A program made the position numbers and the translations under genes. Below, piece by piece: positions 1 through 64,000 of a DNA stretch of 64,000 nt (position 1 is its first letter; every line of letters starts with the position of its first letter). The DNA comes from Paenibacillus pinihumi DSM 23905 = JCM 16419. GTDB lineage: Bacteria; Bacillota; Bacilli; Paenibacillales; Paenibacillaceae. The notes under the pieces were generated by a model. The model was not told where the DNA came from, searched no databases, and saw only the letters and a program-made list of their open reading frames with translations. The stretch is taken from contig NZ_AULX01000026.1 in the NCBI RefSeq assembly GCF_000422505.1, positions 1-64,000 of the forward strand, read 5' to 3'.

Positions 1-15
1 CAGAGTGTCGAGAAA
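1..15. repeat. IS left terminal inverted repeat
   Basis: CAGAGTGTCGAGAAA matches the outward-reading right end of the element at 13 of 15 positions; the two mismatches are at bases 4 and 5. The repeat may start slightly before the window. Confidence 0.75.
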
Positions 16-47
16 CCCACGTTTTTTCTAAAACGTTGGGTTTCTCT
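10..47 (-). terminator. Hairpin at the IS left end, downstream of the transposase
   Basis: GAGAAACCCACG at 10-21 pairs with CGTTGGGTTTCTC at 35-47, with one bulged base. It follows the transposase stop at 95 in the direction of transcription, so it can end the transposase message or block transcription entering from the left. Confidence 0.6.
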
Positions 48-94
48 TTTGTTTTATGAGCGTTCGCGTAGCGAACGAGAGGGGGATAACCCTC

Positions 95-859
95 TCATCC
101 TCTCTTCTCAAGATGAAGGGCGATCTTCTTCATGTTCTGAACGGCAGCGGTCATCAACGCTTGTTCCATAACGTTGCCCAACCCCCGCAACCGGCAATAG
201 CGAAACCCGTGGAGCTGTTTAGCATCCGCGAAGCTTCGCTCAATCGTTTCTTTTCGTTTTCGGTACAGCCGTTTCCCCGACTTGCTCAGCCGGTTTAGAC
301 GCACGTGTTCCTTACTGTCCTCCCAGATATGCCGTGTGACGATCTTTCGTTTGGTTTGAGATCGTGTACATGTGGCTAACAGGGGGCAAGATGCACATTG
401 CTTGGGATCCGAAGCATAGTGGCGGTAACCCTGGCGGTCTGTCGTTCGGTAGGGCAACACTTGTTGTGCTGGGCATACATACACATTCCGCGTTCCATCA
501 TAGGTGAATTTCCACTTGGGAAACAACCCTTTTGTGGGGTGAAATCTGCGGTGCGCAATCACACCAAAAATATTTCGTTCCTCAAGTCCTTTGCAAATCG
601 GAGTGGTCATATAGCCGGAATCCAGTGCGACGGCTTCTACCTGAAACCCAAATTGGTGACGCTGACGATCTAATCGCGAGAGGTACGGCACGGAATCATG
701 CACATTTCCGGGGGTCACGAAAACATCCGTGATGAGGTTGTACTTCACATCGACCGTACGGTGATCCAAGTAAAAGAATCCTTCCGGCTTCCCTTCACGG
801 TACATATAGCCGCTATCAGGGTCTGTTGTACTGACCTTCACTTCCTTGTCTTCGTTCAC
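95..859 (-). CDS. IS1182 transposase, C-terminal part (-1 frame)
   Basis: This frame carries the second and third catalytic residues of the DDE transposase: the Asp in ALDSGYMTTP and the Glu in KETIERSFADAKQLHG. It also has a Cys-rich stretch (CASCPLLATC) typical of the IS1182 group. A GTG start preceded by GGGAGGAG is possible, but the reading frame stays open upstream through 880, where it meets the slippery heptamer in the N-terminal frame. A -1 slip there would join the two parts into a protein of about 457 residues, the usual size for the family. Alternatives are an ordinary inactivating one-base indel, or separate translation from the GTG. Confidence 0.8.
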   Translation of the reverse strand: MNEDKEVKVSTTDPDSGYMYREGKPEGFFYLDHRTVDVKYNLITDVFVTPGNVHDSVPYLSRLDRQRHQFGFQVEAVALDSGYMTTPICKGLEERNIFGVIAHRRFHPTKGLFPKWKFTYDGTRNVYVCPAQQVLPYRTTDRQGYRHYASDPKQCASCPLLATCTRSQTKRKIVTRHIWEDSKEHVRLNRLSKSGKRLYRKRKETIERSFADAKQLHGFRYCRLRGLGNVMEQALMTAAVQNMKKIALHLEKRG

Positions 860-873
860 CTCCTCCCGTGGTT

Positions 874-1467
874 TTAGGGCTTTTTTCCTTGTGTTTTTCG
901 TTCACTTTCCACCGCTGCATTCAGCTCATCGAGGTAGTCTCGCGCGTTTTGTTGTACCTGAGCTTTGGTAAACTTGTGTTTATTCGCACTAGCTTTGACA
1001 TGAGTAGAGTCCGAAATAAGCACGCGGCCGCCAACCATACGATGAGAGATGGCTTGCAGCACAATTTCATCGAAGATATCTTGAAATACAGTCGTGTCTT
1101 TGAAACGAGTCCGGCGATTCCAGCTAATTGTCGTGTGATCGGGTACACGATCGGTGAGTCCTAGCCCAAGAAACCAGCGGTATGCCACATTCGTTTGAAC
1201 CTCACGTTCCAGTTGGCGCTCGGAACGTATGCCATAAAAATAACCCAGGAAAATCATCTTGAAGAGAACGAGCGGATCGATAGCAGGGCGGCCATTATCT
1301 TGGGAGTAGAGGTGGCGTACCTTTTCGTCTATAAAAGAAAAATCAATATACCGATCGATCTTACGCAACATATGATCAGCGGGCACCAAATCTTCAATGG
1401 AAACCAGTTCAAAGTTCTGTTGTTTATCTCGATTAGACCTCAGCATACAAGAACACCATCCGTTCAT
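874..1467 (-). CDS. IS1182 transposase, N-terminal part (zero frame)
   Basis: This part holds the helical N-terminal DUF772-type domain (VSIEDLVPADHMLRKID, PAIDPLVLFKMIFLGY) and the first catalytic Asp in LISDSTHVKA. It ends with TAA at 874-876. Five codons earlier the message contains A-AAA-AAG (880-886 on the complement), a classic -1 frameshift site, and a -1 slip leads straight into the C-terminal frame. Two ATG codons are possible starts (1467 or 1446); neither has a good Shine-Dalgarno sequence. Transposase production is therefore probably low, which is common for insertion sequences. Confidence 0.8.
   Translation of the reverse strand: MNGWCSCMLRSNRDKQQNFELVSIEDLVPADHMLRKIDRYIDFSFIDEKVRHLYSQDNGRPAIDPLVLFKMIFLGYFYGIRSERQLEREVQTNVAYRWFLGLGLTDRVPDHTTISWNRRTRFKDTTVFQDIFDEIVLQAISHRMVGGRVLISDSTHVKASANKHKFTKAQVQQNARDYLDELNAAVESERKTQGKKP
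880..886 (-). promoter_or_regulatory. Candidate -1 ribosomal frameshift heptamer
   Basis: On the coding strand the heptamer is A-AAA-AAG in the zero frame of the transposase N-terminal part. Slipping back one base makes the next codon GCC and opens exactly the frame of the C-terminal part. The purine-rich GGGAGGAGGTG 15-20 bases downstream is the ribosome binding site of the alternative GTG start. Confidence 0.5.
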
Positions 1468-1530
1468 AATTGGTTACTATTAGTATATAGTATTAACGCG
1501 GTGTCGTGTTAAACATTTTGGATATAAGAA

Positions 1531-1557
1531 AGGCTGTCGAGACTTTCTCGACAGCCT
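1531..1557. terminator. Perfect 12-bp hairpin at the IS right end
   Basis: AGGCTGTCGAGA at 1531-1542 pairs perfectly with TCTCGACAGCCT at 1546-1557 around a three-base loop. It includes the terminal repeat. It has no T run, so it may act as a barrier to translation or transcription entering from the LysM gene, rather than as a classical terminator. Confidence 0.5.
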
Positions 1558-1558
1558 G
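1544..1558. repeat. IS right terminal inverted repeat
   Basis: TTTCTCGACAGCCTG is the inverted partner of the repeat at 1-15. It is also part of a local hairpin (1531-1557), so this end can fold on itself as RNA. Confidence 0.75.
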
Positions 1559-1581
1559 AGAAGGGGGAAAGCCCCCCTTCT
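1559..1581 (-). terminator. LysM gene terminator hairpin, T run lost to the IS
   Basis: AGAAGGGGG and CCCCCCTTCT form a stem that overlaps the stop codon of the LysM gene. Where a leftward T run is expected, the IS sequence begins. The IS therefore appears to have inserted at the base of this terminator. Confidence 0.65.
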
Positions 1582-2656
1582 ATTGCAATTTAGGAATTTT
1601 AAGTACAGTACCGACATCAACCCGGTCACTGTCTACCAGATGATTGAAGTCCGCAAGGAACTTTGCCTGCTTATCGGAGCCATAGTATTGTCTGGAGATG
1701 CTGTAGAGCGTTTCTCCCTTTTGTACCGTATGGTCGGTTGTCTCGTATTCAGGCGTATTGTCGACAGTATCTTCCTGGTCTTCGAGAGCAGGAATCGTAA
1801 GGTGGCTGCCTGCTTTTATTCCTTCGCCTGGTGCGAGGCCGTTTTCCTTGGCAATCAGGTCAGCATGGCTCTTGCTTTTGTAGAACAGCAGTGAAATGCT
1901 GGAAAAAGTATCTCCTGCTTGTACCAGATAGGTGGCTGGCAGCGAGACTTTGGAATAATCCCGCTTGTCCGGCTTATTGCTGCCGGAGGAGCCTTTTCCT
2001 GAAGAAAGCGCAGGAATCGTAATGGAGTCCCCAACCTGCATATCGTTAATGAACACGATCTTATTTGCATCAGCGATTAAACCGAAATGTTCTTTGGACT
2101 TATAGAATTTCTCGGAAATGGTGCTTAGTGTGTCGCCTTTCTGAACGACATAGGTAGTCGGAAGCTTGACACCGGAATTTGAGCTGCCTGTTCCCTTTTT
2201 ACCATCATCTTTCGGTTCGCTGGACGGCTGTTTGACCGGCTTGTCTTTCACTGTTCCTGCTTCTTCTCCGGTATTTTTGGCTGGCGTATCGGGCTTGATC
2301 TTGTCAGGTGCTCCTGTAGTATCAGGTTGATTGCCGCCAGGCTCATTCGTACCGGAATTCGAAGGCTCAGCAGGTGCGTTGGTGCCGGATTCCTGTTCAG
2401 CAGGATCATCTTCTGTTACCTCGCCATCCTCTTCATCACCGATTACGGGATCCGTGTTGTCAGCTGTCTGATTGATGCTCCCGGTCTCGCCCAGCTTGCC
2501 TCCGGCATTAACCTGATCCAGATATTTATTGTACAGTACACCGCAAATAATAATGAGAACAGCCATAGTCACACTATAGGCGATAATGACGGCTTTCTTC
2601 TTCTTACTGCCAGAGGGACGTTTGTTAGTGGTTGTTGTTTCGGTTTCGTTATCCAA
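1580..2656 (-). CDS. Membrane-anchored protein with three LysM domains
   Basis: The 358-residue product has a short basic cytoplasmic tail (SKKKK), one membrane segment at about residues 22-44 and a long Glu/Pro/Thr/Gly-rich spacer to about residue 165. Three LysM repeats follow, beginning YVVQKGDTLSTIS, YLVQAGDTFSSIS and HTVQKGETLYSIS. LysM binds N-acetylglucosamine in peptidoglycan, so the protein should be fixed in the membrane with its LysM part in the cell wall. No catalytic domain is present, so a scaffold or wall-sensing role is possible but not shown. The start is TTG with AGGGAG about 12 bases upstream. The 3' end is abutted by an insertion sequence transcribed in the same direction. 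Confidence 0.85.
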   Translation of the reverse strand: MDNETETTTTNKRPSGSKKKKAVIIAYSVTMAVLIIICGVLYNKYLDQVNAGGKLGETGSINQTADNTDPVIGDEEDGEVTEDDPAEQESGTNAPAEPSNSGTNEPGGNQPDTTGAPDKIKPDTPAKNTGEEAGTVKDKPVKQPSSEPKDDGKKGTGSSNSGVKLPTTYVVQKGDTLSTISEKFYKSKEHFGLIADANKIVFINDMQVGDSITIPALSSGKGSSGSNKPDKRDYSKVSLPATYLVQAGDTFSSISLLFYKSKSHADLIAKENGLAPGEGIKAGSHLTIPALEDQEDTVDNTPEYETTDHTVQKGETLYSISRQYYGSDKQAKFLADFNHLVDSDRVDVGTVLKIPKLQ

Positions 2657-3215
2657 AGCTAGATCTTCTCCCTTGTTTCTTCATTCACTCTCATATTCTA
2701 TCAGACTGCCGAAATAATATGAAATGGGCCGAATCAGCCATTTCAAATCCTGGGCAAAGTGTCCGCCAAACGGGCCTGTTTTACATCGTGTTTTTTGCGA
2801 AATCTCTGCATTTCACGGTAGTTATCCGCTGCTTGTCTCATCTGATGAACGATGACTGAATGTAGCATTTTTGAACACACCCAAACTATTTTACACGACA
2901 AAACTAAACAAAATCTAAACAAGTGGGCAGGATGGACTGCTGCGAACCCTTGAATCCGACAAATGAACCGGGAAGGATGGCATGGTCTGTGGGCATAGCA
3001 ACAGACAAGCCTTTTTAAGAACGTTAGAAAAAAAGTTTAAATCAATGTGGCGGATTTTACCATGCGATCATTTATATAGACGCAAGACCATCGCAAAAAG
3101 TTTATCACTTGCATGAATTTGCTAAGATGAAAGAGCAGATAAATTGTTTTCAACAAATGGCCCGAAACCCGGACTGAAAAGGCAGCAAGCCAATATTATT
3201 TAAGGGAGTGTAGGT
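2657..3215. other. Intergenic region between the LysM and VOC genes
   Basis: This 559-base stretch separates two divergent genes and must hold both promoters. No convincing RNA gene or coding sequence was found. Near 3110-3140 there is a TAAGAT that could be a -10 for the VOC gene, but no matching -35 at the right distance. Confidence 0.4.
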
Positions 3216-3554
3216 ATGAAGCTGAACCATGTCAATTTGACAGTGACTGATGTGAATGCCGCGCGTAATTTTCTGGAGAAGTATTTTGAACTAAAATGCC
3301 AGGGTACCCGCGGCGACGCCTTCGCCGTATTGTTCGATGATGACGGGGCGGTCATTACTTTAATGAAGGGCAGCAATGTCAGCTACCCGAAAACGTTCCA
3401 TATCGGGTTCATCCAGGAGAGCGAGGAACGGGTAAATGAGATTAACCGGCGCATGAAGGAGGATGGACTGAATGTCCAGCCGCCTGTAAGATCACATGGC
3501 TGGACATTCTATGTTCAGGCTCCCGGCGGGTTCACCGTTGAGGTTCTGAGCTGA
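3216..3554 (+). CDS. VOC (glyoxalase/dioxygenase-fold) family protein
   Basis: At 112 residues this is a single-module vicinal-oxygen-chelate protein. It has the N-terminal LNHVNLTVTDVNAARNFLEKYF pattern (residues 3-24), an internal HIGF near residue 68 and a C-terminal VEVLS. His5 and the C-terminal Glu are in the positions that usually bind the metal in this superfamily. The substrate cannot be told; members include glyoxalases, dioxygenases and drug-binding proteins. A good ribosome site (AAGGGAG) precedes the ATG. It converges with the cyclase-family gene, only 3 bases between the stops. Confidence 0.85.
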   Translation: MKLNHVNLTVTDVNAARNFLEKYFELKCQGTRGDAFAVLFDDDGAVITLMKGSNVSYPKTFHIGFIQESEERVNEINRRMKEDGLNVQPPVRSHGWTFYVQAPGGFTVEVLS

Positions 3555-3557
3555 GGA

Positions 3558-4304
3558 TTAAGGAAGTATGGCAAATGACCGGACCGGAAACCCGGAGGCT
3601 TTGGACGCTTTGGGAACAAGATTGAAGATAACGGCTCCCTTCGGCGGCAGCAAATCCAGATTTTTTAGCAGCTCTACCTGATAGGTATCCTGCTCCAATA
3701 CGTAATATTCGGCAATAAGAGCCCCATTCTTATGAAAATCTATCGTTGCATCCGTATCAAACGTCTCATGTCCGACGGCTTTAATCTTCCGTTCATGAAA
3801 CAGGAATGTTAGTGCGCTTACCGACCAGCCGGGCGCATGATTGTTGCCGTCGGCCCCTTTATTTTCAAAGGCTTCCTGGCTTGGCCACCGCTTGCTCCAG
3901 TCGGTGCGAAGCGCGACAAAGGTGCCTTCCTCAATTTCTCCATGCTCAGCTTCGAAAGATAAAATGTCCTCAATTTCTAATGTATAGTCCGGATTGGCTT
4001 CGGCTTCGGCTGATTTATCGATGACGACCAGCGGGAGTACAAGCTCCTTCAAATCCAGTTCCTCCAAATAACGCGCATTGCGGACAAAATGAATCGGCGC
4101 ATCCAGATGCGTGCCATATTGACCGGCAAATTTGAAGCTTTGTGCGAAGAAGCCTTGTTCATGATCGAACAGGGTCTCAAATTGAGCCGCATCAAAGGAC
4201 TGAAAGTGAGGGGAGTCCGGGCCAAACGTATGCGTCAGGTCGACCCACTGTTTGGATTTTAGTAATTGAAAGGCTTGCAATAATTCGTTGGACAAGTCGT
4301 TCAC
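3558..4304 (-). CDS. Cyclase family / kynurenine formamidase-like metal hydrolase
   Basis: The 248-residue protein opens with the WVDLTHTFGPDSPHF segment and carries the family signature GTHLDAPIHF, whose His and Asp residues bind the metal in PF04199 hydrolases such as arylformamidases and isatin hydrolase. A second conserved region, VGHETFDTDA, sits near residue 175. Cytosolic, with no signal peptide. No tryptophan-catabolism genes lie nearby, so the substrate is open. It converges with the VOC gene. Confidence 0.85.
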   Translation of the reverse strand: MNDLSNELLQAFQLLKSKQWVDLTHTFGPDSPHFQSFDAAQFETLFDHEQGFFAQSFKFAGQYGTHLDAPIHFVRNARYLEELDLKELVLPLVVIDKSAEAEANPDYTLEIEDILSFEAEHGEIEEGTFVALRTDWSKRWPSQEAFENKGADGNNHAPGWSVSALTFLFHERKIKAVGHETFDTDATIDFHKNGALIAEYYVLEQDTYQVELLKNLDLLPPKGAVIFNLVPKASKASGFPVRSFAILP

Positions 4305-4575
4305 CTCATCTGGCAGTTAAAATACTGCATCTTTTTAATTTGCAGAGATATGTACAATAGACAGGATTTATGTAATATATTTCTATATTATAGCATTTTG
4401 CGTAAAATGGTAGGGGACTGATTGGAAAATTTGTGATAGAAATTGTCTATTCAAATTCTTCGGATTTATGCTCTGTCGTTGGCACTTGGAAACGTGGCTA
4501 CTCGTATTCTGATTCTTGTGCGTGGTACAATGGGTATAGAAACGATGGAGGGAATCTTGCTTGGGAGGCATTCAT

Positions 4576-5088
4576 ATGATCATCCAATTAGGCAGCTTTG
4601 AAGTAAGCTCAGGTACACTGATTGTGGCTGACCCGTGCTATGAAGCGAATCGGGACACGATTATTATGGGAATACTGGATCAGGCTCTCACTGGAAGCTG
4701 GGAGGCAGAGGTGGAGAAGACAGAACTGGGAGATTGGGGAGAGGTCTGCGCGGGAATTACGGTGCGCCACAGTTCCTGGACCGGGGACGGGACCGATTTT
4801 CCATGGGTGAAATGCGATTTTATTGTTGGAGTGGATAGCGGCCAGGCAGGGGTCTTCGACCTTAGTAATTATAGGCTCCCGGATACGGGAGACCGCAGCT
4901 CCAGCGAGGACTGGTACGAAACATGCTGTGATATTACATTGAACGGTGAGGAAGCAGGTGTGCTTGAAGGCGGCGCCGTGACACGCACGGGGATTGGAGA
5001 CGGTGCGTACGGTGCTTATATGGCGGTTAACGGACAGAATCAGATTATTGGCGTTAAAATTATTTTCGTTAAAAAGACAGATTACTAA
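4576..5088 (+). CDS. Uncharacterised DPCY-motif protein
   Basis: The start is ATG at 4576, eight bases after GGGAGG; an upstream in-frame TTG at 4561 overlaps the ribosome site and is unlikely. The 170-residue protein begins with LGSFEVSSGTLIVADPCYE, reminiscent of DUF4241-type proteins, where a similar SG-x-L-x-x-x-DP motif occurs. The rest is acidic and beta-rich, with two Cys in ETCCDIT. No signal peptide or membrane segment. Function unknown. It sits 79 bases before pgsA in the same direction. Confidence 0.65.
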   Translation: MIIQLGSFEVSSGTLIVADPCYEANRDTIIMGILDQALTGSWEAEVEKTELGDWGEVCAGITVRHSSWTGDGTDFPWVKCDFIVGVDSGQAGVFDLSNYRLPDTGDRSSSEDWYETCCDITLNGEEAGVLEGGAVTRTGIGDGAYGAYMAVNGQNQIIGVKIIFVKKTDY

Positions 5089-5167
5089 CGAAGAATTGAA
5101 TACGGGAATACACTGGTAATGGCGACTGTAGGCATACTTCATCCCGGCATGGCAAAGGAGAATCGTT

Positions 5168-5755
5168 ATGAATCTGGCCAATAAAATTACGCTTGGCAGA
5201 ATTGCGCTTATTCCGGTTTTTATGATGCTTTTCCCTGTGTATCCCCAGTGGCTGGCCGAGAAATCCGCTTTGATTCATCATTTGAATATGTATGGGCTGT
5301 ACTATGCGGCAGGCGTCTTTCTGCTTGCTTCCGCTACAGATAAGCTGGATGGATATATTGCAAGAAAGTATAATCAGACGACAAACCTCGGAAAGCTGCT
5401 GGACCCGCTCGCTGACAAGCTGCTTATATCTGCCGCACTTATTTATATGGTGAGTCAGCATATGCTTTATGCATGGATTGCTATTGTAATTATCGGCAGA
5501 GAGTTCATCATTACCGGTATCCGGATTGTAGCTGCTTCGAGGAAAATTGCGCTGCAGGCAGATCAGTACGGAAAAGTGAAAATGGTCTTCCAGGTGATCG
5601 CCATTCTGGCGGTACTGCTGAACAACAATCCGTTCAGCTACTTCACATCCATACGCATTGACCAGATTTTGCTCTACATTGCGGTCATTCTGACGGTCTA
5701 TTCAGGCTATAATTATATAAGGAACAATTATCAGATGTTAAAACTGGACAGGTGA
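5168..5755 (+). CDS. pgsA: CDP-diacylglycerol-glycerol-3-phosphate 3-phosphatidyltransferase
   Basis: This is the membrane enzyme that makes phosphatidylglycerophosphate, the committed step to phosphatidylglycerol and cardiolipin. The CDP-alcohol phosphotransferase motif D-G-x2-A-R-x8-G-x3-D-x3-D is complete at residues 61-83 (D61, G62, A65, R66, G75, D79, D83), with an extra Asp58 just before it. The 195-residue length and several hydrophobic segments fit PgsA. AAAGGAG lies eight bases before the ATG. Here pgsA is not next to recA/cinA as in many Bacillota, so it could be a second copy; the window cannot decide that. Confidence 0.9.
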   Translation: MNLANKITLGRIALIPVFMMLFPVYPQWLAEKSALIHHLNMYGLYYAAGVFLLASATDKLDGYIARKYNQTTNLGKLLDPLADKLLISAALIYMVSQHMLYAWIAIVIIGREFIITGIRIVAASRKIALQADQYGKVKMVFQVIAILAVLLNNNPFSYFTSIRIDQILLYIAVILTVYSGYNYIRNNYQMLKLDR

Positions 5756-5854
5756 ACCGGGCGGCTAGGACAAACATTTGTTCTTGTTACTATTGACTTT
5801 TTAATGGGAATTCTGTAATATTTAAATACAAATTAAAACGCAGTTGAGCGGGTG

Positions 5855-5902
5855 AAGCACCTCGCAGGAATGGCCTAATGGCCTTCTTGGGGGTGCTTTT
5901 TT
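5855..5902 (+). terminator. Terminator after pgsA
   Basis: AAGCACC at 5855-5861 pairs with GGGTGCTT near 5890-5898, with an inner GGCC/GGCC pairing, followed by TTTTTT. It lies 100 bases after the pgsA stop and ahead of the coiled-coil gene. Confidence 0.75.
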
Positions 5903-5960
5903 GCGTTCGTTCCAGCTGTCTGCACTCATGTATTTTTTAAGAACAGGAGATGAAGGGATA

Positions 5961-6770
5961 ATGGTTAGTGTTTCGAGGATTACAAGCAAGGCATTTAAGG
6001 TACTGTTGGTGGTGGCAATGTCTGCCATGGCAGTATTGTTCGCACTCTCATCGAAGACTGCAGCAGCCGGAGACAGCTGGAGCCAAGCACTGTCCAGCCT
6101 GGACAGTCTCTACGACAGCTTTATCAAGCTGGAGAGCGAGGTCAAGCGTGATAAACAGAGCCTTCAGACACTGAGGATGCAGAACAATGAGAAGTTGAAG
6201 TCCGTCAATGAAAAATTGAGAACGATCGGGAAGCCGCAAATCAGCAAGCTGCAGGAAGCGGCAAATCTTACGGTGAAAAAGCACGCTCCGCTGCTGGCCC
6301 AGTATGCTGAACTAGGCAACCAGCTAGCAGAGGCCAATAAGCGCAAGGATCAAAAAGCAGCAGCGCTGCTCAAGCTGAAGCACAGCCGGCTGAAGTCTTC
6401 CGTTGAAGCTGCAAGGGCAGAGATCAAGCAAAAGAAGCAATTGCTTGCTGCAGCCCGGAAGCGGGCAGCCGTACAAGTGAAAAGTATTAAGGATATGCTG
6501 GGACCGGTGCATAAATTGAAGGGGCAAACGAGAGAGGAGAACAAACTTATCAGTGAAACCGGCAAGAGACTAGGAAACGCAAGCAAGCGGCACCGTTCCG
6601 CTATCAAGGAGGGTGATGCTGTGAGCGCAGCTGCTGAACTGGCGGCGATGTACGCAGAGCTAGGCAAAATTCATATTTCACAGCAGCGTATTTTGTCTTA
6701 TGAAAATCAGAACAGGAAGCTTTTGTCACATGCAATGACCCAGCTTAAATCCTACCTGCGTCAGGTCTAA
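5961..6770 (+). CDS. Secreted coiled-coil protein of unknown function
   Basis: The start is taken at ATG 5961, behind AGGAGATGAAGGG; the frame is open to 5901, but that part overlaps the preceding terminator. The 269-residue product begins with a signal-peptide-like segment (about residues 10-33, ending SSKTAAA). The rest is almost entirely Lys/Glu/Ala/Leu/Gln-rich helix with heptad-like spacing, so a long coiled coil is likely. There is no anchor or enzymatic motif. It may be a cell-wall or extracellular structural protein; that is only inference. Confidence 0.7.
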   Translation: MVSVSRITSKAFKVLLVVAMSAMAVLFALSSKTAAAGDSWSQALSSLDSLYDSFIKLESEVKRDKQSLQTLRMQNNEKLKSVNEKLRTIGKPQISKLQEAANLTVKKHAPLLAQYAELGNQLAEANKRKDQKAAALLKLKHSRLKSSVEAARAEIKQKKQLLAAARKRAAVQVKSIKDMLGPVHKLKGQTREENKLISETGKRLGNASKRHRSAIKEGDAVSAAAELAAMYAELGKIHISQQRILSYENQNRKLLSHAMTQLKSYLRQV

Positions 6771-6836
6771 AAATAAGACATGTCTATTCTTAATTTTAGA
6801 TATGTTCGAATGGCATACCACCCAGTACAATGTAAA

Positions 6837-6851
6837 TGATAATAATTATCA
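6837..6851. promoter_or_regulatory. Fur box before the fecBCD-type operon
   Basis: TGATAATAATTATCA matches the Bacillus 7-1-7 Fur consensus TGATAAT-N-ATTATCA at every position. It lies 30 bases before the lipoprotein start and just after a TACAAT (6826-6831) that could be the -10. Iron-bound Fur should repress the operon. Confidence 0.9.
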
Positions 6852-6880
6852 TAATCATTGATTACGGAGGGAAATCAGTC

Positions 6881-7879
6881 ATGATGCGTTACCATCACAA
6901 TAAAGTTTTATCTTTTTTAATTATAGGGGTCATTGCGCTTGCCCTGTCGGCATGCGGCAGTACCGCTACGAATACAAGCGGCGGGGAATCAACGTCAAGC
7001 CAATCTTCACCGAATACATCTTCGGCTGCAGATACAAGCACTGCGGCAGTATCAGGTCCAATTGAAATTAAGCATGAGCTGGGAACGATTAAGCTGGATA
7101 AAGTACCGCAACGAATTGTCGTGATGGAATTCAGCTACACCGATGCACTCATCAAGCTTGGCGTACACCCTATTGGTGTTGCCGATGACAGTGACCCTGC
7201 ATTGTTCATGGATGCAGTCAGGGAGAAGCTGGGCGACTACACATCAATCGGGTCGCGTTATGAGCCGAACATAGAGCTGATTAGTTCTCTCCAGCCTGAT
7301 CTCATTATTGCCGATTTGAACCACCATAAGAGTGTATACGATCAGTTGAACGGAATTGCTCCAACGCTTGTACTGAATGACCATCAGGCGGATTATAACG
7401 GTATGCTGAGCAACTTCAGTGTTATTGCGAAGGCAGTCGGCAAGGAGGCCGAGAGCAAGCAGCTTATTCAGGAGCATGAGGGAAAAATCAAGGCCTTGCA
7501 AGAGAAAATCGTAAACCGTGATTTGACCGTATTGCCGGCAGTTGTCAATCCAAAAGGCTTCTTCGCTCATTCGTCCCATTCATATTCAGGATCTTTCATC
7601 ACGGCATTAGGCTTTAAAGATCCGGTTACTGATGAAGTGCCTTATCCGCAGCTTAGCCTGGAGCAGCTCGTAGAGACGAACCCGCAAGTCCTTTTCCTGT
7701 TGCCCGCCGGAGATAAGACAATCGTTGGTGAGTGGGAGAAAAATCCGCTCTGGCAGAAGATTGATGCTGTCAAAAATAATAGAGTATTCACAGTTGACCG
7801 TAAAGACTGGGCGCTGTCCCGCGGCCTGATCGGCTCAGAAAAAATTGTGGATGACATCGTGAAATACTTGGGAGAGTAA
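6881..7879 (+). CDS. Iron-siderophore/citrate ABC importer binding lipoprotein (FecB/YfmC-like)
   Basis: The 332-residue product is a class-III periplasmic-type binding protein (PF01497 fold). Its signal peptide ends in LSAC, with Cys25 as the lipid-anchored residue, followed by a Ser/Thr/Ala-rich linker. The mature part has the family landmarks VPQRIVVMEFSYTDALIKLG, NIELISSLQPDLIIA and a C-terminal NNRVFTVD. The start is ATG 6881, eight bases after GGAGGG; the Fur box lies just upstream. It is the first gene of an operon with two FecCD permeases. Similarity looks closest to ferric-dicitrate type proteins (YfmC of B. subtilis), but the ligand is inferred. Confidence 0.9.
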   Translation: MMRYHHNKVLSFLIIGVIALALSACGSTATNTSGGESTSSQSSPNTSSAADTSTAAVSGPIEIKHELGTIKLDKVPQRIVVMEFSYTDALIKLGVHPIGVADDSDPALFMDAVREKLGDYTSIGSRYEPNIELISSLQPDLIIADLNHHKSVYDQLNGIAPTLVLNDHQADYNGMLSNFSVIAKAVGKEAESKQLIQEHEGKIKALQEKIVNRDLTVLPAVVNPKGFFAHSSHSYSGSFITALGFKDPVTDEVPYPQLSLEQLVETNPQVLFLLPAGDKTIVGEWEKNPLWQKIDAVKNNRVFTVDRKDWALSRGLIGSEKIVDDIVKYLGE

Positions 7880-7884
7880 CCCGT

Positions 7885-8898
7885 ATGCCAAACACAATTC
7901 GTACAGAGAAGCAGAAACTATACCCGTTTCTGCTCTTTCTGTTTACTTTCATTCTTATGCTGGTGAGCATGATCAGTAACCTTAAATGGGGGCAGGCGCA
8001 TATATCCTGGAGGGTGCTTTACGAAGCGCTGACTTACCAGGGTGACAGCAAGGAGCATCTGTATATTCAGACACTCCGGCTGCCGCGGACGCTGACGGCA
8101 TTTGTTGTAGGCGCCCAGCTTGCAGTGGCAGGGCTGCTTACACAGCTGATCACCCGGAATCCTCTGGCTTCTCCTCATATATTCGGTATTAATGCCGGTG
8201 CTTCGCTGGCTGTCGTCAGCGGGCTTGTATTTTTTGCCGGTTTATCTTTTATTCAATCCATTTTTTTGGCTTTTATCGGAGCAGCGCTTGGGGCTTTGCT
8301 TGTGTGGGCGCTCGCTGGGACAGAGCAGAAGCAATATGTCCGGCTGGCGCTTGCCGGGATTGCTGTTCATTTTCTGTTATCGTCACTGACGGAAGGTTTG
8401 ATCATTCTGAACCAGCATGCCACAGACAGTATGATGTTCTGGCTGGTTGGCTCTGTCAGTAATGCTGCTTGGGGAGAGTTTGGGGCCATCTGGCCGTTTA
8501 CTGTATTCGGGCTGCTCGCTACAATCTGCTTGCTGCCTTCCTTCAAGCTGCTGTTGCTTGACGATTCTGTTGCTGCCGGGCTTGGTTCGCGGATTCATAT
8601 CACCCGCTTGATGGGGGTACTGCTGGTCATTGTGTTATCCGGATCCGCTGTAGCCATATGCGGTCCTATCGCTTTCCTTTGCCTTATTGTCCCGCATATT
8701 GCAGGTTCATTGATCGGCAGAAAGCTGCCGCTGCTGGTTCCTTATACCGCCTTGCTAGGTGGATGTCTGCTTATAGCAGCTGATTTTATCAGCAAATTTA
8801 TCGCATTTCCGTTTGAGTCGCCTGTCGGAATCATAACAGCGGCCGTTGGAGGGCCTTTCTTCATTTATCTTGCCCGCAAGCAAAGGAGGGGACGCTGA
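7885..8898 (+). CDS. FecCD-family iron-siderophore permease
   Basis: The 337-residue product is very hydrophobic and shows the FecCD signatures LRLPRTLTAFVVGAQLAVAG, RNPLASPHIFGINAGASLAV and a C-terminal AFPFESPVGIITAAVGGPFFIYL. About nine or ten membrane segments are expected. It starts five bases after the lipoprotein stop and overlaps the next permease by one base, so the three genes form one operon. It would form a heterodimeric channel with the next gene product. Confidence 0.92.
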   Translation: MPNTIRTEKQKLYPFLLFLFTFILMLVSMISNLKWGQAHISWRVLYEALTYQGDSKEHLYIQTLRLPRTLTAFVVGAQLAVAGLLTQLITRNPLASPHIFGINAGASLAVVSGLVFFAGLSFIQSIFLAFIGAALGALLVWALAGTEQKQYVRLALAGIAVHFLLSSLTEGLIILNQHATDSMMFWLVGSVSNAAWGEFGAIWPFTVFGLLATICLLPSFKLLLLDDSVAAGLGSRIHITRLMGVLLVIVLSGSAVAICGPIAFLCLIVPHIAGSLIGRKLPLLVPYTALLGGCLLIAADFISKFIAFPFESPVGIITAAVGGPFFIYLARKQRRGR

Positions 8899-9878
8899 TG
8901 CGCAGAGGAATTGCCTTGTTTGCCGCTTTCGTGCTGCTCCTAATTTTAGGCCTGTTCTCGCTGCGTTCAGGTGCGGTTACCGTCCCATTCAGCGATCTGT
9001 GGTCAAGTCTGCTCGGACATGACACGCCGTCCTCTTACATTGTTCTGCAATATCGGCTGCCCCGGGTCCTAACGGCTATTCTTGCAGGAAGCGGACTGGC
9101 AGCAGCTGGTGTCATTTTACAAAGTCTGATCCGCAATCCGCTTGCCAGTCCCGACGTCATTGGCATCACCAAAGGGGCGGGTTTCACAGCTGCTGCGGTT
9201 ATCTTTCTCTTCCCGGGGTCGCCAAGCTATGTTCTGCCGCTTGCCGCATTCGGCGGTGCAATCGCGGCCATGCTGCTTTTGCTGCTGCTCAGCAAGCGCA
9301 TGACCTTGTCTCCGGCTTCTTTTGCTTTGGTGGGCGTAGCGCTTGGAGCGGTCTTTCAGGCGGGAATCCAGTATTTATTGGTGAAGCATCCTTCGAATAT
9401 TAACATGACGCTGCTGTGGATGTCCGGCAGCCTATGGGGAAGGGGTTGGGAGATTGCACTGTCACTGCTGCCATGGATTGTTGTCCTGCTGCCTGTTGCC
9501 TGGCTGCAATACCGCAGGCTTGATGTGCTCCAGCTTGGTGACGAAGGAGGGACTGCGCTGGGCATCAGCCTGAGGCCGGCAAGAATCGGCTTGCTGCTGC
9601 TTGCGGTAGCACTCACCGGCAGCTCCGTTGCCGCAGTCGGATCTATCGGGTTCATTGGTCTGATCTCCCCTCATATTGCCAGATTGATTGCGGGCGGCAG
9701 ACATCAGTGGATGGTTCCGTTAAGTGCCCTCATCGGGGCGGACCTGCTGCTGCTTGGCGATTGGCTGGGCAGGCTGATAATTATTCCGCGTGAAGTTCCG
9801 GTTGGCATTATGACGGCGGTAATCGGGGCACCATACTTCATTTATCTGTTGCGTCGGGAGCGGAAGCGGAGAGCATAA
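8898..9878 (+). CDS. FecCD-family iron-siderophore permease, second subunit
   Basis: This 326-residue permease has the same landmarks as its neighbour: YRLPRVLTAILAGSGLAAAG, RNPLASPDVIGITKGAGF and IIPREVPVGIMTAVIGAPYF. It begins in the TGATG overlap with the preceding stop, which suggests translational coupling. No ATP-binding subunit follows; the next gene is an AraC regulator. The importer probably borrows a shared ATPase encoded elsewhere, as several Bacillus siderophore importers do. Confidence 0.92.
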   Translation: MRRGIALFAAFVLLLILGLFSLRSGAVTVPFSDLWSSLLGHDTPSSYIVLQYRLPRVLTAILAGSGLAAAGVILQSLIRNPLASPDVIGITKGAGFTAAAVIFLFPGSPSYVLPLAAFGGAIAAMLLLLLLSKRMTLSPASFALVGVALGAVFQAGIQYLLVKHPSNINMTLLWMSGSLWGRGWEIALSLLPWIVVLLPVAWLQYRRLDVLQLGDEGGTALGISLRPARIGLLLLAVALTGSSVAAVGSIGFIGLISPHIARLIAGGRHQWMVPLSALIGADLLLLGDWLGRLIIIPREVPVGIMTAVIGAPYFIYLLRRERKRRA

Positions 9879-9975
9879 AAATGACAGAGGGTTTCAGTTG
9901 CGCCAAGCTGAGGCGGTGATACAATAAAGGAGCAAGTTTCATTTCAGAGATTCAGCACAGAAACGAGGCTCCTCT

Positions 9976-10797
9976 ATGATTTTCCGGCAGCTTGCCCAAA
10001 TTATGCCTTATCCGCATAGCATTATGCTTCATAACAACAATCAGATACTCCATTGCCTTCCTGGCTGTCATGCGATTATGGTGGTCAGGCAGGGGCATGT
10101 CGTGGTGTCGACAGCGGGGGACGGCAGCCGGACGGTGTGCACGCAGGGATACGCCTGTCATGCCCGTTCGGGTCCCTATGCTATTGAAGTGCCCAAGACG
10201 AGAGAAGCAGAATATGCGGTTATCCAATACAAAGTTCTTCCGGAAAATAGCGAGTGGACACTGGAGGGGCAGTTAGGCACCTATAGCGAGGTCAAAATTC
10301 ATTATATGGTGGATGAACTGCTCCGCAGTATGCAGCTTCCAGAACGCAATTTGGAGCACGCCGCGGAGGATGCAGAGGAGCTATACGATCGGCGTTTCCG
10401 GGGCCGGATGATGCTGGAGCGCATTTTATATATTTATTTACATGAGTCATTAATGAAGGCGGCTGATTTATCGGCAACACGCCCGATTCAGGAATCAATC
10501 TCCTATTTGAATGAGCACTATATGCTCCAACTCACGCTCTCCCAGCTTGCCAATCGGGCCGGGGTGAGCGAGGGCCATTACACCGTATTATTCAAGAAAG
10601 AAACCGGCATGACGATGACCAGCTATTTGCGGCAGCTCAGAATTGAGAAGGCCAAGCAGCTTCTGCTCCAGGTTGATTTGCCTGCGAAGGACGTTGCGCA
10701 GCGGGTAGGGTTTACGGATTATTTCTACTTCAGCCGGATGTTTAAGCAGGCCGTAGGCGCTTCGCCAACAGCTTTTAAGAAGCAGGCGGGGGATTAG
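9976..10797 (+). CDS. AraC-family regulator beside the iron importer
   Basis: The 273-residue protein has an N-terminal beta-rich sensing domain (about residues 15-140) and a C-terminal pair of helix-turn-helix motifs (about residues 175-270). These include LTLSQLANRAGVSEGHYTVLFKKETG and the conserved AAR-type AKDVAQRVGFTDYFYFSRMFK. It lies 97 bases behind the permease gene in the same direction. By position it probably responds to the siderophore or its iron complex and adjusts the importer, as Btr does for bacillibactin in B. subtilis; this is inference from context. Confidence 0.85.
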   Translation: MIFRQLAQIMPYPHSIMLHNNNQILHCLPGCHAIMVVRQGHVVVSTAGDGSRTVCTQGYACHARSGPYAIEVPKTREAEYAVIQYKVLPENSEWTLEGQLGTYSEVKIHYMVDELLRSMQLPERNLEHAAEDAEELYDRRFRGRMMLERILYIYLHESLMKAADLSATRPIQESISYLNEHYMLQLTLSQLANRAGVSEGHYTVLFKKETGMTMTSYLRQLRIEKAKQLLLQVDLPAKDVAQRVGFTDYFYFSRMFKQAVGASPTAFKKQAGD

Positions 10798-10884
10798 TGG
10801 CTGTCTGAACGGCATTAATGGCTATAAATGGTTATAATAATTGTAATAAATAATCCGGGTACTATCCGAGGAGGAATGGGAATC

Positions 10885-11373
10885 ATGCTGGCAACATTAC
10901 AGCAGACAGGACACGGTTATACGGCCCGTTTTGAGCGGCATTTCAAGCATAGTGTGACGGAAGTCTGGGCTTATCTAACGGAGAATGACAAGCTGGCCGA
11001 ATGGTTTGATGAGTTGCGCGTTCATGATCTACGAGAGGGTGGAGCATTGAAGTTCGACATGCAGGACGGAACTTTTGAGGAGATGAAGATTCTCGAGCTC
11101 AAAGAACAGGTCGTGCTGGAGTACACCTGGGCGGAAGATCAAGTCCGCTTTGAGTTATATCCGGAAGCAGAGGGCTGTCGGCTTGAACTCATAGAGAGGA
11201 TTACGAAACTTACCAGCCACACCGCGAAGGATTTGGCAGGATGGCATGTGTGCTTGGATGTTATTGCTGCTCTGCTGGACAGCATCCCTTTTGGTTCCCG
11301 CAAGGATGTATGGACAAAGTGGCATGAGAAATATGCCCAAGCTGTAAATGAATTAACAAAGACCGTCTTATAG
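10885..11373 (+). CDS. SRPBCC/AHSA1-domain protein
   Basis: The start is ATG 10885, nine bases after GAGGAGG; upstream in-frame codons overlap the ribosome site. The 162-residue protein has the START/Bet v1-type pattern: FERHFKHSVTEVWAYLTENDKLAEWFDE near the N terminus, a central beta sheet, and the C-terminal helix AGWHVCLDVIAALLDSI. Such proteins bind hydrophobic ligands or assist chaperones; the ligand is unknown. It ends before a strong bidirectional terminator. Confidence 0.85.
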   Translation: MLATLQQTGHGYTARFERHFKHSVTEVWAYLTENDKLAEWFDELRVHDLREGGALKFDMQDGTFEEMKILELKEQVVLEYTWAEDQVRFELYPEAEGCRLELIERITKLTSHTAKDLAGWHVCLDVIAALLDSIPFGSRKDVWTKWHEKYAQAVNELTKTVL

Positions 11374-11398
11374 CAACCATTCAAATTTCCTCAAAAAA

Positions 11399-11447
11399 AC
11401 AGCACCCCGCTGTTAGCTGTGTCTCTAACAATTGGGTGCAGTTTTTT
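11399..11447. terminator. Bidirectional terminator between convergent genes
   Basis: CAGCACCC and CTGTTAG on the left pair with CTAACA and GGGTGCAG on the right. T runs occur on the right, and A runs on the left serve the other strand. It separates the SRPBCC gene from the leftward CPBP gene. Confidence 0.8.
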
Positions 11448-11490
11448 GTTGAAACAGCTTTTTCTTTACGTCCCTTATTGTCCTGTTTGC

Positions 11491-12354
11491 TTACAAATGC
11501 CGTATTTTCAATGGCCTTTTTGAAATGATCCATGCTGCTGCCAAAAAGACAAGGGCAACTATAATTCCGGATTCTCCTGTCCAGAGCAGGGCATTTTCAC
11601 CTTTGGAAAATGCATCGAAGGCGTCCTGGGCGATAGCATTCCAGGATGAATGCAATAAAATTGCAGGCCAAAGGCTGCCGGTTGTCATGCGGATACGCCC
11701 GACGATGTAGCCAAAGGACGTGCACGAAATCATAAAGAAGATAACCGAGAGGGCAGGGTAAGGGCCGGAATAATAATCCCCCATTAATATTACAGGAAGA
11801 TGCCATAGTCCCCAAATGATCCCGCTGGTCAGCAACGGATAGGGCACACGGGCGTCCATCATACGCGTAGTCATGTAGCCCCGCCATCCGAGTTCTTCTC
11901 CAGTGCTGGTAATCAGTCCTACCGCGGTTCCAACAACCATTTGAAAGAGGAGAATAACGAGGAACATCACAACTGGCGAAGCCTCAAAGAAAGTTTCCGG
12001 GGCAGCGAATTCTACCAGTCCTGCTCCCCAGGCAATTCCGTATGCAATCAGGCCAATGACTACCGGGAACAACAGTATAAATGGCAAGGTCTTTAGTGAA
12101 TGCCGTCCCCCGAAACGCAGCGAGATATCGGCGGTGCCTTCACGAAGCACCAAACGGGTGATGATAGAGGAAATGCCCGGTGCCCACATCAGGAGCAAGA
12201 TGGCAAACGGAAGCCTCGGAATCAGCCAATAGCAAAGAGTCGAGAGAGGAATGACCAGTGCAAAGAAAACGAGAAGTCCAAGCCTGGCCTTGCGAATACG
12301 CTCCTTCTCCCCGTTTAACCCAGTTGCAGGGGGGATATTTAAGTTTGTTTCCAT
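11491..12354 (-). CDS. CPBP-family intramembrane metalloprotease
   Basis: The 287-residue protein is predicted to cross the membrane about seven or eight times. It carries the three CPBP/Abi motifs in order: TGEELGWRGY (the EExxxR motif), GIIWGLWHLPVIL (the second motif with His), and HSSWNA near the C terminus. Members are related to CAAX prenyl proteases and, in bacteria, often act in bacteriocin immunity or signal-peptide release. No bacteriocin genes are visible nearby. No strong ribosome binding site was seen before the ATG. Confidence 0.88.
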   Translation of the reverse strand: METNLNIPPATGLNGEKERIRKARLGLLVFFALVIPLSTLCYWLIPRLPFAILLLMWAPGISSIITRLVLREGTADISLRFGGRHSLKTLPFILLFPVVIGLIAYGIAWGAGLVEFAAPETFFEASPVVMFLVILLFQMVVGTAVGLITSTGEELGWRGYMTTRMMDARVPYPLLTSGIIWGLWHLPVILMGDYYSGPYPALSVIFFMISCTSFGYIVGRIRMTTGSLWPAILLHSSWNAIAQDAFDAFSKGENALLWTGESGIIVALVFLAAAWIISKRPLKIRHL

Positions 12355-12541
12355 GATTGTAGCCCCATTTTCAATAAATTATGTATTTCCGTTTAGAAGT
12401 ATAGCAATTGTTGCGCTGTGGCCAGAACTATCCCAGGCCCAGTTTTCTCCCCGGACCTTAGCCCAGTGAAGCACGGGACCAGAGTACAGGCATCAGCTCG
12501 AAATTCCAGTAATTGCTCTCATTTTTTTGCCTTAAATCAAG

Positions 12542-12570
12542 TTGAACAGCCGCCTATTTTCCATTATAAT
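12542..12570 (+). promoter_or_regulatory. Sigma-A promoter of the AraC/lipoprotein locus
   Basis: TTGAAC at 12542 and TATAAT at 12565 are separated by 17 bases. The AraC start codon lies at 12683, which leaves a leader of about 105 bases. Confidence 0.75.
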
Positions 12571-12682
12571 GACCCCATACTTGATCCAAAGAGCTTTAAG
12601 GTTTAATGTGAAAGCGGCTGCGAACGGTGAAGGTGTGGAACTACGAGGAAAAGTGGAGCTTCGTCAAAATGGAGGCAGGTTC

Positions 12683-14605
12683 ATGAACCTAGATCACTAC
12701 CATATTATATGGAATCATGCAGCGGTAAAGATTTCAGATATTCGCCAATTGTCGATCCGCCATGGGGAGGATTGGCAGGCATACCATCTGCCGGCAAGCG
12801 GATTTTTGTATGCGTATCAAGGCAGCGCAAGGCTGCTGCTGGATGGGGCCGAGCATACGGCCAAACGTTTTCATTTGCTTCACGGCGGCAAGGGAATGTG
12901 CCTCGAAATTAGGCCGCTTAGCGAGGTCTTTGAATGTTATCTGATTTTTTATAAATTATCATTGTCCTTGCCAAGCCGGGGGCAAACCCGCAGACTGCTG
13001 GAGAATACCAACCCTTCCCTCATGCAGTACAGCTTTGCCCCGAATCAGCCGCTTTCACTATTTCATCTCATACAACAGATGGATAAAGAGTGGAGTGAGG
13101 CAGGCGCTGCTTCACAGCTTTTGGTGAAGGGGCTATTCTATCAATTCGTCCATGAAGTTGTGAAGCAGCTCCAAGCACAGGGCATTCATCCAGCCCAGCC
13201 TGATCTTGTTTCCCAAATGCTTCGCTACCTTCATGACCGTTACACAACGGCCGTGACCATGGATGATCTCGCAGCACTATTCAATTATAGTGTCAGATAT
13301 CTGTCTCGGACCTTCAAGCAGGCGACCGGATACAGTCCAATTGAATATCTCATCCGGCTGCGGATAGAGAAGGCCAAGGAACTGCTGGAGACGACAAATG
13401 CAACGATCAAGGAAGTCGCAGAGCTGGTTGGCTATAATGACTCCTTCTATTTCAACCGGATTTTCAAAAAGCACACCGGCGTGTCGCCAGGACACTACGC
13501 CTCCAGTACGCAATCGCATAGAATTCCGAATCGTCCATACTTTAGGCCCGGATTGTCTATTGTGGCGACCAGAGCCCGACGGTATAGTGGTGATAATGAT
13601 TATCAACCGCAAGCCTTTGGGAGGATTTTAAGAATGAACAGAACATCAGCGAACACAATGGCCTTTATTGTGCTGCTCAGCTTGACCCTGATGGTCAGTG
13701 CATGTACCAGCAGCACAGCTACGCCGAATGCAGCGCCGGAACCAGGGCAATCGCAGCAGGTTGCAACAGAAAGGGTTCTAAAGGATGCGCTTGGTAATGA
13801 TGTGAAGGTCCCGGCTAATCCGCAGAGGATTATCGCTTCCTATCTGGAAGATCATCTAGTTGCATTGGGAGTCAAACCTGTAGCACAGTGGTCGATAGGC
13901 GAGAATTCGGTACAGCACTACCTGCAGGGCGATTTGGCCGGAATCGCCCCGATTCCCTTTAATTTGCCGCCCGAGGTTGTGATGAGCTTTGACCCGGACT
14001 TGATTATTATCGACAATGCCGAGATGGTAGAAGGGGATAAATACAACCAGTACGCCAAGATCGCACCAACCTACACGATTGGCAAAGAGAGAAATAACAA
14101 CTGGCGCAAGGAACTGTTGACCATAGGCGACGTGTTGAACAAGAGTGAGGAAGCGAAGAAAGTGCTGGAGCAGTACGAGCAAAAAGCCAAGGAAGCCAAG
14201 GAAAAGCTTCACCAGGCTGTTGGGGAACAATCTGCCGCGGCGCTCTGGGTGACGGAAAAAAGCGTCTTTGTGGTGAGCGACAATTTGTCCAGCGGAGATG
14301 TGCTGTACAACGATCTCGGGCTTAAGGTACCCAATGTTGTAGAGGAAATCTCCAAAAATGGAACAGGTAACTGGAATGCGATTTCACTTGAGGCGCTTGC
14401 TGAAATTGATGCCGATCATCTGTTCATTATCAACAGCAGAGGCATCAGCAAGGACAAGCTGTTAAGTGATCCGGTATGGTCTAATATTCCGGCGGTCAAG
14501 AATGGCAACGTCTATGAGTATGACAAGGAGACAAGCTGGCTTTATACCGGCACGATTGCCAACTCGCAAATTATCGATGACGTGCTTGAGAGCATGATTA
14601 AATAA
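12683..14605 (+). CDS. AraC regulator read in frame into an iron-siderophore binding lipoprotein
   Basis: The open frame from ATG 12683 (seven bases after GGAGG) runs 640 codons without a stop. Residues 1-150 are an AraC-type sensing domain. Residues about 175-275 are the two helix-turn-helix motifs (VTMDDLAALFNYSVRYLSRTF; IKEVAELVGYNDSFYFNRIFK). About 40 residues of low-complexity linker follow, then a complete lipoprotein with its own signal peptide and lipobox. B. subtilis Btr is a known AraC/binding-protein fusion, but its binding domain has no signal peptide. Here the internal signal, promoter, Fur box and ribosome site argue for two genes that lost the stop codon between them. Both a long product and a separate lipoprotein may be made. 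Confidence 0.7.
   Translation: MNLDHYHIIWNHAAVKISDIRQLSIRHGEDWQAYHLPASGFLYAYQGSARLLLDGAEHTAKRFHLLHGGKGMCLEIRPLSEVFECYLIFYKLSLSLPSRGQTRRLLENTNPSLMQYSFAPNQPLSLFHLIQQMDKEWSEAGAASQLLVKGLFYQFVHEVVKQLQAQGIHPAQPDLVSQMLRYLHDRYTTAVTMDDLAALFNYSVRYLSRTFKQATGYSPIEYLIRLRIEKAKELLETTNATIKEVAELVGYNDSFYFNRIFKKHTGVSPGHYASSTQSHRIPNRPYFRPGLSIVATRARRYSGDNDYQPQAFGRILRMNRTSANTMAFIVLLSLTLMVSACTSSTATPNAAPEPGQSQQVATERVLKDALGNDVKVPANPQRIIASYLEDHLVALGVKPVAQWSIGENSVQHYLQGDLAGIAPIPFNLPPEVVMSFDPDLIIIDNAEMVEGDKYNQYAKIAPTYTIGKERNNNWRKELLTIGDVLNKSEEAKKVLEQYEQKAKEAKEKLHQAVGEQSAAALWVTEKSVFVVSDNLSSGDVLYNDLGLKVPNVVEEISKNGTGNWNAISLEALAEIDADHLFIINSRGISKDKLLSDPVWSNIPAVKNGNVYEYDKETSWLYTGTIANSQIIDDVLESMIK
13560..13605 (+). promoter_or_regulatory. 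Internal promoter with perfect Fur box before the lipoprotein
   Basis: TTGTGG at 13560 and TATAGT at 13583 are 17 bases apart. TGATAATGATTATCA at 13591-13605 is an exact 7-1-7 Fur box starting two bases after the -10. It lies inside the AraC frame and 28 bases before the lipoprotein ATG, so the lipoprotein should be iron-repressed on its own. Confidence 0.85.
13634..14605 (+). CDS. Iron-siderophore ABC importer binding lipoprotein (internal start)
   Basis: From ATG 13634, nine bases after GGGAGG, a 323-residue class-III binding protein is encoded. It has a signal peptide ending VSAC (Cys24) and a Ser/Thr/Pro-rich linker. The PF01497 pattern follows: VPANPQRIIASYLEDHLVALG, MSFDPDLIIIDNAEMV, and SDPVWSNIPAVKNGNVYEY near the end. 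No permease or ATPase genes adjoin it, so it probably feeds another FecCD importer, possibly the one at 7885-9878. The frame is continuous with the AraC regulator upstream. Confidence 0.85.
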   Translation: MNRTSANTMAFIVLLSLTLMVSACTSSTATPNAAPEPGQSQQVATERVLKDALGNDVKVPANPQRIIASYLEDHLVALGVKPVAQWSIGENSVQHYLQGDLAGIAPIPFNLPPEVVMSFDPDLIIIDNAEMVEGDKYNQYAKIAPTYTIGKERNNNWRKELLTIGDVLNKSEEAKKVLEQYEQKAKEAKEKLHQAVGEQSAAALWVTEKSVFVVSDNLSSGDVLYNDLGLKVPNVVEEISKNGTGNWNAISLEALAEIDADHLFIINSRGISKDKLLSDPVWSNIPAVKNGNVYEYDKETSWLYTGTIANSQIIDDVLESMIK

Positions 14606-14621
14606 CAGACTAATTTCAATG

Positions 14622-14690
14622 AAGCCATGTGCATATTCTTATTCTGCTTCCGATACAACAGCAGGAAAGGCCCGGATGCACATGGCTTTG
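14622..14690. terminator. Long-stem terminator between convergent genes
   Basis: AAGCCATGTGCAT at 14622-14634 pairs perfectly with ATGCACATGGCTT at 14676-14688, over a 41-base loop, followed by TGTTATG. It lies between the lipoprotein and the leftward HAD gene. Confidence 0.65.
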
Positions 14691-14705
14691 TTATGCTCAA
14701 ACTAT

Positions 14706-15566
14706 TCATAGTAAGGATTGTTTAGCCAGTTGCTGATTGATGTTCGCAATATAGTTTGCCACGCCATCCTCATCATTACTCTCCACAACAGCTGTAGACA
14801 GCTCCAACAAATCCGGATGCGCGTTCGCCACGGCGATTCGGGTTCCGGCGACTTCGAACATTCCAGTATCATTCAGATTATCTCCAAATACCGTAATGTC
14901 CTGCAGCTTACACCCGACCAGCTCTGCCCATTTACGCAGCCCTTCCTTTTTGTTGGCCTTGGCATGGCTAATTTCAAGAAAATAATGGTCCTCAATATAG
15001 TTGTCCTTCATGAGATGAATATGTATCTGATTGCCATAAGTCCTGGCGATTGCATTTTTCAACGGCTGCAGCTCCCCTAGCCTTCCTATGTAGGTGACAA
15101 TGAGTGTGCGCAGGGAGTCCGGGCATGACAGAAGCGGCAATTCATTGAACCGGGGATCATTCGGACGTGAATTAAAAAATTGCAGTTCACCTGTGCGTGT
15201 CAGCTTTTCATGCAGCACTTTCTCCTGATCGGCATCATCCAGTGCGAATAATAACGGCACAAGTCCAAATTCCTTTCCTGTCACAATAATGGCATTGGCA
15301 GTCGAATGCTCAAGCCATTGCCCGCCAATCACCTTGCGTGCGTTCGGGTCCCAGATGACAGCCCCATTGAAGAGCACAATCGGGTATTTCCATGGAATGT
15401 CAGACACAATGGCATTCGAGCTGGTATAGCTTCGGGCTGTCGCGTAGCTTATAACCAGTCCTTTGTCCAAGGCCTCCCTGACCGTCCGGACCGTAAATTC
15501 CGATAAGGCAGCGTTAGATCGCAGCAAGGTTCCGTCCAGATCCGTAACAAAATGATGGTGCATCAT
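14706..15566 (-). CDS. HAD-superfamily phosphatase, Cof/YkrA-like
   Basis: The 286-residue protein begins with the HAD motif I TDLDGTLLRSN and ends with motif IV GDNLNDTGMFEVAG, with a cap domain between them. It is of the Cof type, the subclass that usually removes phosphate from sugar phosphates, flavin or nucleotide phosphates. Conserved Lys in SHAKANKKEGLRKW is motif III. The exact substrate cannot be read. It is transcribed alone, behind a hairpin at 15677-15712. Confidence 0.88.
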   Translation of the reverse strand: MMHHHFVTDLDGTLLRSNAALSEFTVRTVREALDKGLVISYATARSYTSSNAIVSDIPWKYPIVLFNGAVIWDPNARKVIGGQWLEHSTANAIIVTGKEFGLVPLLFALDDADQEKVLHEKLTRTGELQFFNSRPNDPRFNELPLLSCPDSLRTLIVTYIGRLGELQPLKNAIARTYGNQIHIHLMKDNYIEDHYFLEISHAKANKKEGLRKWAELVGCKLQDITVFGDNLNDTGMFEVAGTRIAVANAHPDLLELSTAVVESNDEDGVANYIANINQQLAKQSLL

Positions 15567-15676
15567 GAATAATCCCCCTCTACACTTACAACTTTACAGC
15601 CTGCCTGTCAGCATTGAGACTGGTCGATTATTTTAAAAATATAAGACTTCGGGCCAGTTGTACAGTAATATGTAAA

Positions 15677-15712
15677 AAAACACTCCCGCCCCATATGAGG
15701 CAAGAGTGTTTT
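15677..15712 (-). terminator. Terminator of the aldo/keto reductase operon
   Basis: AAAACACTC at 15677-15685 pairs with GAGTGTTTT at 15704-15712; A residues on the left give a T run in the leftward direction. It follows the stop at 15757. Confidence 0.75.
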
Positions 15713-15756
15713 GTAAGCTTGTAAGTCGAATAGTGTCTTAATTAACAGCGGAATGA

Positions 15757-16599
15757 TTAAAAATCAAAATTGTCCGGATCTGGACCAACACGCAGGTTCT
15801 GGTTCAGTCCGTCGATACGCGCCACTTCATCTGCGGACAACTCGAAGTCGAAAATATCAGCATTCTCTGTGATCCGGTGCTCTTTCGTCGATTTTGGAAT
15901 CGTAATGACGCCATGCTGAAAGTCCCAGCGCAAAATCACCTGTGCGACGGATTTGCCATGGGATGACGCAATCTCTTTAAGCAGCGGCTCGTCCAGAAGC
16001 TGGCCCTGCATAAGCGGGGACCATGCCTCAAGCTGAATGCCTTGCTCCTTGCAGTAGGCGCGTAGCTCTTCCTGTGTCAGCCGCGGATGGAATTCGACCT
16101 GGTTTATGACAGGCTTCACTTTTGCATCCTGCATCAGATCTTTCAGATGGTGGACCTGGAAGTTGCTCACTCCGATGGCTTTCACTTTGCCTTGTGCGTA
16201 CAGGGTTTCCAGCGCTCTCCAGGCTTCTTTGTATTTGCCTTGAACAGGCCAGTGGATCAGATAAAGGTCCAGATATTCCAGGCCCAGGCGGTTAAGGCTT
16301 GCTTCATAGGCAGCAAGGGTCTCCTCATAACCGAGGTCTGCATTCCACACTTTCGAGGTTACAAAAATCTGATCGCGGGAAAGTCCGGTTTCCGTCAGTG
16401 CTTCACGGATGCCTTCGCCAACTCCTTGCTCGTTGCCGTAAATTGCTGCGGTGTCAATGCTGCGGTAGCCGTGCTTAATGGCGAATTTCACGCTGTTTAC
16501 GAGCTCTGCGCCTTCCTCCACTTTAAATACACCCAGTCCAAACCATGGCATTTGTACGCCGTTATTCAACTCAGTAGCTGCTTGAAGATATTGATTCAT
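15757..16599 (-). CDS. ytbE: Aldo/keto reductase, YtbE-like
   Basis: The start is ATG 16599, about ten bases after AGGAGG; the ATG three codons earlier is too close. The 280-residue NADPH-dependent (beta/alpha)8 enzyme has the full catalytic tetrad Asp49, Tyr54, Lys83, His116, and the IPKSTKEHRI cofactor motif near residue 235. The C-terminal NLRVGPDPDNFDF is as in YtbE of B. subtilis, a reductase of broad aldehyde range. It lies two bases behind the MFS gene, in the same operon, under the divergent HxlR regulator. Confidence 0.9.
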   Translation of the reverse strand: MNQYLQAATELNNGVQMPWFGLGVFKVEEGAELVNSVKFAIKHGYRSIDTAAIYGNEQGVGEGIREALTETGLSRDQIFVTSKVWNADLGYEETLAAYEASLNRLGLEYLDLYLIHWPVQGKYKEAWRALETLYAQGKVKAIGVSNFQVHHLKDLMQDAKVKPVINQVEFHPRLTQEELRAYCKEQGIQLEAWSPLMQGQLLDEPLLKEIASSHGKSVAQVILRWDFQHGVITIPKSTKEHRITENADIFDFELSADEVARIDGLNQNLRVGPDPDNFDF

Positions 16600-16601
16600 A
16601 A

Positions 16602-17816
16602 TTAACATGCCTCCTGTATGATTGATTGTTTCTCCGATTGCTGCTGTTTATCCAGCGCCCGGCTCCAGCCCGTCAGTAGCACAGCTCCGAGCACCATGAC
16701 CGCTCCTACCCAAGGGGTATGAATGAGTCCGAATTGATCTGCAATTATACCGCCTATATAGGCACCCAAGGCAATGCCTGCATTGAAAGCAGAAATGTTC
16801 ATTGCAGAGGCAAAGTCCACAGATTTGGGCGTGAACCGTTCTGCCAGCATGACCACATAAACCTGAAGGCCGGGCACGTTCATAAAAGCAAACAGTCCCA
16901 TCAGCAATATGGTTATGAGTCCTGCAGCTTTAAAAGGGGCTGTAAAGGCTAAAATCAGCAGTACAACGGCCTGAACACTAAACATATAGAATAACGCGGT
17001 TATCGGCTTGCGGTTAGCCGCTTTGCCGCCGATAACGTTGCCGATTGCAATGGCAATGCCGTAAACGAGCAGGATCAGCGCCGTTGTCTGCTCGGGGAAA
17101 CCGGTAACTTCATGCAATAGCGGGGATAAATAAGTGAAGACAACAAAGGTGCCCCCATAACCGAGTGCCGTTATCGCAAATGCGAGCAGCAGCCGGCTGT
17201 TCGTTACCACTTGAAGCTGGTTGCGCAAAGTTGTCGTTGACGCCTGATGCATCCCTGACGGTACGAGAATCGCATTGGCGACCAAGGCTATGAAACCAAC
17301 AACTACGATAACCATGAATGCGGCACGCCAGCCCAGTTGTTGGCCAATGAACGTACCAAGCGGCACACCGGTAACCGTAGCAATGGTAAGCCCCGAGAAC
17401 ATAATGGAAATCGCACTGGCACGGCGGTCCTCCGGAACAAGACTCGCAGCGATTGTGGAGCCGATTGACATAAAAATACCATGCGCAAATGCGGAAACAA
17501 CACGTGCTGCCAGCAGCAGCCCTACGCCAGTCGCAGCAGCAGCCAGCCCGTTGCCTATAATGAACACAACCATAATGCCAATCAGCAGTGTTTTACGCGG
17601 CATTCGGGAAGTGAGCGAAGTCAGAACAGGAGCGCCGATTGTCACGCCCAGTGCATATAAGGTGACCGTCAGACCGGCTATTGGCAGTGAAATGTCCAGG
17701 TCGCCGGCTATGAGCGGTAGCAGTCCCACGCTGATGAACTCTGTCGTCCCGATTGCAAAGGCGCTTATCGCCAAAGCAAGCAACGCCAGAATGCTTCGTT
17801 TGTGATTGGTTGCCAT
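16602..17816 (-). CDS. ytbD: MFS efflux transporter, YtbD/AraJ-like
   Basis: The 404-residue protein has about 12 membrane segments and the DHA1-type landmarks FAIGTTEFISVGLLPLIA near the N terminus and TGLTIATVTGVPLGTFIGQ-like motif C in segment five. These belong to drug or sugar efflux pumps such as YtbD, AraJ and YdhP. It is the first gene of the leftward operon with the aldo/keto reductase. The operator-like repeats and an HxlR regulator lie on the other side of its start. Exported compound unknown. Confidence 0.88.
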   Translation of the reverse strand: MATNHKRSILALLALAISAFAIGTTEFISVGLLPLIAGDLDISLPIAGLTVTLYALGVTIGAPVLTSLTSRMPRKTLLIGIMVVFIIGNGLAAAATGVGLLLAARVVSAFAHGIFMSIGSTIAASLVPEDRRASAISIMFSGLTIATVTGVPLGTFIGQQLGWRAAFMVIVVVGFIALVANAILVPSGMHQASTTTLRNQLQVVTNSRLLLAFAITALGYGGTFVVFTYLSPLLHEVTGFPEQTTALILLVYGIAIAIGNVIGGKAANRKPITALFYMFSVQAVVLLILAFTAPFKAAGLITILLMGLFAFMNVPGLQVYVVMLAERFTPKSVDFASAMNISAFNAGIALGAYIGGIIADQFGLIHTPWVGAVMVLGAVLLTGWSRALDKQQQSEKQSIIQEAC

Positions 17817-17891
17817 CTCTAGCCCTCCTCTTTATAGAATGTGCAGCTGACAAATGCTATTATAGGGAGGATTAGATGAAACGAACAGTAC

Positions 17892-17924
17892 GCACTTTCA
17901 AGTAACGTAGGTACTAAAAAGTGC
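17892..17924. promoter_or_regulatory. Nested palindrome, probable HxlR operator
   Basis: GCACTTT (17892-17898) and AAAGTGC (17918-17924) form an outer inverted repeat. Inside it AGTA and TACT frame an inner one (17901-17915). It lies between the divergent ytbD and HxlR genes, 46 bases before the HxlR start, as expected for an autoregulated operator. Confidence 0.55.
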
Positions 17925-17969
17925 CTGCCAGGTAACAATACAACCAGGACGGGAAGGAGAGGAGACAGC

Positions 17970-18347
17970 ATGAAGAAATATAATATTTCTGTGGAAGCGA
18001 CGCTCGAAGTCATTGGAGGCAAGTGGAAATGCGTCATTCTGTGCCACTTGAAGCACGGCGTCAAGCGGACGAGTGATCTGCGGCGGCTGATGCCGGCCAT
18101 TACCCAGAAGATGCTGACCCAGCAGCTTCGTGAGCTGGAGAAGGACGGGGTTGTGAACCGGATCGTCCATAACCAGGTCCCGCCCAAAGTGGAATACGAG
18201 CTGAGTGAATACGGAGACAGCCTGCGTCCCATTCTGGAAGCTCTCTGCTTGTGGGGCGATACCCATATTGTCAAGGAGTACGGCTCCAAGCGTGCCGTGT
18301 TGGAGGATAACATTCTTAATGAATTGGAACCACAGCCAGTGGAATAA
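17970..18347 (+). CDS. ytcD: HxlR-family regulator, YtcD-like
   Basis: The 125-residue winged-helix protein has the HxlR signature ATLEVIGGKWKCVILCHL, the recognition region RLMPAITQKMLTQQLRELE, and the wing segment PPKVEYELSEYG. HxlR proteins sense aldehydes, oxidants or redox cysteines; Cys residues occur at about positions 21, 25 and 93. It diverges from the ytbD-ytbE-type operon, the same arrangement as in B. subtilis, and probably represses it. AAGGAGAGGAG precedes the ATG. Confidence 0.88.
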   Translation: MKKYNISVEATLEVIGGKWKCVILCHLKHGVKRTSDLRRLMPAITQKMLTQQLRELEKDGVVNRIVHNQVPPKVEYELSEYGDSLRPILEALCLWGDTHIVKEYGSKRAVLEDNILNELEPQPVE

Positions 18348-18369
18348 CAAGCTGGCTTTTAATCATATG

Positions 18370-19824
18370 TCATGCAGACAGGTGCTGCCGGATCAGCCCT
18401 GCCAGCCTGACAAGCCCTTGTTCCAGCTGAACAAGCGGGGCATAGGCGTAAGACAAGCGCAGATGCTGCTGGTCATTGCGGTCATAAATTGCGCCAGGGT
18501 TCAGGAGAATGCCTTCTTTGAGCGCCTGGTCGAACAGCTGGCGCATCGGAACGGGCTCACGAAGCCTCAGCCAAATATAGAAGCCGCCCTGAGGGATATG
18601 CCATGAGGCCAACTCCCCAAAATAATGCTCCAAAATGCCAAGCATGCAATCCCTGCGGGCTTTCAGCTCTGTCCGGATTCGGACGAGATGCTGCTCATAC
18701 AAGCCGCTCGACAGCCAGTGAGCCACCGCATATTGAGATAGGGAACTGGAGCCGTAATCCGTTTGCATCTTGATATCGGCGAGCCGGTCAATGACAGGCT
18801 GGGGACCAACTATCCAGCCGATACGCAAGCCAGGTCCGAGTGTCTTGGACATACTGCCCATATACAGGACGAGCCCCTGCTGGTCGAGAGCCTTAAGAGG
18901 ACGGGGAGGCGGTGAGTCGAACCACAAATCTCCGTACACATCATCCTCAATGACAGGAAGCCGCTCCTGATTACAGATCCGTATCAGCTCCGTCCGACGT
19001 TCGGCTGAGAGCAGATAGCCGGTCGGATTATGAAACGTAGGAATCGTATACAGCAGAGCGGCGTCATGCTGGCGTTTCATTCTCCCGATTGCCCCGGTCT
19101 GAAGCCCGCTAGGATCCATGGGAATGCCAAGCAGTTGCATTCCTGCGGATTGAAATACCTGAATGGAGTTCAGATATGTAGGACTCTCCACGAATATAGC
19201 GGAGCCCGAATGCAGCAGTCCGAGCGAGATAAGCTGCAGTCCTTGAAGACCGCCGGAGACAATCATAATGGAAGCGGGGGAGGCTGAAATTCCTTTGGCC
19301 AGCAAATAATTACTAATAATTTCGCGCAGATAGGGACTGCCCTTGGGCTCCGAGTAGCCTAAGGAAAAGCGTCCGGCGATCGGGCTGCTGCTGAACTGCT
19401 CCCTCATAAGGTCAACCGGCAGCAAATCAGGTGACAACTCTCCTGTGCCAAGCCGAATCGTTGTTGATTCGGCTTCTGCTTTATTAATGAGCTGGATCAT
19501 CTGTATATTCGGCTGATGGGCGCCGGACTGGACATAGGAATTCCAGTCTTGGGGCGGAGCAGCAGCCAGCAGGCTCCATGTATTGTTAATGACGGCTGTT
19601 CCTTGTCCGACTCTGGATTCAATCAGTCCGTCAGCAGCCAGTTCGTCCAGTGCATAGATTACCGTGCTGCGGTTGACCCCGAACCTCGACGCAAGCTCCC
19701 GCTGCGGCAGAAGTTTTGTCCCGACGCTCCATTCCCCGTTCATGATCCGGCCTTTGATATAATCGTAAATTTGCCGGTGAAGCGGTACAGATGAAGACTT
19801 GTCCAATTTCCATTGTTCTGGCAT
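18370..19824 (-). CDS. MocR-type GntR/aminotransferase regulator
   Basis: The 484-residue protein joins an N-terminal GntR winged helix (about residues 14-82; QRELASRFGVNRSTVIYALDEL) to a full class-I aminotransferase domain. The PLP lysine is Lys327 in GSMSKTLGPGLRIG, and the upstream DDVYGDLWF is also conserved. Such proteins use PLP or an amino acid as signal and control nearby genes. The divergent neighbour is a LysE-type exporter, a common pairing that suggests control of amino-acid export. It converges on the HxlR gene with 22 bases between stops. Confidence 0.9.
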   Translation of the reverse strand: MPEQWKLDKSSSVPLHRQIYDYIKGRIMNGEWSVGTKLLPQRELASRFGVNRSTVIYALDELAADGLIESRVGQGTAVINNTWSLLAAAPPQDWNSYVQSGAHQPNIQMIQLINKAEAESTTIRLGTGELSPDLLPVDLMREQFSSSPIAGRFSLGYSEPKGSPYLREIISNYLLAKGISASPASIMIVSGGLQGLQLISLGLLHSGSAIFVESPTYLNSIQVFQSAGMQLLGIPMDPSGLQTGAIGRMKRQHDAALLYTIPTFHNPTGYLLSAERRTELIRICNQERLPVIEDDVYGDLWFDSPPPRPLKALDQQGLVLYMGSMSKTLGPGLRIGWIVGPQPVIDRLADIKMQTDYGSSSLSQYAVAHWLSSGLYEQHLVRIRTELKARRDCMLGILEHYFGELASWHIPQGGFYIWLRLREPVPMRQLFDQALKEGILLNPGAIYDRNDQQHLRLSYAYAPLVQLEQGLVRLAGLIRQHLSA

Positions 19825-19956
19825 GCCAGCACCGGACCTTTCCGTAAGTTGATGCCCTTATTGTAGCAGATTGGTATGGTCGGATTCCAACCAATTGGTT
19901 GAAGACGAAGAGAAGGCTTCTGTGTAGAATGGGGAAAATGACGCAGGAGGCATCTT

Positions 19957-20580
19957 ATGTTTGGAGCAATTTTTCACGGTTTTATTCTGGCGCTGGGACT
20001 GATCCTGCCGCTGGGTGTGCAAAATGTATTCGTATTTAACCAGGGCGCGCTGCAGCCGCGATTTATAAAAGCAATGCCGGCCATAATTACCGCGGCTTTG
20101 TGTGATACACTGCTTGTTTCGCTGGCGATACTCGGTGTATCCGTTGTCGTGCTTCAATATGAATGGATCAGCATTTTGTTGTACTCGGTTGGTATTTGTT
20201 TTTTGATCTATATGGGCTTCATCACCTGGAAGAGCAAGCCGGCAGAGAAGAAACAGTCTGCGGCAGAGTCGATCACAACGAGAAAGCAGATTATTTTTGC
20301 CTTGACTGTATCCTTATTGAACCCGCATGCGGTACTGGATACGGTGGGGGTCATCGGCACAAGCTCAATCAAGTATATCGGTGCAGATAAAATTGCTTTT
20401 GCAGCTTCATGCATTATCGTCTCCTGGCTGTGGTTCGCGGGACTGGGCATTGCCGGGCGTGCTGCCGGAAGGCGGGACCAGTCGGGCCGTTTACTTGCCG
20501 TCGTCAATACGATTTCTGCCCTGATCATGTGGGGAACCGCGTTGTTCCTCGGCTATAGCCTGTTTCAGCTCCTGATTTAA
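19957..20580 (+). CDS. LysE/ArgO-family amino acid exporter
   Basis: The 207-residue membrane protein begins with the LysE pattern FILALGLILPLGVQNVFVFNQGA and contains SLLNPHAVLDTVGVIGT, the conserved NP segment of the family. About six membrane segments are expected. LysE/ArgO proteins export basic amino acids. It diverges from the MocR regulator with 132 bases between the starts. AGGAGG lies just ahead of the ATG. Confidence 0.9.
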   Translation: MFGAIFHGFILALGLILPLGVQNVFVFNQGALQPRFIKAMPAIITAALCDTLLVSLAILGVSVVVLQYEWISILLYSVGICFLIYMGFITWKSKPAEKKQSAAESITTRKQIIFALTVSLLNPHAVLDTVGVIGTSSIKYIGADKIAFAASCIIVSWLWFAGLGIAGRAAGRRDQSGRLLAVVNTISALIMWGTALFLGYSLFQLLI

Positions 20581-20599
20581 TACGCTCCTTAAAAGATCC

Positions 20600-20640
20600 G
20601 ACAGGCCGATGAAGCTGCCCGGCAGCAGTATCGGCCTGTC
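20600..20640 (+). terminator. Terminator after the LysE gene
   Basis: GACAGGCCGAT at 20600-20610 pairs with ATCGGCCTGTC at 20630-20640, with an inner GCTGC/GCAGC pairing. It is followed by TCTTTG. Confidence 0.75.
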
Positions 20641-20744
20641 TCTTTGCTTGCATGACCAGCTTTGCTGCCGGAGGGAAAAGCAGAGGAGCCCAGAGCATCC
20701 TTTGCTTCTTCACATCGCAGCATCCCCTGGACAAAAGCAGCGGT

Positions 20745-21350
20745 TCAAGCTTGGACGCCAGAGTCGAACAGGCTGTCCAAATGACGGGTGACGATACTCA
20801 TCAACAATTCCTCCCTGCCGGATTTCCCCGGGACCGTGACACAGTGAACAACAAGACCATCCACCAGGGCATGCAGTCTCCGTGCTTCATATTCGACATC
20901 AATTGACGACCTTGTTTGGCGATTCTTGAGCCTCTCCATCATCCCTTTAAATGCGGCATACAATTCCTCATGCACAGCGATGCTTATAGCACGAATTGAG
21001 GCGTCCGAAGCAGCCCGTCCGGCAAAAGCCAACCAGATTTCGGATTCTCCCAGCCGCTCCTCATCAAGAGGCATCAGCTCCCAGATTACCAGCTCCATAT
21101 CCGCACGCAGCTCCCCTGTAAAGGGCAGGTTTTGAATACGCTGATTCACTCTCAGGGAGAGCAGCTCTATGCAGAAGGCGAGCAATTCATTATGCGTATT
21201 AAAATAATGTCTTACAGAACCAAGCGACATTCCCATCTCATCTGCAACACGGCGGACCGTAACGCTATCCAGTCCTTCCCGGCGGACAATCCGCCAGGCG
21301 GCTTCGGCGATCCGTTCCTTGCGTTCATTATGATCTACGATTTTTGGCAT
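20745..21350 (-). CDS. TetR-family repressor, PksA/BetI-like
   Basis: The 201-residue protein has the TetR helix-turn-helix at about residues 10-56 (ERIAEAAWRIVRREGLDSVT, MGMSLGSVRHYFNTHNELL) and a C-terminal domain of the BetI/PksA type. It diverges from a small membrane protein gene, with a large inverted repeat between them. In B. subtilis pksA sits beside ymcC, a similar membrane gene, which supports the pairing. It probably represses both genes. Confidence 0.85.
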   Translation of the reverse strand: MPKIVDHNERKERIAEAAWRIVRREGLDSVTVRRVADEMGMSLGSVRHYFNTHNELLAFCIELLSLRVNQRIQNLPFTGELRADMELVIWELMPLDEERLGESEIWLAFAGRAASDASIRAISIAVHEELYAAFKGMMERLKNRQTRSSIDVEYEARRLHALVDGLVVHCVTVPGKSGREELLMSIVTRHLDSLFDSGVQA

Positions 21351-21372
21351 AGTTTTATTATATCGCAGTTGT

Positions 21373-21432
21373 TTTTTAATACAAATGAGCTATAATAAAT
21401 AATATCTTTAAATAATACACTTGTATTAAAAA
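21373..21432. promoter_or_regulatory. Divergent TetR operator arms
   Basis: TTTTTAATACAAATG at 21373-21387 and CACTTGTATTAAAAA at 21418-21432 are inverted copies with one mismatch, 30 bases apart. They bracket the space between the TetR and membrane-protein starts, which suggests two cooperative operators. Confidence 0.6.
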
Positions 21433-21443
21433 GGGATGATGAC

Positions 21444-21983
21444 ATGATTGTATTCATAATTGCCTGTGAGATCTTGTTTTGGTTGTTTGTCGTGGCAGGT
21501 CTGGCTTGCCGTTATCTGCTCCGCTCCCCCAAAATTGGTGCGGCCTTGCTGCTTTGTACACCGCTGGTCGATGTTGTGCTGCTCGTTGCGACAGCAATTC
21601 ACCTGCGCAGCGGAGCAGAGGCGAATTTTGCCCATGGTCTTGCTGCCATCTATATCGGGGTTTCTCTCGTTTATGGACATTCCATGATCCGCTGGGCAGA
21701 TGTCCAGTTCGCGCACCGGTTTGCTGGCGGTCCGGCACCTGTAAAGCAGAGGCTGACAGGGGCACCGCATGCCCGTCAGGAGCGTGCCGGCTGGTATCGC
21801 CATCTTGCTGCTTGGGCCATCGGGTGCGGTATACTGTACGGTATCATTCTTATGGTCAACAATCCGGAGCAGACAGACAGTCTCGGAAGGATTATTCAGG
21901 GGTGGATGGTGGTGCTGGGTATCGATTTTCTAATCAGTTTCAGCTATACATTATGGCCCAGAGAATCCAAAAGCACAGGATAG
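21444..21983 (+). CDS. Small integral membrane protein, YmcC-like
   Basis: The 179-residue protein has about five hydrophobic segments, starting MIVFIIACEILFWLFVVAGL and ending in a polar SYTLWPRESKSTG tail. It has no known catalytic motif. Its partner is the divergent PksA-like TetR repressor, as ymcC and pksA are neighbours in B. subtilis. Function unknown. AAAGGGATGATGAC precedes the ATG. Confidence 0.7.
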   Translation: MIVFIIACEILFWLFVVAGLACRYLLRSPKIGAALLLCTPLVDVVLLVATAIHLRSGAEANFAHGLAAIYIGVSLVYGHSMIRWADVQFAHRFAGGPAPVKQRLTGAPHARQERAGWYRHLAAWAIGCGILYGIILMVNNPEQTDSLGRIIQGWMVVLGIDFLISFSYTLWPRESKSTG

Positions 21984-22105
21984 AGCTTTCCTGCAAAGGG
22001 GTTTTCTTCATGACCGGGAAAATTGAATTTGGCAGCTGATGCAGCTATAATGAACAATAAATATCATGTGCTATCTATTGTCAGATCTCATAAGGAGACA
22101 CGGTC

Positions 22106-22714
22106 ATGGCCCCAAAACCCAAATTTACGAAGCAGCAGATTATCGATGCTGCCTTCGATATTGCAGTCGAGACAGGCATCGGCAGCATTACGATCCGCAA
22201 GGTTGCAGAACGGCTTGGCAGCTCGATTGCGCCCATATATGTCAATTTCAATGAGGTTGAGGAATTGATCTCGGAGGTCATCCGGCGGATTGCCGACCTG
22301 AGCCGGGAGATGCTGGATCAACAGCAGAGCGGTGAGCCGTTCCGTGACATTGGACTTGCCAGTCTGCGCTTTGCCAGAGCGTACAGCACAATCTTCAAGG
22401 AGATGCTTCTTGGCGGCAATCAATATATGGAGAGCTATAATCAGGAGATGGGCAGCATGCTGATCACGCAGATGAGAGAGGACCAGGCGCTTGCCGGTTT
22501 TTCTGACGATGAGCTGGGACAAATTTTGCTGAAGATGCGAATTTTTCAGACCGGATTGTCCGTTATGCTTTCCAGTGATCTGCTGCCTCCCTCGATTCAG
22601 GAGGAGCAGGCGATTGCCTTGCTCGACAGCGTGGCAGAGGATGTTATCCGATCTGCACGAATACGGCAGCAAGAAACATCCGTATCCTCGCATGATTCCC
22701 CAGGCTCCACATAA
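22106..22714 (+). CDS. TetR-family regulator
   Basis: The 202-residue product has an N-terminal helix-turn-helix (FTKQQIIDAAFDIAVETGIG, KVAERLGSSIAPIYVNFNEVEEL), the variant where Ile-Tyr-Val-Asn-Phe replaces the usual Tyr-Tyr-His-Phe. The ligand domain is unassigned. It starts 123 bases behind the membrane-protein gene with AAGGAGA upstream. Its targets cannot be told; no divergent gene is present. Confidence 0.82.
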   Translation: MAPKPKFTKQQIIDAAFDIAVETGIGSITIRKVAERLGSSIAPIYVNFNEVEELISEVIRRIADLSREMLDQQQSGEPFRDIGLASLRFARAYSTIFKEMLLGGNQYMESYNQEMGSMLITQMREDQALAGFSDDELGQILLKMRIFQTGLSVMLSSDLLPPSIQEEQAIALLDSVAEDVIRSARIRQQETSVSSHDSPGST

Positions 22715-23041
22715 TTGTTGGGCTCAACAGCATGGACATGAATAACAGCGCTTTGGCCCCCAGGCCCTTGTATACGATTTAAGAAACGTATACTGGGGCT
22801 TTTTTTCGTATGTATGCAGGTTTAACCCATTTCTGTTGTATTCAAATAAATCCCTTGCTGCACGGGCATTTGCAACGACATTTTGTATCATTTGACGATT
22901 GCATTTTAGAAATCATCAATCCTGCCGAACAATTTCGTCATCCTCTTCAATCAATTGCGCATTCCGCTTCTGCGTCCCTTCCATTAGGCTGAGATTGAGG
23001 CGAATCTCACCTATTACATTGACACGAGTGGAGGCTAACGA
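22715..23041. other. Intergenic region before the sugar importer
   Basis: It begins with the TetR terminator (22756-22807). The remaining 230 bases form the upstream region of the solute-binding gene. No convincing promoter hexamers, operator or RNA structure could be picked out by eye. GTGGAGG precedes the start at 23042. Confidence 0.4.
22756..22807 (+). terminator. Terminator after the TetR gene
   Basis: GCCCC and GTATACG on the left pair with CGTATAC and GGGGC on the right, followed by a run of seven T. Confidence 0.8.
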
Positions 23042-24694
23042 ATGAAGAAAGTTTTGCGTTCTTCCCTGATTATCGTGCTGCTCAGCACATTGTTAATCGC
23101 CTGTTCCTCTCAAGGGGGCAACAGCAATCCATCCAATAATGGCAAAAGCAATACCGGGGGCAACAACAATTCGCAAACAGAGGCGAGCGGCGAGCAAACG
23201 GGCTATCCGCTTCAGACCGACCAGAAGCTTACCTACTGGGGAGAGATTACAGGCAACCTGGTTGGCGTCAAGCCAACACACCAGGATGTTCCTTTCTTTC
23301 AGGAGTGGCAGAAGAAGACAGGTGTCCAGCTCGAATTTATAGCTCCGCCTTCGGGTCAGGGAAGAGAAGCGATGAACGTGCTTCTTGCTTCCGGGGATCT
23401 GCCGGATTTGATCGAGTACAACTTCCTGGGCGACTTCCCGGGCGGGCCGGAAAGAGCGATCAAGGAAGGCTACATCGTGCGATTGAATGATCTGATTGAC
23501 CAATACGCGCCAAACCTCAAAAAATATTTGCAGGAAAACCCGGACATCGACAAGATGGTCAAAACGGACAGCGGAAGCTACTATACTTTCCCGTTCATAC
23601 GCGGCGATGATTATTTGAAGGTGTTCCAGGGGCCAATTATCCGCAAGGACTGGCTGGATGATCTGGGGCTGCCGGTTCCGGAGACGATCGATGAATGGAC
23701 CGAGACACTTCGGGCGTTCAAGGAGAAAAAGGGCGCAGCCGCTCCATTCTCCGTTGTCAGCAAGCCAAGGTTCTTCAATGATTCGGGCAACGGTGCTTTC
23801 ATTGGCGCATTCGGTGTTACCCGCGGCTTTTATCAGGAGAACGGACAGATCAAGTTCGGTCCCGCCGAGCCGGGCTTCAAGGAGTATCTGAATTTATTCC
23901 GTGAATGGTACAAGGAAGGGCTGATTGATAAAAATGTTGCTACTGCTGATATGAAGGCTGTAGACAGCAATATGGCTTCCGGAGCAACCGGGGCAACAGT
24001 CGGCAACGCAGGAGGCGGAATCGGCAAATGGCAGCCGCTGGTCGAAGGCAATGATCCGAAGGCTGTACTCGTTGGCACTCCATATCCGGTCCTGCAGAAG
24101 GGCGATACGCCTAAATTCGGACAGCGTAATCAGTCCTTTTCCTCGGAGGGCACAGTCTCGATAACGACCGCCTTGAAGAACCCTGAAATTGCGGTACGCA
24201 TGCTCGATTACGGATACAGCGAGGAAGGCCATATGTTCTTCAACTTCGGAACGGAGGGTGTCAGCTACAACATGGAGGGCGGCTATCCGAAATATACCGA
24301 TCTGCTGATGAAAAATCCGGATAAACTTGCGCCTGCCCAGGCCATCTCCATGTATGCCCGTGGCAGTTATAATGGTCCGTTCGTACAGGATAAGCGCTAT
24401 GCGGAGCAATTCTTTGCCCTGCAAACCCAGCGTGATGCCGTCTCGACCTGGCAGAAGACCGATGCGGCGAAGTACAATCTGCCGCCGCTTACGCCAACGC
24501 CGGAGGAAAGCTCCGAATATGCAACGATTATGAATGATATTAATACGCTGGTCGATGAGATGACCCTCAAAATTATTCTGGGCTCTGAGACACTTGACCA
24601 GTTCGAGAGCTATATTGCGAAGATGAAGTCGCTCAAGCTGGACCGTGCGATTGAAATTCAAAATGCGGCTCTGGAGCGCTATAACAACCGCTAG
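23042..24694 (+). CDS. Sugar/oligosaccharide ABC importer binding lipoprotein (LplA type)
   Basis: The 550-residue protein has a lipobox LLIAC (Cys21), an Asn/Gly/Ser-rich linker and a family-1 solute-binding fold, starting LTYWGEITGN and VPFFQEWQKKTGVQLEF. It belongs to the large LplA/LipO group of Paenibacillus, whose members bind oligosaccharides, often from acidic polysaccharides. Two permeases and a GH88 hydrolase follow. A close second copy lies at 36601-38262. A G+C-rich hairpin at 24755-24776 separates it from the permeases, which usually lets the binding protein be made in excess. Confidence 0.9.
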   Translation: MKKVLRSSLIIVLLSTLLIACSSQGGNSNPSNNGKSNTGGNNNSQTEASGEQTGYPLQTDQKLTYWGEITGNLVGVKPTHQDVPFFQEWQKKTGVQLEFIAPPSGQGREAMNVLLASGDLPDLIEYNFLGDFPGGPERAIKEGYIVRLNDLIDQYAPNLKKYLQENPDIDKMVKTDSGSYYTFPFIRGDDYLKVFQGPIIRKDWLDDLGLPVPETIDEWTETLRAFKEKKGAAAPFSVVSKPRFFNDSGNGAFIGAFGVTRGFYQENGQIKFGPAEPGFKEYLNLFREWYKEGLIDKNVATADMKAVDSNMASGATGATVGNAGGGIGKWQPLVEGNDPKAVLVGTPYPVLQKGDTPKFGQRNQSFSSEGTVSITTALKNPEIAVRMLDYGYSEEGHMFFNFGTEGVSYNMEGGYPKYTDLLMKNPDKLAPAQAISMYARGSYNGPFVQDKRYAEQFFALQTQRDAVSTWQKTDAAKYNLPPLTPTPEESSEYATIMNDINTLVDEMTLKIILGSETLDQFESYIAKMKSLKLDRAIEIQNAALERYNNR

Positions 24695-24754
24695 ACCTGC
24701 TGATTGGAACTGCTGATTGATGATTCAGCAGCGGCTGCAAACTGCATCCTGACG

Positions 24755-24776
24755 AGGGAGGGCATGGGCCCTCCCT
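24755..24776 (+). terminator. Intercistronic attenuating hairpin
   Basis: AGGGAGGGC pairs with GCCCTCCCT around a four-base loop, with only a short T stretch (CCTT) after it. It lies between the binding-protein and permease genes and is likely a partial terminator or mRNA-stabilising stem. Confidence 0.6.
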
Positions 24777-24809
24777 CCTTAACCCGAATCGAGGTGAACA
24801 CTTACGAGT

Positions 24810-25733
24810 ATGGCGAACCGTGAATCTTTTAAACAGCGTTTTATCCGGGATTTCGTCTTAAACAAGTATTTGTATGTGATGATGATTCCGGTCGTCGCCT
24901 ATTATGTCATCTTCCATTATGCACCCATGTACGGTGCGCTGATCGCCTTCAAGGATTTTTCTCCGATGAAGGGCATACTCGGCAGCGACTGGGCGGGACT
25001 CAAGCATTTTCAGGACTTTTTCAACAGCTATTATTTCGTACGCGTCCTGAAAAATACGCTCCTGATCAGTTTGTATTCCCTGCTCTTTGAATTCCCGATG
25101 CCGATTTTGCTGGCATTGCTCATTAACGAGGTACGCAACCGGACGTTCAAGCGCGTCGCGCAAACGATCACCTATATGCCGTATTTCATTTCAATGGTGG
25201 TCATCTGCGGAATTATAACCGATTTTACCAATGCGGACGGTCTCATTAACCGGCTGTTCATGCTGCTCGGCTATGACGGCCAGGCTATGCTTCAGAAGCC
25301 GGAACTGTTCCGTCCCATCTATATTCTGTCTGAAATTTGGCAGCGGATCGGATGGGAGTCGATTATCTATATTGCCGCACTCATGGGGATTGACCAGGAG
25401 CAGTATGAAGCCGCACGCATGGACGGCGCAAGCCGGTTTAAGCAGATGATTTACATTACGTTGCCGGGCATTGTTCCCGTCATTGCGATCATGCTGATTT
25501 TGCGGATGGGGAGTCTGCTTAATGTCGGCTTTGAGAAAATTATTCTGCTCTACAATCCGATTACGTACGAGACAGCTGATGTCATCTCATCCTTCGTGTA
25601 CCGCAAAGGACTGCTGGAATTCGGATGGAGCTACAGCTCAGCGGTAGGACTGTTCAACTCGGTCATCAATCTCATCCTGCTGATTACAGCCAATTATATC
25701 AGCCGCAAGGTGAGCAAAAGCAGCTTATGGTGA
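24810..25733 (+). CDS. ABC importer permease, LplB/YtcP type (first subunit)
   Basis: The 307-residue membrane protein has about six segments and the EAA loop ALMGIDQEQYEAARMDGASRFKQM near residue 195, where MalF-type permeases touch the ATPase. The N-terminal YVIFHYAPMYGALIAFKDFSP is typical of LplB-like proteins. The ATG at 24810 has AGGTGA somewhat far upstream. It forms a heterodimer with the next gene product. No ATPase is encoded; such importers commonly use a shared MsmX-type ATPase. Confidence 0.9.
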   Translation: MANRESFKQRFIRDFVLNKYLYVMMIPVVAYYVIFHYAPMYGALIAFKDFSPMKGILGSDWAGLKHFQDFFNSYYFVRVLKNTLLISLYSLLFEFPMPILLALLINEVRNRTFKRVAQTITYMPYFISMVVICGIITDFTNADGLINRLFMLLGYDGQAMLQKPELFRPIYILSEIWQRIGWESIIYIAALMGIDQEQYEAARMDGASRFKQMIYITLPGIVPVIAIMLILRMGSLLNVGFEKIILLYNPITYETADVISSFVYRKGLLEFGWSYSSAVGLFNSVINLILLITANYISRKVSKSSLW

Positions 25734-25744
25734 GGTGAAAAGCA

Positions 25745-26629
25745 TTGAGTAAAAGGGAAGCAGGTTTATTCGATCGGCTGTTTGATATCTGTATCTATGG
25801 ATTTCTGATTTTACTTGTAATCGCAACACTATATCCGCTGCTCTATGTCCTGTTCGCATCTTTGAGTGATGCCGGGCAGCTGATGATGAACAAAGGAATG
25901 CTATGGAAGCCGCTTGGCTTCAGCGTGGAAGCATATAAGAGCGTTATTAACAATCCAAGCATCGCCATGGGTTACCGGAATACAATCTTCATCGTGGTAG
26001 CCGGAGTTATCGTCAACCTGTTGATGACGTCCCTGGGAGCTTATGTACTGTCCCGGAAAAATGTGATGTGGAACCAGATGTTCATGTTTATGATCGTATT
26101 CACGATGTTCTTTGGCGGAGGGCTGATTCCGCTCTACCTGATGGTCAAAAATGTCGGACTGCTGGATTCCCTGTGGTCGACGATTCTGCCGTTTGCAATT
26201 AGCACCTTTAATCTGATTATTATGCGCACCTCCTTTATGGGCATCCCCGACAGTCTGGAGGAGTCGGCCAAAATTGACGGAGCGAATCATTTTACCATCC
26301 TGTTCCGGATCATCCTGCCGCTGTCCATGCCGGTTATCGCCGTCATGATTCTGTATTATGCTGTAGACAAATGGAACGGCTGGTTCTATGCCTCCGTATT
26401 CATCAAGAGCCGGGAGCTGTTCCCGCTCCAGCTTGTATTAAGGGAAATCCTGATCGCCAACTCCACGGACAGCATGTCTGCGGGAGCGTCGGCAGGAGAT
26501 CGGCACCAGATTGGAGAAACTATCAAGTACGCAACTATTATGGTTGCAACCGTTCCGATTCTTTGCGTCTATCCATTCGTACAGCGCTTCTTTGTCAAAG
26601 GCGTCATGATCGGATCATTGAAAGGGTAA
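25745..26629 (+). CDS. ABC importer permease, MalG/LplC type (second subunit)
   Basis: The 294-residue protein starts at TTG, preceded by GAGGTG. It has the family opening DRLFDICIYGFLILLVIATLYPLLYVLFASLS, and the EAA loop GIPDSLEESAKIDGANHFTI near residue 175. Six membrane segments are expected. It follows the first permease by 11 bases and precedes the GH88 gene by 24, so the three are co-transcribed. Confidence 0.9.
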   Translation: MSKREAGLFDRLFDICIYGFLILLVIATLYPLLYVLFASLSDAGQLMMNKGMLWKPLGFSVEAYKSVINNPSIAMGYRNTIFIVVAGVIVNLLMTSLGAYVLSRKNVMWNQMFMFMIVFTMFFGGGLIPLYLMVKNVGLLDSLWSTILPFAISTFNLIIMRTSFMGIPDSLEESAKIDGANHFTILFRIILPLSMPVIAVMILYYAVDKWNGWFYASVFIKSRELFPLQLVLREILIANSTDSMSAGASAGDRHQIGETIKYATIMVATVPILCVYPFVQRFFVKGVMIGSLKG

Positions 26630-26653
26630 GCAAGGCACAGAAGGGAGTATGGG

Positions 26654-27775
26654 ATGAATACATTTAACGAAGCGAAGGTACAGGAAATTTGGGAGCGCAT
26701 TCAAACCAAGGTAGACCGCATGATCGGTCAAATTGGGGACAAAAACGTTCACGTTGCAGGTGCTGACGGGAAATACGACAATACGAACATTGACTGGTGG
26801 ACCTCCGCCTTCTGGCCGGGCATTCTCTGGGTCATGCATGATATGACAGGCGAGGACAAGTATAAGGATGCGGCATGGGGTTGGGATGAGCGATTGGAGC
26901 AGCATATGCTCCGGCCAAACTCCTTTGACCATGATGTTGGATTCCATTTCCTCCCAACTGCAGTTATCAAGCACAAACTGACTGGTGACAAGGATGCGGT
27001 CCGCCGCGGGCTGTTCGCAGCCAATTTCATGGCCGGACGGTTTAATACGAACGGGCAATTCATTAGAGCGTGGAATGGAGATAAGCACGGCTGGTCCATT
27101 GTAGACACAATGATGAACATTTCGCTGCTGTTCTGGGCTTCCGAGGAGAGCGGGGACCCGCGTTTTGCACAAGTGGCGAGGTCGCATGCGAATATGGTGC
27201 TGAAGCAGTTTGTGCAGGAGGACGGGGCGGTGCACCATATCGTCTCCTTCGACCCGCAGACCGGGGAGCGCATCGAGGCGATCGGCGGCCAGGGGGCTGC
27301 ACCTGACTCGGCATGGAGCCGGGGAGCTTCGTGGGCTCTTCACGGCCTGGCCAATACGTTCCGCTACACAGGCGATGTTGCCTATCTGCAAGCGGCGCAG
27401 CGCGTAGCCAACTTCTTCATCGCCCATTTGCCGGAAGATCATGTCCCTCACTGGGATTTCCGCGTGGAGGGCGATCTTGCTTCCGAGCCGCGCGATACCT
27501 CTGCCGGCGCGTGTGCAGCATCCGGGCTGATCGAATTGGCAAGCCTGCTCCCTGAGAAGCAGGGAAGATCCTATCGTGCTGCCGCCGAGCGCATCCTGCT
27601 GTCGCTGTATGAGAACTACGGCACGTGGGATAATCCGGACCACGAGGCCATACTGGTAGAGGGCACCGGGCATAAGCCTGCCGGGCAGAATGTAAATGTA
27701 TCGCTGATCTATGGCGATTATTTCTTCGTTGAGTCCTTTGCAAAACTGCGCGGCTGGGAGAAGCGTGTTTTCTAG
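26654..27775 (+). CDS. GH88 unsaturated glucuronyl hydrolase
   Basis: The 373-residue cytosolic (alpha/alpha)6-barrel enzyme removes 4,5-unsaturated uronic acid from the end of oligosaccharides released by polysaccharide lyases. The two catalytic Asp of the Bacillus sp. GL1 enzyme correspond to Asp94 in FDHDVGFHF and Asp151 in SIVDTMMN. The RGASWALHGL segment is also conserved. AGAAGGGAG lies ahead of the ATG. Its place behind the importer says the imported sugar carries an unsaturated uronate. Candidates are glycosaminoglycan, xanthan or gellan-like fragments; the sequence does not decide. Confidence 0.9.
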   Translation: MNTFNEAKVQEIWERIQTKVDRMIGQIGDKNVHVAGADGKYDNTNIDWWTSAFWPGILWVMHDMTGEDKYKDAAWGWDERLEQHMLRPNSFDHDVGFHFLPTAVIKHKLTGDKDAVRRGLFAANFMAGRFNTNGQFIRAWNGDKHGWSIVDTMMNISLLFWASEESGDPRFAQVARSHANMVLKQFVQEDGAVHHIVSFDPQTGERIEAIGGQGAAPDSAWSRGASWALHGLANTFRYTGDVAYLQAAQRVANFFIAHLPEDHVPHWDFRVEGDLASEPRDTSAGACAASGLIELASLLPEKQGRSYRAAAERILLSLYENYGTWDNPDHEAILVEGTGHKPAGQNVNVSLIYGDYFFVESFAKLRGWEKRVF

Positions 27776-27817
27776 CTGACCGCTGCCGGCTGTCTGCGAA
27801 ACAAATAGAAACCCCCG

Positions 27818-27849
27818 AGCCCGGGTGGCGCATCGCGTCCATTCGGGCT
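27818..27849 (+). terminator. Possible terminator after the GH88 gene
   Basis: AGCCCG at 27818-27823 pairs with CGGGCT at 27844-27849, with weaker inner pairing; ATTTGGG follows. The stem is modest and has no full T run. Confidence 0.4.
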
Positions 27850-28024
27850 ATTTGGGCATTGTGGAGCGCAAATCCGGAAGGATTTGAGTTTTTATCAATC
27901 GCTTTACAGCAATTGACTATATCGGCAGCTTGCCTTTTCGGTCATACTAGGGGTTACCCAATTCATAAAATTGATAATCTAATCACGATAATTCTATTCT
28001 CATGCTGAAGGGTGAGGAGATTCT

Positions 28025-30388
28025 ATGAACATGCGATATTTGTGGCGGAAAAGAAAGAGCATCGTTGTCACATGGCTGATCTCCTACAGTGTCGTGCTTT
28101 TCGTGCCGATTGTGATTAGTCTGATTATCTATTCGCAGGCCAGCCATGCGCTCAGGGGGGAAATCCATCGCGCTAACGATTCCTTGCTCAAGCAAATGCG
28201 GTATACCATCGACAATCAGATTGAGCTGATGAAACGGCTGAACATGGAGATTACGTGGAATGCCAAGCTCCAGAGCCTGATGTACTCCAGCAAGCCGTCC
28301 AAGGAAGCGCCGTTTACAGCCTATCAGCTGGTCAAGGATTTCAGACTCTATAAAACCTCCTATGCTTCAATCGACGAGTTCTATGTCGTCTGGAACCGGG
28401 ATGGCTCCGTGCTGCGTCCGGGCAATGTCCGGGAGATGCAGACCGCTTTTCAGACGATTCATGATACGGGAGCGCTTTCTTACGCGCAATGGTTAGAACA
28501 ACTGCACCATCCGGCGCAGGACCAGTTCGTGCTGCTGCCCCACAAAGATGCGGCGCAAACGCGCACATCCATTGCCTACATTACACAGCTTCCCAAGGAT
28601 TTGAACGGCGATGATACCGGGACAGTAGTTGTCATGGCGGGCACTGCACGGTTTCAGGAAGCATTTGAGAGTATCTCCGCTTTTAGCGGGGGCCGACTGC
28701 TGATCCTGAACCAGGAAGACCGGATTCTGTTGTCCAATGCTGAAGATTCGAAGCCACAGGTGCAGAATAACCTCATGCTGGAGCCGTTCATGGACGGCGG
28801 CCGCTTCCGGCTGGATGCTGAACCTGCCAAGGGCTCGGAGCTGATTTCGATTCAATCGGCAGTGTCCGGTCTGAAGTATGTGCTGATCTTGCCAAGCAGC
28901 ATCTATTGGGAGAAAGCGGAGTATGTCCGCAGCTTCACTTATATCAGCATCCTGATCAGCCTGTTCGGTGCAGGCGTGCTGACATGGTTCTTCATGCGCC
29001 GCAATTATTCGCCGATTCAGCAGCTGGTACAGTCGCTGGCAGACAAGAACGGGCAGGAGGATCATACGGAGTGGAATGAACTGCGATTGATCCAGCGGGC
29101 CATACTGAATGTGCATACTGAGAAGGATGAGATTGCGCTCCAGCTTCAGAAGCACCAGCATGTGCTCCGCTCCAATATGCTGAACCGGCTGTTCAAGGGC
29201 AAACTGGACCCCCTTGTCCCTTATGAGGAAGCTTTCAAGTCCTTTCATATGGAGCTGTTGTCCGATGATTTTGCCGTCATCCTGTTTGTGGTGGAAAATG
29301 ACGAAAATCTGTACGCCAAGCTCCCTGGCATTGATGACAATGAGCGGAGCAAGCTCATGCAATTTATTATCGGCAATGTCGTGGAAGAGCTCGCCGTACA
29401 GCGTCAGCATGCAGGCTACGTAGTCGAAGTGGACGATATGATGGTCTGTCTGGTCAATCTGAGTCCGTCTGCGGAAAATGTCCAGCAGCAGCTTCATGAG
29501 ATTGCCTCCGAGGCACAGCAATTCCTGAGCCGGTACGAGATGGATCTGACCGTCTCGATTAGCGGCAAGCATGCCTCCTGGCCGGGGATCGGGCAGGCGT
29601 ATCAGGAGGCGGTGGATGCCATGGAATACAAGATGGTGCTTGGAAAGAAAGGGATTATCGCTTATCAGGACATACGCCGGGACCCGGCCGAGTTGTCCCG
29701 GAACGGATATTATTATCCGCTGCAGACCGAGCAGCAGCTGATTAATTTCATTAAGACCGGGGACTTCGGACAGGCATCGGATTTTATGAATGAAATAACA
29801 GCGCGCAACTTCAGCAAGCCGGTTATGTCGCTGACGCTGGCACGCTGCCTGATCTTTAATCTTGTTGGCACCATGATGAAGGCCATTCATGAGCTTGGAG
29901 ACGGGGATGACAGTTTGCTGGAAGACAACCCGCTATGGATGGATAAAATTATTGCCTGCGATACCATTCAGGAGATGCAGGCGGAGCTTCATCTGCTGCT
30001 GCAGGAGGTATGTGACTATGCGTCAGCCAAGCGGTCTTCCAACGTATCGAAGGAGCGGGAAGGCTCGCTGCGGGACCTGACGAATAGCGTCGCCCGGCAT
30101 ATTGAAGAAAATTTTCAGGATATGAATCTGAATGTGAATGCCATCGGAGAGCGTTTCGAGCTAAAGGGAAGCTACCTCTCCAAGTTGTTCAAGAGCCAGA
30201 CCGGGGAAGGCCTGCTTGATTATATCCATAAATACCGGATTGAACAGGCCAAGCCGATGATGAAGGGCAAGCGCGAATCGATTGCAGAGATTGCCCGTCT
30301 GGTCGGTTATAATGACGCTGCGACCTTCATCCGGGTTTTCAAGAAATACGAAGGCATCACGCCGGGAAAATATAAGGAATTATTTTAG
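28025..30388 (+). CDS. Membrane-bound AraC-type sensor-regulator
   Basis: The 787-residue protein has membrane segments at about residues 17-38 and 300-322 that enclose an extracellular sensing domain. A cytoplasmic linker follows, then a C-terminal double helix-turn-helix (residues about 685-787; LNVNAIGERFELKGSYLSKLFKSQTG and IAEIARLVGYNDAATFIRVFKKYEG). This design is common beside LplA-type importers in Paenibacillus and lets one protein sense a sugar outside and act on DNA. It probably controls the importer/GH88 operon just upstream. A hairpin at 30395-30427 follows its stop. Confidence 0.9.
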   Translation: MNMRYLWRKRKSIVVTWLISYSVVLFVPIVISLIIYSQASHALRGEIHRANDSLLKQMRYTIDNQIELMKRLNMEITWNAKLQSLMYSSKPSKEAPFTAYQLVKDFRLYKTSYASIDEFYVVWNRDGSVLRPGNVREMQTAFQTIHDTGALSYAQWLEQLHHPAQDQFVLLPHKDAAQTRTSIAYITQLPKDLNGDDTGTVVVMAGTARFQEAFESISAFSGGRLLILNQEDRILLSNAEDSKPQVQNNLMLEPFMDGGRFRLDAEPAKGSELISIQSAVSGLKYVLILPSSIYWEKAEYVRSFTYISILISLFGAGVLTWFFMRRNYSPIQQLVQSLADKNGQEDHTEWNELRLIQRAILNVHTEKDEIALQLQKHQHVLRSNMLNRLFKGKLDPLVPYEEAFKSFHMELLSDDFAVILFVVENDENLYAKLPGIDDNERSKLMQFIIGNVVEELAVQRQHAGYVVEVDDMMVCLVNLSPSAENVQQQLHEIASEAQQFLSRYEMDLTVSISGKHASWPGIGQAYQEAVDAMEYKMVLGKKGIIAYQDIRRDPAELSRNGYYYPLQTEQQLINFIKTGDFGQASDFMNEITARNFSKPVMSLTLARCLIFNLVGTMMKAIHELGDGDDSLLEDNPLWMDKIIACDTIQEMQAELHLLLQEVCDYASAKRSSNVSKEREGSLRDLTNSVARHIEENFQDMNLNVNAIGERFELKGSYLSKLFKSQTGEGLLDYIHKYRIEQAKPMMKGKRESIAEIARLVGYNDAATFIRVFKKYEGITPGKYKELF

Positions 30389-30394
30389 CGAAAG

Positions 30395-30427
30395 AGCCAT
30401 GCCCCGTAATTGTATGGGAGCATGGCT
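30395..30427 (+). terminator. Hairpin after the AraC sensor gene
   Basis: AGCCATGC at 30395-30402 pairs with GCATGGCT at 30420-30427, with possible inner CCC/GGG pairing. It lacks a clear T run. Confidence 0.45.
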
Positions 30428-30483
30428 TATCCCGGATCAGCCACTGATTCATCACCGGACGATGAATGGATAAATAGCCAGGA

Positions 30484-32259
30484 CTACAGCTTGAATTGCT
30501 TCACCATCAGAAGCATTTCGCCGGATATACGGCTCATAGAGTCTGCTGATGCGGAGATTTCCTCCATAGCCGCAAGCTGACTGGCCGTGGCGGTGGAAAT
30601 CATCTGAGCCAGATCATTGGAGCGTACCGCCATATGATCGATCTCTTGCAGCGAAGCGTTGAACTCCTGAGCGCTGGCGGATATTTGTTCAGACGCGGCA
30701 GAGGTTTCCTGTACGTGATACACGGCGCTGCGGGTCGCGACCAGTATTCTTTGGAACGCCTCTCCCGAATGCCGGATTGAATCAACGCCAGCCTGCACAT
30801 CCTGCTCGCCTTGACCCATGGCGGTGGCGGCTTTATTAATATCGGTCAGAATGGCCTGAATCAGCTCTGCTACCTCCAGGGAGGATGTTCTTGAGCGTTC
30901 CGCCAGCTTTCTAATCTCATCCGCAACAACTGCAAATCCTTTGCCCTCTTCCCCAGCCCTTGCGGCCTCGATGGCTGCATTCAGTGCAAGCAGATTGGTT
31001 TGCGACGAAATATTTGTCATTGCGTCGATGATCTCGCCAATCTGCTGCGACCGTTCGTTCAACTGATTGACGATTTGAGAGAGGCCGCCCACCGTTGAGG
31101 ATACAGCAATCATTTGCTCCGCTGATTGTGTGATCAGCTCGTTTCCATGTTCGGCATGGCTTAAGGTAGCTAATGAAGCCTCATAAGCAGTCGAGGAAGT
31201 GATTGCGATGCGTTGTGCACTGGCTGACAATCCCTCCATGGCATAGGTGCTCTCTTGCAGGCTTCTTTTTTGCGTTTCATTGCTCAATGCCACTTCCTGT
31301 GCAGATAGGGCAATTTGGTCGGTAGCTGCTGTTGTCTCCCCAAAGGTGACGGACAGGTCACGGGAGGCCAAAGACAGGGCATCAGCGTGGGACAGCAGTC
31401 CTTGGGTAAGCTCTCTTAACCGGCTGTGCATGGTCTGGAAGGAGGTGTACAGGTCGCCAATTTCATCCCGGCTATGTATGGCCAGCGCACTTTGCGACAA
31501 GTCGCCCGCAGCAACCTGTTTGGCCTGCTGCGTCAGCCGGACAAGCGATCTGGTGAGACGCATCGCAAGCAGGGCAACAATAATCCCTCCGGCTGCAATA
31601 CATCCGAGCAGCGTATACACAGTACCCTGCACAATGCGCTGCAGTCCCGCGTTATAGTCCTTAATATAGGAGCCTGCTACAATTGTCCATCCCCAGTTCG
31701 GATCCCTGAGCGAATAGGCAATTTTCATGGCTTCTGCGGTGGAGTCCGGCAGCGGCCATTTGTATACGGTAACGCCGCCGCCCGGTTGCTGCCCCTTCTG
31801 AAGCATGTCCCGGATATGATAAAAGCCGTCGCTCGTCTGCTTGTCCCAAAATGGCTGTCCCTCAAGTGCCGGGTGGGCGACCAAATCACCCTGGTCGTTC
31901 AGCACAAAAAAATAACCGTGCTCGCCAATATCGATCTTTGTATTGATTGTGCGTGTGCCATCCGTTCGCTGCGGTCCGAGAAGCAGCTGTTTCATCTTCT
32001 CCTGTGCCTCTTCCTTGCTTAACGCGCCTTTCTTGACGGCATCTTCGAACGACCCGATGAGTTCTGCCGCCATATGAACCGTGTTCCGGAGATTGGTCTC
32101 CATCTGCAGATTGCTTTCGCGGGCTGACACCCAGATGCTCATGCTGCCTACCAGCAATGCCGGGATCATTAGAATTGCAAGCGAGAGGACCAGCCATTTA
32201 GTCCGGATAGTAAACCGCCATTGTCTTGCTCTAGTGTTTGTATTTGTATTTGTCCCCAT
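30484..32259 (-). CDS. Methyl-accepting chemotaxis protein with single-Cache sensor
   Basis: The 591-residue chemoreceptor has a first membrane segment (about residues 24-45). Its periplasmic-type sCache_2 domain contains [21 protein letters not shown] and [16 protein letters not shown] second membrane segment (about 212-232), a HAMP linker and a C-terminal signalling hairpin follow; the tip is [34 protein letters not shown]. Cache domains of this type bind small organic acids. It lies between two parts of the polysaccharide region, so a link to those sugars is possible but unproven. The start has a GGGGGG ribosome site. Confidence 0.92.
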
Positions 32260-32387
32260 GAAAATCCCCCCGTTAAACTTCTGGTATTCCTGCTATAGAA
32301 AAAGCATATTGCGCGCACGGATGATGGTTATGGTTCCTGTGTAATTGAAATGACCTCCGCGCTAAAGCTGCATATTACATGATGAAT

Positions 32388-32425
32388 GAAAAACAGCAGT
32401 CCAAAGTGGCCTTTGAACTGCTGTC
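32388..32425 (-). terminator. Terminator of the DinB gene
   Basis: AAACAGCAGTCCAAAG and CTTTGAACTGCTGT form a stem around a short loop. A residues on the left give a T run in the leftward direction. It lies 20 bases after the DinB-family stop. Confidence 0.75.
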
Positions 32426-32444
32426 ATGGATCAGAATCGGAAGC

Positions 32445-32906
32445 TTATTTCAATGTTTTCAGCATGGCGGAGACAAAGCCGATATGATCGGTTGCATGCA
32501 GTACCGTGGAGACAATCAGCTCTCCAAATGTCTCGGCTCTCAGAAAGTTTTCTTTTACGGGTACGTCCAGCTTGCCCTCTAGCAATTTTCGGATCTGGTC
32601 CGGCTGCTCCCTCAATTGGGCTATCAGCACATCCCATGCAGGCGGCTCGCTATGCCAGTCCGAGGGCTTCGTTCCATAGGCGAAAAAATCCTGGTAGCTG
32701 GCGGGAAGCGGCTGATCCAACGCAAATTCCGGAAGGCCGAATACATGGAATTCTGTTACGGTAAGCACATGACCGATATGCCAATGAATGCTGTTCTTAA
32801 AGCCTTCCGGAATAAGGTTACGCTTGCCCTCCGGGCATTGGGCAACCAGCTCGGTCAATTGATTGTGACGGTTCTTCAAAATATCAAAAATGAAATCTGT
32901 TCTCAT
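32445..32906 (-). CDS. DinB-family metal-binding helical protein
   Basis: The 153-residue protein is a four-helix DinB/YfiT-type protein. The metal ligands expected in the family are present: His in SIHWHIGHVL (about residues 40-48) and His in VLHATDHIGFVSAM near residue 140. Members include thiol S-transferases using bacillithiol and proteins of unknown role. GAGGAGGT precedes the ATG. It lies in the same direction as the MsrAB gene upstream, which also deals with sulfur chemistry, but no functional link is shown. Confidence 0.85.
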   Translation of the reverse strand: MRTDFIFDILKNRHNQLTELVAQCPEGKRNLIPEGFKNSIHWHIGHVLTVTEFHVFGLPEFALDQPLPASYQDFFAYGTKPSDWHSEPPAWDVLIAQLREQPDQIRKLLEGKLDVPVKENFLRAETFGELIVSTVLHATDHIGFVSAMLKTLK

Positions 32907-32959
32907 GGTTCATACCTCCTCATAATGGTTATCCTGAGATGTGGGTCATCCACATCGGC

Positions 32960-34108
32960 CTATAATTCCTGCTGCTCGAACTGGGAGGCGTAAGCGCCGT
33001 AGCCCTTGGTATCAAGCTCGTCCTTTGGAATGAACTTCAAAGCTGCCGAGTTGATACAATATCTAAACCCTGTAGGCTTAGGACCATCCTCAAACAGATC
33101 CCCGAGGAAGGAATCGGCATCCCGGCTTCTGACCTGAGTAACGGACGAGAACAAGCCGCCTTTTTCTTTCAGCACAACGTGTTCTTTGTCTAACGGCTGT
33201 GTGAAGCTCGGCCAGCCTGTTCCGGCATCGAATTTATCCTTGGAGCTGAACAGCGGCTCGCCAGAAACAATATCCACGTATATGCCTTCTTGCTGATTAT
33301 CCCAGTATTCATTTTCGAACGGCCGCTCATCCACATCGTTCTGGGTTACATCGTATTGAAGCGGGGTCAATGTTTTTAGCCTTTCGGCTTTGTTGAAATC
33401 CATGTGGATGTCTGCCTGACCAGCAACCTCTGCTGTCCGGTCTTTGCCCCAAGTGCGGTCCAAAAAGGCGTCCCTCCCGGAGACAAACTGGGTGAGCTTA
33501 TAACGGATCGGATTTTTTTTATAGTAGTCCTGATGCTCTTCCTCCGCCATGTAGAACTTAGTGGCAGCTGCAATCTCGGTTACAATCGGCTTGTCAAACT
33601 TTCCGGTTGCAGCCAGCGCGTCTCTGGAAGCTTCAGCGGCAGCCTTTTGCCCCTTGCTGTTGTAAAACACAGCGGTGTGGTACTGTGGGCCAAGGTTGTC
33701 AAATTGTCCGTCTGCATTTGTAGGGTCGATGCTCTGCCAGAATACTTGAAGCAGCTCGTCATACGTAATCTGATTCGGATTATAACGGACTTCCACAGAT
33801 TCAAGATGTCCGGTGCTGCCTGAGGAAACCTCGGCATAGGTCGGATTTTGCGTTTGCCCTCCGGTATAACCGGCCGACACGCTCAGCACGCCCTTGAGAT
33901 CCTCAAAGTACGGCTCGAACTGCCAGAAACAGCCTCCGGCAAAAACAGCGGTTTCATATCTCGTTACAGAACCGGCATGTACGATATTCACGGGCTTGTG
34001 TCCCTCCATCATCGTTGTGGATTTGACAGGCGCATTATAGATGTAAAAGACCATGACGACAGCAATAGCAACGGGCAATACGAAGTATCGATTTTTTTTG
34101 AACTTCAA
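32960..34108 (-). CDS. msrAB: Membrane-anchored MsrA-MsrB fusion with altered MsrB site
   Basis: The start is TTG 34108, nine bases after AGGAGG; a longer frame exists upstream but lacks support. The 382-residue protein has an N-terminal membrane anchor (about residues 9-26), an MsrA domain with catalytic Cys60 in GGCFWQFE, and an MsrB domain with Cys351 in RYCINSAAL. Both reduce methionine sulfoxide, of S and R form. In typical MsrB the motif is DSHLGHVF; here it is DSFLGDLF, with Phe334 and Asp337 in place of the two active-site His. The resolving-Cys position GCGWPSF is GTGWPSF. The R-reductase half may be weak or altered. Confidence 0.88.
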
Positions 34109-34165
34109 TTCCGACCGCCTCCTCATTGTGTTTGTACTGCATTTCTTATTTTGAATTTTAACAAG

Positions 34166-34192
34166 AAAAAACCCGCAGCAAATGTGCGGGTT
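34166..34192 (-). terminator. Terminator of the two-component operon
   Basis: AACCCGCA and TGCGGGTT form a perfect stem; the A run at 34166-34171 gives the T run leftward. It follows the response-regulator stop at 34278. Confidence 0.8.
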
Positions 34193-34277
34193 GTCATGAA
34201 TTTGGTTCCATATAAGACGGCTTTTCAGCTTTCTGACAGGCGAATTTTCATGCCCCTGCCAAAAGTCATGCCGTCGA

Positions 34278-34940
34278 TTATTTAAAGTGACGAACTGAAA
34301 ATACCGCAGCCTGTGTTCTGTCGCGCAGTCCAAGCTTGGCCATCAGGCTGGATACATGGTTTTTAACCGTCCCTTCAGAAATAAACAGCTGGTCGGCAAT
34401 TTCCTTATTGTTCAGGCCCTGGCCCAATAAAGCCAGAATCTCCTTCTCCCGTTCAGTCAAGCTCCCCGGCAGCTCATCGTCACCGGAATTCAAAATTTTG
34501 GGCTGCATGGACGGGGCAGCCGGAATTTTCTTTAATTCCTTCAGCAGCATAGCCGTGATATCAGGCTGGAGGACTGTTCCTCCGTTATAGACGGTTTGAA
34601 TGGCGCTGACGATGGCCTCGGAGGGCATGTCTTTAAGCAAATAGCCATGTACACCTTTTTCCAAAACCTGCAGGATCAGCTCTGCATCATCGAATGTGGT
34701 CAAAATTAATACCTTGGTCTCGGGAAAGTGCTTGAGAATCAGCTCGGCGCCTTCCACACCGTCCATGCCCGGCATGCGAATATCCATTAAGACAACATCC
34801 GGCCTCAGTTCCGTCACTTTGGCGTAGGCGTCCCGCCCGTCAACGGCTGTTCCCACGACTTCCATCCCCGGCTCCAAATTGAGGATGGTCGCAAGACCCT
34901 CCCGCATGAGCCGCTGATCGTCAACTACCAGGATTCTCAA
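34278..34940 (-). CDS. NarL-family response regulator (LiaR/DesR-like)
   Basis: The start is taken at TTG 34940, directly before [14 protein letters not shown]; it overlaps the kinase gene by 20 bases, suggesting coupled translation. The 220-residue protein has a receiver domain with acidic pocket Asp7/Asp8 and phosphorylated Asp53 in [14 protein letters not shown]-terminal LuxR-type helix-turn-helix follows ([40 protein letters not shown]). Pairs of this class respond to envelope or membrane stress. No obvious target operon adjoins it. Confidence 0.9.
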
Positions 34941-36162
34941 GGAACGGTACCCCCATTTCAATATTTGGATAAGGAATGTTTGCTTGCACTGCAAACTGCA
35001 TATGGCCATCTTTTCCGAAGGAGACCTCGCCATCCCATTCCTTTATTCGCTCTTGCAGGTTCAATAACCCGAAGCCCGGCTGGACTTCGTCAGGCACGTC
35101 ACCGTCATTGCTGATGCTAAGCAAGAAGCTGCGCTCCGAATAGACAATCAGGATGCGGGCATGTTCTGCATCCGCGTGCTTCTTGGCATTCGTGAGCGAT
35201 TCCTGTACGATGCGGTATGCAGCAAGCTGAAGCTCCCCCGGCAGCGGCACTGCGCTTCCTTCAAATTCAAAGCGGGTCGCCACCTGCGCAAATTTCGTGA
35301 ATTCCTCTGACAGCTTGTCCAGGCTGTCATGCAAAAACATCGGTCGAACCGGTTCGTCCCTAATTGTCCGGACGGCAAGGCGGACCTCTTGGAGAGTAGA
35401 GCGCACCAGATCCTCGCAATCCCGGTAGACACTCTCGCTGCGTTTCGCATCTATCTGTCTCAGCTTGCGGGCCGCCTGCATTTGTACCACCAGGCTCGTC
35501 AGCTTGTGGCCGACTGTATCATGAATATCTCGGGCAATCCGTACACGCTCCCTGGAGGCTGCCCATTCTTCTGCCTTGAGAGCATACTCCTGAAGCCGCT
35601 CATGAGATTCCATTAATTGTTCGTATAACTGCAGTGTATCCTTGCGGGCCCTCTGATAGAAATGGATCAGCGTGCTGACAATACCTGCGAATATAATGAA
35701 CGAGCAGGTAATGAAGTAGCTCATGCCGTCGAACTGCTTATATAAATACCAATCCACACTGCCCATCGTCACCAGATATAGAATCAGCAAAAAGATACAC
35801 GTTAGGATGAGCATGCGGAAATTGTTAAAAAACATGAGAATCGCCAAAGCCGTAATGCCGACAAAAAGCTGATTCGGAAAATGTCCGCCGATAAAGATGT
35901 AGCCATAAGCGGCAGATACCAGAAAATCCAATATCAAAAGGTGAAACAGCCATTTTTTTCGCTTCTCTGCCCTGGAGTAGAACAGATTGACAAGCAGGAA
36001 CACAGCAACTGAAAAGACAAGAAAGCTGAACCGCCAAAAAGCCTCAATTGAAGTTTCAAAATAAAAAATACCGGAGACGAGCAAGCCTAATATGAGTTTT
36101 AGACCGAAAAAAATCTTCCAGGAAAGGGGCCCTCCTTTTATGAATTTCGCATCTTGAAGCAT
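34921..36162 (-). CDS. HisKA_3-type sensor histidine kinase
   Basis: The start is ATG 36162, behind GGGAAGGGAAG. The 413-residue protein has about five or six membrane segments in its first 175 residues, then the H-box RERVRIARDIHDTVGHKLTSL and a C-terminal ATPase domain ending with GFGLLNLQERIKEW. This DesK/LiaS layout, with little outside the membrane, is typical of kinases that sense membrane state or antibiotics. It is co-transcribed with the response regulator. Confidence 0.9.
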   Translation of the reverse strand: MLQDAKFIKGGPLSWKIFFGLKLILGLLVSGIFYFETSIEAFWRFSFLVFSVAVFLLVNLFYSRAEKRKKWLFHLLILDFLVSAAYGYIFIGGHFPNQLFVGITALAILMFFNNFRMLILTCIFLLILYLVTMGSVDWYLYKQFDGMSYFITCSFIIFAGIVSTLIHFYQRARKDTLQLYEQLMESHERLQEYALKAEEWAASRERVRIARDIHDTVGHKLTSLVVQMQAARKLRQIDAKRSESVYRDCEDLVRSTLQEVRLAVRTIRDEPVRPMFLHDSLDKLSEEFTKFAQVATRFEFEGSAVPLPGELQLAAYRIVQESLTNAKKHADAEHARILIVYSERSFLLSISNDGDVPDEVQPGFGLLNLQERIKEWDGEVSFGKDGHMQFAVQANIPYPNIEMGVPFLENPGS

Positions 36163-36600
36163 TGGCGCTTCCCTTCCCTTCATCGAGGTATAATTCTGTT
36201 GTCATGGCGATTATAACATATAATTTCTTCCCATTGATGAAGGATTCTGCACCCGTATTTTTCCGGCGTATACGTTTGTTTCCGTCCTGTATCCCAGGGC
36301 TTATCCGGAATGCTGGACCTGTCTTCCATCCGCCGCCCGCACTCCTATACTACCCTTAGTTTTTACAGGTTTCATCATCAGCCCCAGGATGATCTATAAA
36401 AATAATTGCATTTCACATATACTTATTTTTGAAAGGATGCGCTTTAATAGGAAATTTATGAATTGCACAAGAGATCGATACAAGCTTCTTTAGGGGACTG
36501 TAAGCAATGAGCAATTCGGGATGCTGTCCTGATTATGGCAGGGATTACATGGAGAAATACAAGCAAGTTTTGATGCCTATATAAAAGGGGGATTTCAAGT
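36163..36600. other. Intergenic region, divergent promoters
   Basis: About 440 bases between the leftward kinase gene and the rightward second binding protein. AAGGGGG sits ten bases before the start at 36601, and a TATATAAAA lies just upstream of that. No clear promoter pair, operator or RNA structure was recognised. Confidence 0.4.
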
Positions 36601-38262
36601 ATGAAAGGTATGCAAGCGTTGCTTTATTCAATACTTGCTTTGCTGCTGGCAACATCATTGCTTGGCGGTTGTGATCGCACGGCGCCGGCGTCTGAGGCTG
36701 TTGGCCAGATAAAACAGGGAGAGCAGGGATATGAGCAGAAGCCAGAACAAAATGAAAGCGCTATATCCGATGAAAAGGGACAGGCGGTGCTGACCTATTG
36801 GGCAGAGTTGAACGGAAATGCCGCGCGGATTAAGCCCACCTTTCAGGGGGTGCCTTTCTTTCAGGAATGGCAGAAGCGGACAGGGGTCCGGCTGAAATTT
36901 TTGCAGCCGCCGTCCAATCAGGCCAGAGAAGCGGTGAATGTACTGTTAACCTCGGGCGACCTGCCTGATATGATCGAATATGAGTGGGTCAACTACCCTG
37001 GCGGACCGGAAAAGGCTATCAAAGAAGGCCATATATTGAGGCTGAATGAGGTGATCGATCAATATGCGCCAAACCTGAAGGCCTATCTGGCCAAGCATCC
37101 GGATATTGACCGGCAGGTGCGTACGGCGGACGGCAGTTACTATATGTTTCCGTTCATTCAGGCGGATGACCGGCTTCGCACGTACCAGGGGCCAATTATC
37201 CGCAAGGACTGGCTGGATGAGCTGGACCTGGAAGTGCCGCAGACGATTGACGAATGGCATACTGTGCTTATGGCATTCAAGGAACAGAAGCATGTCGAGG
37301 CCCCGCTCATCTTCCTGGGTGTCCCGAATCCGCTATTCGGTATTGAGAGCGGAGGGTTCATCGGAGCGTACGGTGTACGCAAAGGCTTCTATCTGGAAGA
37401 CGGAAACGTGTTATACGGTCCAAGGGAGCCTGGCTACAAGGCCTTCCTTAGCTTGTTCCGCGACTGGTATGGGGAAGGGCTGATTGACAAAAACTTTGCG
37501 ACGGTCGATACGGTGACTCAGGATACAAGCATGATCACCGGACGCAGCGGGGCCAGCCTGTGGAACGCCGGGGCAGGCATTGGCACATGGCTGCCGACCA
37601 TCCGGGACCGGAACCCGAAGGCATCTTTCGTCCCGGCCCCTTATCCGGTGCTGAACAAGGGTGAACGCCCCAAATTCGGACAGCGTGCCCCGGCGATCGG
37701 CTCAAGCGGGGGAGTAGCCATCTCCAGCCGAAGCCGGCATGTGGAAGAAGCTGTGCGTATGCTTGATTACGGCTATGGGCCTGAAGGGCATCTGCTGTTC
37801 AACTTCGGTGTTGAGGGTGTCAGCTATGAGATGAAAGACGGATATCCGGTTTATACGGATCTGATTTTGAACAACCCGGACAAGCTTGCGCCTTCGCAGG
37901 CGCTTGCAATGTATACACGGGCCAGCTATTTCGGTCCATTTGTACAGGATGTGCGCTATATGGAGCAGTATTATACGCTGCCGGAACAGAAGGAAGCAAT
38001 CAAGCTATGGTCGGATACCGATGCTTCCGAGCATCTGCTGCCATCTGTGCCGAAGACGGAGAAGGAGAGTGCAGAATTGTCCGCCATTATGCAGGATGTC
38101 ACCACACTGGTGGATGAGATGTCGCTGAAAATCATTTTGGGGATTGAGCCGCTCGAAGCCTACGATACCTACATCGAGCAATTGCAGGCACTCAAGATTG
38201 ACCGGGCAATCCAGATTCAGAAGACGTCCTATGACCGTTATATGCAGTCGTTGGCCAAATAA
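36601..38262 (+). CDS. Second LplA-type binding lipoprotein, no permeases attached
   Basis: The 553-residue lipoprotein (lipobox LLGGC, Cys24) is clearly a paralog of the protein at 23042. It has the same VPFFQEWQK-TG-x-x-L-x-F, SGDLP and GPIIRKDWLD blocks and the same C-terminal VDEMSLKIILG-type end. Here no permease follows. Instead, a surface beta-helix enzyme is encoded 330 bases downstream. It may pass a related oligosaccharide to the permeases at 24810-26629. The pair is a clear case of duplication and specialisation. Confidence 0.88.
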   Translation: MKGMQALLYSILALLLATSLLGGCDRTAPASEAVGQIKQGEQGYEQKPEQNESAISDEKGQAVLTYWAELNGNAARIKPTFQGVPFFQEWQKRTGVRLKFLQPPSNQAREAVNVLLTSGDLPDMIEYEWVNYPGGPEKAIKEGHILRLNEVIDQYAPNLKAYLAKHPDIDRQVRTADGSYYMFPFIQADDRLRTYQGPIIRKDWLDELDLEVPQTIDEWHTVLMAFKEQKHVEAPLIFLGVPNPLFGIESGGFIGAYGVRKGFYLEDGNVLYGPREPGYKAFLSLFRDWYGEGLIDKNFATVDTVTQDTSMITGRSGASLWNAGAGIGTWLPTIRDRNPKASFVPAPYPVLNKGERPKFGQRAPAIGSSGGVAISSRSRHVEEAVRMLDYGYGPEGHLLFNFGVEGVSYEMKDGYPVYTDLILNNPDKLAPSQALAMYTRASYFGPFVQDVRYMEQYYTLPEQKEAIKLWSDTDASEHLLPSVPKTEKESAELSAIMQDVTTLVDEMSLKIILGIEPLEAYDTYIEQLQALKIDRAIQIQKTSYDRYMQSLAK

Positions 38263-38592
38263 GCATTTATGCAGAGAGATGACATGGGGGCTGTTCGTGA
38301 TGTGCCTGGAAGCTGCAGACTGCAAGCCTAAGGCCTGATTTGAGAAATTCACAATGCTTTTGCATGTATTGCCTATTCCTGGACGGAATTTAGCAACCCG
38401 GATCACGCTTTTGTTCATATTCATGCGGCCTCCCGGCATCTTATAATGAAGCAGTGCCTGACGGTGCTGCATGTTCCGGCACGGTCGTGCCGGGCATCTC
38501 TGGCATGATGGAGCAGAGGAGGTGAGAGGAACCGGACTGTATTTTTGTAACCGCTAACAATCCTGTCTAATGAAAAGGAGGAAAATTCGAGC
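38263..38592. other. Leader region of the surface enzyme gene
   Basis: TATAAT occurs at 38442-38447 without a good -35. Some 30 bases on, CCGGCACG and CGTGCCGG (38476-38493) form a perfect 8-bp palindrome with two bases between; there is no T run, so it may be an operator or leader hairpin. AAGGAGG lies before the start codon at 38593. Confidence 0.5.
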
Positions 38593-41500
38593 ATGAGTAA
38601 AAAGGTTCTCAGTTTGCTGATGTCTCTATGTCTGATTGTTGGTTCCCTGCTGCCGGGAACGGCTCTGATCCGGGCTGCAGCTCCGGACGATATGAGCCTG
38701 GGTGAGGACGGGAGGAGCCGTCTGTATCCGGAAGACTGGTACCCGGGCTTCACGGATGACAAGGGCCGCTTCCTGCACGATTTCTCTTATGCGGGCTATC
38801 ACCGCGGGGAGGCCGGGCTTCCGGATATTGATCCTGAAGATGGGATTGATGTGACCGCGGCCCCTTATTTTGCCGATGCAACCGGTGAGGAGGACTCGAC
38901 AGCGGCGATCCAGAATGCGATTGATGCTGCTGCTGCCCAGGGCGGTGGGGTTGTCTATCTGCCTGCCGGTACATATCAGGTTAATCCGCCAGAGGGCAAG
39001 GATCAGTCTCTGCTTATTTCGGCCAGCCATGTGGTGCTCAAAGGGGCGGGGGCAGGCGAGACTTTTATCTATAATGCAACAGAGGTCATGAGATTCAAGG
39101 ATATTATTCGTGTCGGGGGTGGCGACTGGAAGCGGACAGGAACGTCCACCAGACTTAGCAAGTCGGTGACGGAGCCGTCTGTACTGCTGCCGGTTGAGCG
39201 GACAGAGGGATTTGCTCCTGGCGATTACGTGCTGATCACATTCGACACAACGACGGAGTTCCTGAGCGAGCTGGGCATGCAGAACAAATGGTCGTCACGG
39301 CTTGGGCGGGTGGAGCCTTTGTTCTACAGGCAAATTGTCGGCGTCGATGAGACGAATGGAACGCTGACGATCGATATCCCGACGCGGTACCCGATCAAGC
39401 AGCGGGATAATATTACGATTACCAAGACAGAGCCGCCGGTAGTTGAGGCGGGTCTGGAGGACTTCTCCATTGCTTCGATTCAGAATCCGAAGAGCGGCCT
39501 TGCTGAAGATGACTTCAAGGTCATTGGCACAGCGGGTTATGAGATCGACAACGCCAAGGCCATCAATATGATCGCGGTTGCCGACAGCTGGGTGCGCAAT
39601 GTCAGCTCTTACAAGCCCGAAGGCAATACAACCTACCATCTCTCCTCCAAGGGCATCATCCTCGACCGTACGAAAAACGTTACCGTAGACAATGTCACCA
39701 TGGAATACCCCCAGTACCGCGGGGCGAACGGAAACGGTTATTTGTACCAGTTCATTGGCAATGACAATCTGATTGCGAACAGCAATGCGGTTGGCGCCAG
39801 ACACAGCTTTACTTACGCTAATTTCTCCGCGAACGGCAATGTGCTCCACAACGTCTACTCCGAGAATTCAACCTTGCTTACCGATTTTCATATGTATCTA
39901 AGTATGGCGAACCTGATCGACAACATGTCACTGAACGGAGACGGCATCTCGGCTATTACCCGTGACTATGGTTCTTCGCCAACGAACCGGCACGGTGTTG
40001 TGACTACGGAGAGCGTATTCTGGAATACGACCGGAATCGCTGCTCATAGAAGCAAGAACGGCATCATTATCGAATCCGAGCAGTTCGGCAACGGTTATAT
40101 TATCGGGACCAAAGGAGCCGTGACCGGTGTCAAGGTAGATATCGTGGGCTCGATCCCCGAGGCGGACACCAGCCCGTTTGATATGGCTGAAGGCATTGGG
40201 GAGGGCGAACGGCTTAATCCGCAAAGCCTGTATGAGGATCAGTTCGCCAGACGAACAGCAGGAATGGAGCTGGGGCTGCAATCGCTGCTGGTCAATGGCG
40301 GAGCGGTCAACGGCATGCAATTTTTGAAGTCCCGCTATACGTATACGCTGCCTTACGGGACAGAACAAGTTCCGGTCATTCAGGCCGCGGCGCTTGCGCC
40401 GGATGCGCAGGTTGTAATTGAGCAGCCGGAGACAACTACAGACACCGGAATAATAACTGTGGCGAGGGACGGGGCAAGCAAGACATACCATATTGCTTTC
40501 CAGGTAGCCGGAGCTCCTCAATCTCCGGAGCGCATCAGCTTCGCACCGGATAAATCCGTCCCTGGCTGGCGGGTTGCGGGCAATGCCATCAGTGTGGGAC
40601 ACAGCGGGAAGCTCAAGGCATTTGTAACGCTTCACAACGGTGAGATGCTGGATGCGGAACAAGCGGGTATTCCCGTTACCTATTCCGTGAATAACGAAGA
40701 GCTCGGAAGCGTGGATGGGTATGTGTTCAAGGCGAAGCGGCCGGGCTTTGTTCAAATTACCGCAGAAAGCACTTATAACGGCACGACGGTTAAAGTGACC
40801 GAAACGATTGAGGTTAAAGAAGCGATGCCGGAGCCTCAAGGACCGTTTGCTGTTGTAGCCAAAGTAACCGCGAGCGCTGATGACGGCAACCGGCCAATCA
40901 ATGCGATCGACAAAGATCCTGATTCCAGATGGTCGGCGGAGGGCAAAGGCCAGTATCTGCTGTTGGAGCTGGACAAGGAGCAGTGGATCGACAAGGCCAG
41001 CTTCCTGTTCTATAACGGTCATCAGCGCGCCAATTATTTTGAACTTGAGGTATCCACAGACGGTGAGACCTTCCAGAAAGTGCTGACTGATGCGGCGAGC
41101 CGTAAGCAGGACCCGAACCAGCATGAGAGCTTTGAATTCAAACGCGTAAAAGCCAAATACGTAAAGTATGTAGGCCAAGGGAATGAAATCAACGGCTGGA
41201 ATAGCCTTATTGAAGCCTGGGTCCATTTGGCCAAGGATGAATCGGGCGGACCAACTCCTTATTATCCGTCGGGCCCTAGCCAGCCGGTACACGAGGAGAA
41301 GCCGAAGGATGACGGGAAAGAGACACCTCAGAAACCTGGAGAAACTGCTTCGCCTGCCAGTATTCAGCTTGAAGCGGCTGACCCTGTGCGCAGCACAAAT
41401 GAAGCAGGTCAATCTGTAGCCACAGTAAAGGTGAACGGGGAGAAGCTTGGCAAGGCGCTGGATGCTCTGACCACAGAGCAGAAAGCCCAGGCTGTGCAAA

Positions 41501-42597
41501 TCCATTTGGAGATCAAAGAGAATGCAGATGCAGGCGTGGCACTGCTGGCGGCTGACACTCTGACGTCAGCATTGGCCAAAGCGCCTCGAGCAGTTCTGAA
41601 CATCCGATACGGAGAAGCCGGGTATGAGCTGCCGTTGTCAGGTCTGCGCTCAGCTTTGGCAGATCAGGCATTGTCCGCAGACAGCAGCACGGCAGAACTG
41701 GCTATCCGCATGGCGAAGCCGGGCAAAGGGGATCAGTCAGCATTAGAAGACAAGGCCCGGGCGGTGAACATCAAGCTGCTGCATGAAGGCGTAGACAGCG
41801 GCATTACAGTCCGGCACGGCGGCCATCAGATACAGGCAGCATTATTCGGCAGCCCTTACGCGCCAATCACTGTCACTTTGGATAATACGGTCGATATGAA
41901 GTCTCTATCCGCGGCGAGATTTGATCCGGCGTCAGGGGAGCTGGTCTATGTGCCAGCCGCATTCCGCCATGAGGACGGCAAGACTGTCGCTGTTATATAC
42001 CGCACAGGCAGCGGCATATATACTTTTGTCCAGGGAGACCGTACCTTCGGAGATACGAAGGGGCATTGGGCAGAAGGGACGATCCATTCCCTGGCATCCA
42101 AGCTGCTCGTGAGCGGGAGCAAGGATGGCTTCAAGCCCAATGCAGCCATAACAAGAGCCGAATTCGCCGTGCTTCTTGTGCGGGCAGCGGGCCTTACGCT
42201 ACAGCAGGCAGACGGCTACTCCGATGTGCCGGCTTCTGCCTGGTATTCCGGTGCGGTCGGAGCAGCTTCCAGAGCGGGAATTATTCAAGGCTTCGATCAG
42301 AAGCTGTTCAAGCCTGATGCGCACATTACAAGGGAGCAAATGGCGGTGATGATTACACGTACGCTGCAGGCAGCAGGAGATGAGCGTGGGGGGGCCGCGG
42401 TTTCGGCCGGGCTGGACGCGTTCGCAGACCGTGATGCGGTCAGCATTTATGCCCGGGCGGCTGTGTCGAAGGCGCTTCAGCTTGGGATTATGAATGGAGC
42501 GAGCGGAACAACGCTTGCGCCGCAAAGCAACGCTACACGCGCAGAAGCGGCGGTTATGCTGGAGAGGATGCTGCGAACTTTGAATTTCTTGCAGTAG
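38593..42597 (+). CDS. SLH-anchored beta-helix polysaccharide-degrading enzyme
   Basis: The 1334-residue secreted protein has a signal peptide (to about residue 30) and a pectate-lyase-3/GH55-like right-handed beta-helix. The helix region runs from about residue 85 (DSTAAIQNAIDAAAAQGGGVVYLPAGTYQV) to 520. A cadherin-like and an Ig-like sandwich follow, then an F5/8-type (CBM32) sugar-binding domain (about 752-880), a Pro/Lys linker, an unnamed domain and three SLH repeats (about 1152-1334). SLH repeats bind pyruvylated wall polymer, so the enzyme is shown on the cell surface. The active site and substrate are not readable. The upstream binding protein and the GH88 gene suggest an acidic polysaccharide. 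Confidence 0.85.
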   Translation: MSKKVLSLLMSLCLIVGSLLPGTALIRAAAPDDMSLGEDGRSRLYPEDWYPGFTDDKGRFLHDFSYAGYHRGEAGLPDIDPEDGIDVTAAPYFADATGEEDSTAAIQNAIDAAAAQGGGVVYLPAGTYQVNPPEGKDQSLLISASHVVLKGAGAGETFIYNATEVMRFKDIIRVGGGDWKRTGTSTRLSKSVTEPSVLLPVERTEGFAPGDYVLITFDTTTEFLSELGMQNKWSSRLGRVEPLFYRQIVGVDETNGTLTIDIPTRYPIKQRDNITITKTEPPVVEAGLEDFSIASIQNPKSGLAEDDFKVIGTAGYEIDNAKAINMIAVADSWVRNVSSYKPEGNTTYHLSSKGIILDRTKNVTVDNVTMEYPQYRGANGNGYLYQFIGNDNLIANSNAVGARHSFTYANFSANGNVLHNVYSENSTLLTDFHMYLSMANLIDNMSLNGDGISAITRDYGSSPTNRHGVVTTESVFWNTTGIAAHRSKNGIIIESEQFGNGYIIGTKGAVTGVKVDIVGSIPEADTSPFDMAEGIGEGERLNPQSLYEDQFARRTAGMELGLQSLLVNGGAVNGMQFLKSRYTYTLPYGTEQVPVIQAAALAPDAQVVIEQPETTTDTGIITVARDGASKTYHIAFQVAGAPQSPERISFAPDKSVPGWRVAGNAISVGHSGKLKAFVTLHNGEMLDAEQAGIPVTYSVNNEELGSVDGYVFKAKRPGFVQITAESTYNGTTVKVTETIEVKEAMPEPQGPFAVVAKVTASADDGNRPINAIDKDPDSRWSAEGKGQYLLLELDKEQWIDKASFLFYNGHQRANYFELEVSTDGETFQKVLTDAASRKQDPNQHESFEFKRVKAKYVKYVGQGNEINGWNSLIEAWVHLAKDESGGPTPYYPSGPSQPVHEEKPKDDGKETPQKPGETASPASIQLEAADPVRSTNEAGQSVATVKVNGEKLGKALDALTTEQKAQAVQIHLEIKENADAGVALLAADTLTSALAKAPRAVLNIRYGEAGYELPLSGLRSALADQALSADSSTAELAIRMAKPGKGDQSALEDKARAVNIKLLHEGVDSGITVRHGGHQIQAALFGSPYAPITVTLDNTVDMKSLSAARFDPASGELVYVPAAFRHEDGKTVAVIYRTGSGIYTFVQGDRTFGDTKGHWAEGTIHSLASKLLVSGSKDGFKPNAAITRAEFAVLLVRAAGLTLQQADGYSDVPASAWYSGAVGAASRAGIIQGFDQKLFKPDAHITREQMAVMITRTLQAAGDERGGAAVSAGLDAFADRDAVSIYARAAVSKALQLGIMNGASGTTLAPQSNATRAEAAVMLERMLRTLNFLQ

Positions 42598-42692
42598 TCA
42601 TTCAGTAGCCGGTGGCACACCCATAGGTACCATCTTGTCCTGGGGACGCTTGAACATCGGAGCTCATCATTGAGAATGCCGTATTCATAGAA

Positions 42693-42748
42693 ATAACAAA
42701 ACAAGGCCAGTTGCCGCTATCGTGCGGTTACAGGCCTTGTTTTGTTAT
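42693..42748. terminator. Perfect 16-bp bidirectional terminator
   Basis: ATAACAAAACAAGGCC at 42693-42708 pairs exactly with GGCCTTGTTTTGTTAT at 42733-42748. It lies between the convergent surface-enzyme and GNAT genes, with A/T-rich outer stems on both sides. Confidence 0.85.
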
Positions 42749-42892
42749 GTTGAGAGGTTGGAATTACCGGAAGTGAGCTCCGGCAATTCCGCAAGAACAA
42801 TTGAGCAGTTGATGGCTGTGTCTGAGCTAAATAAGCATATCAAGCATGTTATCCCCGGCTCAGGTCGCCGGTTCAACACAATGGAGAGCACT

Positions 42893-43300
42893 TCAGAGTA
42901 AGGATTTCTCCAGAATGACGTAGTTCACGCCTGCCTTTTGGAAGGTCTGCAAGGTAGGCTCTAACCCGAATTTCTGATAGAATGACACCTTCGAGGCTCT
43001 GGCATTGCACCATATGGCATCTGCGCCAAGGCGCCGGGCCTCTTCCAGCGTGTAGGCCAGCAGGCGGCTGCCATAGCCCTTGCCTTGCTCCTCCCGGAGC
43101 GTAGCAAACTTGCGGAATTGCGCCCGTGTCCCCTCGGGGAAAAGAGAGATGACGCTGACAAGTGTGTCGTTCACATACAAGCCGAAGTGACGGCCGTTGG
43201 CATCATCTTTAAGCTGTACAAAGCTCAGCTCCTGATCCGGCCACATCACTTCATGCCGCAACTGCCACACTTCGTCAAGACTGGCTTCGCGGATAATCAT
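42893..43300 (-). CDS. GNAT-family N-acetyltransferase
   Basis: The 135-residue protein has the acetyl-CoA loop REEQGKGYGSRLLAYTLEEARRLGA and the C-terminal FYQKFGLEPT typical of GNAT enzymes. The acceptor is unknown. It is transcribed leftward, 111 bases from the glycerate kinase start, and has its own ribosome binding site (AAAGGAG). Confidence 0.88.
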   Translation of the reverse strand: MIIREASLDEVWQLRHEVMWPDQELSFVQLKDDANGRHFGLYVNDTLVSVISLFPEGTRAQFRKFATLREEQGKGYGSRLLAYTLEEARRLGADAIWCNARASKVSFYQKFGLEPTLQTFQKAGVNYVILEKSLL

Positions 43301-43410
43301 GTGAGGCTCCTTTCACTCTAAATAATTTTTGTGTATATCGGCTGTCCGGCAGGCAACGGGATTACTTGCGGGTGCATTATCTACATCGAACAAGGGGCTA
43401 TCCGCATCGT

Positions 43411-44550
43411 CTAACGAATAGCCCTGATCAGCCGGAATAGCTGTGATGCACAAAGACGCAGGTTGTTAAGGGCAACCTGTTTCTCCATCGCTTCTTCCAG
43501 AGACATCGGCCCATTTGTGATGGAGAAGCAGGAGGTAATGCCCTGCTCATTCAGGGAAGTGGTGTCCTGCGGGATTGAACCGCCAAGCGCCAGTACCGGA
43601 ATACCAAGCTGCCGGGCAAGCTTTGCCATCCCGATAGGCGCCTTGCCCATCGAGGTCTGCTCGTCGAGCTTGCCTTCGCCTGTAATAACGAAATCGGCAT
43701 CTGCGATTCTCCGTTGCAGTCCGGCATGGCTGGCGATAAGCTGAATGCCCGGCTCCAGCTTTGCGTTCAGCAAAGCGCTGAACGCAGCTCCCAGTCCTCC
43801 GGCAGCTCCTGCCCCGGCTATACGCTGAATATCCTTGCCGGTCGCAGACTTTACGACATCCGCAAAGCTTCTCATCCCCAGGTCAAGCTGTTGCACCATC
43901 TCCGGTCCGGCTCCTTTTTGCGGAGCGAATACATAGGCTGCCCCATGTTCCCCATAGAAGGGATTGTTTACATCGCATGCCACATGGAACCGGCATTTCG
44001 CAAGTTCGGGGTTAACCCCTGCCAGTTCAATAGAACGGATGGCTGCCAAGGACTGGCCGCCCCGGCCAGCCTCTTGACCATGACTATCCAGAAATCTGAA
44101 TCCAAGCGCTTGCAGCATGCCGGTCCCGGCATCATTGGTGGCGCTGCCCCCAAGGCCGATGATCATACTGCGGCATCCGCGGGAGAGTGCATCCGCTATC
44201 AGCTCGCCAACGCCGTAGGAGGTTGTGAGCAGCGGATTCCGTTCATTCAGCTGCACAAGCGGCAGCCCGCACGCGGCTGCGACCTCGATGACAGCCGTAT
44301 GGTTATCGCCAAGCACTCCGTATACAGCTTCAACCGGACTCCCCAGAGGGCCGGTGACGCTCTTGGGGATATATTTGCCCCCAGTGGCCGCCACCAAGGC
44401 CTCGACCGTGCCTTCGCCGCCGTCAGCGAGCGGAATGCAATCCACTTCCGCCTCCGGCCAGACATCGTGTATGCCCAAAGCTACAGCTTGGCTGCCGTCA
44501 ATTGAAGAGATACAGCCCTTGAATGAATCCATGGCGACAACGACCTTCAT
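43411..44550 (-). CDS. glxK: Glycerate kinase
   Basis: The 379-residue enzyme phosphorylates D-glycerate (GarK/GlxK family, type 1, giving 2-phosphoglycerate). Landmarks are the N-terminal VVAMDSFKGCISS, the central IIGLGGSATNDAGTGMLQALG, and VITGEGKLDEQTSMGKAPIGMA. It feeds glycerate from glyoxylate or sugar-acid breakdown into glycolysis, which would suit a uronate-using region, though it is not in the same operon. It follows exoA by 30 bases in the same direction. Confidence 0.93.
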   Translation of the reverse strand: MKVVVAMDSFKGCISSIDGSQAVALGIHDVWPEAEVDCIPLADGGEGTVEALVAATGGKYIPKSVTGPLGSPVEAVYGVLGDNHTAVIEVAAACGLPLVQLNERNPLLTTSYGVGELIADALSRGCRSMIIGLGGSATNDAGTGMLQALGFRFLDSHGQEAGRGGQSLAAIRSIELAGVNPELAKCRFHVACDVNNPFYGEHGAAYVFAPQKGAGPEMVQQLDLGMRSFADVVKSATGKDIQRIAGAGAAGGLGAAFSALLNAKLEPGIQLIASHAGLQRRIADADFVITGEGKLDEQTSMGKAPIGMAKLARQLGIPVLALGGSIPQDTTSLNEQGITSCFSITNGPMSLEEAMEKQVALNNLRLCASQLFRLIRAIR

Positions 44551-44580
44551 GCGTGAACCTCCTGTCTATGATGGATTCAT

Positions 44581-45345
44581 TCACTTTGAAGCTATATCCA
44601 TTGTGAGGGAAATCGGACAGTGGTCGCTTCCCAAAATATGTGCGTCAATCGCAGCATCCTGCACCAGCGGTGCCAGTCTCTCAGAGATGAGGAAGTAGTC
44701 AATCCGCCAGCCGATATTCCGCTCCCTGACCTTCGGCATGAATGACCACCATGTATAGGCGTCTGTCCGGTCAGGGTGCAGATGGCGGAAGGTATCGATA
44801 AAACCGGAGCCCAGCAGCTCTGTCATTTTCCCCCGTTCCTCAGCAGTAAAGCCTGAGTTTCCATGATTGGACTTGGCATTTTTAATATCAATCTCCTGAT
44901 GGGCAACGTTCAAATCCCCGCATATAATGACGCTCTTGCATGCATCCAATTGCTGCACATAACTGCGGAAGCGTTCCTCCCATTCCAGCCGGAGCTCCAG
45001 ACGGGAAAGGTCGCGCCGCGCATTGGGGGTATACACATTAATCAAGTAGAAGGAGTCGAATTCCAGTGTTAAAATACGCCCTTCATCCTCGCTGTCCTCT
45101 TCCAGTCCATAGCGGACGGATAGCGGTTTGACCCGTGTAAATACGGCAGTGCCGGAATAGCCCTTTTTCAGCGCATAGTTCCAGTACTGATGGTACTCTT
45201 CTTCAAATTCCATACATATCTGATCCTGCTGGAGCTTGGACTCCTGTACGCAGAAAACATCTGCATCCGCAGCCTTGAAGTAATCGTAAAACCCTTTATT
45301 GACACAGGCCCGCAGGCCGTTCACATTCCATGATACAAGCTTCAT
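44581..45345 (-). CDS. exoA: Exodeoxyribonuclease III / AP endonuclease
   Basis: The 254-residue protein is a class-II AP endonuclease of the ExoIII group. Its motifs are the N-terminal KLVSWNVNGLRACV, KGYSGTAVFTRV, the active-site GDLNVAHQEIDIKN, and the C-terminal GSDHCPISLTMDI, with the catalytic Asp-His pair. It repairs abasic sites and 3' blocked ends in the cytosol. It is very similar to B. subtilis ExoA in order and wording of motifs. AGGAGAGACATC precedes the ATG. Confidence 0.95.
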   Translation of the reverse strand: MKLVSWNVNGLRACVNKGFYDYFKAADADVFCVQESKLQQDQICMEFEEEYHQYWNYALKKGYSGTAVFTRVKPLSVRYGLEEDSEDEGRILTLEFDSFYLINVYTPNARRDLSRLELRLEWEERFRSYVQQLDACKSVIICGDLNVAHQEIDIKNAKSNHGNSGFTAEERGKMTELLGSGFIDTFRHLHPDRTDAYTWWSFMPKVRERNIGWRIDYFLISERLAPLVQDAAIDAHILGSDHCPISLTMDIASK

Positions 45346-45505
45346 GCTGATGTCTCTCCTTCATATCGGACATGCAGTTTTTTCTTGTGTATGAGAAAGC
45401 AGTCTATATGACCCTGTAATTCTGCACATCGCTTGTTTCCTCTAGTTTAGCATAGAATACAGCTTTGATAGACGGAGAGAGAGAATTTAAGATATGACAA
45501 AATAA

Positions 45506-45542
45506 GCCGCCATGACTGTTATTCATAATCAGTCGTGGCGGC
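45506..45542 (-). terminator. Hairpin between GNAT and exoA genes
   Basis: GCCGCCA and TGACTG pair with CAGTC and TGGCGGC with one mismatch; a TTATTTTG follows in the leftward direction. It could end a transcript from the GNAT gene. Confidence 0.6.
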
Positions 45543-45623
45543 CTGAATGCCGAAACTATTTTTTATTTAAATTCCTTGCGAAGGCCTGCGAATCCGGATT
45601 TGGACATTTCATTGTAGAACCAA

Positions 45624-45670
45624 GAGAGCCGCATCGCAATCCGTTAATATGGATTGTATGAGCGGCTCTC
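45624..45670 (-). terminator. Hairpin just after the GNAT gene
   Basis: GAGAGCCGC pairs with GCGGCTCTC, with an inner CAATCC/GGATTG stem. It starts about 20 bases after the GNAT stop. No strong T run, so it may act together with the hairpin at 45506-45542. Confidence 0.55.
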
Positions 45671-45690
45671 TTACACTTTTAGCGGCGGAA

Positions 45691-46176
45691 CTACTGCATC
45701 CCTCTGTAAATGCCGGGTACGGAGTCCGGAATTTCCGTCGCTCCTACTGTTTTCGCATAAAATTCAGTCGGCCCTGCAGCGCCGATAATGCCATAGCCGT
45801 AGCCATCTTCCCTCATGGCATGAAGGGCCGCGATTAGAAGCGCTTTGCCTGCACCCAGACCTCTGGCTTCAGGAGAGACGCCAGTGGGACCGAAGAAGCC
45901 TTTGGCGGTTGCATTATAGCAGGCGAAGCCAATCAATGTCCCCTTTTCAGAACCGGGCTCTTCCTTGACCGCAAGGAGACAGGTATTGGGCTGCTGGGCG
46001 TAGGCGAATTCACATTCGCTGGCCCAGTATTCATTGAATTCTTTTTTTACCCATGCAATGACATTATGCTTCTCTGGCGGCATTCCACGCCTGATGGTGA
46101 TCCCTTTTTCCCTTAAGTCCATGAGTAGAGGAGCAAGCTCTGGCAGTTCATATAGCTTTACTAGCATATCCGGCAT
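45691..46176 (-). CDS. GNAT-family N-acetyltransferase
   Basis: The start is ATG 46176, eight bases after TTGGAGGT; a longer frame upstream lacks a ribosome site. The 161-residue protein has the acetyl-CoA-binding segment VSPEARGLGAGKALLIAALHAM and the C-terminal EFYAKTVGATEIP. The N-terminal half, LPELAPLLMDLREKGITIRRGMPPEKHNVIAWVKKEF, is also found in GNAT proteins of Bacilli. Substrate unknown. Confidence 0.85.
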   Translation of the reverse strand: MPDMLVKLYELPELAPLLMDLREKGITIRRGMPPEKHNVIAWVKKEFNEYWASECEFAYAQQPNTCLLAVKEEPGSEKGTLIGFACYNATAKGFFGPTGVSPEARGLGAGKALLIAALHAMREDGYGYGIIGAAGPTEFYAKTVGATEIPDSVPGIYRGMQ

Positions 46177-46401
46177 AGGGTATGACCTCCAAATAGAGTG
46201 ATGGCAAAGATGCAAAACATAATTTCCTTAATCTGTATCTTTATCATATTATAGGAGCCTGCCAGTAGCAATTCCATTTTATTGTGAGTTATCAGGAAAA
46301 TAATAGATATATTTCTCGTTGGAATCCAATTATTAGTTAAAACTATGAAACATATTACCTTTCATAAAAATATAAATATATGGATATTTATCCAAAAATG
46401 G

Positions 46402-46430
46402 TTGACAGGTTATGGGAGCATCTGTAATAT
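46402..46430 (+). promoter_or_regulatory. Consensus sigma-A promoter upstream of the heme module
   Basis: TTGACA at 46402 and TAATAT at 46425 with a 17-base spacer. It lies about 110 bases ahead of the Fur box and 307 bases ahead of the small NEAT-like gene. A second, weaker pair (TTGCAA 46526, TATCAT 46548) overlaps the Fur box itself. Confidence 0.7.
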
Positions 46431-46483
46431 AAAGCTATCGATGACGATGTACACGTTATCGGGTTTCTGAGAGAGAGGATACG

Positions 46484-46648
46484 ATGTATACCGGTGCATT
46501 GTACTTCCGCCACAGAAATTTTTTTTGCAACCACAATGATAATGATTATCATTATCTGATTAAACGCATGGCGTTCTGTGGTCTTGAACTCTCATTTATC
46601 AAAACAGGAAGGGGTGCATGTAGCTTCATTAATTGGTTTAGGAGTTGA
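46484..46648 (+). CDS. Possible 54-residue leader ORF spanning the Fur box
   Basis: ATG 46484 follows GAGAGAGG by six bases and lies about 47 bases after the predicted start of the 46402 promoter. The frame reads MYTGALYFRHRNFFCNH and continues through the Fur box (giving DNDYHY) to TGA at 46646. The product is rich in His, Asn, Cys and Phe and has no known relatives. It may be chance, or a small leader peptide. The ribosome site is the main argument for it. Confidence 0.3.
   Translation: MYTGALYFRHRNFFCNHNDNDYHYLIKRMAFCGLELSFIKTGRGACSFINWFRS
46537..46556. promoter_or_regulatory. Fur box of the NEAT/SLH heme module
   Basis: TGATAATGATTATCA (46537-46551) is an exact 7-1-7 box, and the full 19-base GATAATGATTATCATTATC (46538-46556) also matches the classical Fur consensus at nearly every base. 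It lies 180 bases before the small NEAT-like gene and should make the module iron-repressed. Confidence 0.92.
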
Positions 46649-46736
46649 GAACACGGGCGCTGCTGCCACTACGAAGGCGGACAGAGCTGTTAATGCTTGA
46701 TCCAAAATAAAACACATTTAAAGGGAGTGTATTCAA

Positions 46737-47123
46737 ATGGCAAAAACGATGAAAAAAACAATTACTTTGATGCTTACAATGATGGTACTGGCTCTGGCTG
46801 TAGCTATTCCGGCGTTCGCTGCTACGAATAAAACTTATACTTTCTATTACAATGGAGCACCTAGCACTCATGCCAGCGCTTTTATTAATGGTCCTGCAGT
46901 AGTTGATAATGATGGCTTTACTACGACTTTCACTCTGCTCAATACAAGCAATGTCATCAAAGGCGTGAAATATAACGGAGCAACTGTTCCTGTTACTTAT
47001 TCCAGTGGCAATGCTGTTTTCACTATCGAAGTTTTTAACTTCAATGCCCCTGTATCCATCACGCTGGATCTGCAATATCCAGGCGGCCACTCCGCTCCAA
47101 TGACAGTTCAAGCTGTATTTTAA
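46737..47123 (+). CDS. Small secreted NEAT-like protein
   Basis: The 128-residue product has a signal peptide ending AIPAFAAT (about residue 29) and a single beta-sandwich module. The module follows the NEAT pattern: an opening YTFYYNG, a helix region STHASAFINGPAVV, a central SNVIKGVKYNGATVPVTY, and a final beta strand pair to GGHSAPMTVQAVF. The heme-binding SxxxxY and YxxxY/H residues of true NEAT domains are not present. It may thus bind another ligand or help in transfer. It is the first full gene after the Fur box; AAGGGAG precedes its ATG. Confidence 0.75.
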   Translation: MAKTMKKTITLMLTMMVLALAVAIPAFAATNKTYTFYYNGAPSTHASAFINGPAVVDNDGFTTTFTLLNTSNVIKGVKYNGATVPVTYSSGNAVFTIEVFNFNAPVSITLDLQYPGGHSAPMTVQAVF

Positions 47124-47147
47124 ACTGTTCAACAATTGATTCAAAAA

Positions 47148-47193
47148 GATAAGGGAGAGCGATTTGCATTTTTGCAGACCGCCCTCCTTTATC
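47148..47193 (+). terminator. Intercistronic hairpin between the two NEAT genes
   Basis: GATAAGGGAGAGCG pairs with CGCCCTCCTTTATC, with one mismatch and one G-T pair. It could partly end transcription, so that the small protein is made in excess over the large one. Confidence 0.55.
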
Positions 47194-47336
47194 CATGAAG
47201 TGAATGATTTTCCCTTTACCATAAGGAAATCAACCCAAACTCTCATCGGTTGAGGCCGGTGTAAGAATCTCATATACAGGCCTCAGCTTGTGAGCAAATG
47301 GCAAGTTGAATACATATTTAAAGGAGCGTTGTACAA

Positions 47337-50300
47337 GTGAATAGGGTCAAGAAGTACGTATCCATGTTGTTAATTTTCATGTTTCTCGCAGGCTTGGTTC
47401 CGCTCGGGCGTGTTGCCGCAGCTGAAGGAACAATGGTCTTAAAAGACGGTGAGTACTCGGTGGGTTATAAGTATTATAAAGACAATACGAACGAACCGTC
47501 CGTAACAGACGACTATGGATATCCGGGCACAGGTGTGCTGATTGTTAAAGGGAACACATACTATTTTGAACACGACATGAAGTTTTACCACTATTTCGGA
47601 TACTTTGCTTCGCGGAAGCCCGGGCAGCCTAAGGCCGTTATTGCCCAAAATAATAAGTCGGCTAGCGGAGCGGAAGGGTATGAGGTCATAGCTTCTACTA
47701 AAGCAGAAGGTGGGGAAGACCGTACCAAAGTACGCATTCTAATAGAGGACTATAATAAACGCCAGGATTTACTGATGCATATTCTTATTCCAGGCATTAA
47801 TTATGATAACTGGTATAATGCACAGTTGGAGCTTGACCTGAGCAAGATCCCGTCTTCAGGCGAAGATGATGATCTGACCATGGCCAAGAAGCAACTGGAG
47901 CAAATGTTCACGGACGCCCATACGTTATATGAGAATGCAAAGGAAGGAACAGGGAATGGCTCCTATCCTGTCGGCTCTAAAAAAGAATTCGAATCAGCCA
48001 TTCATCAGGCACAAGAACTGGCCGCAAATGCTGGTGATGATATCCAGCTGATTCGGGCGGTTTATGCTTTCCTGAATGAAGCGTATACGAAATTTGTTGC
48101 GAAAAAAATAGTGACTGACAGGGCAGCCTTGTTGGCCTTAATCGATCAAGTAGATGCCATCGTCGATTCCGTCAAAAATGCAGGAACGGCTGAAGGAACT
48201 CCTAATAGAGGCGCAGCTGTCGCTGGAGAGTATCCGCCCGGTACATCCAACAGTTTGAGAGGCTTCTTAGGCGCTGCCAAAGGGGCTGCGGGTGATTTGG
48301 ATGCATCCCAAGCTGTAATTGATGAGACATTTAAAAATTTAAAAGAGCAATTCGATGCGCTTGAGTTGAAAAAGTTCGTTGAATCAACGGGAACAATAAC
48401 TATGATTAATTCGATTGGCGAGGATGCCCAAATTTCAGAATACGCCAAGGAAATTGATCCAGCGTCAACCTTATTAAGAGGCCAAGATCCGTATCGCACA
48501 ACCCATGCCAATATTGCTTTTCTTTTGGAGCAGAATCCAACAGAAGTCTCTTTTGCGAGTCCGACAGCAGCAGGCGGGTTCAACCCGTCAAGTTTGTCTG
48601 CGGCAAAGAAATCTGCCCTGAATTCAACTGCTTCCAGACAGGTATACCAGATTACTCCCAGACATGACATCGCGAAGGACGAGGTGTATCAGGGGCTGGC
48701 TTACTTGGAATACACCATTGAAGGTGTAAAAAGAGAGGTATATATCAGCTTCAACTCCGCACAGCTCGCACAGTTGAATAAAGCTATATTGGAGGCCCAG
48801 GAGCTGCATGACAAAGCTGTTGAAGGCTCAGATAGCGGTGAGTATGCGGAAGGCTCAAAAGCAGTCTTGCAAGTTAAAATTGACGAAGTCAAAAAGATGG
48901 GCGGCAATCTTGCTGCAACCCGTCCGCAAATCGCAAATGCGAGTGAAGTTCTTCAGAATGCGGTTCAGCAGTTTAAATCACAGCTTGTTCCTTTGATTTA
49001 CTTCACTGCTGTGCATGAAACAGCCCAAGCGTTTTCCAGTATGGACAGCTATATGGTTAAGCCTGCTAAAGTCAATTTTTCTAATGGAAAAGCAAAGGTA
49101 GAGTTGACCGTTAAGGACAGCACCACAGTTACCGAATTTAAAATCAAGCAAGGCGAGAACTACGTACCTGCTGCCGTGGTAAGTGAAGATAAAGAAAAAA
49201 ATACGCGTGTAGTCAGTTTTGAAGTTAATGATCTTGGCAAACTGGTAGATGCACGTGTGCGTACTGTGGTTCCTTCCCAGAATTATGACCGGGAGCATAA
49301 TATCCGGTTGAACTTTAACAACGTGGACAACACAGCATTATTTTCCTTGATCAATGCTGCAAATGCCAAGCTGCGTGCAGCTGTTACCGGAACTGAGCCC
49401 GGCCAGTATACGGAGGCTGCCAAAGCGGTATTAAAGGCAGCTGTTGATGAGGCAAATACAGAAGCAGTTAGCCTGTCCGCAACGCCTGAGACATCTGCAG
49501 CAGCGACAGCCAAGCTTAAGGAAGCAGTCGCCCTGTTCGAACGTTCAGACAACAAGAACCTGAATCCGCTGAATACCCTGATTGCATCCGCACAATCGGC
49601 ACATGACAGCGCCAATGAAGGTACAAGTGTAAACCAGTACAAAGCCGGCTCGAAGCAAAAATTGCAGGCCGCTATCGGAGTGGCTAAAGAATCAGCCGCA
49701 AATCCGGTGAACCAGAACCAGATTAACGAAGCTGCTGTGAAGCTGCAAGCGGCGCTGGATGCATTCCAGGCGTCCAAGAACTTCAGCACGGGAAATTACA
49801 ATGCAACGCTGAAATCATCCTCCCCGGCTTTTGCGGGTCATATTCAGGGAACAGCGGAGCTTGCAGTTGGCGCTCAAACGAGCAAGCTGACAATAACGCC
49901 TAAACCAGGCGTAACCGTTAAAAAGCTGATCAATCAAACAACGAATGAGGAAATCCTGCCGGTTGGCTCTATGTCTCCTGCTGCTGTGTCTTCTCAGGGC
50001 TTCAGGGGTACAGCTGCGCTGCTGGCGCTGACATCCGGGGCGTCTGTTCCGGTTCAGTTCGAAGTGAAGGATCTGAGCAGCCCGTACAGTCTGGTTATTG
50101 AATATATCGACAATGAACAAGTGAAAGAGACCAGCTACACAGTCCAGCTTGCTAACATTACATCCAAGACCACACCGTATTACCCTGGCGGCAATTCGGG
50201 TGTAGTGGTCGGTACATCAGATAAATACTACTATATCGATTTCAAAGTTCTGAAAGAGGGCACGGCAGAAACATCGATGATGCAAAGCTATGTAGTGCCC

Positions 50301-51185
50301 AAAGCGCTGGTCAAGGAATCCGGCAGCTCGAAGACTGTACAATTTACAGTGAAACAAAGCAGCGCCATCAAAGTGCTAACCATTGACGGTCATGAAGTTG
50401 CGGATGTGAGCAAAAACGAGGCTGCGGATACAAGAGTTGTATCTGTCAGCTTGACGGACCTGTCCGCGAAGCTTAAGGCCACTGTGAAGCTGAGCATCCC
50501 GGCGCAAAACTATAATAGCGAGCACACTGTCCAATTTGTCTTTGATACGGCTTCGGTGAAGGCTGCTGATGCCAACGCTGCAGTGCCTGGAGTAGAGACA
50601 ACAGGTACAACCGTACAGACCCCGGACAAAGGCAATGAGACCCAGGAGCCGGAAACAGACTTTGCAGACATTAAAGGGCATTGGGCTCAAGCCGAGATTG
50701 GGAAGGCTGTCACGCTTGGGATCGCTACAGGTTATGCTGACGGAACTTTCCGGCCGGACGGGGTCATCACCCGGGCCGAATTCGTATCCCTGCTCAGCCG
50801 TGCGCTGAAGCTTGAGGCAGGGAAGGAAGCGGCATTCCAGGATGCCAGCCGTATTCCTGCATGGGCTCGTGAGCATGTAGCGAAGGCTGCAAGCGCCGGC
50901 CTGATTGGAGGCTACAGTGATCAGACCTTCCGTCCGGACCAGCAGATCAGCCGTGCGGAGCTTGCAGTCATTATCACCCGTGCAGCGAAGCTGGAGACCG
51001 GCAAGAGCGCAGCTCTGAGCTTTGCAGATGCCGGGCTGATCCCGGGGTGGGCACAGGCTGAGATTGCGGCTGCTGTCCAGGCCGGATTGATTCAGGGCAA
51101 AGGCGGCAATACTTTTGATCCATCAGCAGCCGCAACGCGTGCGGAAGCTTTGGCATTGATCATCAAGCTGTTGGATGAGAAATAA
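47337..51185 (+). CDS. Large NEAT/helical-repeat/SLH surface protein, probable heme capture
   Basis: The 1282-residue protein starts at GTG, ten bases after AAAGGAG, with a signal peptide to about residue 28. Five NEAT-like modules (about 30-172, 348-476, 552-661, 818-945, 964-1070) alternate with FIVAR-like helical repeats (about 181-345, 478-550, 663-812). Three SLH repeats (about 1107-1282) tie it to the wall. Modules three and five keep the heme helix (SSMDSY, TSMMQSY) and a YxxxH pair (NYDREH, NYNSEH), where the classical motif is YxxxY. The other modules are divergent. B. anthracis BslK is a known NEAT/SLH heme protein. The Fur box upstream fits heme-iron scavenging; no isd-type importer is in view. 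Confidence 0.88.
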   Translation: MNRVKKYVSMLLIFMFLAGLVPLGRVAAAEGTMVLKDGEYSVGYKYYKDNTNEPSVTDDYGYPGTGVLIVKGNTYYFEHDMKFYHYFGYFASRKPGQPKAVIAQNNKSASGAEGYEVIASTKAEGGEDRTKVRILIEDYNKRQDLLMHILIPGINYDNWYNAQLELDLSKIPSSGEDDDLTMAKKQLEQMFTDAHTLYENAKEGTGNGSYPVGSKKEFESAIHQAQELAANAGDDIQLIRAVYAFLNEAYTKFVAKKIVTDRAALLALIDQVDAIVDSVKNAGTAEGTPNRGAAVAGEYPPGTSNSLRGFLGAAKGAAGDLDASQAVIDETFKNLKEQFDALELKKFVESTGTITMINSIGEDAQISEYAKEIDPASTLLRGQDPYRTTHANIAFLLEQNPTEVSFASPTAAGGFNPSSLSAAKKSALNSTASRQVYQITPRHDIAKDEVYQGLAYLEYTIEGVKREVYISFNSAQLAQLNKAILEAQELHDKAVEGSDSGEYAEGSKAVLQVKIDEVKKMGGNLAATRPQIANASEVLQNAVQQFKSQLVPLIYFTAVHETAQAFSSMDSYMVKPAKVNFSNGKAKVELTVKDSTTVTEFKIKQGENYVPAAVVSEDKEKNTRVVSFEVNDLGKLVDARVRTVVPSQNYDREHNIRLNFNNVDNTALFSLINAANAKLRAAVTGTEPGQYTEAAKAVLKAAVDEANTEAVSLSATPETSAAATAKLKEAVALFERSDNKNLNPLNTLIASAQSAHDSANEGTSVNQYKAGSKQKLQAAIGVAKESAANPVNQNQINEAAVKLQAALDAFQASKNFSTGNYNATLKSSSPAFAGHIQGTAELAVGAQTSKLTITPKPGVTVKKLINQTTNEEILPVGSMSPAAVSSQGFRGTAALLALTSGASVPVQFEVKDLSSPYSLVIEYIDNEQVKETSYTVQLANITSKTTPYYPGGNSGVVVGTSDKYYYIDFKVLKEGTAETSMMQSYVVPKALVKESGSSKTVQFTVKQSSAIKVLTIDGHEVADVSKNEAADTRVVSVSLTDLSAKLKATVKLSIPAQNYNSEHTVQFVFDTASVKAADANAAVPGVETTGTTVQTPDKGNETQEPETDFADIKGHWAQAEIGKAVTLGIATGYADGTFRPDGVITRAEFVSLLSRALKLEAGKEAAFQDASRIPAWAREHVAKAASAGLIGGYSDQTFRPDQQISRAELAVIITRAAKLETGKSAALSFADAGLIPGWAQAEIAAAVQAGLIQGKGGNTFDPSAAATRAEALALIIKLLDEK

Positions 51186-51199
51186 GAAGCGGCAAGAAT

Positions 51200-51229
51200 G
51201 GGGTGGCGGAATGTAAATTCCGTCGCCCC
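51200..51229 (+). terminator. Terminator of the NEAT/SLH gene
   Basis: GGGGTGGCGGAA pairs with TTCCGTCGCCCC (two G-T pairs), then TTCATCATT. It ends the message 15-45 bases after the stop, well before the next promoter at 51368. Confidence 0.75.
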
Positions 51230-51367
51230 TTCATCATTAGAATGCTCCTTTGTTAAACGGAATGTATTGCTGCCATTGCAGAAAGAGAAGCGGTTGGAGC
51301 ATAGGTGCAAATTAAAACAAAATGTGACAAGAGTGGTTTGCATGCAAAGAAAATAGAAGTGAAGCAG

Positions 51368-51428
51368 TTGACATTGAAGCGTGAGAGAGGTATCATTAAG
51401 TTGTAAGTGATAATGGTTATCATTATCA
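51368..51428 (+). promoter_or_regulatory. Strong promoter with Fur box and no gene behind it
   Basis: TTGACA at 51368 and TATCAT at 51391 are 17 bases apart. A 21-base palindromic Fur site occupies 51408-51428, built of TGATAATGG, TTA and TCATTATCA, over the expected start of transcription. No protein gene of credible size follows on this strand before the terminator at 51508. Confidence 0.85.
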
Positions 51429-51558
51429 AATGATAAAAATCACCTTCGTATTCTAATCGCAATCATCGTCGAAGTCAGAATATCGGAGTGACAGAGCTTA
51501 TGCTCACAAGAAGAGGCCAGTGTTAAGCCCCCCTTACGCTGGTCTCTTCTTATGTTTT
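51403..51558 (+). ncRNA. Candidate Fur-regulated small RNA
   Basis: A transcript from the 51368 promoter to the 51508 terminator would be about 155 bases. It lacks a credible gene: the only short frames are 8 codons (51430-51456, without ribosome site) and 8 codons (ATG near 51500, running into the terminator). The terminator loop is GCCCCCC, a C-run that could pair with G-rich ribosome binding sites. This resembles Fur-controlled regulatory RNAs such as FsrA of B. subtilis, which uses C-rich stretches to silence iron-rich proteins. No sequence match to FsrA is claimed. Alternative: a promoter remnant whose gene was lost when the neighbouring AT-rich islet came in. Confidence 0.55.
51508..51558 (+). 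terminator. Strong terminator with C-rich loop
   Basis: AAGAAGAGGCCAGTGT (51508-51523) pairs with ACGCTGGTCTCTTCTT (51536-51551), two G-T pairs; the apical loop contains CCCCCC at 51528-51533. ATG and six T follow. It points rightward and lies 9 bases before the end of the leftward DUF5050-like gene. Confidence 0.85.
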
Positions 51559-51566
51559 TTATTTGC

Positions 51567-52487
51567 CTAGTTAAAGTTGATTTCTTCAATTTTTCTTAGA
51601 GCAGGGTTGGGGTGATCCATATAAAACCAACTACCATCAGTCCACTGCATACCGTAGTATTTATTATCATCATCCCTTAATGGGAAGCTTTCCCCGGTAG
51701 TCTTATTGTATTTACGCATATGTTTGTCAAAATAGTAAATTTCTTTTTCATTGTCATAAAAAATATCTTCTGCATGATTAATTAGTTTGCTTATTTTGGG
51801 GTTGCTATATTGTACTTCGTAAACGGCCTTATCCTCCTCGGCCAAATAGATTAAACCCTTCTCCGTATATAGAACTTTTACAATTGTATGAGGTACGCTT
51901 GCAAGTTCCGACAATTGCTCTGTTTTTAAGTCGAGGCTAGAAACAGTATGTCCTAATGGTTCAACAAAATAAACAACGTCACTGCTAACCATATAACTAT
52001 TAACAGGTGTTTTAGTTAACAGTTCCTGTTCTGAACCATTATGCCTGATACGGTTGATTCGTTGATGACTGTCCACAAAATAAATCCAATCCGCTTCGGC
52101 TATGATAAGTCCAACTTCTTCATCAGTTATACGAGTATTGTTTTCTCCTGTGATGAGTGACTTATAGAGTTTCGAACCATCTGACTTATTTTGGTAAAAA
52201 AGTTGATCGCCCAGGACATTAATAAAGCCGGCAGATTGTCTGACAAGGATCTGTTTGTGCTCTCCATCCTTGGTTTTGGTATAAATATAACTGTGATCCT
52301 CTGGCTCGGCGTAGAAGATCCAATCACCCTGAGAAGTTACGTACCCGCCATTTAGAATATTATTCATCGTATTACCAATCTCGTTAGACTTTAAAGCATC
52401 AGGCCGCTCTTTATCATAGTTACATCCGCTTAAAAGTATCACTAGAAATAAGAGGAGATATCCCTTTTTTAACGTTGGAAACAACAT
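51567..52487 (-). CDS. DUF5050-like beta-propeller lipoprotein
   Basis: The 306-residue lipoprotein has a lipobox LLSGC (Cys22) and then repeated blades of the pattern DWIFYAEPEDHSYIYTKTKDG, DQLFYQNKSDGSKLYKSL and DWIYFVDSHQRINRIRHNG, typical of DUF5050/WG-like propellers. Such proteins bind ligands on the cell surface; no enzymatic residue can be named. The base composition is clearly more AT-rich than in the flanking genes. It follows a secreted papain-fold-like protein gene in the same direction (131 bases apart). A related protein lies at 54764-56074. Confidence 0.75.
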   Translation of the reverse strand: MLFPTLKKGYLLLFLVILLSGCNYDKERPDALKSNEIGNTMNNILNGGYVTSQGDWIFYAEPEDHSYIYTKTKDGEHKQILVRQSAGFINVLGDQLFYQNKSDGSKLYKSLITGENNTRITDEEVGLIIAEADWIYFVDSHQRINRIRHNGSEQELLTKTPVNSYMVSSDVVYFVEPLGHTVSSLDLKTEQLSELASVPHTIVKVLYTEKGLIYLAEEDKAVYEVQYSNPKISKLINHAEDIFYDNEKEIYYFDKHMRKYNKTTGESFPLRDDDNKYYGMQWTDGSWFYMDHPNPALRKIEEINFN

Positions 52488-52617
52488 TTACATTCATCCT
52501 ACCTTCATTTCTATTCACTTTAAAGTAAGCGAGCCTCGCCAGTTATGACACTGGCGAAGCATTTATAGTTTTAATTAAATTGAATTCAATAATAAGTTTA
52601 TTATAAGCAGCATTCCA

Positions 52618-53817
52618 TTATGGTGTGTTAAATCGACTCACGCTACCACAGCAATACCATGCAGAATAATCAATCCAGCGGTCACTTGTACTCCAATTAT
52701 CATTAAGGCGAAGGAAGTTCTTGTCCCCATTCAATATTCCTGATTTTTCATAAGTCCGGTATCCTTTGACCAGAACAGTATGGTTTGTATAATACCCATT
52801 AGCCATATTAAATAAAGCAGGACGGTTATTATCAATTTCTGTTTTGAAAATGCTAAAAGAAATTACATAAACATTGTTACCCTTTCCATTAGAATAATTA
52901 TATTTTTTCCAAATATCAGTAATAATATCATCGATTTTTGTTGGTGGTGTTCCACCACTTGAAGTATACCCGTGATTTGTAGCAATAGTTTTAATGTCAT
53001 TATAAAGAGTTGTAATATTTGAAGGTATATTTGAATAGCTTGATCTGAAGTAACTGAAGGCTTGGGTCAGTGAGGACAAGGTGCAATTTTCTACATTTGA
53101 CTCGAAGGATGACTGAAGTCGAGCTGTAATACTAAGAGTTTTCTGGGTTTTCATTGTCCAGCCAGAACCATATGTGTCTACAATATATTGATACACGTCA
53201 GGAATTTCTACTGTTGAAAAAGCGGATATCCCATTTGAACCGTTTTTTTCTCCATCGGCCATCCATTTATTTAGTGACCCAAAAGATCGTAGTTGTGCTG
53301 ATAATTCAGGGTTAATCTCAGGAGGACTGGCAGTACGGAGCAAATTTTTGGCTACAATAGAATCAGGAGCAATTTCTGCTTCCAGAGTATATAGTTTGTT
53401 ATCAGACTCAAGATAGTATTCTATAGGAGAAGCGTAGTAAATTTTATCTGCATCTTCCAACCCGCTAATTTGATATACCGGGTCATCGGTATAAGAGAAT
53501 TCAGTAACAGATAAGTCTCCACCAGTATTTTGAACGAAAATGTAGCCATTCTTTACACCTTGTTTGGTCAATTTAAAAGTGTAGCCGATCAAATTATTAT
53601 TAATATCATAAATCTCGTTTACAGATTGAATTCTTGTATTCCGGTCCCAACCAGAATCTTCATTTTCATATTTATCACTAGCTATAAACCAAGCAGCAAA
53701 TAGACCGTAGTCCTCATAAACAGATGAATCTGATTCAGCATGAAGATTGTAAGCAGGGATGTTAAAAAAGAGTAAGCTAAAACACAAAAACACAAAAAAA
53801 GGTTTACACCATTTCAT
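52618..53817 (-). CDS. Secreted C39/C10-like cysteine peptidase-fold protein
   Basis: The 399-residue protein has a signal peptide (about residues 1-27, ending NLHAES) and a propeptide-like N-terminal half. The C-terminal half shows a papain-like triad: Cys245 in NVENCTLSSLTQAFSYF, His346 in NHTVLVKGY, and Asn374 in LNDNWS. This order and the spacing fit the streptopain/C39-like peptidase clan. It is AT-rich compared with its surroundings, which suggests transfer. Its target is unknown; the neighbouring lipoprotein may be a partner. No clear relation to lantibiotic export was seen (no ABC transporter). Confidence 0.7.
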   Translation of the reverse strand: MKWCKPFFVFLCFSLLFFNIPAYNLHAESDSSVYEDYGLFAAWFIASDKYENEDSGWDRNTRIQSVNEIYDINNNLIGYTFKLTKQGVKNGYIFVQNTGGDLSVTEFSYTDDPVYQISGLEDADKIYYASPIEYYLESDNKLYTLEAEIAPDSIVAKNLLRTASPPEINPELSAQLRSFGSLNKWMADGEKNGSNGISAFSTVEIPDVYQYIVDTYGSGWTMKTQKTLSITARLQSSFESNVENCTLSSLTQAFSYFRSSYSNIPSNITTLYNDIKTIATNHGYTSSGGTPPTKIDDIITDIWKKYNYSNGKGNNVYVISFSIFKTEIDNNRPALFNMANGYYTNHTVLVKGYRTYEKSGILNGDKNFLRLNDNWSTSDRWIDYSAWYCCGSVSRFNTP

Positions 53818-54167
53818 AAAAACTTTCTCCTCCCTTAGTATATTAATAAATTAAAAATTAAGCATTTTCTAAGATGAAGAAGTTTTAACCCCTCTCCATG
53901 AATTAACCTCAAAAGATACATAAATGGAAAAAAATTCTTATGGGTCCTTTTTAGGATATCATATTCCCTCTGTGTAATCAACGATTCAATGATATTATGA
54001 GAGTCTGACTTCTTTGGTAATTTGAATTCTGAAACTTTGCATTCCAACGTTATAAACTGTACCAGTGTGGAACAGTTTAATGCTGTCCAAACAAAAAAAC
54101 CTCTATTTCGCTTGTCGTAACAAGGGATGGAAGTTTTGGTTAGTGATGAGGCAGCTGGCATCTACTT
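53818..54167 (-). other. AT-rich stretch with an unsupported 108-codon frame
   Basis: A leftward frame (53835-54161) reads MPAASSLTKTSIPCYDKRN but has no ribosome site or known motif. It starts at the edge of the decayed NEAT/SLH copy. It could be a remnant of inserted DNA. It also holds the promoter of the peptidase gene. Not called as a gene. Confidence 0.35.
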
Positions 54168-54690
54168 CTAAGCGCTATCAAGGAGCAGTGTATTGACAGG
54201 CGTGAGGTCACAGATGTAAGCAATGATGGGGCTGCAAATACGAGGGTCTTGTTTGTCTGCTTGACAAGATCTGTCTTCGAAATTTAAAGTACCGTAAAAT
54301 TGGACATCCCGGCGCAAAATTATAATAGCGAGCATACCGTTCAATTCGAATTCGATACGGTTTTGGTGAAGGCGGTCGATGCCAGCGCTTCTGTGCCTGG
54401 AATCAAGACAACGGGTACAAATGGAGAGGCCCCGGGCAAAGGAAATGAGAATTTGGAGCCGGAATCAGAAACGGCATCTTCCGTCCGAACGCTTCCATCA
54501 CCCTGGCTGAATTCGTCGCTCTGCTCAGCCGCGCGCTGAAGCTGGAGAATGGCAAGGAAGCGGTTCCAGGATGACGTCCGGATTCCGGCATGGGCCCGCG
54601 AGAATATCTCCAAGGCAGCAAGTGCAGGCCTGATCCCGGGGTTGGGCACATGCCGAAGTTGCAGCTGCGGTCATGTCCGGCCTATATTTG
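54168..54690 (+). pseudogene. Decayed copy of the NEAT/SLH gene 3' end
   Basis: This stretch aligns by eye with about 50360-51090 of the large NEAT gene. Shared blocks include ATCCCGGCGCAAAA, TATAATAGCGAGCA, GTGCCTGGA and CTGATCCCGGGG. It spans the end of NEAT module five, the linker and parts of SLH one, two and three. Internal deletions remove much of SLH one and the SLH two-three junction, and frames are broken, so it cannot code for a working protein. It borders the AT-rich islet, which suggests that DNA was inserted into a second copy of the gene that later decayed. Confidence 0.8.
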
Positions 54691-54705
54691 CCTGTCGCAA
54701 CATAA

Positions 54706-54746
54706 ACAAGCCCAGGGTTGGAAGCAAGCTTCTGACCCTGGGCTTG
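54706..54746. terminator. Bidirectional terminator after the pseudogene
   Basis: ACAAGCCCAGGGT pairs perfectly with ACCCTGGGCTTGT around a 15-base loop, with TATATT following. It may have served the original second NEAT/SLH gene and now also the leftward DUF5050-like gene. Confidence 0.8.
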
Positions 54747-54763
54747 TTATATTAACGATTCAT

Positions 54764-56074
54764 TTAAGCTTTGGTGATCAATACAATACGTGATATTTTC
54801 TCATCGGCCAGCTTCGTAGCTTTTTTGCCATCGACAGTCATCATATAGAGACGGGAGTTGTCCCCGGCGTTAATGAAGAAGATGCCATCAATATTCTCCT
54901 CGTACTGGCAGAGATCCCATTCTACACCGACCATCTTTTTCAGAGTCAGGTCCTTGGGATTCAAAACATAAGCTCCGCTTTGGGCAAATAGGACTGTTGA
55001 TTGAACCTTGCCATCCTTAATCATATTGCGTACATAGCCGACATCGCTCAGTGGAAGAGCTTTAGTGCTGGCGACTTTATTGTTAGCAACTGTACTGACA
55101 TAGGCTTTGCCTTTGCTGTCCACGTAAGCATATTTGTTAGCGCTAATTTCGGCAATTTCAAAAATGCCTGTTTTGTTTAACTGAAGGGTCTTTCCATCCT
55201 TCTTGATCAGTTGTGCTGTACTATTGGCATAATTGAAATCGCCGTCAGAACCAAGCCGGATGCCCTTATTAAACAAATAGCTGTCATTGCCTGCCCATGA
55301 TCCGGAGTATACAGAGTTGGTATCAAGCGCCGCCTTAGCGTTGACGGCTTTGGCAGTGCCACCCTTTTTCGGAACAGTATACAGTACCATGCAATCCACG
55401 GAAAATTGTGTTTCCTCAGGTTTAGTGTTGATCATCAGGTGCAAGTTGGTGTTATCAGATCGTACAAAAAAGGAATTTTCCAGAGCCCCGGCTGCCACCC
55501 ACTGCGGTTGTCCCTTGCCATCAACAGGTTTGGAGGCTACCCAGGTGGTTCTGCCGTTGCGGAGCGCATTATAGTAAATACGTCCCTCAATAACCGAAAA
55601 GGACGGGAAGCGGGCATCTGCCATATCTGCAATAAGAGTAGCGCCTGAAGCACGTTCTATCGAAGAAGCGGCACGGTACAGCTTACCGGTATCATCCATG
55701 AAATAGATAAAATCACCGTCGGTTTCAAAATGAACGACCCGCTTGTCGCCCCCAAAATTGTAGGTTTTAGCCTTTTCATCCTGCAAATCCATGCGCAGCA
55801 GCGTGGTGGAGCTGTCATCATATAAATAGTACATAAATTCCCCGGCTTGCTTAAGCTCGACACCTAAAAAGTTTTTGCGGATCATCTGCGCCGGGCTGCC
55901 GTCTGTCTTCACCCGGTATAAATTGCTATTGGATACATAATATACGTAGGTTACATCTTTCTTGTCAGCAGTTCCCTCCGCTTGAACACTCCCTGCTCCC
56001 AGCCCGCTCAAAACAAGGGCCAGAATAAGCAGAGACAATACTGTTCGTCTCATCGATGTGATCATGTTGTTCAT
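54764..56074 (-). CDS. Secreted DUF5050-like beta-propeller protein
   Basis: The 436-residue protein has a signal peptide (about residues 9-32, ending SVQAEG), and blades such as YVYYVSNSNLYRVKTDGSPAQMI, GDFIYFMDDTGKLYRAA and GIFFINAGDNSRLYMMTVDGKKATKL. These mark the DUF5050 propeller. It lacks a lipobox, unlike the related gene at 51567. Ligand and role are unknown. Its composition is like the rest of the chromosome, so it is probably the resident version. It is transcribed away from gdhA's terminator. Confidence 0.75.
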   Translation of the reverse strand: MNNMITSMRRTVLSLLILALVLSGLGAGSVQAEGTADKKDVTYVYYVSNSNLYRVKTDGSPAQMIRKNFLGVELKQAGEFMYYLYDDSSTTLLRMDLQDEKAKTYNFGGDKRVVHFETDGDFIYFMDDTGKLYRAASSIERASGATLIADMADARFPSFSVIEGRIYYNALRNGRTTWVASKPVDGKGQPQWVAAGALENSFFVRSDNTNLHLMINTKPEETQFSVDCMVLYTVPKKGGTAKAVNAKAALDTNSVYSGSWAGNDSYLFNKGIRLGSDGDFNYANSTAQLIKKDGKTLQLNKTGIFEIAEISANKYAYVDSKGKAYVSTVANNKVASTKALPLSDVGYVRNMIKDGKVQSTVLFAQSGAYVLNPKDLTLKKMVGVEWDLCQYEENIDGIFFINAGDNSRLYMMTVDGKKATKLADEKISRIVLITKA

Positions 56075-56230
56075 TCAAAAATCTCCTTCTCTACAATAAA
56101 GTTGTTTTCAGATACAAATATCGGTTTTAAAACAACGAATTGTTATAGAAGGGAGTTAAAGTTATATTAAAGAGTTTAAGCCATCCATAGTGATGCAGAC
56201 AGCTTAATCATGGGAATGGATAAGAAAACA

Positions 56231-56262
56231 AAACTGCCGCGGTCCATGACCGCGGCAGTTTT
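56231..56262. terminator. Terminator between gdhA and the DUF5050-like gene
   Basis: AACTGCCGCGGTC pairs perfectly with GACCGCGGCAGTT around a short loop, T run on the right, A run on the left. It follows gdhA in the leftward direction. Confidence 0.85.
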
Positions 56263-56304
56263 TTAAATAATATTTATAATCGGATTAAGAGAAACTGTGT
56301 TTGA

Positions 56305-57696
<1,392 letters not shown>

Positions 57697-57700
57697 TTAT

Positions 57701-57744
57701 TGCAAACTCAACTGCAATTTGTATTAATTGCACGATAATTTGCA
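57701..57744. promoter_or_regulatory. Four symmetric TGCA repeats before gdhA
   Basis: TTGCAA, CTGCAAT, TTGCAC and TTTGCATT are centred 12, 16 and 12 bases apart, directly ahead of the gdhA ribosome binding site. The symmetric spacing suggests a two-dimer operator, possibly for a nitrogen regulator. The regulator is not known. Confidence 0.4.
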
Positions 57745-58638
57745 TTTGTATACACGAATTCTAAACTAAAGGTCACCAGATTCGCCAATAAAAATATTTT
57801 TAAGCCCCGATTAAAGAACTCTATCTCAGAAAATGGAAGCTATTTCAAATCTTTAGTGGACTAGCCGGAAAAATGGAGCAGAATACATGACATGAAGTCA
57901 TTTTTTAACTATAAAATGGAAATTATGCATTGAAAATATATGATTATGCAGCTTCAATTTTGGGAATTCAGTCTTTTTCCTGTGAATCCAAATCACATAT
58001 AAATATATATTTTCATTACAAGTATAGTAAGGTTTTATTATGATGATTTGATAATATTTATGCCGTTTTTACTTTGGAATCCATATTTTGAACTTTAATT
58101 TAAGTGATAATTTTAGAAACCTGCCATGAATAATTGATTGTTAGCTGAATCCTTCTCGTTTTCTTAAAATTTTGATATATATCCTCACATTGAAAAGAGG
58201 AAAAACAGAGGTGAATGGAGAATTAAATTGGGTAAAATACGAATTTTGATTGTATAAAAGGTCTGATGGTGTTGAAATCCGAAAAATTAATGTTCAATAT
58301 GGAACTTATTGGTCGGATTTGGAGCAAATATGACAACGAAATTTGATTGAATAATTATGCAAAATACAAAAAATTTTTTGTTTTGATGTTGGCAAGGCGG
58401 AAAAAATGAGACGCTAAATGACATAGGCTCCCATGAAAAGAGTAAAAATTAATAGCCGGCTTCTTTATTTTTAATCTTGATTCGGCATTTTCATCCTCTT
58501 CTGACAGCAGTGGAATTCTTAGAAATAGTCCTCGATGCTGAGCAAAGATTGCAAATGTGAGTGTAAACTCGACTCAGGAGGAAGAGGTGTCCGCACTATC
58601 TGGAGACCGGAGAGGGATTTTCCGTGCTGAAAGTGTAA

Positions 58639-58681
58639 ACAAGCCTGCCGCCCTTGAAAAAATTCAGGGCAGCAGGCTTGT
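58639..58681 (-). terminator. Terminator of ddh
   Basis: ACAAGCCTGCCGCCCTTGAA pairs with TTCAGGGCAGCAGGCTTGT with one bulge around a short AT loop. It lies 87 bases after the ddh stop in the leftward direction, where GTTTACACTTTC follows. Confidence 0.75.
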
Positions 58682-58767
58682 TAGAACATGCCAAAGCATT
58701 GGTTTCTTAAATTGAAGTGAAGTAAAGCTGGCGGGCTTGTCCGAACTTCAATTATGAAATAGATGAA

Positions 58768-59751
58768 TTACAGCAGCTCGCGGCGCAGCTCTTCAGGAGA
58801 TTTTGGAGACAGGTAGCCGAACGGTACATCGAATACGGTTTTGGCTCCGGTTTGGCCTTCATTGCTAAGCTTGAATACAGCACGAGCATAAGCAACCAGT
58901 ACGCTGGCAGTGAATTCAGGATTGCTTTCCAGCTTCAGGCCGAACTCAATGATCTGCTTGGTGCCTGCGCCGGTTACGCCGCTGCGGATTACGAAGCCGC
59001 CGTGAGGCATTGTGCCGTGCTCAGCTTTAAGTTGTTCTTCGGTAATGAAGGTTACAGTTGTATCGTAATCGGAGAAGTAGTTAGGCATATTTACAATTGT
59101 GCTGCGGATTTCTTCTTCGTTTGCACCCTCTTCAGCGACAACGAAGCAGTTTCTCAGATGCTTTTCACGAGTCGTCAGCTCAGGAGTTTCGCCGGAACGA
59201 ATGCGGTCAATAACTTCTTGAACCGGTACAGTATATTGAACACCTGCTTTAACACCTGGAACGCGGCGGATGGCATCAGAGTGGCCTTGGCTGATTCCTG
59301 TGCCCCAGAAGGTGTAATCTTTACCTTGCGGCAAAATAGCTTCGGACAGCAGACGGTTCAGGGAGAACAAGCCTGGGTCCCAGCCAGTGGAAATTACGCT
59401 CAATGTACCTGCTTTTTTCGCGACAGCATTAACTTCGTCGAAGAATTCAGGGATTTTCGCATGGGTATCAAAGCTGTCAACCGTGTTGAACAGGGCTGTG
59501 ATTGCAGGTGTTTGCTCAGGGAGATCCGTTGCAGAGCCGCCACAGAGAATCATAACATCGATTTTGCCTTTGTATTGCTCTGCATTAGCAATGGTCTCGA
59601 AGCGAACTTCTCCGCCTTCGGATACCATGCTTTCAGGAGAACGGCGTGTAAAGATCGCAACCAGCTCTATATCATCATTCTGGTCAATCGCTTTTTGAAC
59701 ACCTTTACCCAGATTTCCATATCCTACGATTCCTACTTTAATCTTTGACAT
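58768..59751 (-). CDS. ddh: Meso-diaminopimelate dehydrogenase
   Basis: The 327-residue NADPH enzyme makes meso-diaminopimelate in one step from tetrahydrodipicolinate and ammonium, for lysine and peptidoglycan. Landmarks are the Rossmann motif VGIVGYGNLGKGVQKAI, LCGGSATDLPEQTP, the central STGWDPGLFSLNR, and FWGTGISQGHSDAIRRVPGV. The last two are signatures of Ddh in Lysinibacillus and Corynebacterium. TAGGAGGA precedes the ATG, and a sigma-A promoter lies at 59788-59817. It has its own terminator. Confidence 0.95.
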   Translation of the reverse strand: MSKIKVGIVGYGNLGKGVQKAIDQNDDIELVAIFTRRSPESMVSEGGEVRFETIANAEQYKGKIDVMILCGGSATDLPEQTPAITALFNTVDSFDTHAKIPEFFDEVNAVAKKAGTLSVISTGWDPGLFSLNRLLSEAILPQGKDYTFWGTGISQGHSDAIRRVPGVKAGVQYTVPVQEVIDRIRSGETPELTTREKHLRNCFVVAEEGANEEEIRSTIVNMPNYFSDYDTTVTFITEEQLKAEHGTMPHGGFVIRSGVTGAGTKQIIEFGLKLESNPEFTASVLVAYARAVFKLSNEGQTGAKTVFDVPFGYLSPKSPEELRRELL

Positions 59752-59787
59752 TCGATAGTTCCTCCTATAATCTACAAGTCTTTATCC

Positions 59788-59817
59788 ATTATAAATCGAT
59801 TCACAGGTTAACATCAA
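59788..59817 (-). promoter_or_regulatory. Sigma-A promoter of ddh
   Basis: On the lower strand, TTGATG (59812-59817) and TATAAT (59788-59793) are separated by 18 bases, about 36 bases before the ddh start codon. Confidence 0.7.
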
Positions 59818-60184
59818 ATGTAAACTAATTCTTTTTAAAAAATATTATGGGGTGAATCTCAAAATCATCACTTGACAGTAAGCCTGACATCGATATTGAA
59901 AAAAATGCGTTTGGCAGTCAAATCGGGCTGTATGCGCCTTTTTTCATTATAAAAATGTGTCACTTTGGTTCGCAGCAGCCTCTTTGCTGTTATATGAGAA
60001 GTGCTGGCTGCTGCTATGGATAACCGGTCAACTTGTCTGGTGTCATTTTATCTCCGCATCCCGCTCTTTCGATTACCCTCTTCATGCCAAGCCCAAACGA
60101 ATAGAATTTATTAATTATGGAATATAAAAAGTCAATTAGACAGCAGCAGCCGGCGGTGCTAACATTTGAATAACTAAAAACCAA

Positions 60185-60204
60185 TAATTCCTATTGGAAT
60201 AATT
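60185..60204. promoter_or_regulatory. CymR-like palindrome before the monooxygenase operon
   Basis: AATTCCTATTGGAATAATT is an inverted repeat (ATTCC, four bases, GGAAT), ahead of the monooxygenase start by about 45 bases. It resembles the site of the cysteine regulator CymR of B. subtilis. A flavin monooxygenase of the sulfonate/NTA type with an importer would suit sulfur control. The identity of the regulator is inferred from memory of the motif. Confidence 0.45.
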
Positions 60205-60245
60205 AAATCATTATTTTGTAATACATCTTGAGGGAGGGAATGAAC

Positions 60246-61601
60246 ATGTCCAGATCCAGAAAGCTCAGATTAGGAACAGTTGTCCATGGCGTAGGCGGAG
60301 GTACGGCACAATGGCGGCATCCAAAGACGCGTGCGGATGCGAGTATTAGTATTGATTTCTATAAAGAACAGGCGCGCAAAGCGGAAGAGGGGAAATTTGA
60401 TTTTATATTTATTGCTGATGGCCTCTATATTAATGAAAAGTCTGTTCCGCATTTTCTGAATCGCTTTGAGCCGATTACGATTTTATCCGCTCTTGGATCT
60501 GTCACCTCCCGTCTGGGGCTGGTAGGAACGGTATCGACCTCCTACAGCGAGCCGTTCACGATTGCCAGACAATTTGCTTCACTCGACCATATTAGCCGCG
60601 GACGTGCAGGGTGGAATGTGGTCACCTCCCCGCTGGAGGGAACGGCCTTGAACTACGGCAAGACCGTAGAACAGCATCCGCAGCATGAGGAGCGGTATAA
60701 GATTGCAGAGGAATTTATCCAGGTAGCCAGAGGACTATGGGATTCATGGGAGGATGATGCATTCGTCCGGAACAAGGAAAGCGGCGTCTTTTTTGAGCCC
60801 GGGAAGCTGCACACGCTGAATCATACGGGTACCTATTTTTCTGTGAAAGGGCCGCTCAATATTGCCCGTTCCAGACAGGGGCATCCTGTAGTATTTCAAG
60901 CGGGCTCTTCAGAGGGCGGCCGGGAACTGGCCGGCAAAGCGGCCGATGCAGTATATACGGCGCATGAGACGCTGGAGGAGGCACAGAGCTTTTACCGGGA
61001 TGTGAAGCAAAGAGCGGTTCGCTATGGACGTTCACCGGAGGACGTTCTGATCTTTCCGGGAATTACGGTCATTGTCGGGGAGACGGATGAGGAGGCCGAA
61101 CGAATCTATGAGGAAGTCGCTGCTCTTGTCAGTATTGAGAGCGCGCTGAATTATTTGGGACGCTATTTTGAGCATCATGATTTTAGCCAGTACCCGCTCG
61201 ATGAACCATTTCCCGATCTTGGAGAACTCGGTCATAACAGCTTCCAGAGCACGACCGAACTGATCAAGCGAACGGCCAGGGAAGAGAAGCTGACGCTACG
61301 CCAGGCAGCGCTGCGGGCAGTTACACCGCGCTCGCCTTTCATCGGATCTGCAGAGAAAGTCGCGGATTTGATTCAGGAATGGTTCGAGGGTGAAGGGGCA
61401 GACGGCTTTGTCATCCGCCAGGGTGCGCCTGATGCGCTTCATCATTTCGTAGATCTCGTCGTTCCGGTTCTTCAGAAGCGCGGATTATTCCGTACCGAGT
61501 ACGAGCGTGACACGCTGCGCGGCAATCTGGGACTGAATGTTCCTGTCAGCCGTTATACAATTGACAACTCCAACAATTTGCAACTGCAAGGGGAAGGGTG
61601 A
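60246..61601 (+). CDS. LLM-class flavin monooxygenase (NtaA/SnaA/DszA type)
   Basis: The start is ATG 60246, eight bases after GGGAGG; ATG 60240 is also possible. The 451-residue protein shows the group-A bacterial luciferase-like pattern: [48 protein letters not shown], and [23 protein letters not shown]. Members of the NtaA/SnaA/DszA family oxidise nitrilotriacetate, sulfur compounds or pristinamycin using reduced flavin from a partner. No flavin reductase is visible. It is followed by a family-5 importer, so the substrate is probably taken up by that system. Confidence 0.88.
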
Positions 61602-61608
61602 AAAGAGA

Positions 61609-63297
61609 ATGCATCCGTCACGTTTGATGAAAAGCTGGCAGCTGATGTCTGCAATTGCACTCTCTTTTCTTGTCCTTTTATCCGGCTGCTCAAGTGGAAA
61701 TTCTCAAAGGGAAAATCAGCACTCAACCTCAGGCGGCAAGGTAAAGGCGCAGGGCTCCGATCAGCCCGGCACAGCGGCAAAAGGCGGGCAGCTTAGCTTC
61801 GCGCTTGCGACATCGCCGGATACGCTGGACCCGCAGCGTACAGGACTGGCTGTAGCGGTCAGGGTGCTCCGCACCTTGTATGACACCTTGGTCATCCAGG
61901 GTACAGATAACGATATTCAGCCGTCGCTTGCAACCGGATGGGAGGTATCATCCGACCGGAAAACCTACACCTTCAAGCTGCGCCAGGATGTGACCTTTCA
62001 TGATGGAACGCCGTTCAAAGCGGAGGCTGTCAAGTTTACGTTTGACCGCATTCTTGATCCTGCGACCAAGGCCAGCAACTCCGCACAGTTAATCAAGCCT
62101 TATGCATCATCCGAGATTGTGGATGACTATACGGTCAAGATTCATTTGACTACCCCTTCAAATGCCTTTCTAAGCAATCTCAGCCAGGCCCAGCTCGCTA
62201 TTGTCTCTCCGGCAGCCGCTGCGAAGGACGGGGAACAGTTCGGCAAAAATCCGATTGGCTCCGGGCCGTTCAAATTCGTCGAATGGCAGGAGAATGCCCA
62301 GATTGTGGTGGAACGCAACCCGGATTACAAGTGGGGGCCAGGCAATGTGGAGAACAAAGGGGCTCCATATTTGGAGCGTCTGACGTTTAAAATTGTCCCG
62401 GAAGAAGCGACACGGCTCGGGGGCGTTCAGAGCAAGCAGGTGGATGCGGCAGAGACGGTGCCGCCACAGAACATTTTACAGCTCAAGAGCGATCCGAATT
62501 TTCAGGTATTCAGTATCAATACCGGGGGACTCCCTTACACATTATTCATTAATCAGGAGAACCCGCCATGGAATGAATTGAAGGCCCGCAAGGCGCTGCA
62601 GCTGGCGATTGATGTAGATGCTATCGTCAAGACGCTGTATCTGGGAACCTATGACCGCGCATGGTCTCCGCTTGCTCCAACCACCCTCGGCTACGACAAT
62701 ACGCTGGAGAACGGCGTAAAGGCGGATGTGGAAAAGGCCAATGCCCTCTTGGATGAGCTGGGCTGGAAGGCCGGACCGGATAATATCCGGGAGAAGGACG
62801 GCAAGAAGCTGACGCTCCGCTATGTGGATGGTTCCCCCAACAGGGAGAAGCGCAATGACATTGCAGCGATGGTGCAGCAGCAGCTGAAAAAAATCGGGGT
62901 GCTTACGGAAGTGACCATTACCAAGGATGTGCGCTCTATTGTGCATGAGCAGTCCAACTATGATATTCACGGCAACAGCCAGGTCAATTCCGACCCCGAA
63001 GCGCTGCGCAACTTCTATCATTCGGAGATCAAGAACATGGCCGGTCGGCATAATTATCCGGCTCTGAACAGCCCTGAAGTCGACGAATGGATTAATCAGG
63101 GCACCGTAGAGACAGACAAGGCCAAGCGGGAGGAGATCTATAAAAAGGTGCAGCATTACATCATCGATAATGCGGTCATTATTCCGATCTATGTATTCCC
63201 CTACACGGTAGCCGCATTGAACAGTGTTCAGGACTTGAAGTTCGATGCGCTCGGTTATCCGCTGTTTAACGATGTCTATATTCAAAACAAACCATAA
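61609..63297 (+). CDS. Family-5 (peptide/nickel-type) ABC importer binding lipoprotein
   Basis: The start is ATG 61609, behind GGAAGGGTGAAAAG; the frame is open earlier but overlaps the monooxygenase. The 562-residue lipoprotein has the lipobox LLSGC (Cys27) and the SBP_bac_5 pattern SPDTLDPQRTGLAVAVRVLRTLYDTL, YTFKLRQDVTFHDGTPFKAEAVKFTFDRILDP and NPIGSGPFKFVEW. It lies seven bases behind the monooxygenase stop, so the two are coupled. The ligand may be a sulfur compound or a short peptide. Confidence 0.9.
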   Translation: MHPSRLMKSWQLMSAIALSFLVLLSGCSSGNSQRENQHSTSGGKVKAQGSDQPGTAAKGGQLSFALATSPDTLDPQRTGLAVAVRVLRTLYDTLVIQGTDNDIQPSLATGWEVSSDRKTYTFKLRQDVTFHDGTPFKAEAVKFTFDRILDPATKASNSAQLIKPYASSEIVDDYTVKIHLTTPSNAFLSNLSQAQLAIVSPAAAAKDGEQFGKNPIGSGPFKFVEWQENAQIVVERNPDYKWGPGNVENKGAPYLERLTFKIVPEEATRLGGVQSKQVDAAETVPPQNILQLKSDPNFQVFSINTGGLPYTLFINQENPPWNELKARKALQLAIDVDAIVKTLYLGTYDRAWSPLAPTTLGYDNTLENGVKADVEKANALLDELGWKAGPDNIREKDGKKLTLRYVDGSPNREKRNDIAAMVQQQLKKIGVLTEVTITKDVRSIVHEQSNYDIHGNSQVNSDPEALRNFYHSEIKNMAGRHNYPALNSPEVDEWINQGTVETDKAKREEIYKKVQHYIIDNAVIIPIYVFPYTVAALNSVQDLKFDALGYPLFNDVYIQNKP

Positions 63298-63312
63298 AAG
63301 GAGCCGGGAGAA

Positions 63313-64000
63313 ATGATCCGAACGCTCACGGCAAGGCTTGTTTCTTCAATTATGGTCGTTCTGGGCGCACTCGTTCTCGTCTTCGTCATTGTGTACCTGC
63401 TGCCCGGCGACCCCGTCTTTACTATTTTGGACCCGGCAACGGCAACACCGGAGATGATTGCCGGCATGAGAGCGCAACTGGGTGTAGACAGGCCGCTGTA
63501 TGAACAGTTTTGGGACTACGCGGGAGGAATGCTGCAAGGCGATTTCGGGAAATCACTGCTTAATGACGAGCCTGTACTGCCTAAAATCATTGCTCATTTT
63601 CCCGCTACACTGGCCCTTACAGTGGCAAGCTCTCTTACTGCTGCTGTAATCGGCATCTGGCTGGGGGTTCTCTCAGCCATTCACCGCAACCGCTGGCTCG
63701 ATGTTGTCGTTCGTATCATTGGCTTGTTTGGCATCTCCATGCCAACCTTCTGGTCAGGCATTCTGCTCATTCTGATTTTCTCCGTCAACTTGGGCTGGTT
63801 CCCGGCCATGGGTTCAGACGGCTGGCAGACACTGGTGCTGCCTGCGCTCTCGCTCGGACTTGTAGGCTCAGGATTCATCGTGCGGCTTGTCCGCAACAGC
63901 ATGCTCGAGGTCATTAATGAACCGTTCATCGTAACCTTGCGGTCCAAAGGAATTTCCGAGCGTCTGGTCATGTACCGGCATGCGCTGCGCAATGCCCTGA
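63313..64000 (+). CDS. ABC importer permease, DppB type (cut by the window end)
   Basis: A frame from ATG 63313, preceded by GGGAG, is open to the last base of the window (229 codons). The product starts IRTLTARLVSSIMVVLGALV and has the DppB/OppB landmarks VYLLPGDPVFTIL, LGVDRPLYEQFWDYAGGMLQGDFGKSL, and FGISMPTFWSGILLILIFSV. The signature RSKGISER just before the end is the start of the EAA loop. It is the permease partner of the family-5 binding protein. Confidence 0.88.
   Translation, partial: MIRTLTARLVSSIMVVLGALVLVFVIVYLLPGDPVFTILDPATATPEMIAGMRAQLGVDRPLYEQFWDYAGGMLQGDFGKSLLNDEPVLPKIIAHFPATLALTVASSLTAAVIGIWLGVLSAIHRNRWLDVVVRIIGLFGISMPTFWSGILLILIFSVNLGWFPAMGSDGWQTLVLPALSLGLVGSGFIVRLVRNSMLEVINEPFIVTLRSKGISERLVMYRHALRNAL

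Follow-up and report, generated by a model that had tools for sequence, protein, structure and literature searches.

Between a NEAT-SLH gene and an opposite-strand gene, the window (the whole stretch of 64,000 nucleotides of Paenibacillus pinihumi DNA that was analysed) carries a promoter, a palindromic Fur-like box and a hairpin in succession, and no evident gene of their own. What would such a unit make, and what would its product do? An earlier note on this DNA had taken it for a self-contained, Fur-controlled unit with a candidate small RNA whose C-rich loop might pair with G-rich ribosome sites. The features that bear on the question are collected in Table 1, in which G000 is the genome of the window and G006 is a relative with a syntenic copy of the unit (locus L002).

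Table 1. Features of the unit and its surroundings in the window (G000) and in G006
Feature	Position	Strand	Basis
Sigma-A type promoter TTGACA-17-TATCAT	51368..51396	+	consensus score 11/12
Fur-like box GATAATGGTTATCATTATC	51409..51427	.	18/19 on better strand; just 3' of expected start site
Predicted small RNA, 158 nt	51403..51560	+	start inferred 7 nt past -10 box; end at T run
16-bp hairpin, terminator-like in this genome	51508..51551	+	fold; 16/16 pairs kept in G006
Conserved loop and candidate seed GTTAAGCCCCCCTTAC; CCCCCCUUA would pair with UAAGGGGGG	51522..51537	+	identical in G006
T6 tract 3' of hairpin	51555..51560	+	sequence; absent in G006
NEAT-SLH gene 5' of unit	47337..51185	+	three NEAT and three SLH matches (Pfam PF05031, PF00395)
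Hairpin 3' of NEAT-SLH gene	51200..51229	+	sequence; then TTCATCATT, weak T tract
Downstream gene, DUF5050	51567..52487	opposite to unit	ORF and domain match
G006 promoter TTGACA-17-TAATAT	L002:1373-1401		read from sequence
G006 Fur-like box	L002:1415-1433		kept relative to G000

Promoter, Fur-like box and predicted transcript

The -35 element (51368-51373) and the -10 element (51391-51396) are separated by a 17-nt spacer, as the earlier note had read them, and together they form the joint best, with one other, of the 18 promoter-like sites in 49000-54000 (shuffle mean 11.0). The palindromic site that had been placed over the expected start is also present, directly past that start. Scored over 19 positions against a consensus, it has 17 of 19 matches on the plus strand and one more on the better strand. 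It is the window's second-best site, and a site with at least 16 matches occurs in none of 20 Markov sequences of window length.

The interval 51403-51562 folds with a z-score of -6.5, and none of 200 shuffles is equally stable. No plus-strand open reading frame of at least 30 residues is found within the transcript, and the longest frame lying entirely upstream of the T run of the predicted transcript has 12 codons, in agreement with the claim that the unit holds no credible reading frame. About 80 non-coding bases lie between the Fur-like box and the hairpin. A promoter and a Fur-like box of its own, with no coding sequence, is the arrangement by which Fur-repressed iron-sparing RNAs are recognised, and at the level of the sequence it is found here.

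The stems of the hairpin (51508-51523 and 51536-51551) form 16 pairs, two of which are G-U, and enclose a 12-nt loop, TAAGCCCCCCTT, with six consecutive C at 51528-51533. Five of these six C are predicted to be unpaired, with a probability of 0.99-1.0, and they belong to the single run of at least three C in the predicted RNA, in the G000 copy and in the G006 copy alike. The T6 tract starts 3 nt past the stem; the hairpin, its loop and the T run are all as first described. A consensus terminator scan lists nothing in the region, because the 12-nt loop and the distance of the T run from the stem break the rules of the scan.

By its domain matches, the product of the heme-uptake gene 5' of the unit is an iron transport-associated surface protein. 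A terminator had been claimed for this gene; the hairpin is there, but its T tract is weak. Since the downstream gene is on the opposite strand, the unit is not a leader of that gene. Further downstream, at 54291-54469, a segment of the NEAT-SLH gene (50481-50659) recurs as a 79 percent copy, separate from that gene and probably the remnant of a duplicated NEAT-SLH gene.

Conservation in a second genome

When 295 family genomes were searched at the DNA level, the matches listed for genomes other than G000 end by query position 73 of 168, on the Fur-box side, except in G006. Among the matches listed, G006 is the only other genome that matches the hairpin part, and both pieces occur there in order. 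In G006 a NEAT-SLH gene ends 5' of the unit, which is followed by a different opposite-strand gene and then by a glutamate dehydrogenase gene, which is downstream of the unit in the window as well. Copies of this dehydrogenase gene (70-87 percent) in G001, G024, G002, G003 and G004 have no adjoining NEAT-SLH match in the stretches fetched, the G004 contig being 7268 bases long.

The two copies are conserved in a discontinuous manner. Local scores between G000 and G006 are 38 for the Fur region and 58 for the hairpin, both of which are nearly identical in the alignment, and no similarity is found in the linker or in the upstream spacer, where 974 and 666 of 1000 shuffles, respectively, score as well. 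The G006 loop is identical to the G000 loop, GTTAAGCCCCCCTTACGC, and lies within the longest identical stretch of the alignment. No pair of the stem is broken: both bases differ in four pairs and a single base in two, and the four two-sided compensating changes sit in the lower stem. With two sequences only, this covariation is matched by 31 of 500 shuffles; slid controls pair at 31-50 percent, compared with 100 percent for the true register. A linker that is unrelated and a lower stem that has been rewritten by four compensating changes argue for a non-coding RNA hairpin. The G006 hairpin has no T run and is followed by a second hairpin. Since the hairpin is kept despite a different downstream gene and the missing T run, termination alone is insufficient as an explanation.

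The conservation search that the earlier note had named as a check recovers promoter, Fur box and hairpin in G006. Conservation is not limited to a coding frame, as the G006 copy shares a frame only for a few codons in the Fur box. What this syntenic copy, with its promoter, Fur box and loop, supports in the original claim of a Fur-controlled small RNA is the gene-less unit. Judged from the two sequences, selection very probably acts on the locus as a non-coding unit controlled by Fur.

Beyond these two genomes the unit is scarce. The exact 16-mer loop is present in two of 394 family genomes, and in two of the seven among them that belong to the genus. A covariance model of the hairpin finds matches with E of at most 0.01 in five of the 394 genomes, including G000 and G006; the other three were rejected as further copies, as they are without the C6 loop and the Fur-like sites there reach at most 12/19. 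Of 263 redundant loci, which contain 140 Fur-like sites, only loci of G000 and G006 have such a site with a hairpin after it whose loop includes at least four C. Two matches to YGTTAAGCCCCCCTTACG in a wider contig scan belong to MAGs of unrelated groups and are treated as chance.

Candidate target sites

Seed sites were searched in G000 and G006 as TAAGGGGGG followed by a start codon within 2-12 nt. G000 has 11 such sites and G006 has 9; the reversed pattern gives 11 and 10, respectively, so that neither genome has a genome-wide excess. Four sites are at matching places in both genomes: qcrA, the gene for heme-copper oxidase subunit I, rpsK and an unknown short unit; rpsK is among them though it is not an iron gene. 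In both carriers UAAGGGGGG lies near the start codon of qcrA, which codes for the Rieske Fe-S protein, and near the TTG start codon of the subunit I gene. By eye, qcrA is followed by frames that resemble cytochrome b-type genes. The NCBIfam names for the Rieske protein and for oxidase subunit I are below the curated cut-offs (the subunit I query was a 300-aa piece), while those for Fur and for quinol oxidase subunit III (CyoC) are above them. The site of the subunit III gene is UAAGGGGGG in G006 and CAAGGGGGG in G000.

Pairing of the C-rich loop with G-rich ribosome sites, as the earlier note had proposed, is plausible, but qcrA and the oxidase gene are better candidates than those it named, with UAAGGGGGG in both carriers. 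The chemoreceptor and binding-protein genes that had been suggested pair less well (-15.1 and -14.1 kcal/mol, where qcrA reaches -19.4 and the oxidase gene -19.5), and nothing in this analysis marks either product as an iron protein.

The two respiratory genes were picked as targets after their sites had been seen. For each, 30 loci were compared, the best matches in 44-genome draws that included G000; with G006 added, this gives the two carriers and 29 other relatives. At qcrA the 9-mer UAAGGGGGG is present in both carriers and in none of the 29 others, one of which has a G6 run and 28 of which have AAAGGGGG. The predicted qcrA duplex has an energy of -19.4 kcal/mol in both carriers; one relative reaches -19.6, and the remaining 28 range from -13.6 to -14.7. 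In the case of the oxidase gene, the 9-mer occurs in two of the 29 and a G6 run in six; here the carriers are at -19.5 and -19.4 kcal/mol, six relatives at -19.6 to -21.3 and 23 at -14.8 or weaker. The qcrA site separates the carriers from their relatives, and the oxidase site hardly does so. Relatives that have no copy of the RNA often carry a G-rich ribosome site at these genes.

The fur gene has the exact 9-mer in G000 and UAGGGGGG in G006. None of the 29 other relatives has the 9-mer, but 15 of them have G6, for which reason fur was set aside as a specific target. From 58 rows of 8-mer sites in G000, 20 stretches were chosen, of which 16 gave a frame of more than 60 aa; no iron protein was recognised by eye at these 16 frames, except oxidase subunit III.

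Proposed mechanism and alternatives

A lineage-specific, Fur-repressed, iron-sparing RNA appears to be the best reading of the unit. When iron is low, Fur would leave its box and the RNA would be transcribed. The C run, predicted to be single-stranded where it lies in the loop of the terminator-like hairpin, may then act as a mimic of the anti-Shine-Dalgarno sequence, in which CCCCCCUUA would pair with UAAGGGGGG ribosome sites and block translation. The likeliest targets would be qcrA, in the menaquinol-cytochrome c reductase operon, and the gene for heme-copper oxidase subunit I, and blocking their translation would therefore spare iron from complexes III and IV of the respiratory chain. We consider it reasonably likely that 51403-51560 encodes a trans-acting RNA that works in this manner on both genes. 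The components of this account are not equally firm. The sequence itself shows the promoter, the box, the hairpin, their conservation in one relative and the matching sites, from which transcription, binding by Fur, pairing inside the cell and an effect on the targets are inferred. That the unit is an iron-sparing RNA is probable, and the list of targets is tentative.

Even if the unit is a Fur-controlled non-coding RNA, it may act by another route, such as protein binding, a sponge function or other targets, in which case the C6 run would not be the seed or the two respiratory genes would not be targets. This is rather unlikely but carries some weight, as the seed sites are without genome-wide excess, rpsK and the unknown short unit are among the shared sites, and the G-rich sites of the respiratory genes are also found in relatives without the RNA. 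It is opposed by the inclusion of the loop, with its five unpaired C, in the longest identical stretch, and by the restriction of the qcrA 9-mer to the two carriers among the sampled relatives. Alternatively, the hairpin would serve merely to end transcription, of the NEAT-SLH gene or of the unit, and the Fur promoter would be left over from an iron gene since lost. The T6 tract in the window, the Fur-like boxes near NEAT genes of other family members and the NEAT-SLH remnant in the region agree with this. However, the G006 loop is letter-identical and yet has no T run, terminators require no conservation of the loop, and in both genomes the retained promoter and Fur box are not directly followed by a gene on the same strand, all of which makes a terminator joined to a relic improbable.

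Two further explanations deserve very little credence. If the unit coded for a short peptide, the frames available before the end of the hairpin in the window would have at most 12 codons (8 codons at 51430 and at 51500, and 6 codons from 51413 in the Fur box); the Fur-box frame of G006 is longer, at 22 codons from ATG or 24 from GTG. Nevertheless, the sole common frame begins in the Fur box and shows no likeness beyond it (MVIIIK compared with MIIIIK... in G006), the linkers are unrelated and no plus-strand frame in the unit reaches 30 aa, so that a peptide is hardly to be expected. A functionless promoter-like palindromic stretch that happens to adjoin a hairpin would explain the locus as chance or artefact; this too is very improbable, given a Fur-like box that far exceeds the Markov expectation and a conserved syntenic copy in G006.

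The iron-sparing RNA favoured here can be extended to a more specific history, which is possible but doubtful. The RNA would be young and clade-specific, and would have arisen next to a heme-uptake gene, separately from FsrA, IsrR and RyhB. One anti-Shine-Dalgarno-like loop would be its whole recognition device, and its targets would have co-evolved with it. The qcrA gene would have acquired the exact 9-mer complement through a single A to G change, the oxidase gene would likewise have gained the 9-mer, and the 9-mer of fur, in G000 and not in G006, might provide feedback on Fur. If this history is true, iron starvation would shut complexes III and IV together.

Relation to known iron-responsive RNAs

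FsrA of Bacillus subtilis is described as a Fur-repressed RNA of 84 nt with two C-rich regions, in which a C-rich stretch is proposed to pair with ribosome sites and the targets include qcrA (PMC8464778). The RNA predicted here resembles it on paper, by description only, in predicted Fur control, in the proposed C-rich pairing with ribosome sites and in qcrA as a candidate target; it differs in its predicted length of 158 nt and in having one C run, in a terminator-like loop, rather than two C-rich regions. According to the same account, the confirmed pairing of FsrA with gltAB is without the C-rich regions, and most of the predicted C-rich pairings of FsrA are unconfirmed (PMC8464778). IsrR of Staphylococcus aureus, also called Tsr25 or S596, is reported to be Fur-controlled and iron-sparing and to direct C-rich regions against ribosome sites (PMC9410917, PMC11257911). 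These three properties are also predicted here, although IsrR has three C-rich regions and two Fur boxes and the present RNA has one run of at least three C. NrrF of Neisseria meningitidis, a Fur-controlled RNA with cytochrome bc1 among its targets (PMC5586341), provides a likeness in the predicted complex III target. As FsrA is described with qcrA as a target (PMC8464778) and NrrF with cytochrome bc1 (PMC5586341), the target prediction gains from independent precedent.

None of these likenesses extends to a family assignment. In the window no Rfam family reaches its gathering score, and the weak E-value matches include many eukaryotic microRNA hairpins. With 16.5 bits (E 0.15), the match of the window to IsrR/tsr25 (RF02578) is far below the gathering score of 63, and no match to this family is listed for G006; the match was rejected as probably due to chance. 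NrrF (RF01416) scores 15.2 against 60 in G006 and is not listed for the window, where PrrF (RF00444) scores 14.1 against 90. IsrR itself is reported to have neither synteny nor sequence in common with RyhB, PrrF, MrsI and FsrA (PMC9410917). Since such RNAs of different lineages, by that report, share neither, a lack of homology would not be surprising here. By this comparison the predicted RNA is analogous to FsrA and IsrR, and membership in either is unsupported.

Iron-sparing RNAs have apparently been invented several times in bacteria, as far as the account of IsrR indicates (PMC9410917). In a full-text literature search, none is described in Paenibacillus among the matches listed, judged by titles and abstract starts. 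A small RNA with one seed, together with sister genomes that are without it, would allow the acquisition of targets by a regulatory RNA to be watched. The prediction is that a single base at the ribosome site of qcrA (AAGGGGGG compared with AAAGGGGG) decides whether the gene is regulated.

Other features of the two genomes

A Fur-like box with 19/19 matches lies at 46538 of the window, within the inverted repeat CCACAGAAATTTTTTTTGCA ... TTCTGTGG (46510-46585), upstream of a small gene for a secreted protein, at 46737, and of the NEAT-SLH gene. A comparable arrangement is found near NEAT-SLH matches in G006 (L103 near 2303) and in G110 (L110 near 3126). The small gene (46737-47123), located between this strong box and the NEAT-SLH gene, codes for a 128-aa protein with a signal-peptide-like start. 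No Pfam domain is matched, and NCBIfam gives only a weak match below the cut-off; the protein is possibly a diverged heme-binding protein.

Another conserved unit, GGCACAAGAGAGAATATATAATAAGGGGGGTCATG, is present in both genomes, in L088 near 1480-1620 and in L089 on the minus strand; no Rfam family reaches its gathering score in these two loci or in L002. Its short frame has 26 aa in G000 and 33 aa in G006 (MFHIIGNEDEPNLK and MSLIIGSEDEPNLK). At 12542-14605 the window has a single frame that appears, by eye, to combine an AraC-type regulator and a lipoprotein binding protein; near the junction, at 13592, lies a Fur-like box of 15/19. The frame is possibly two genes without an intervening stop, or a fused sensor.
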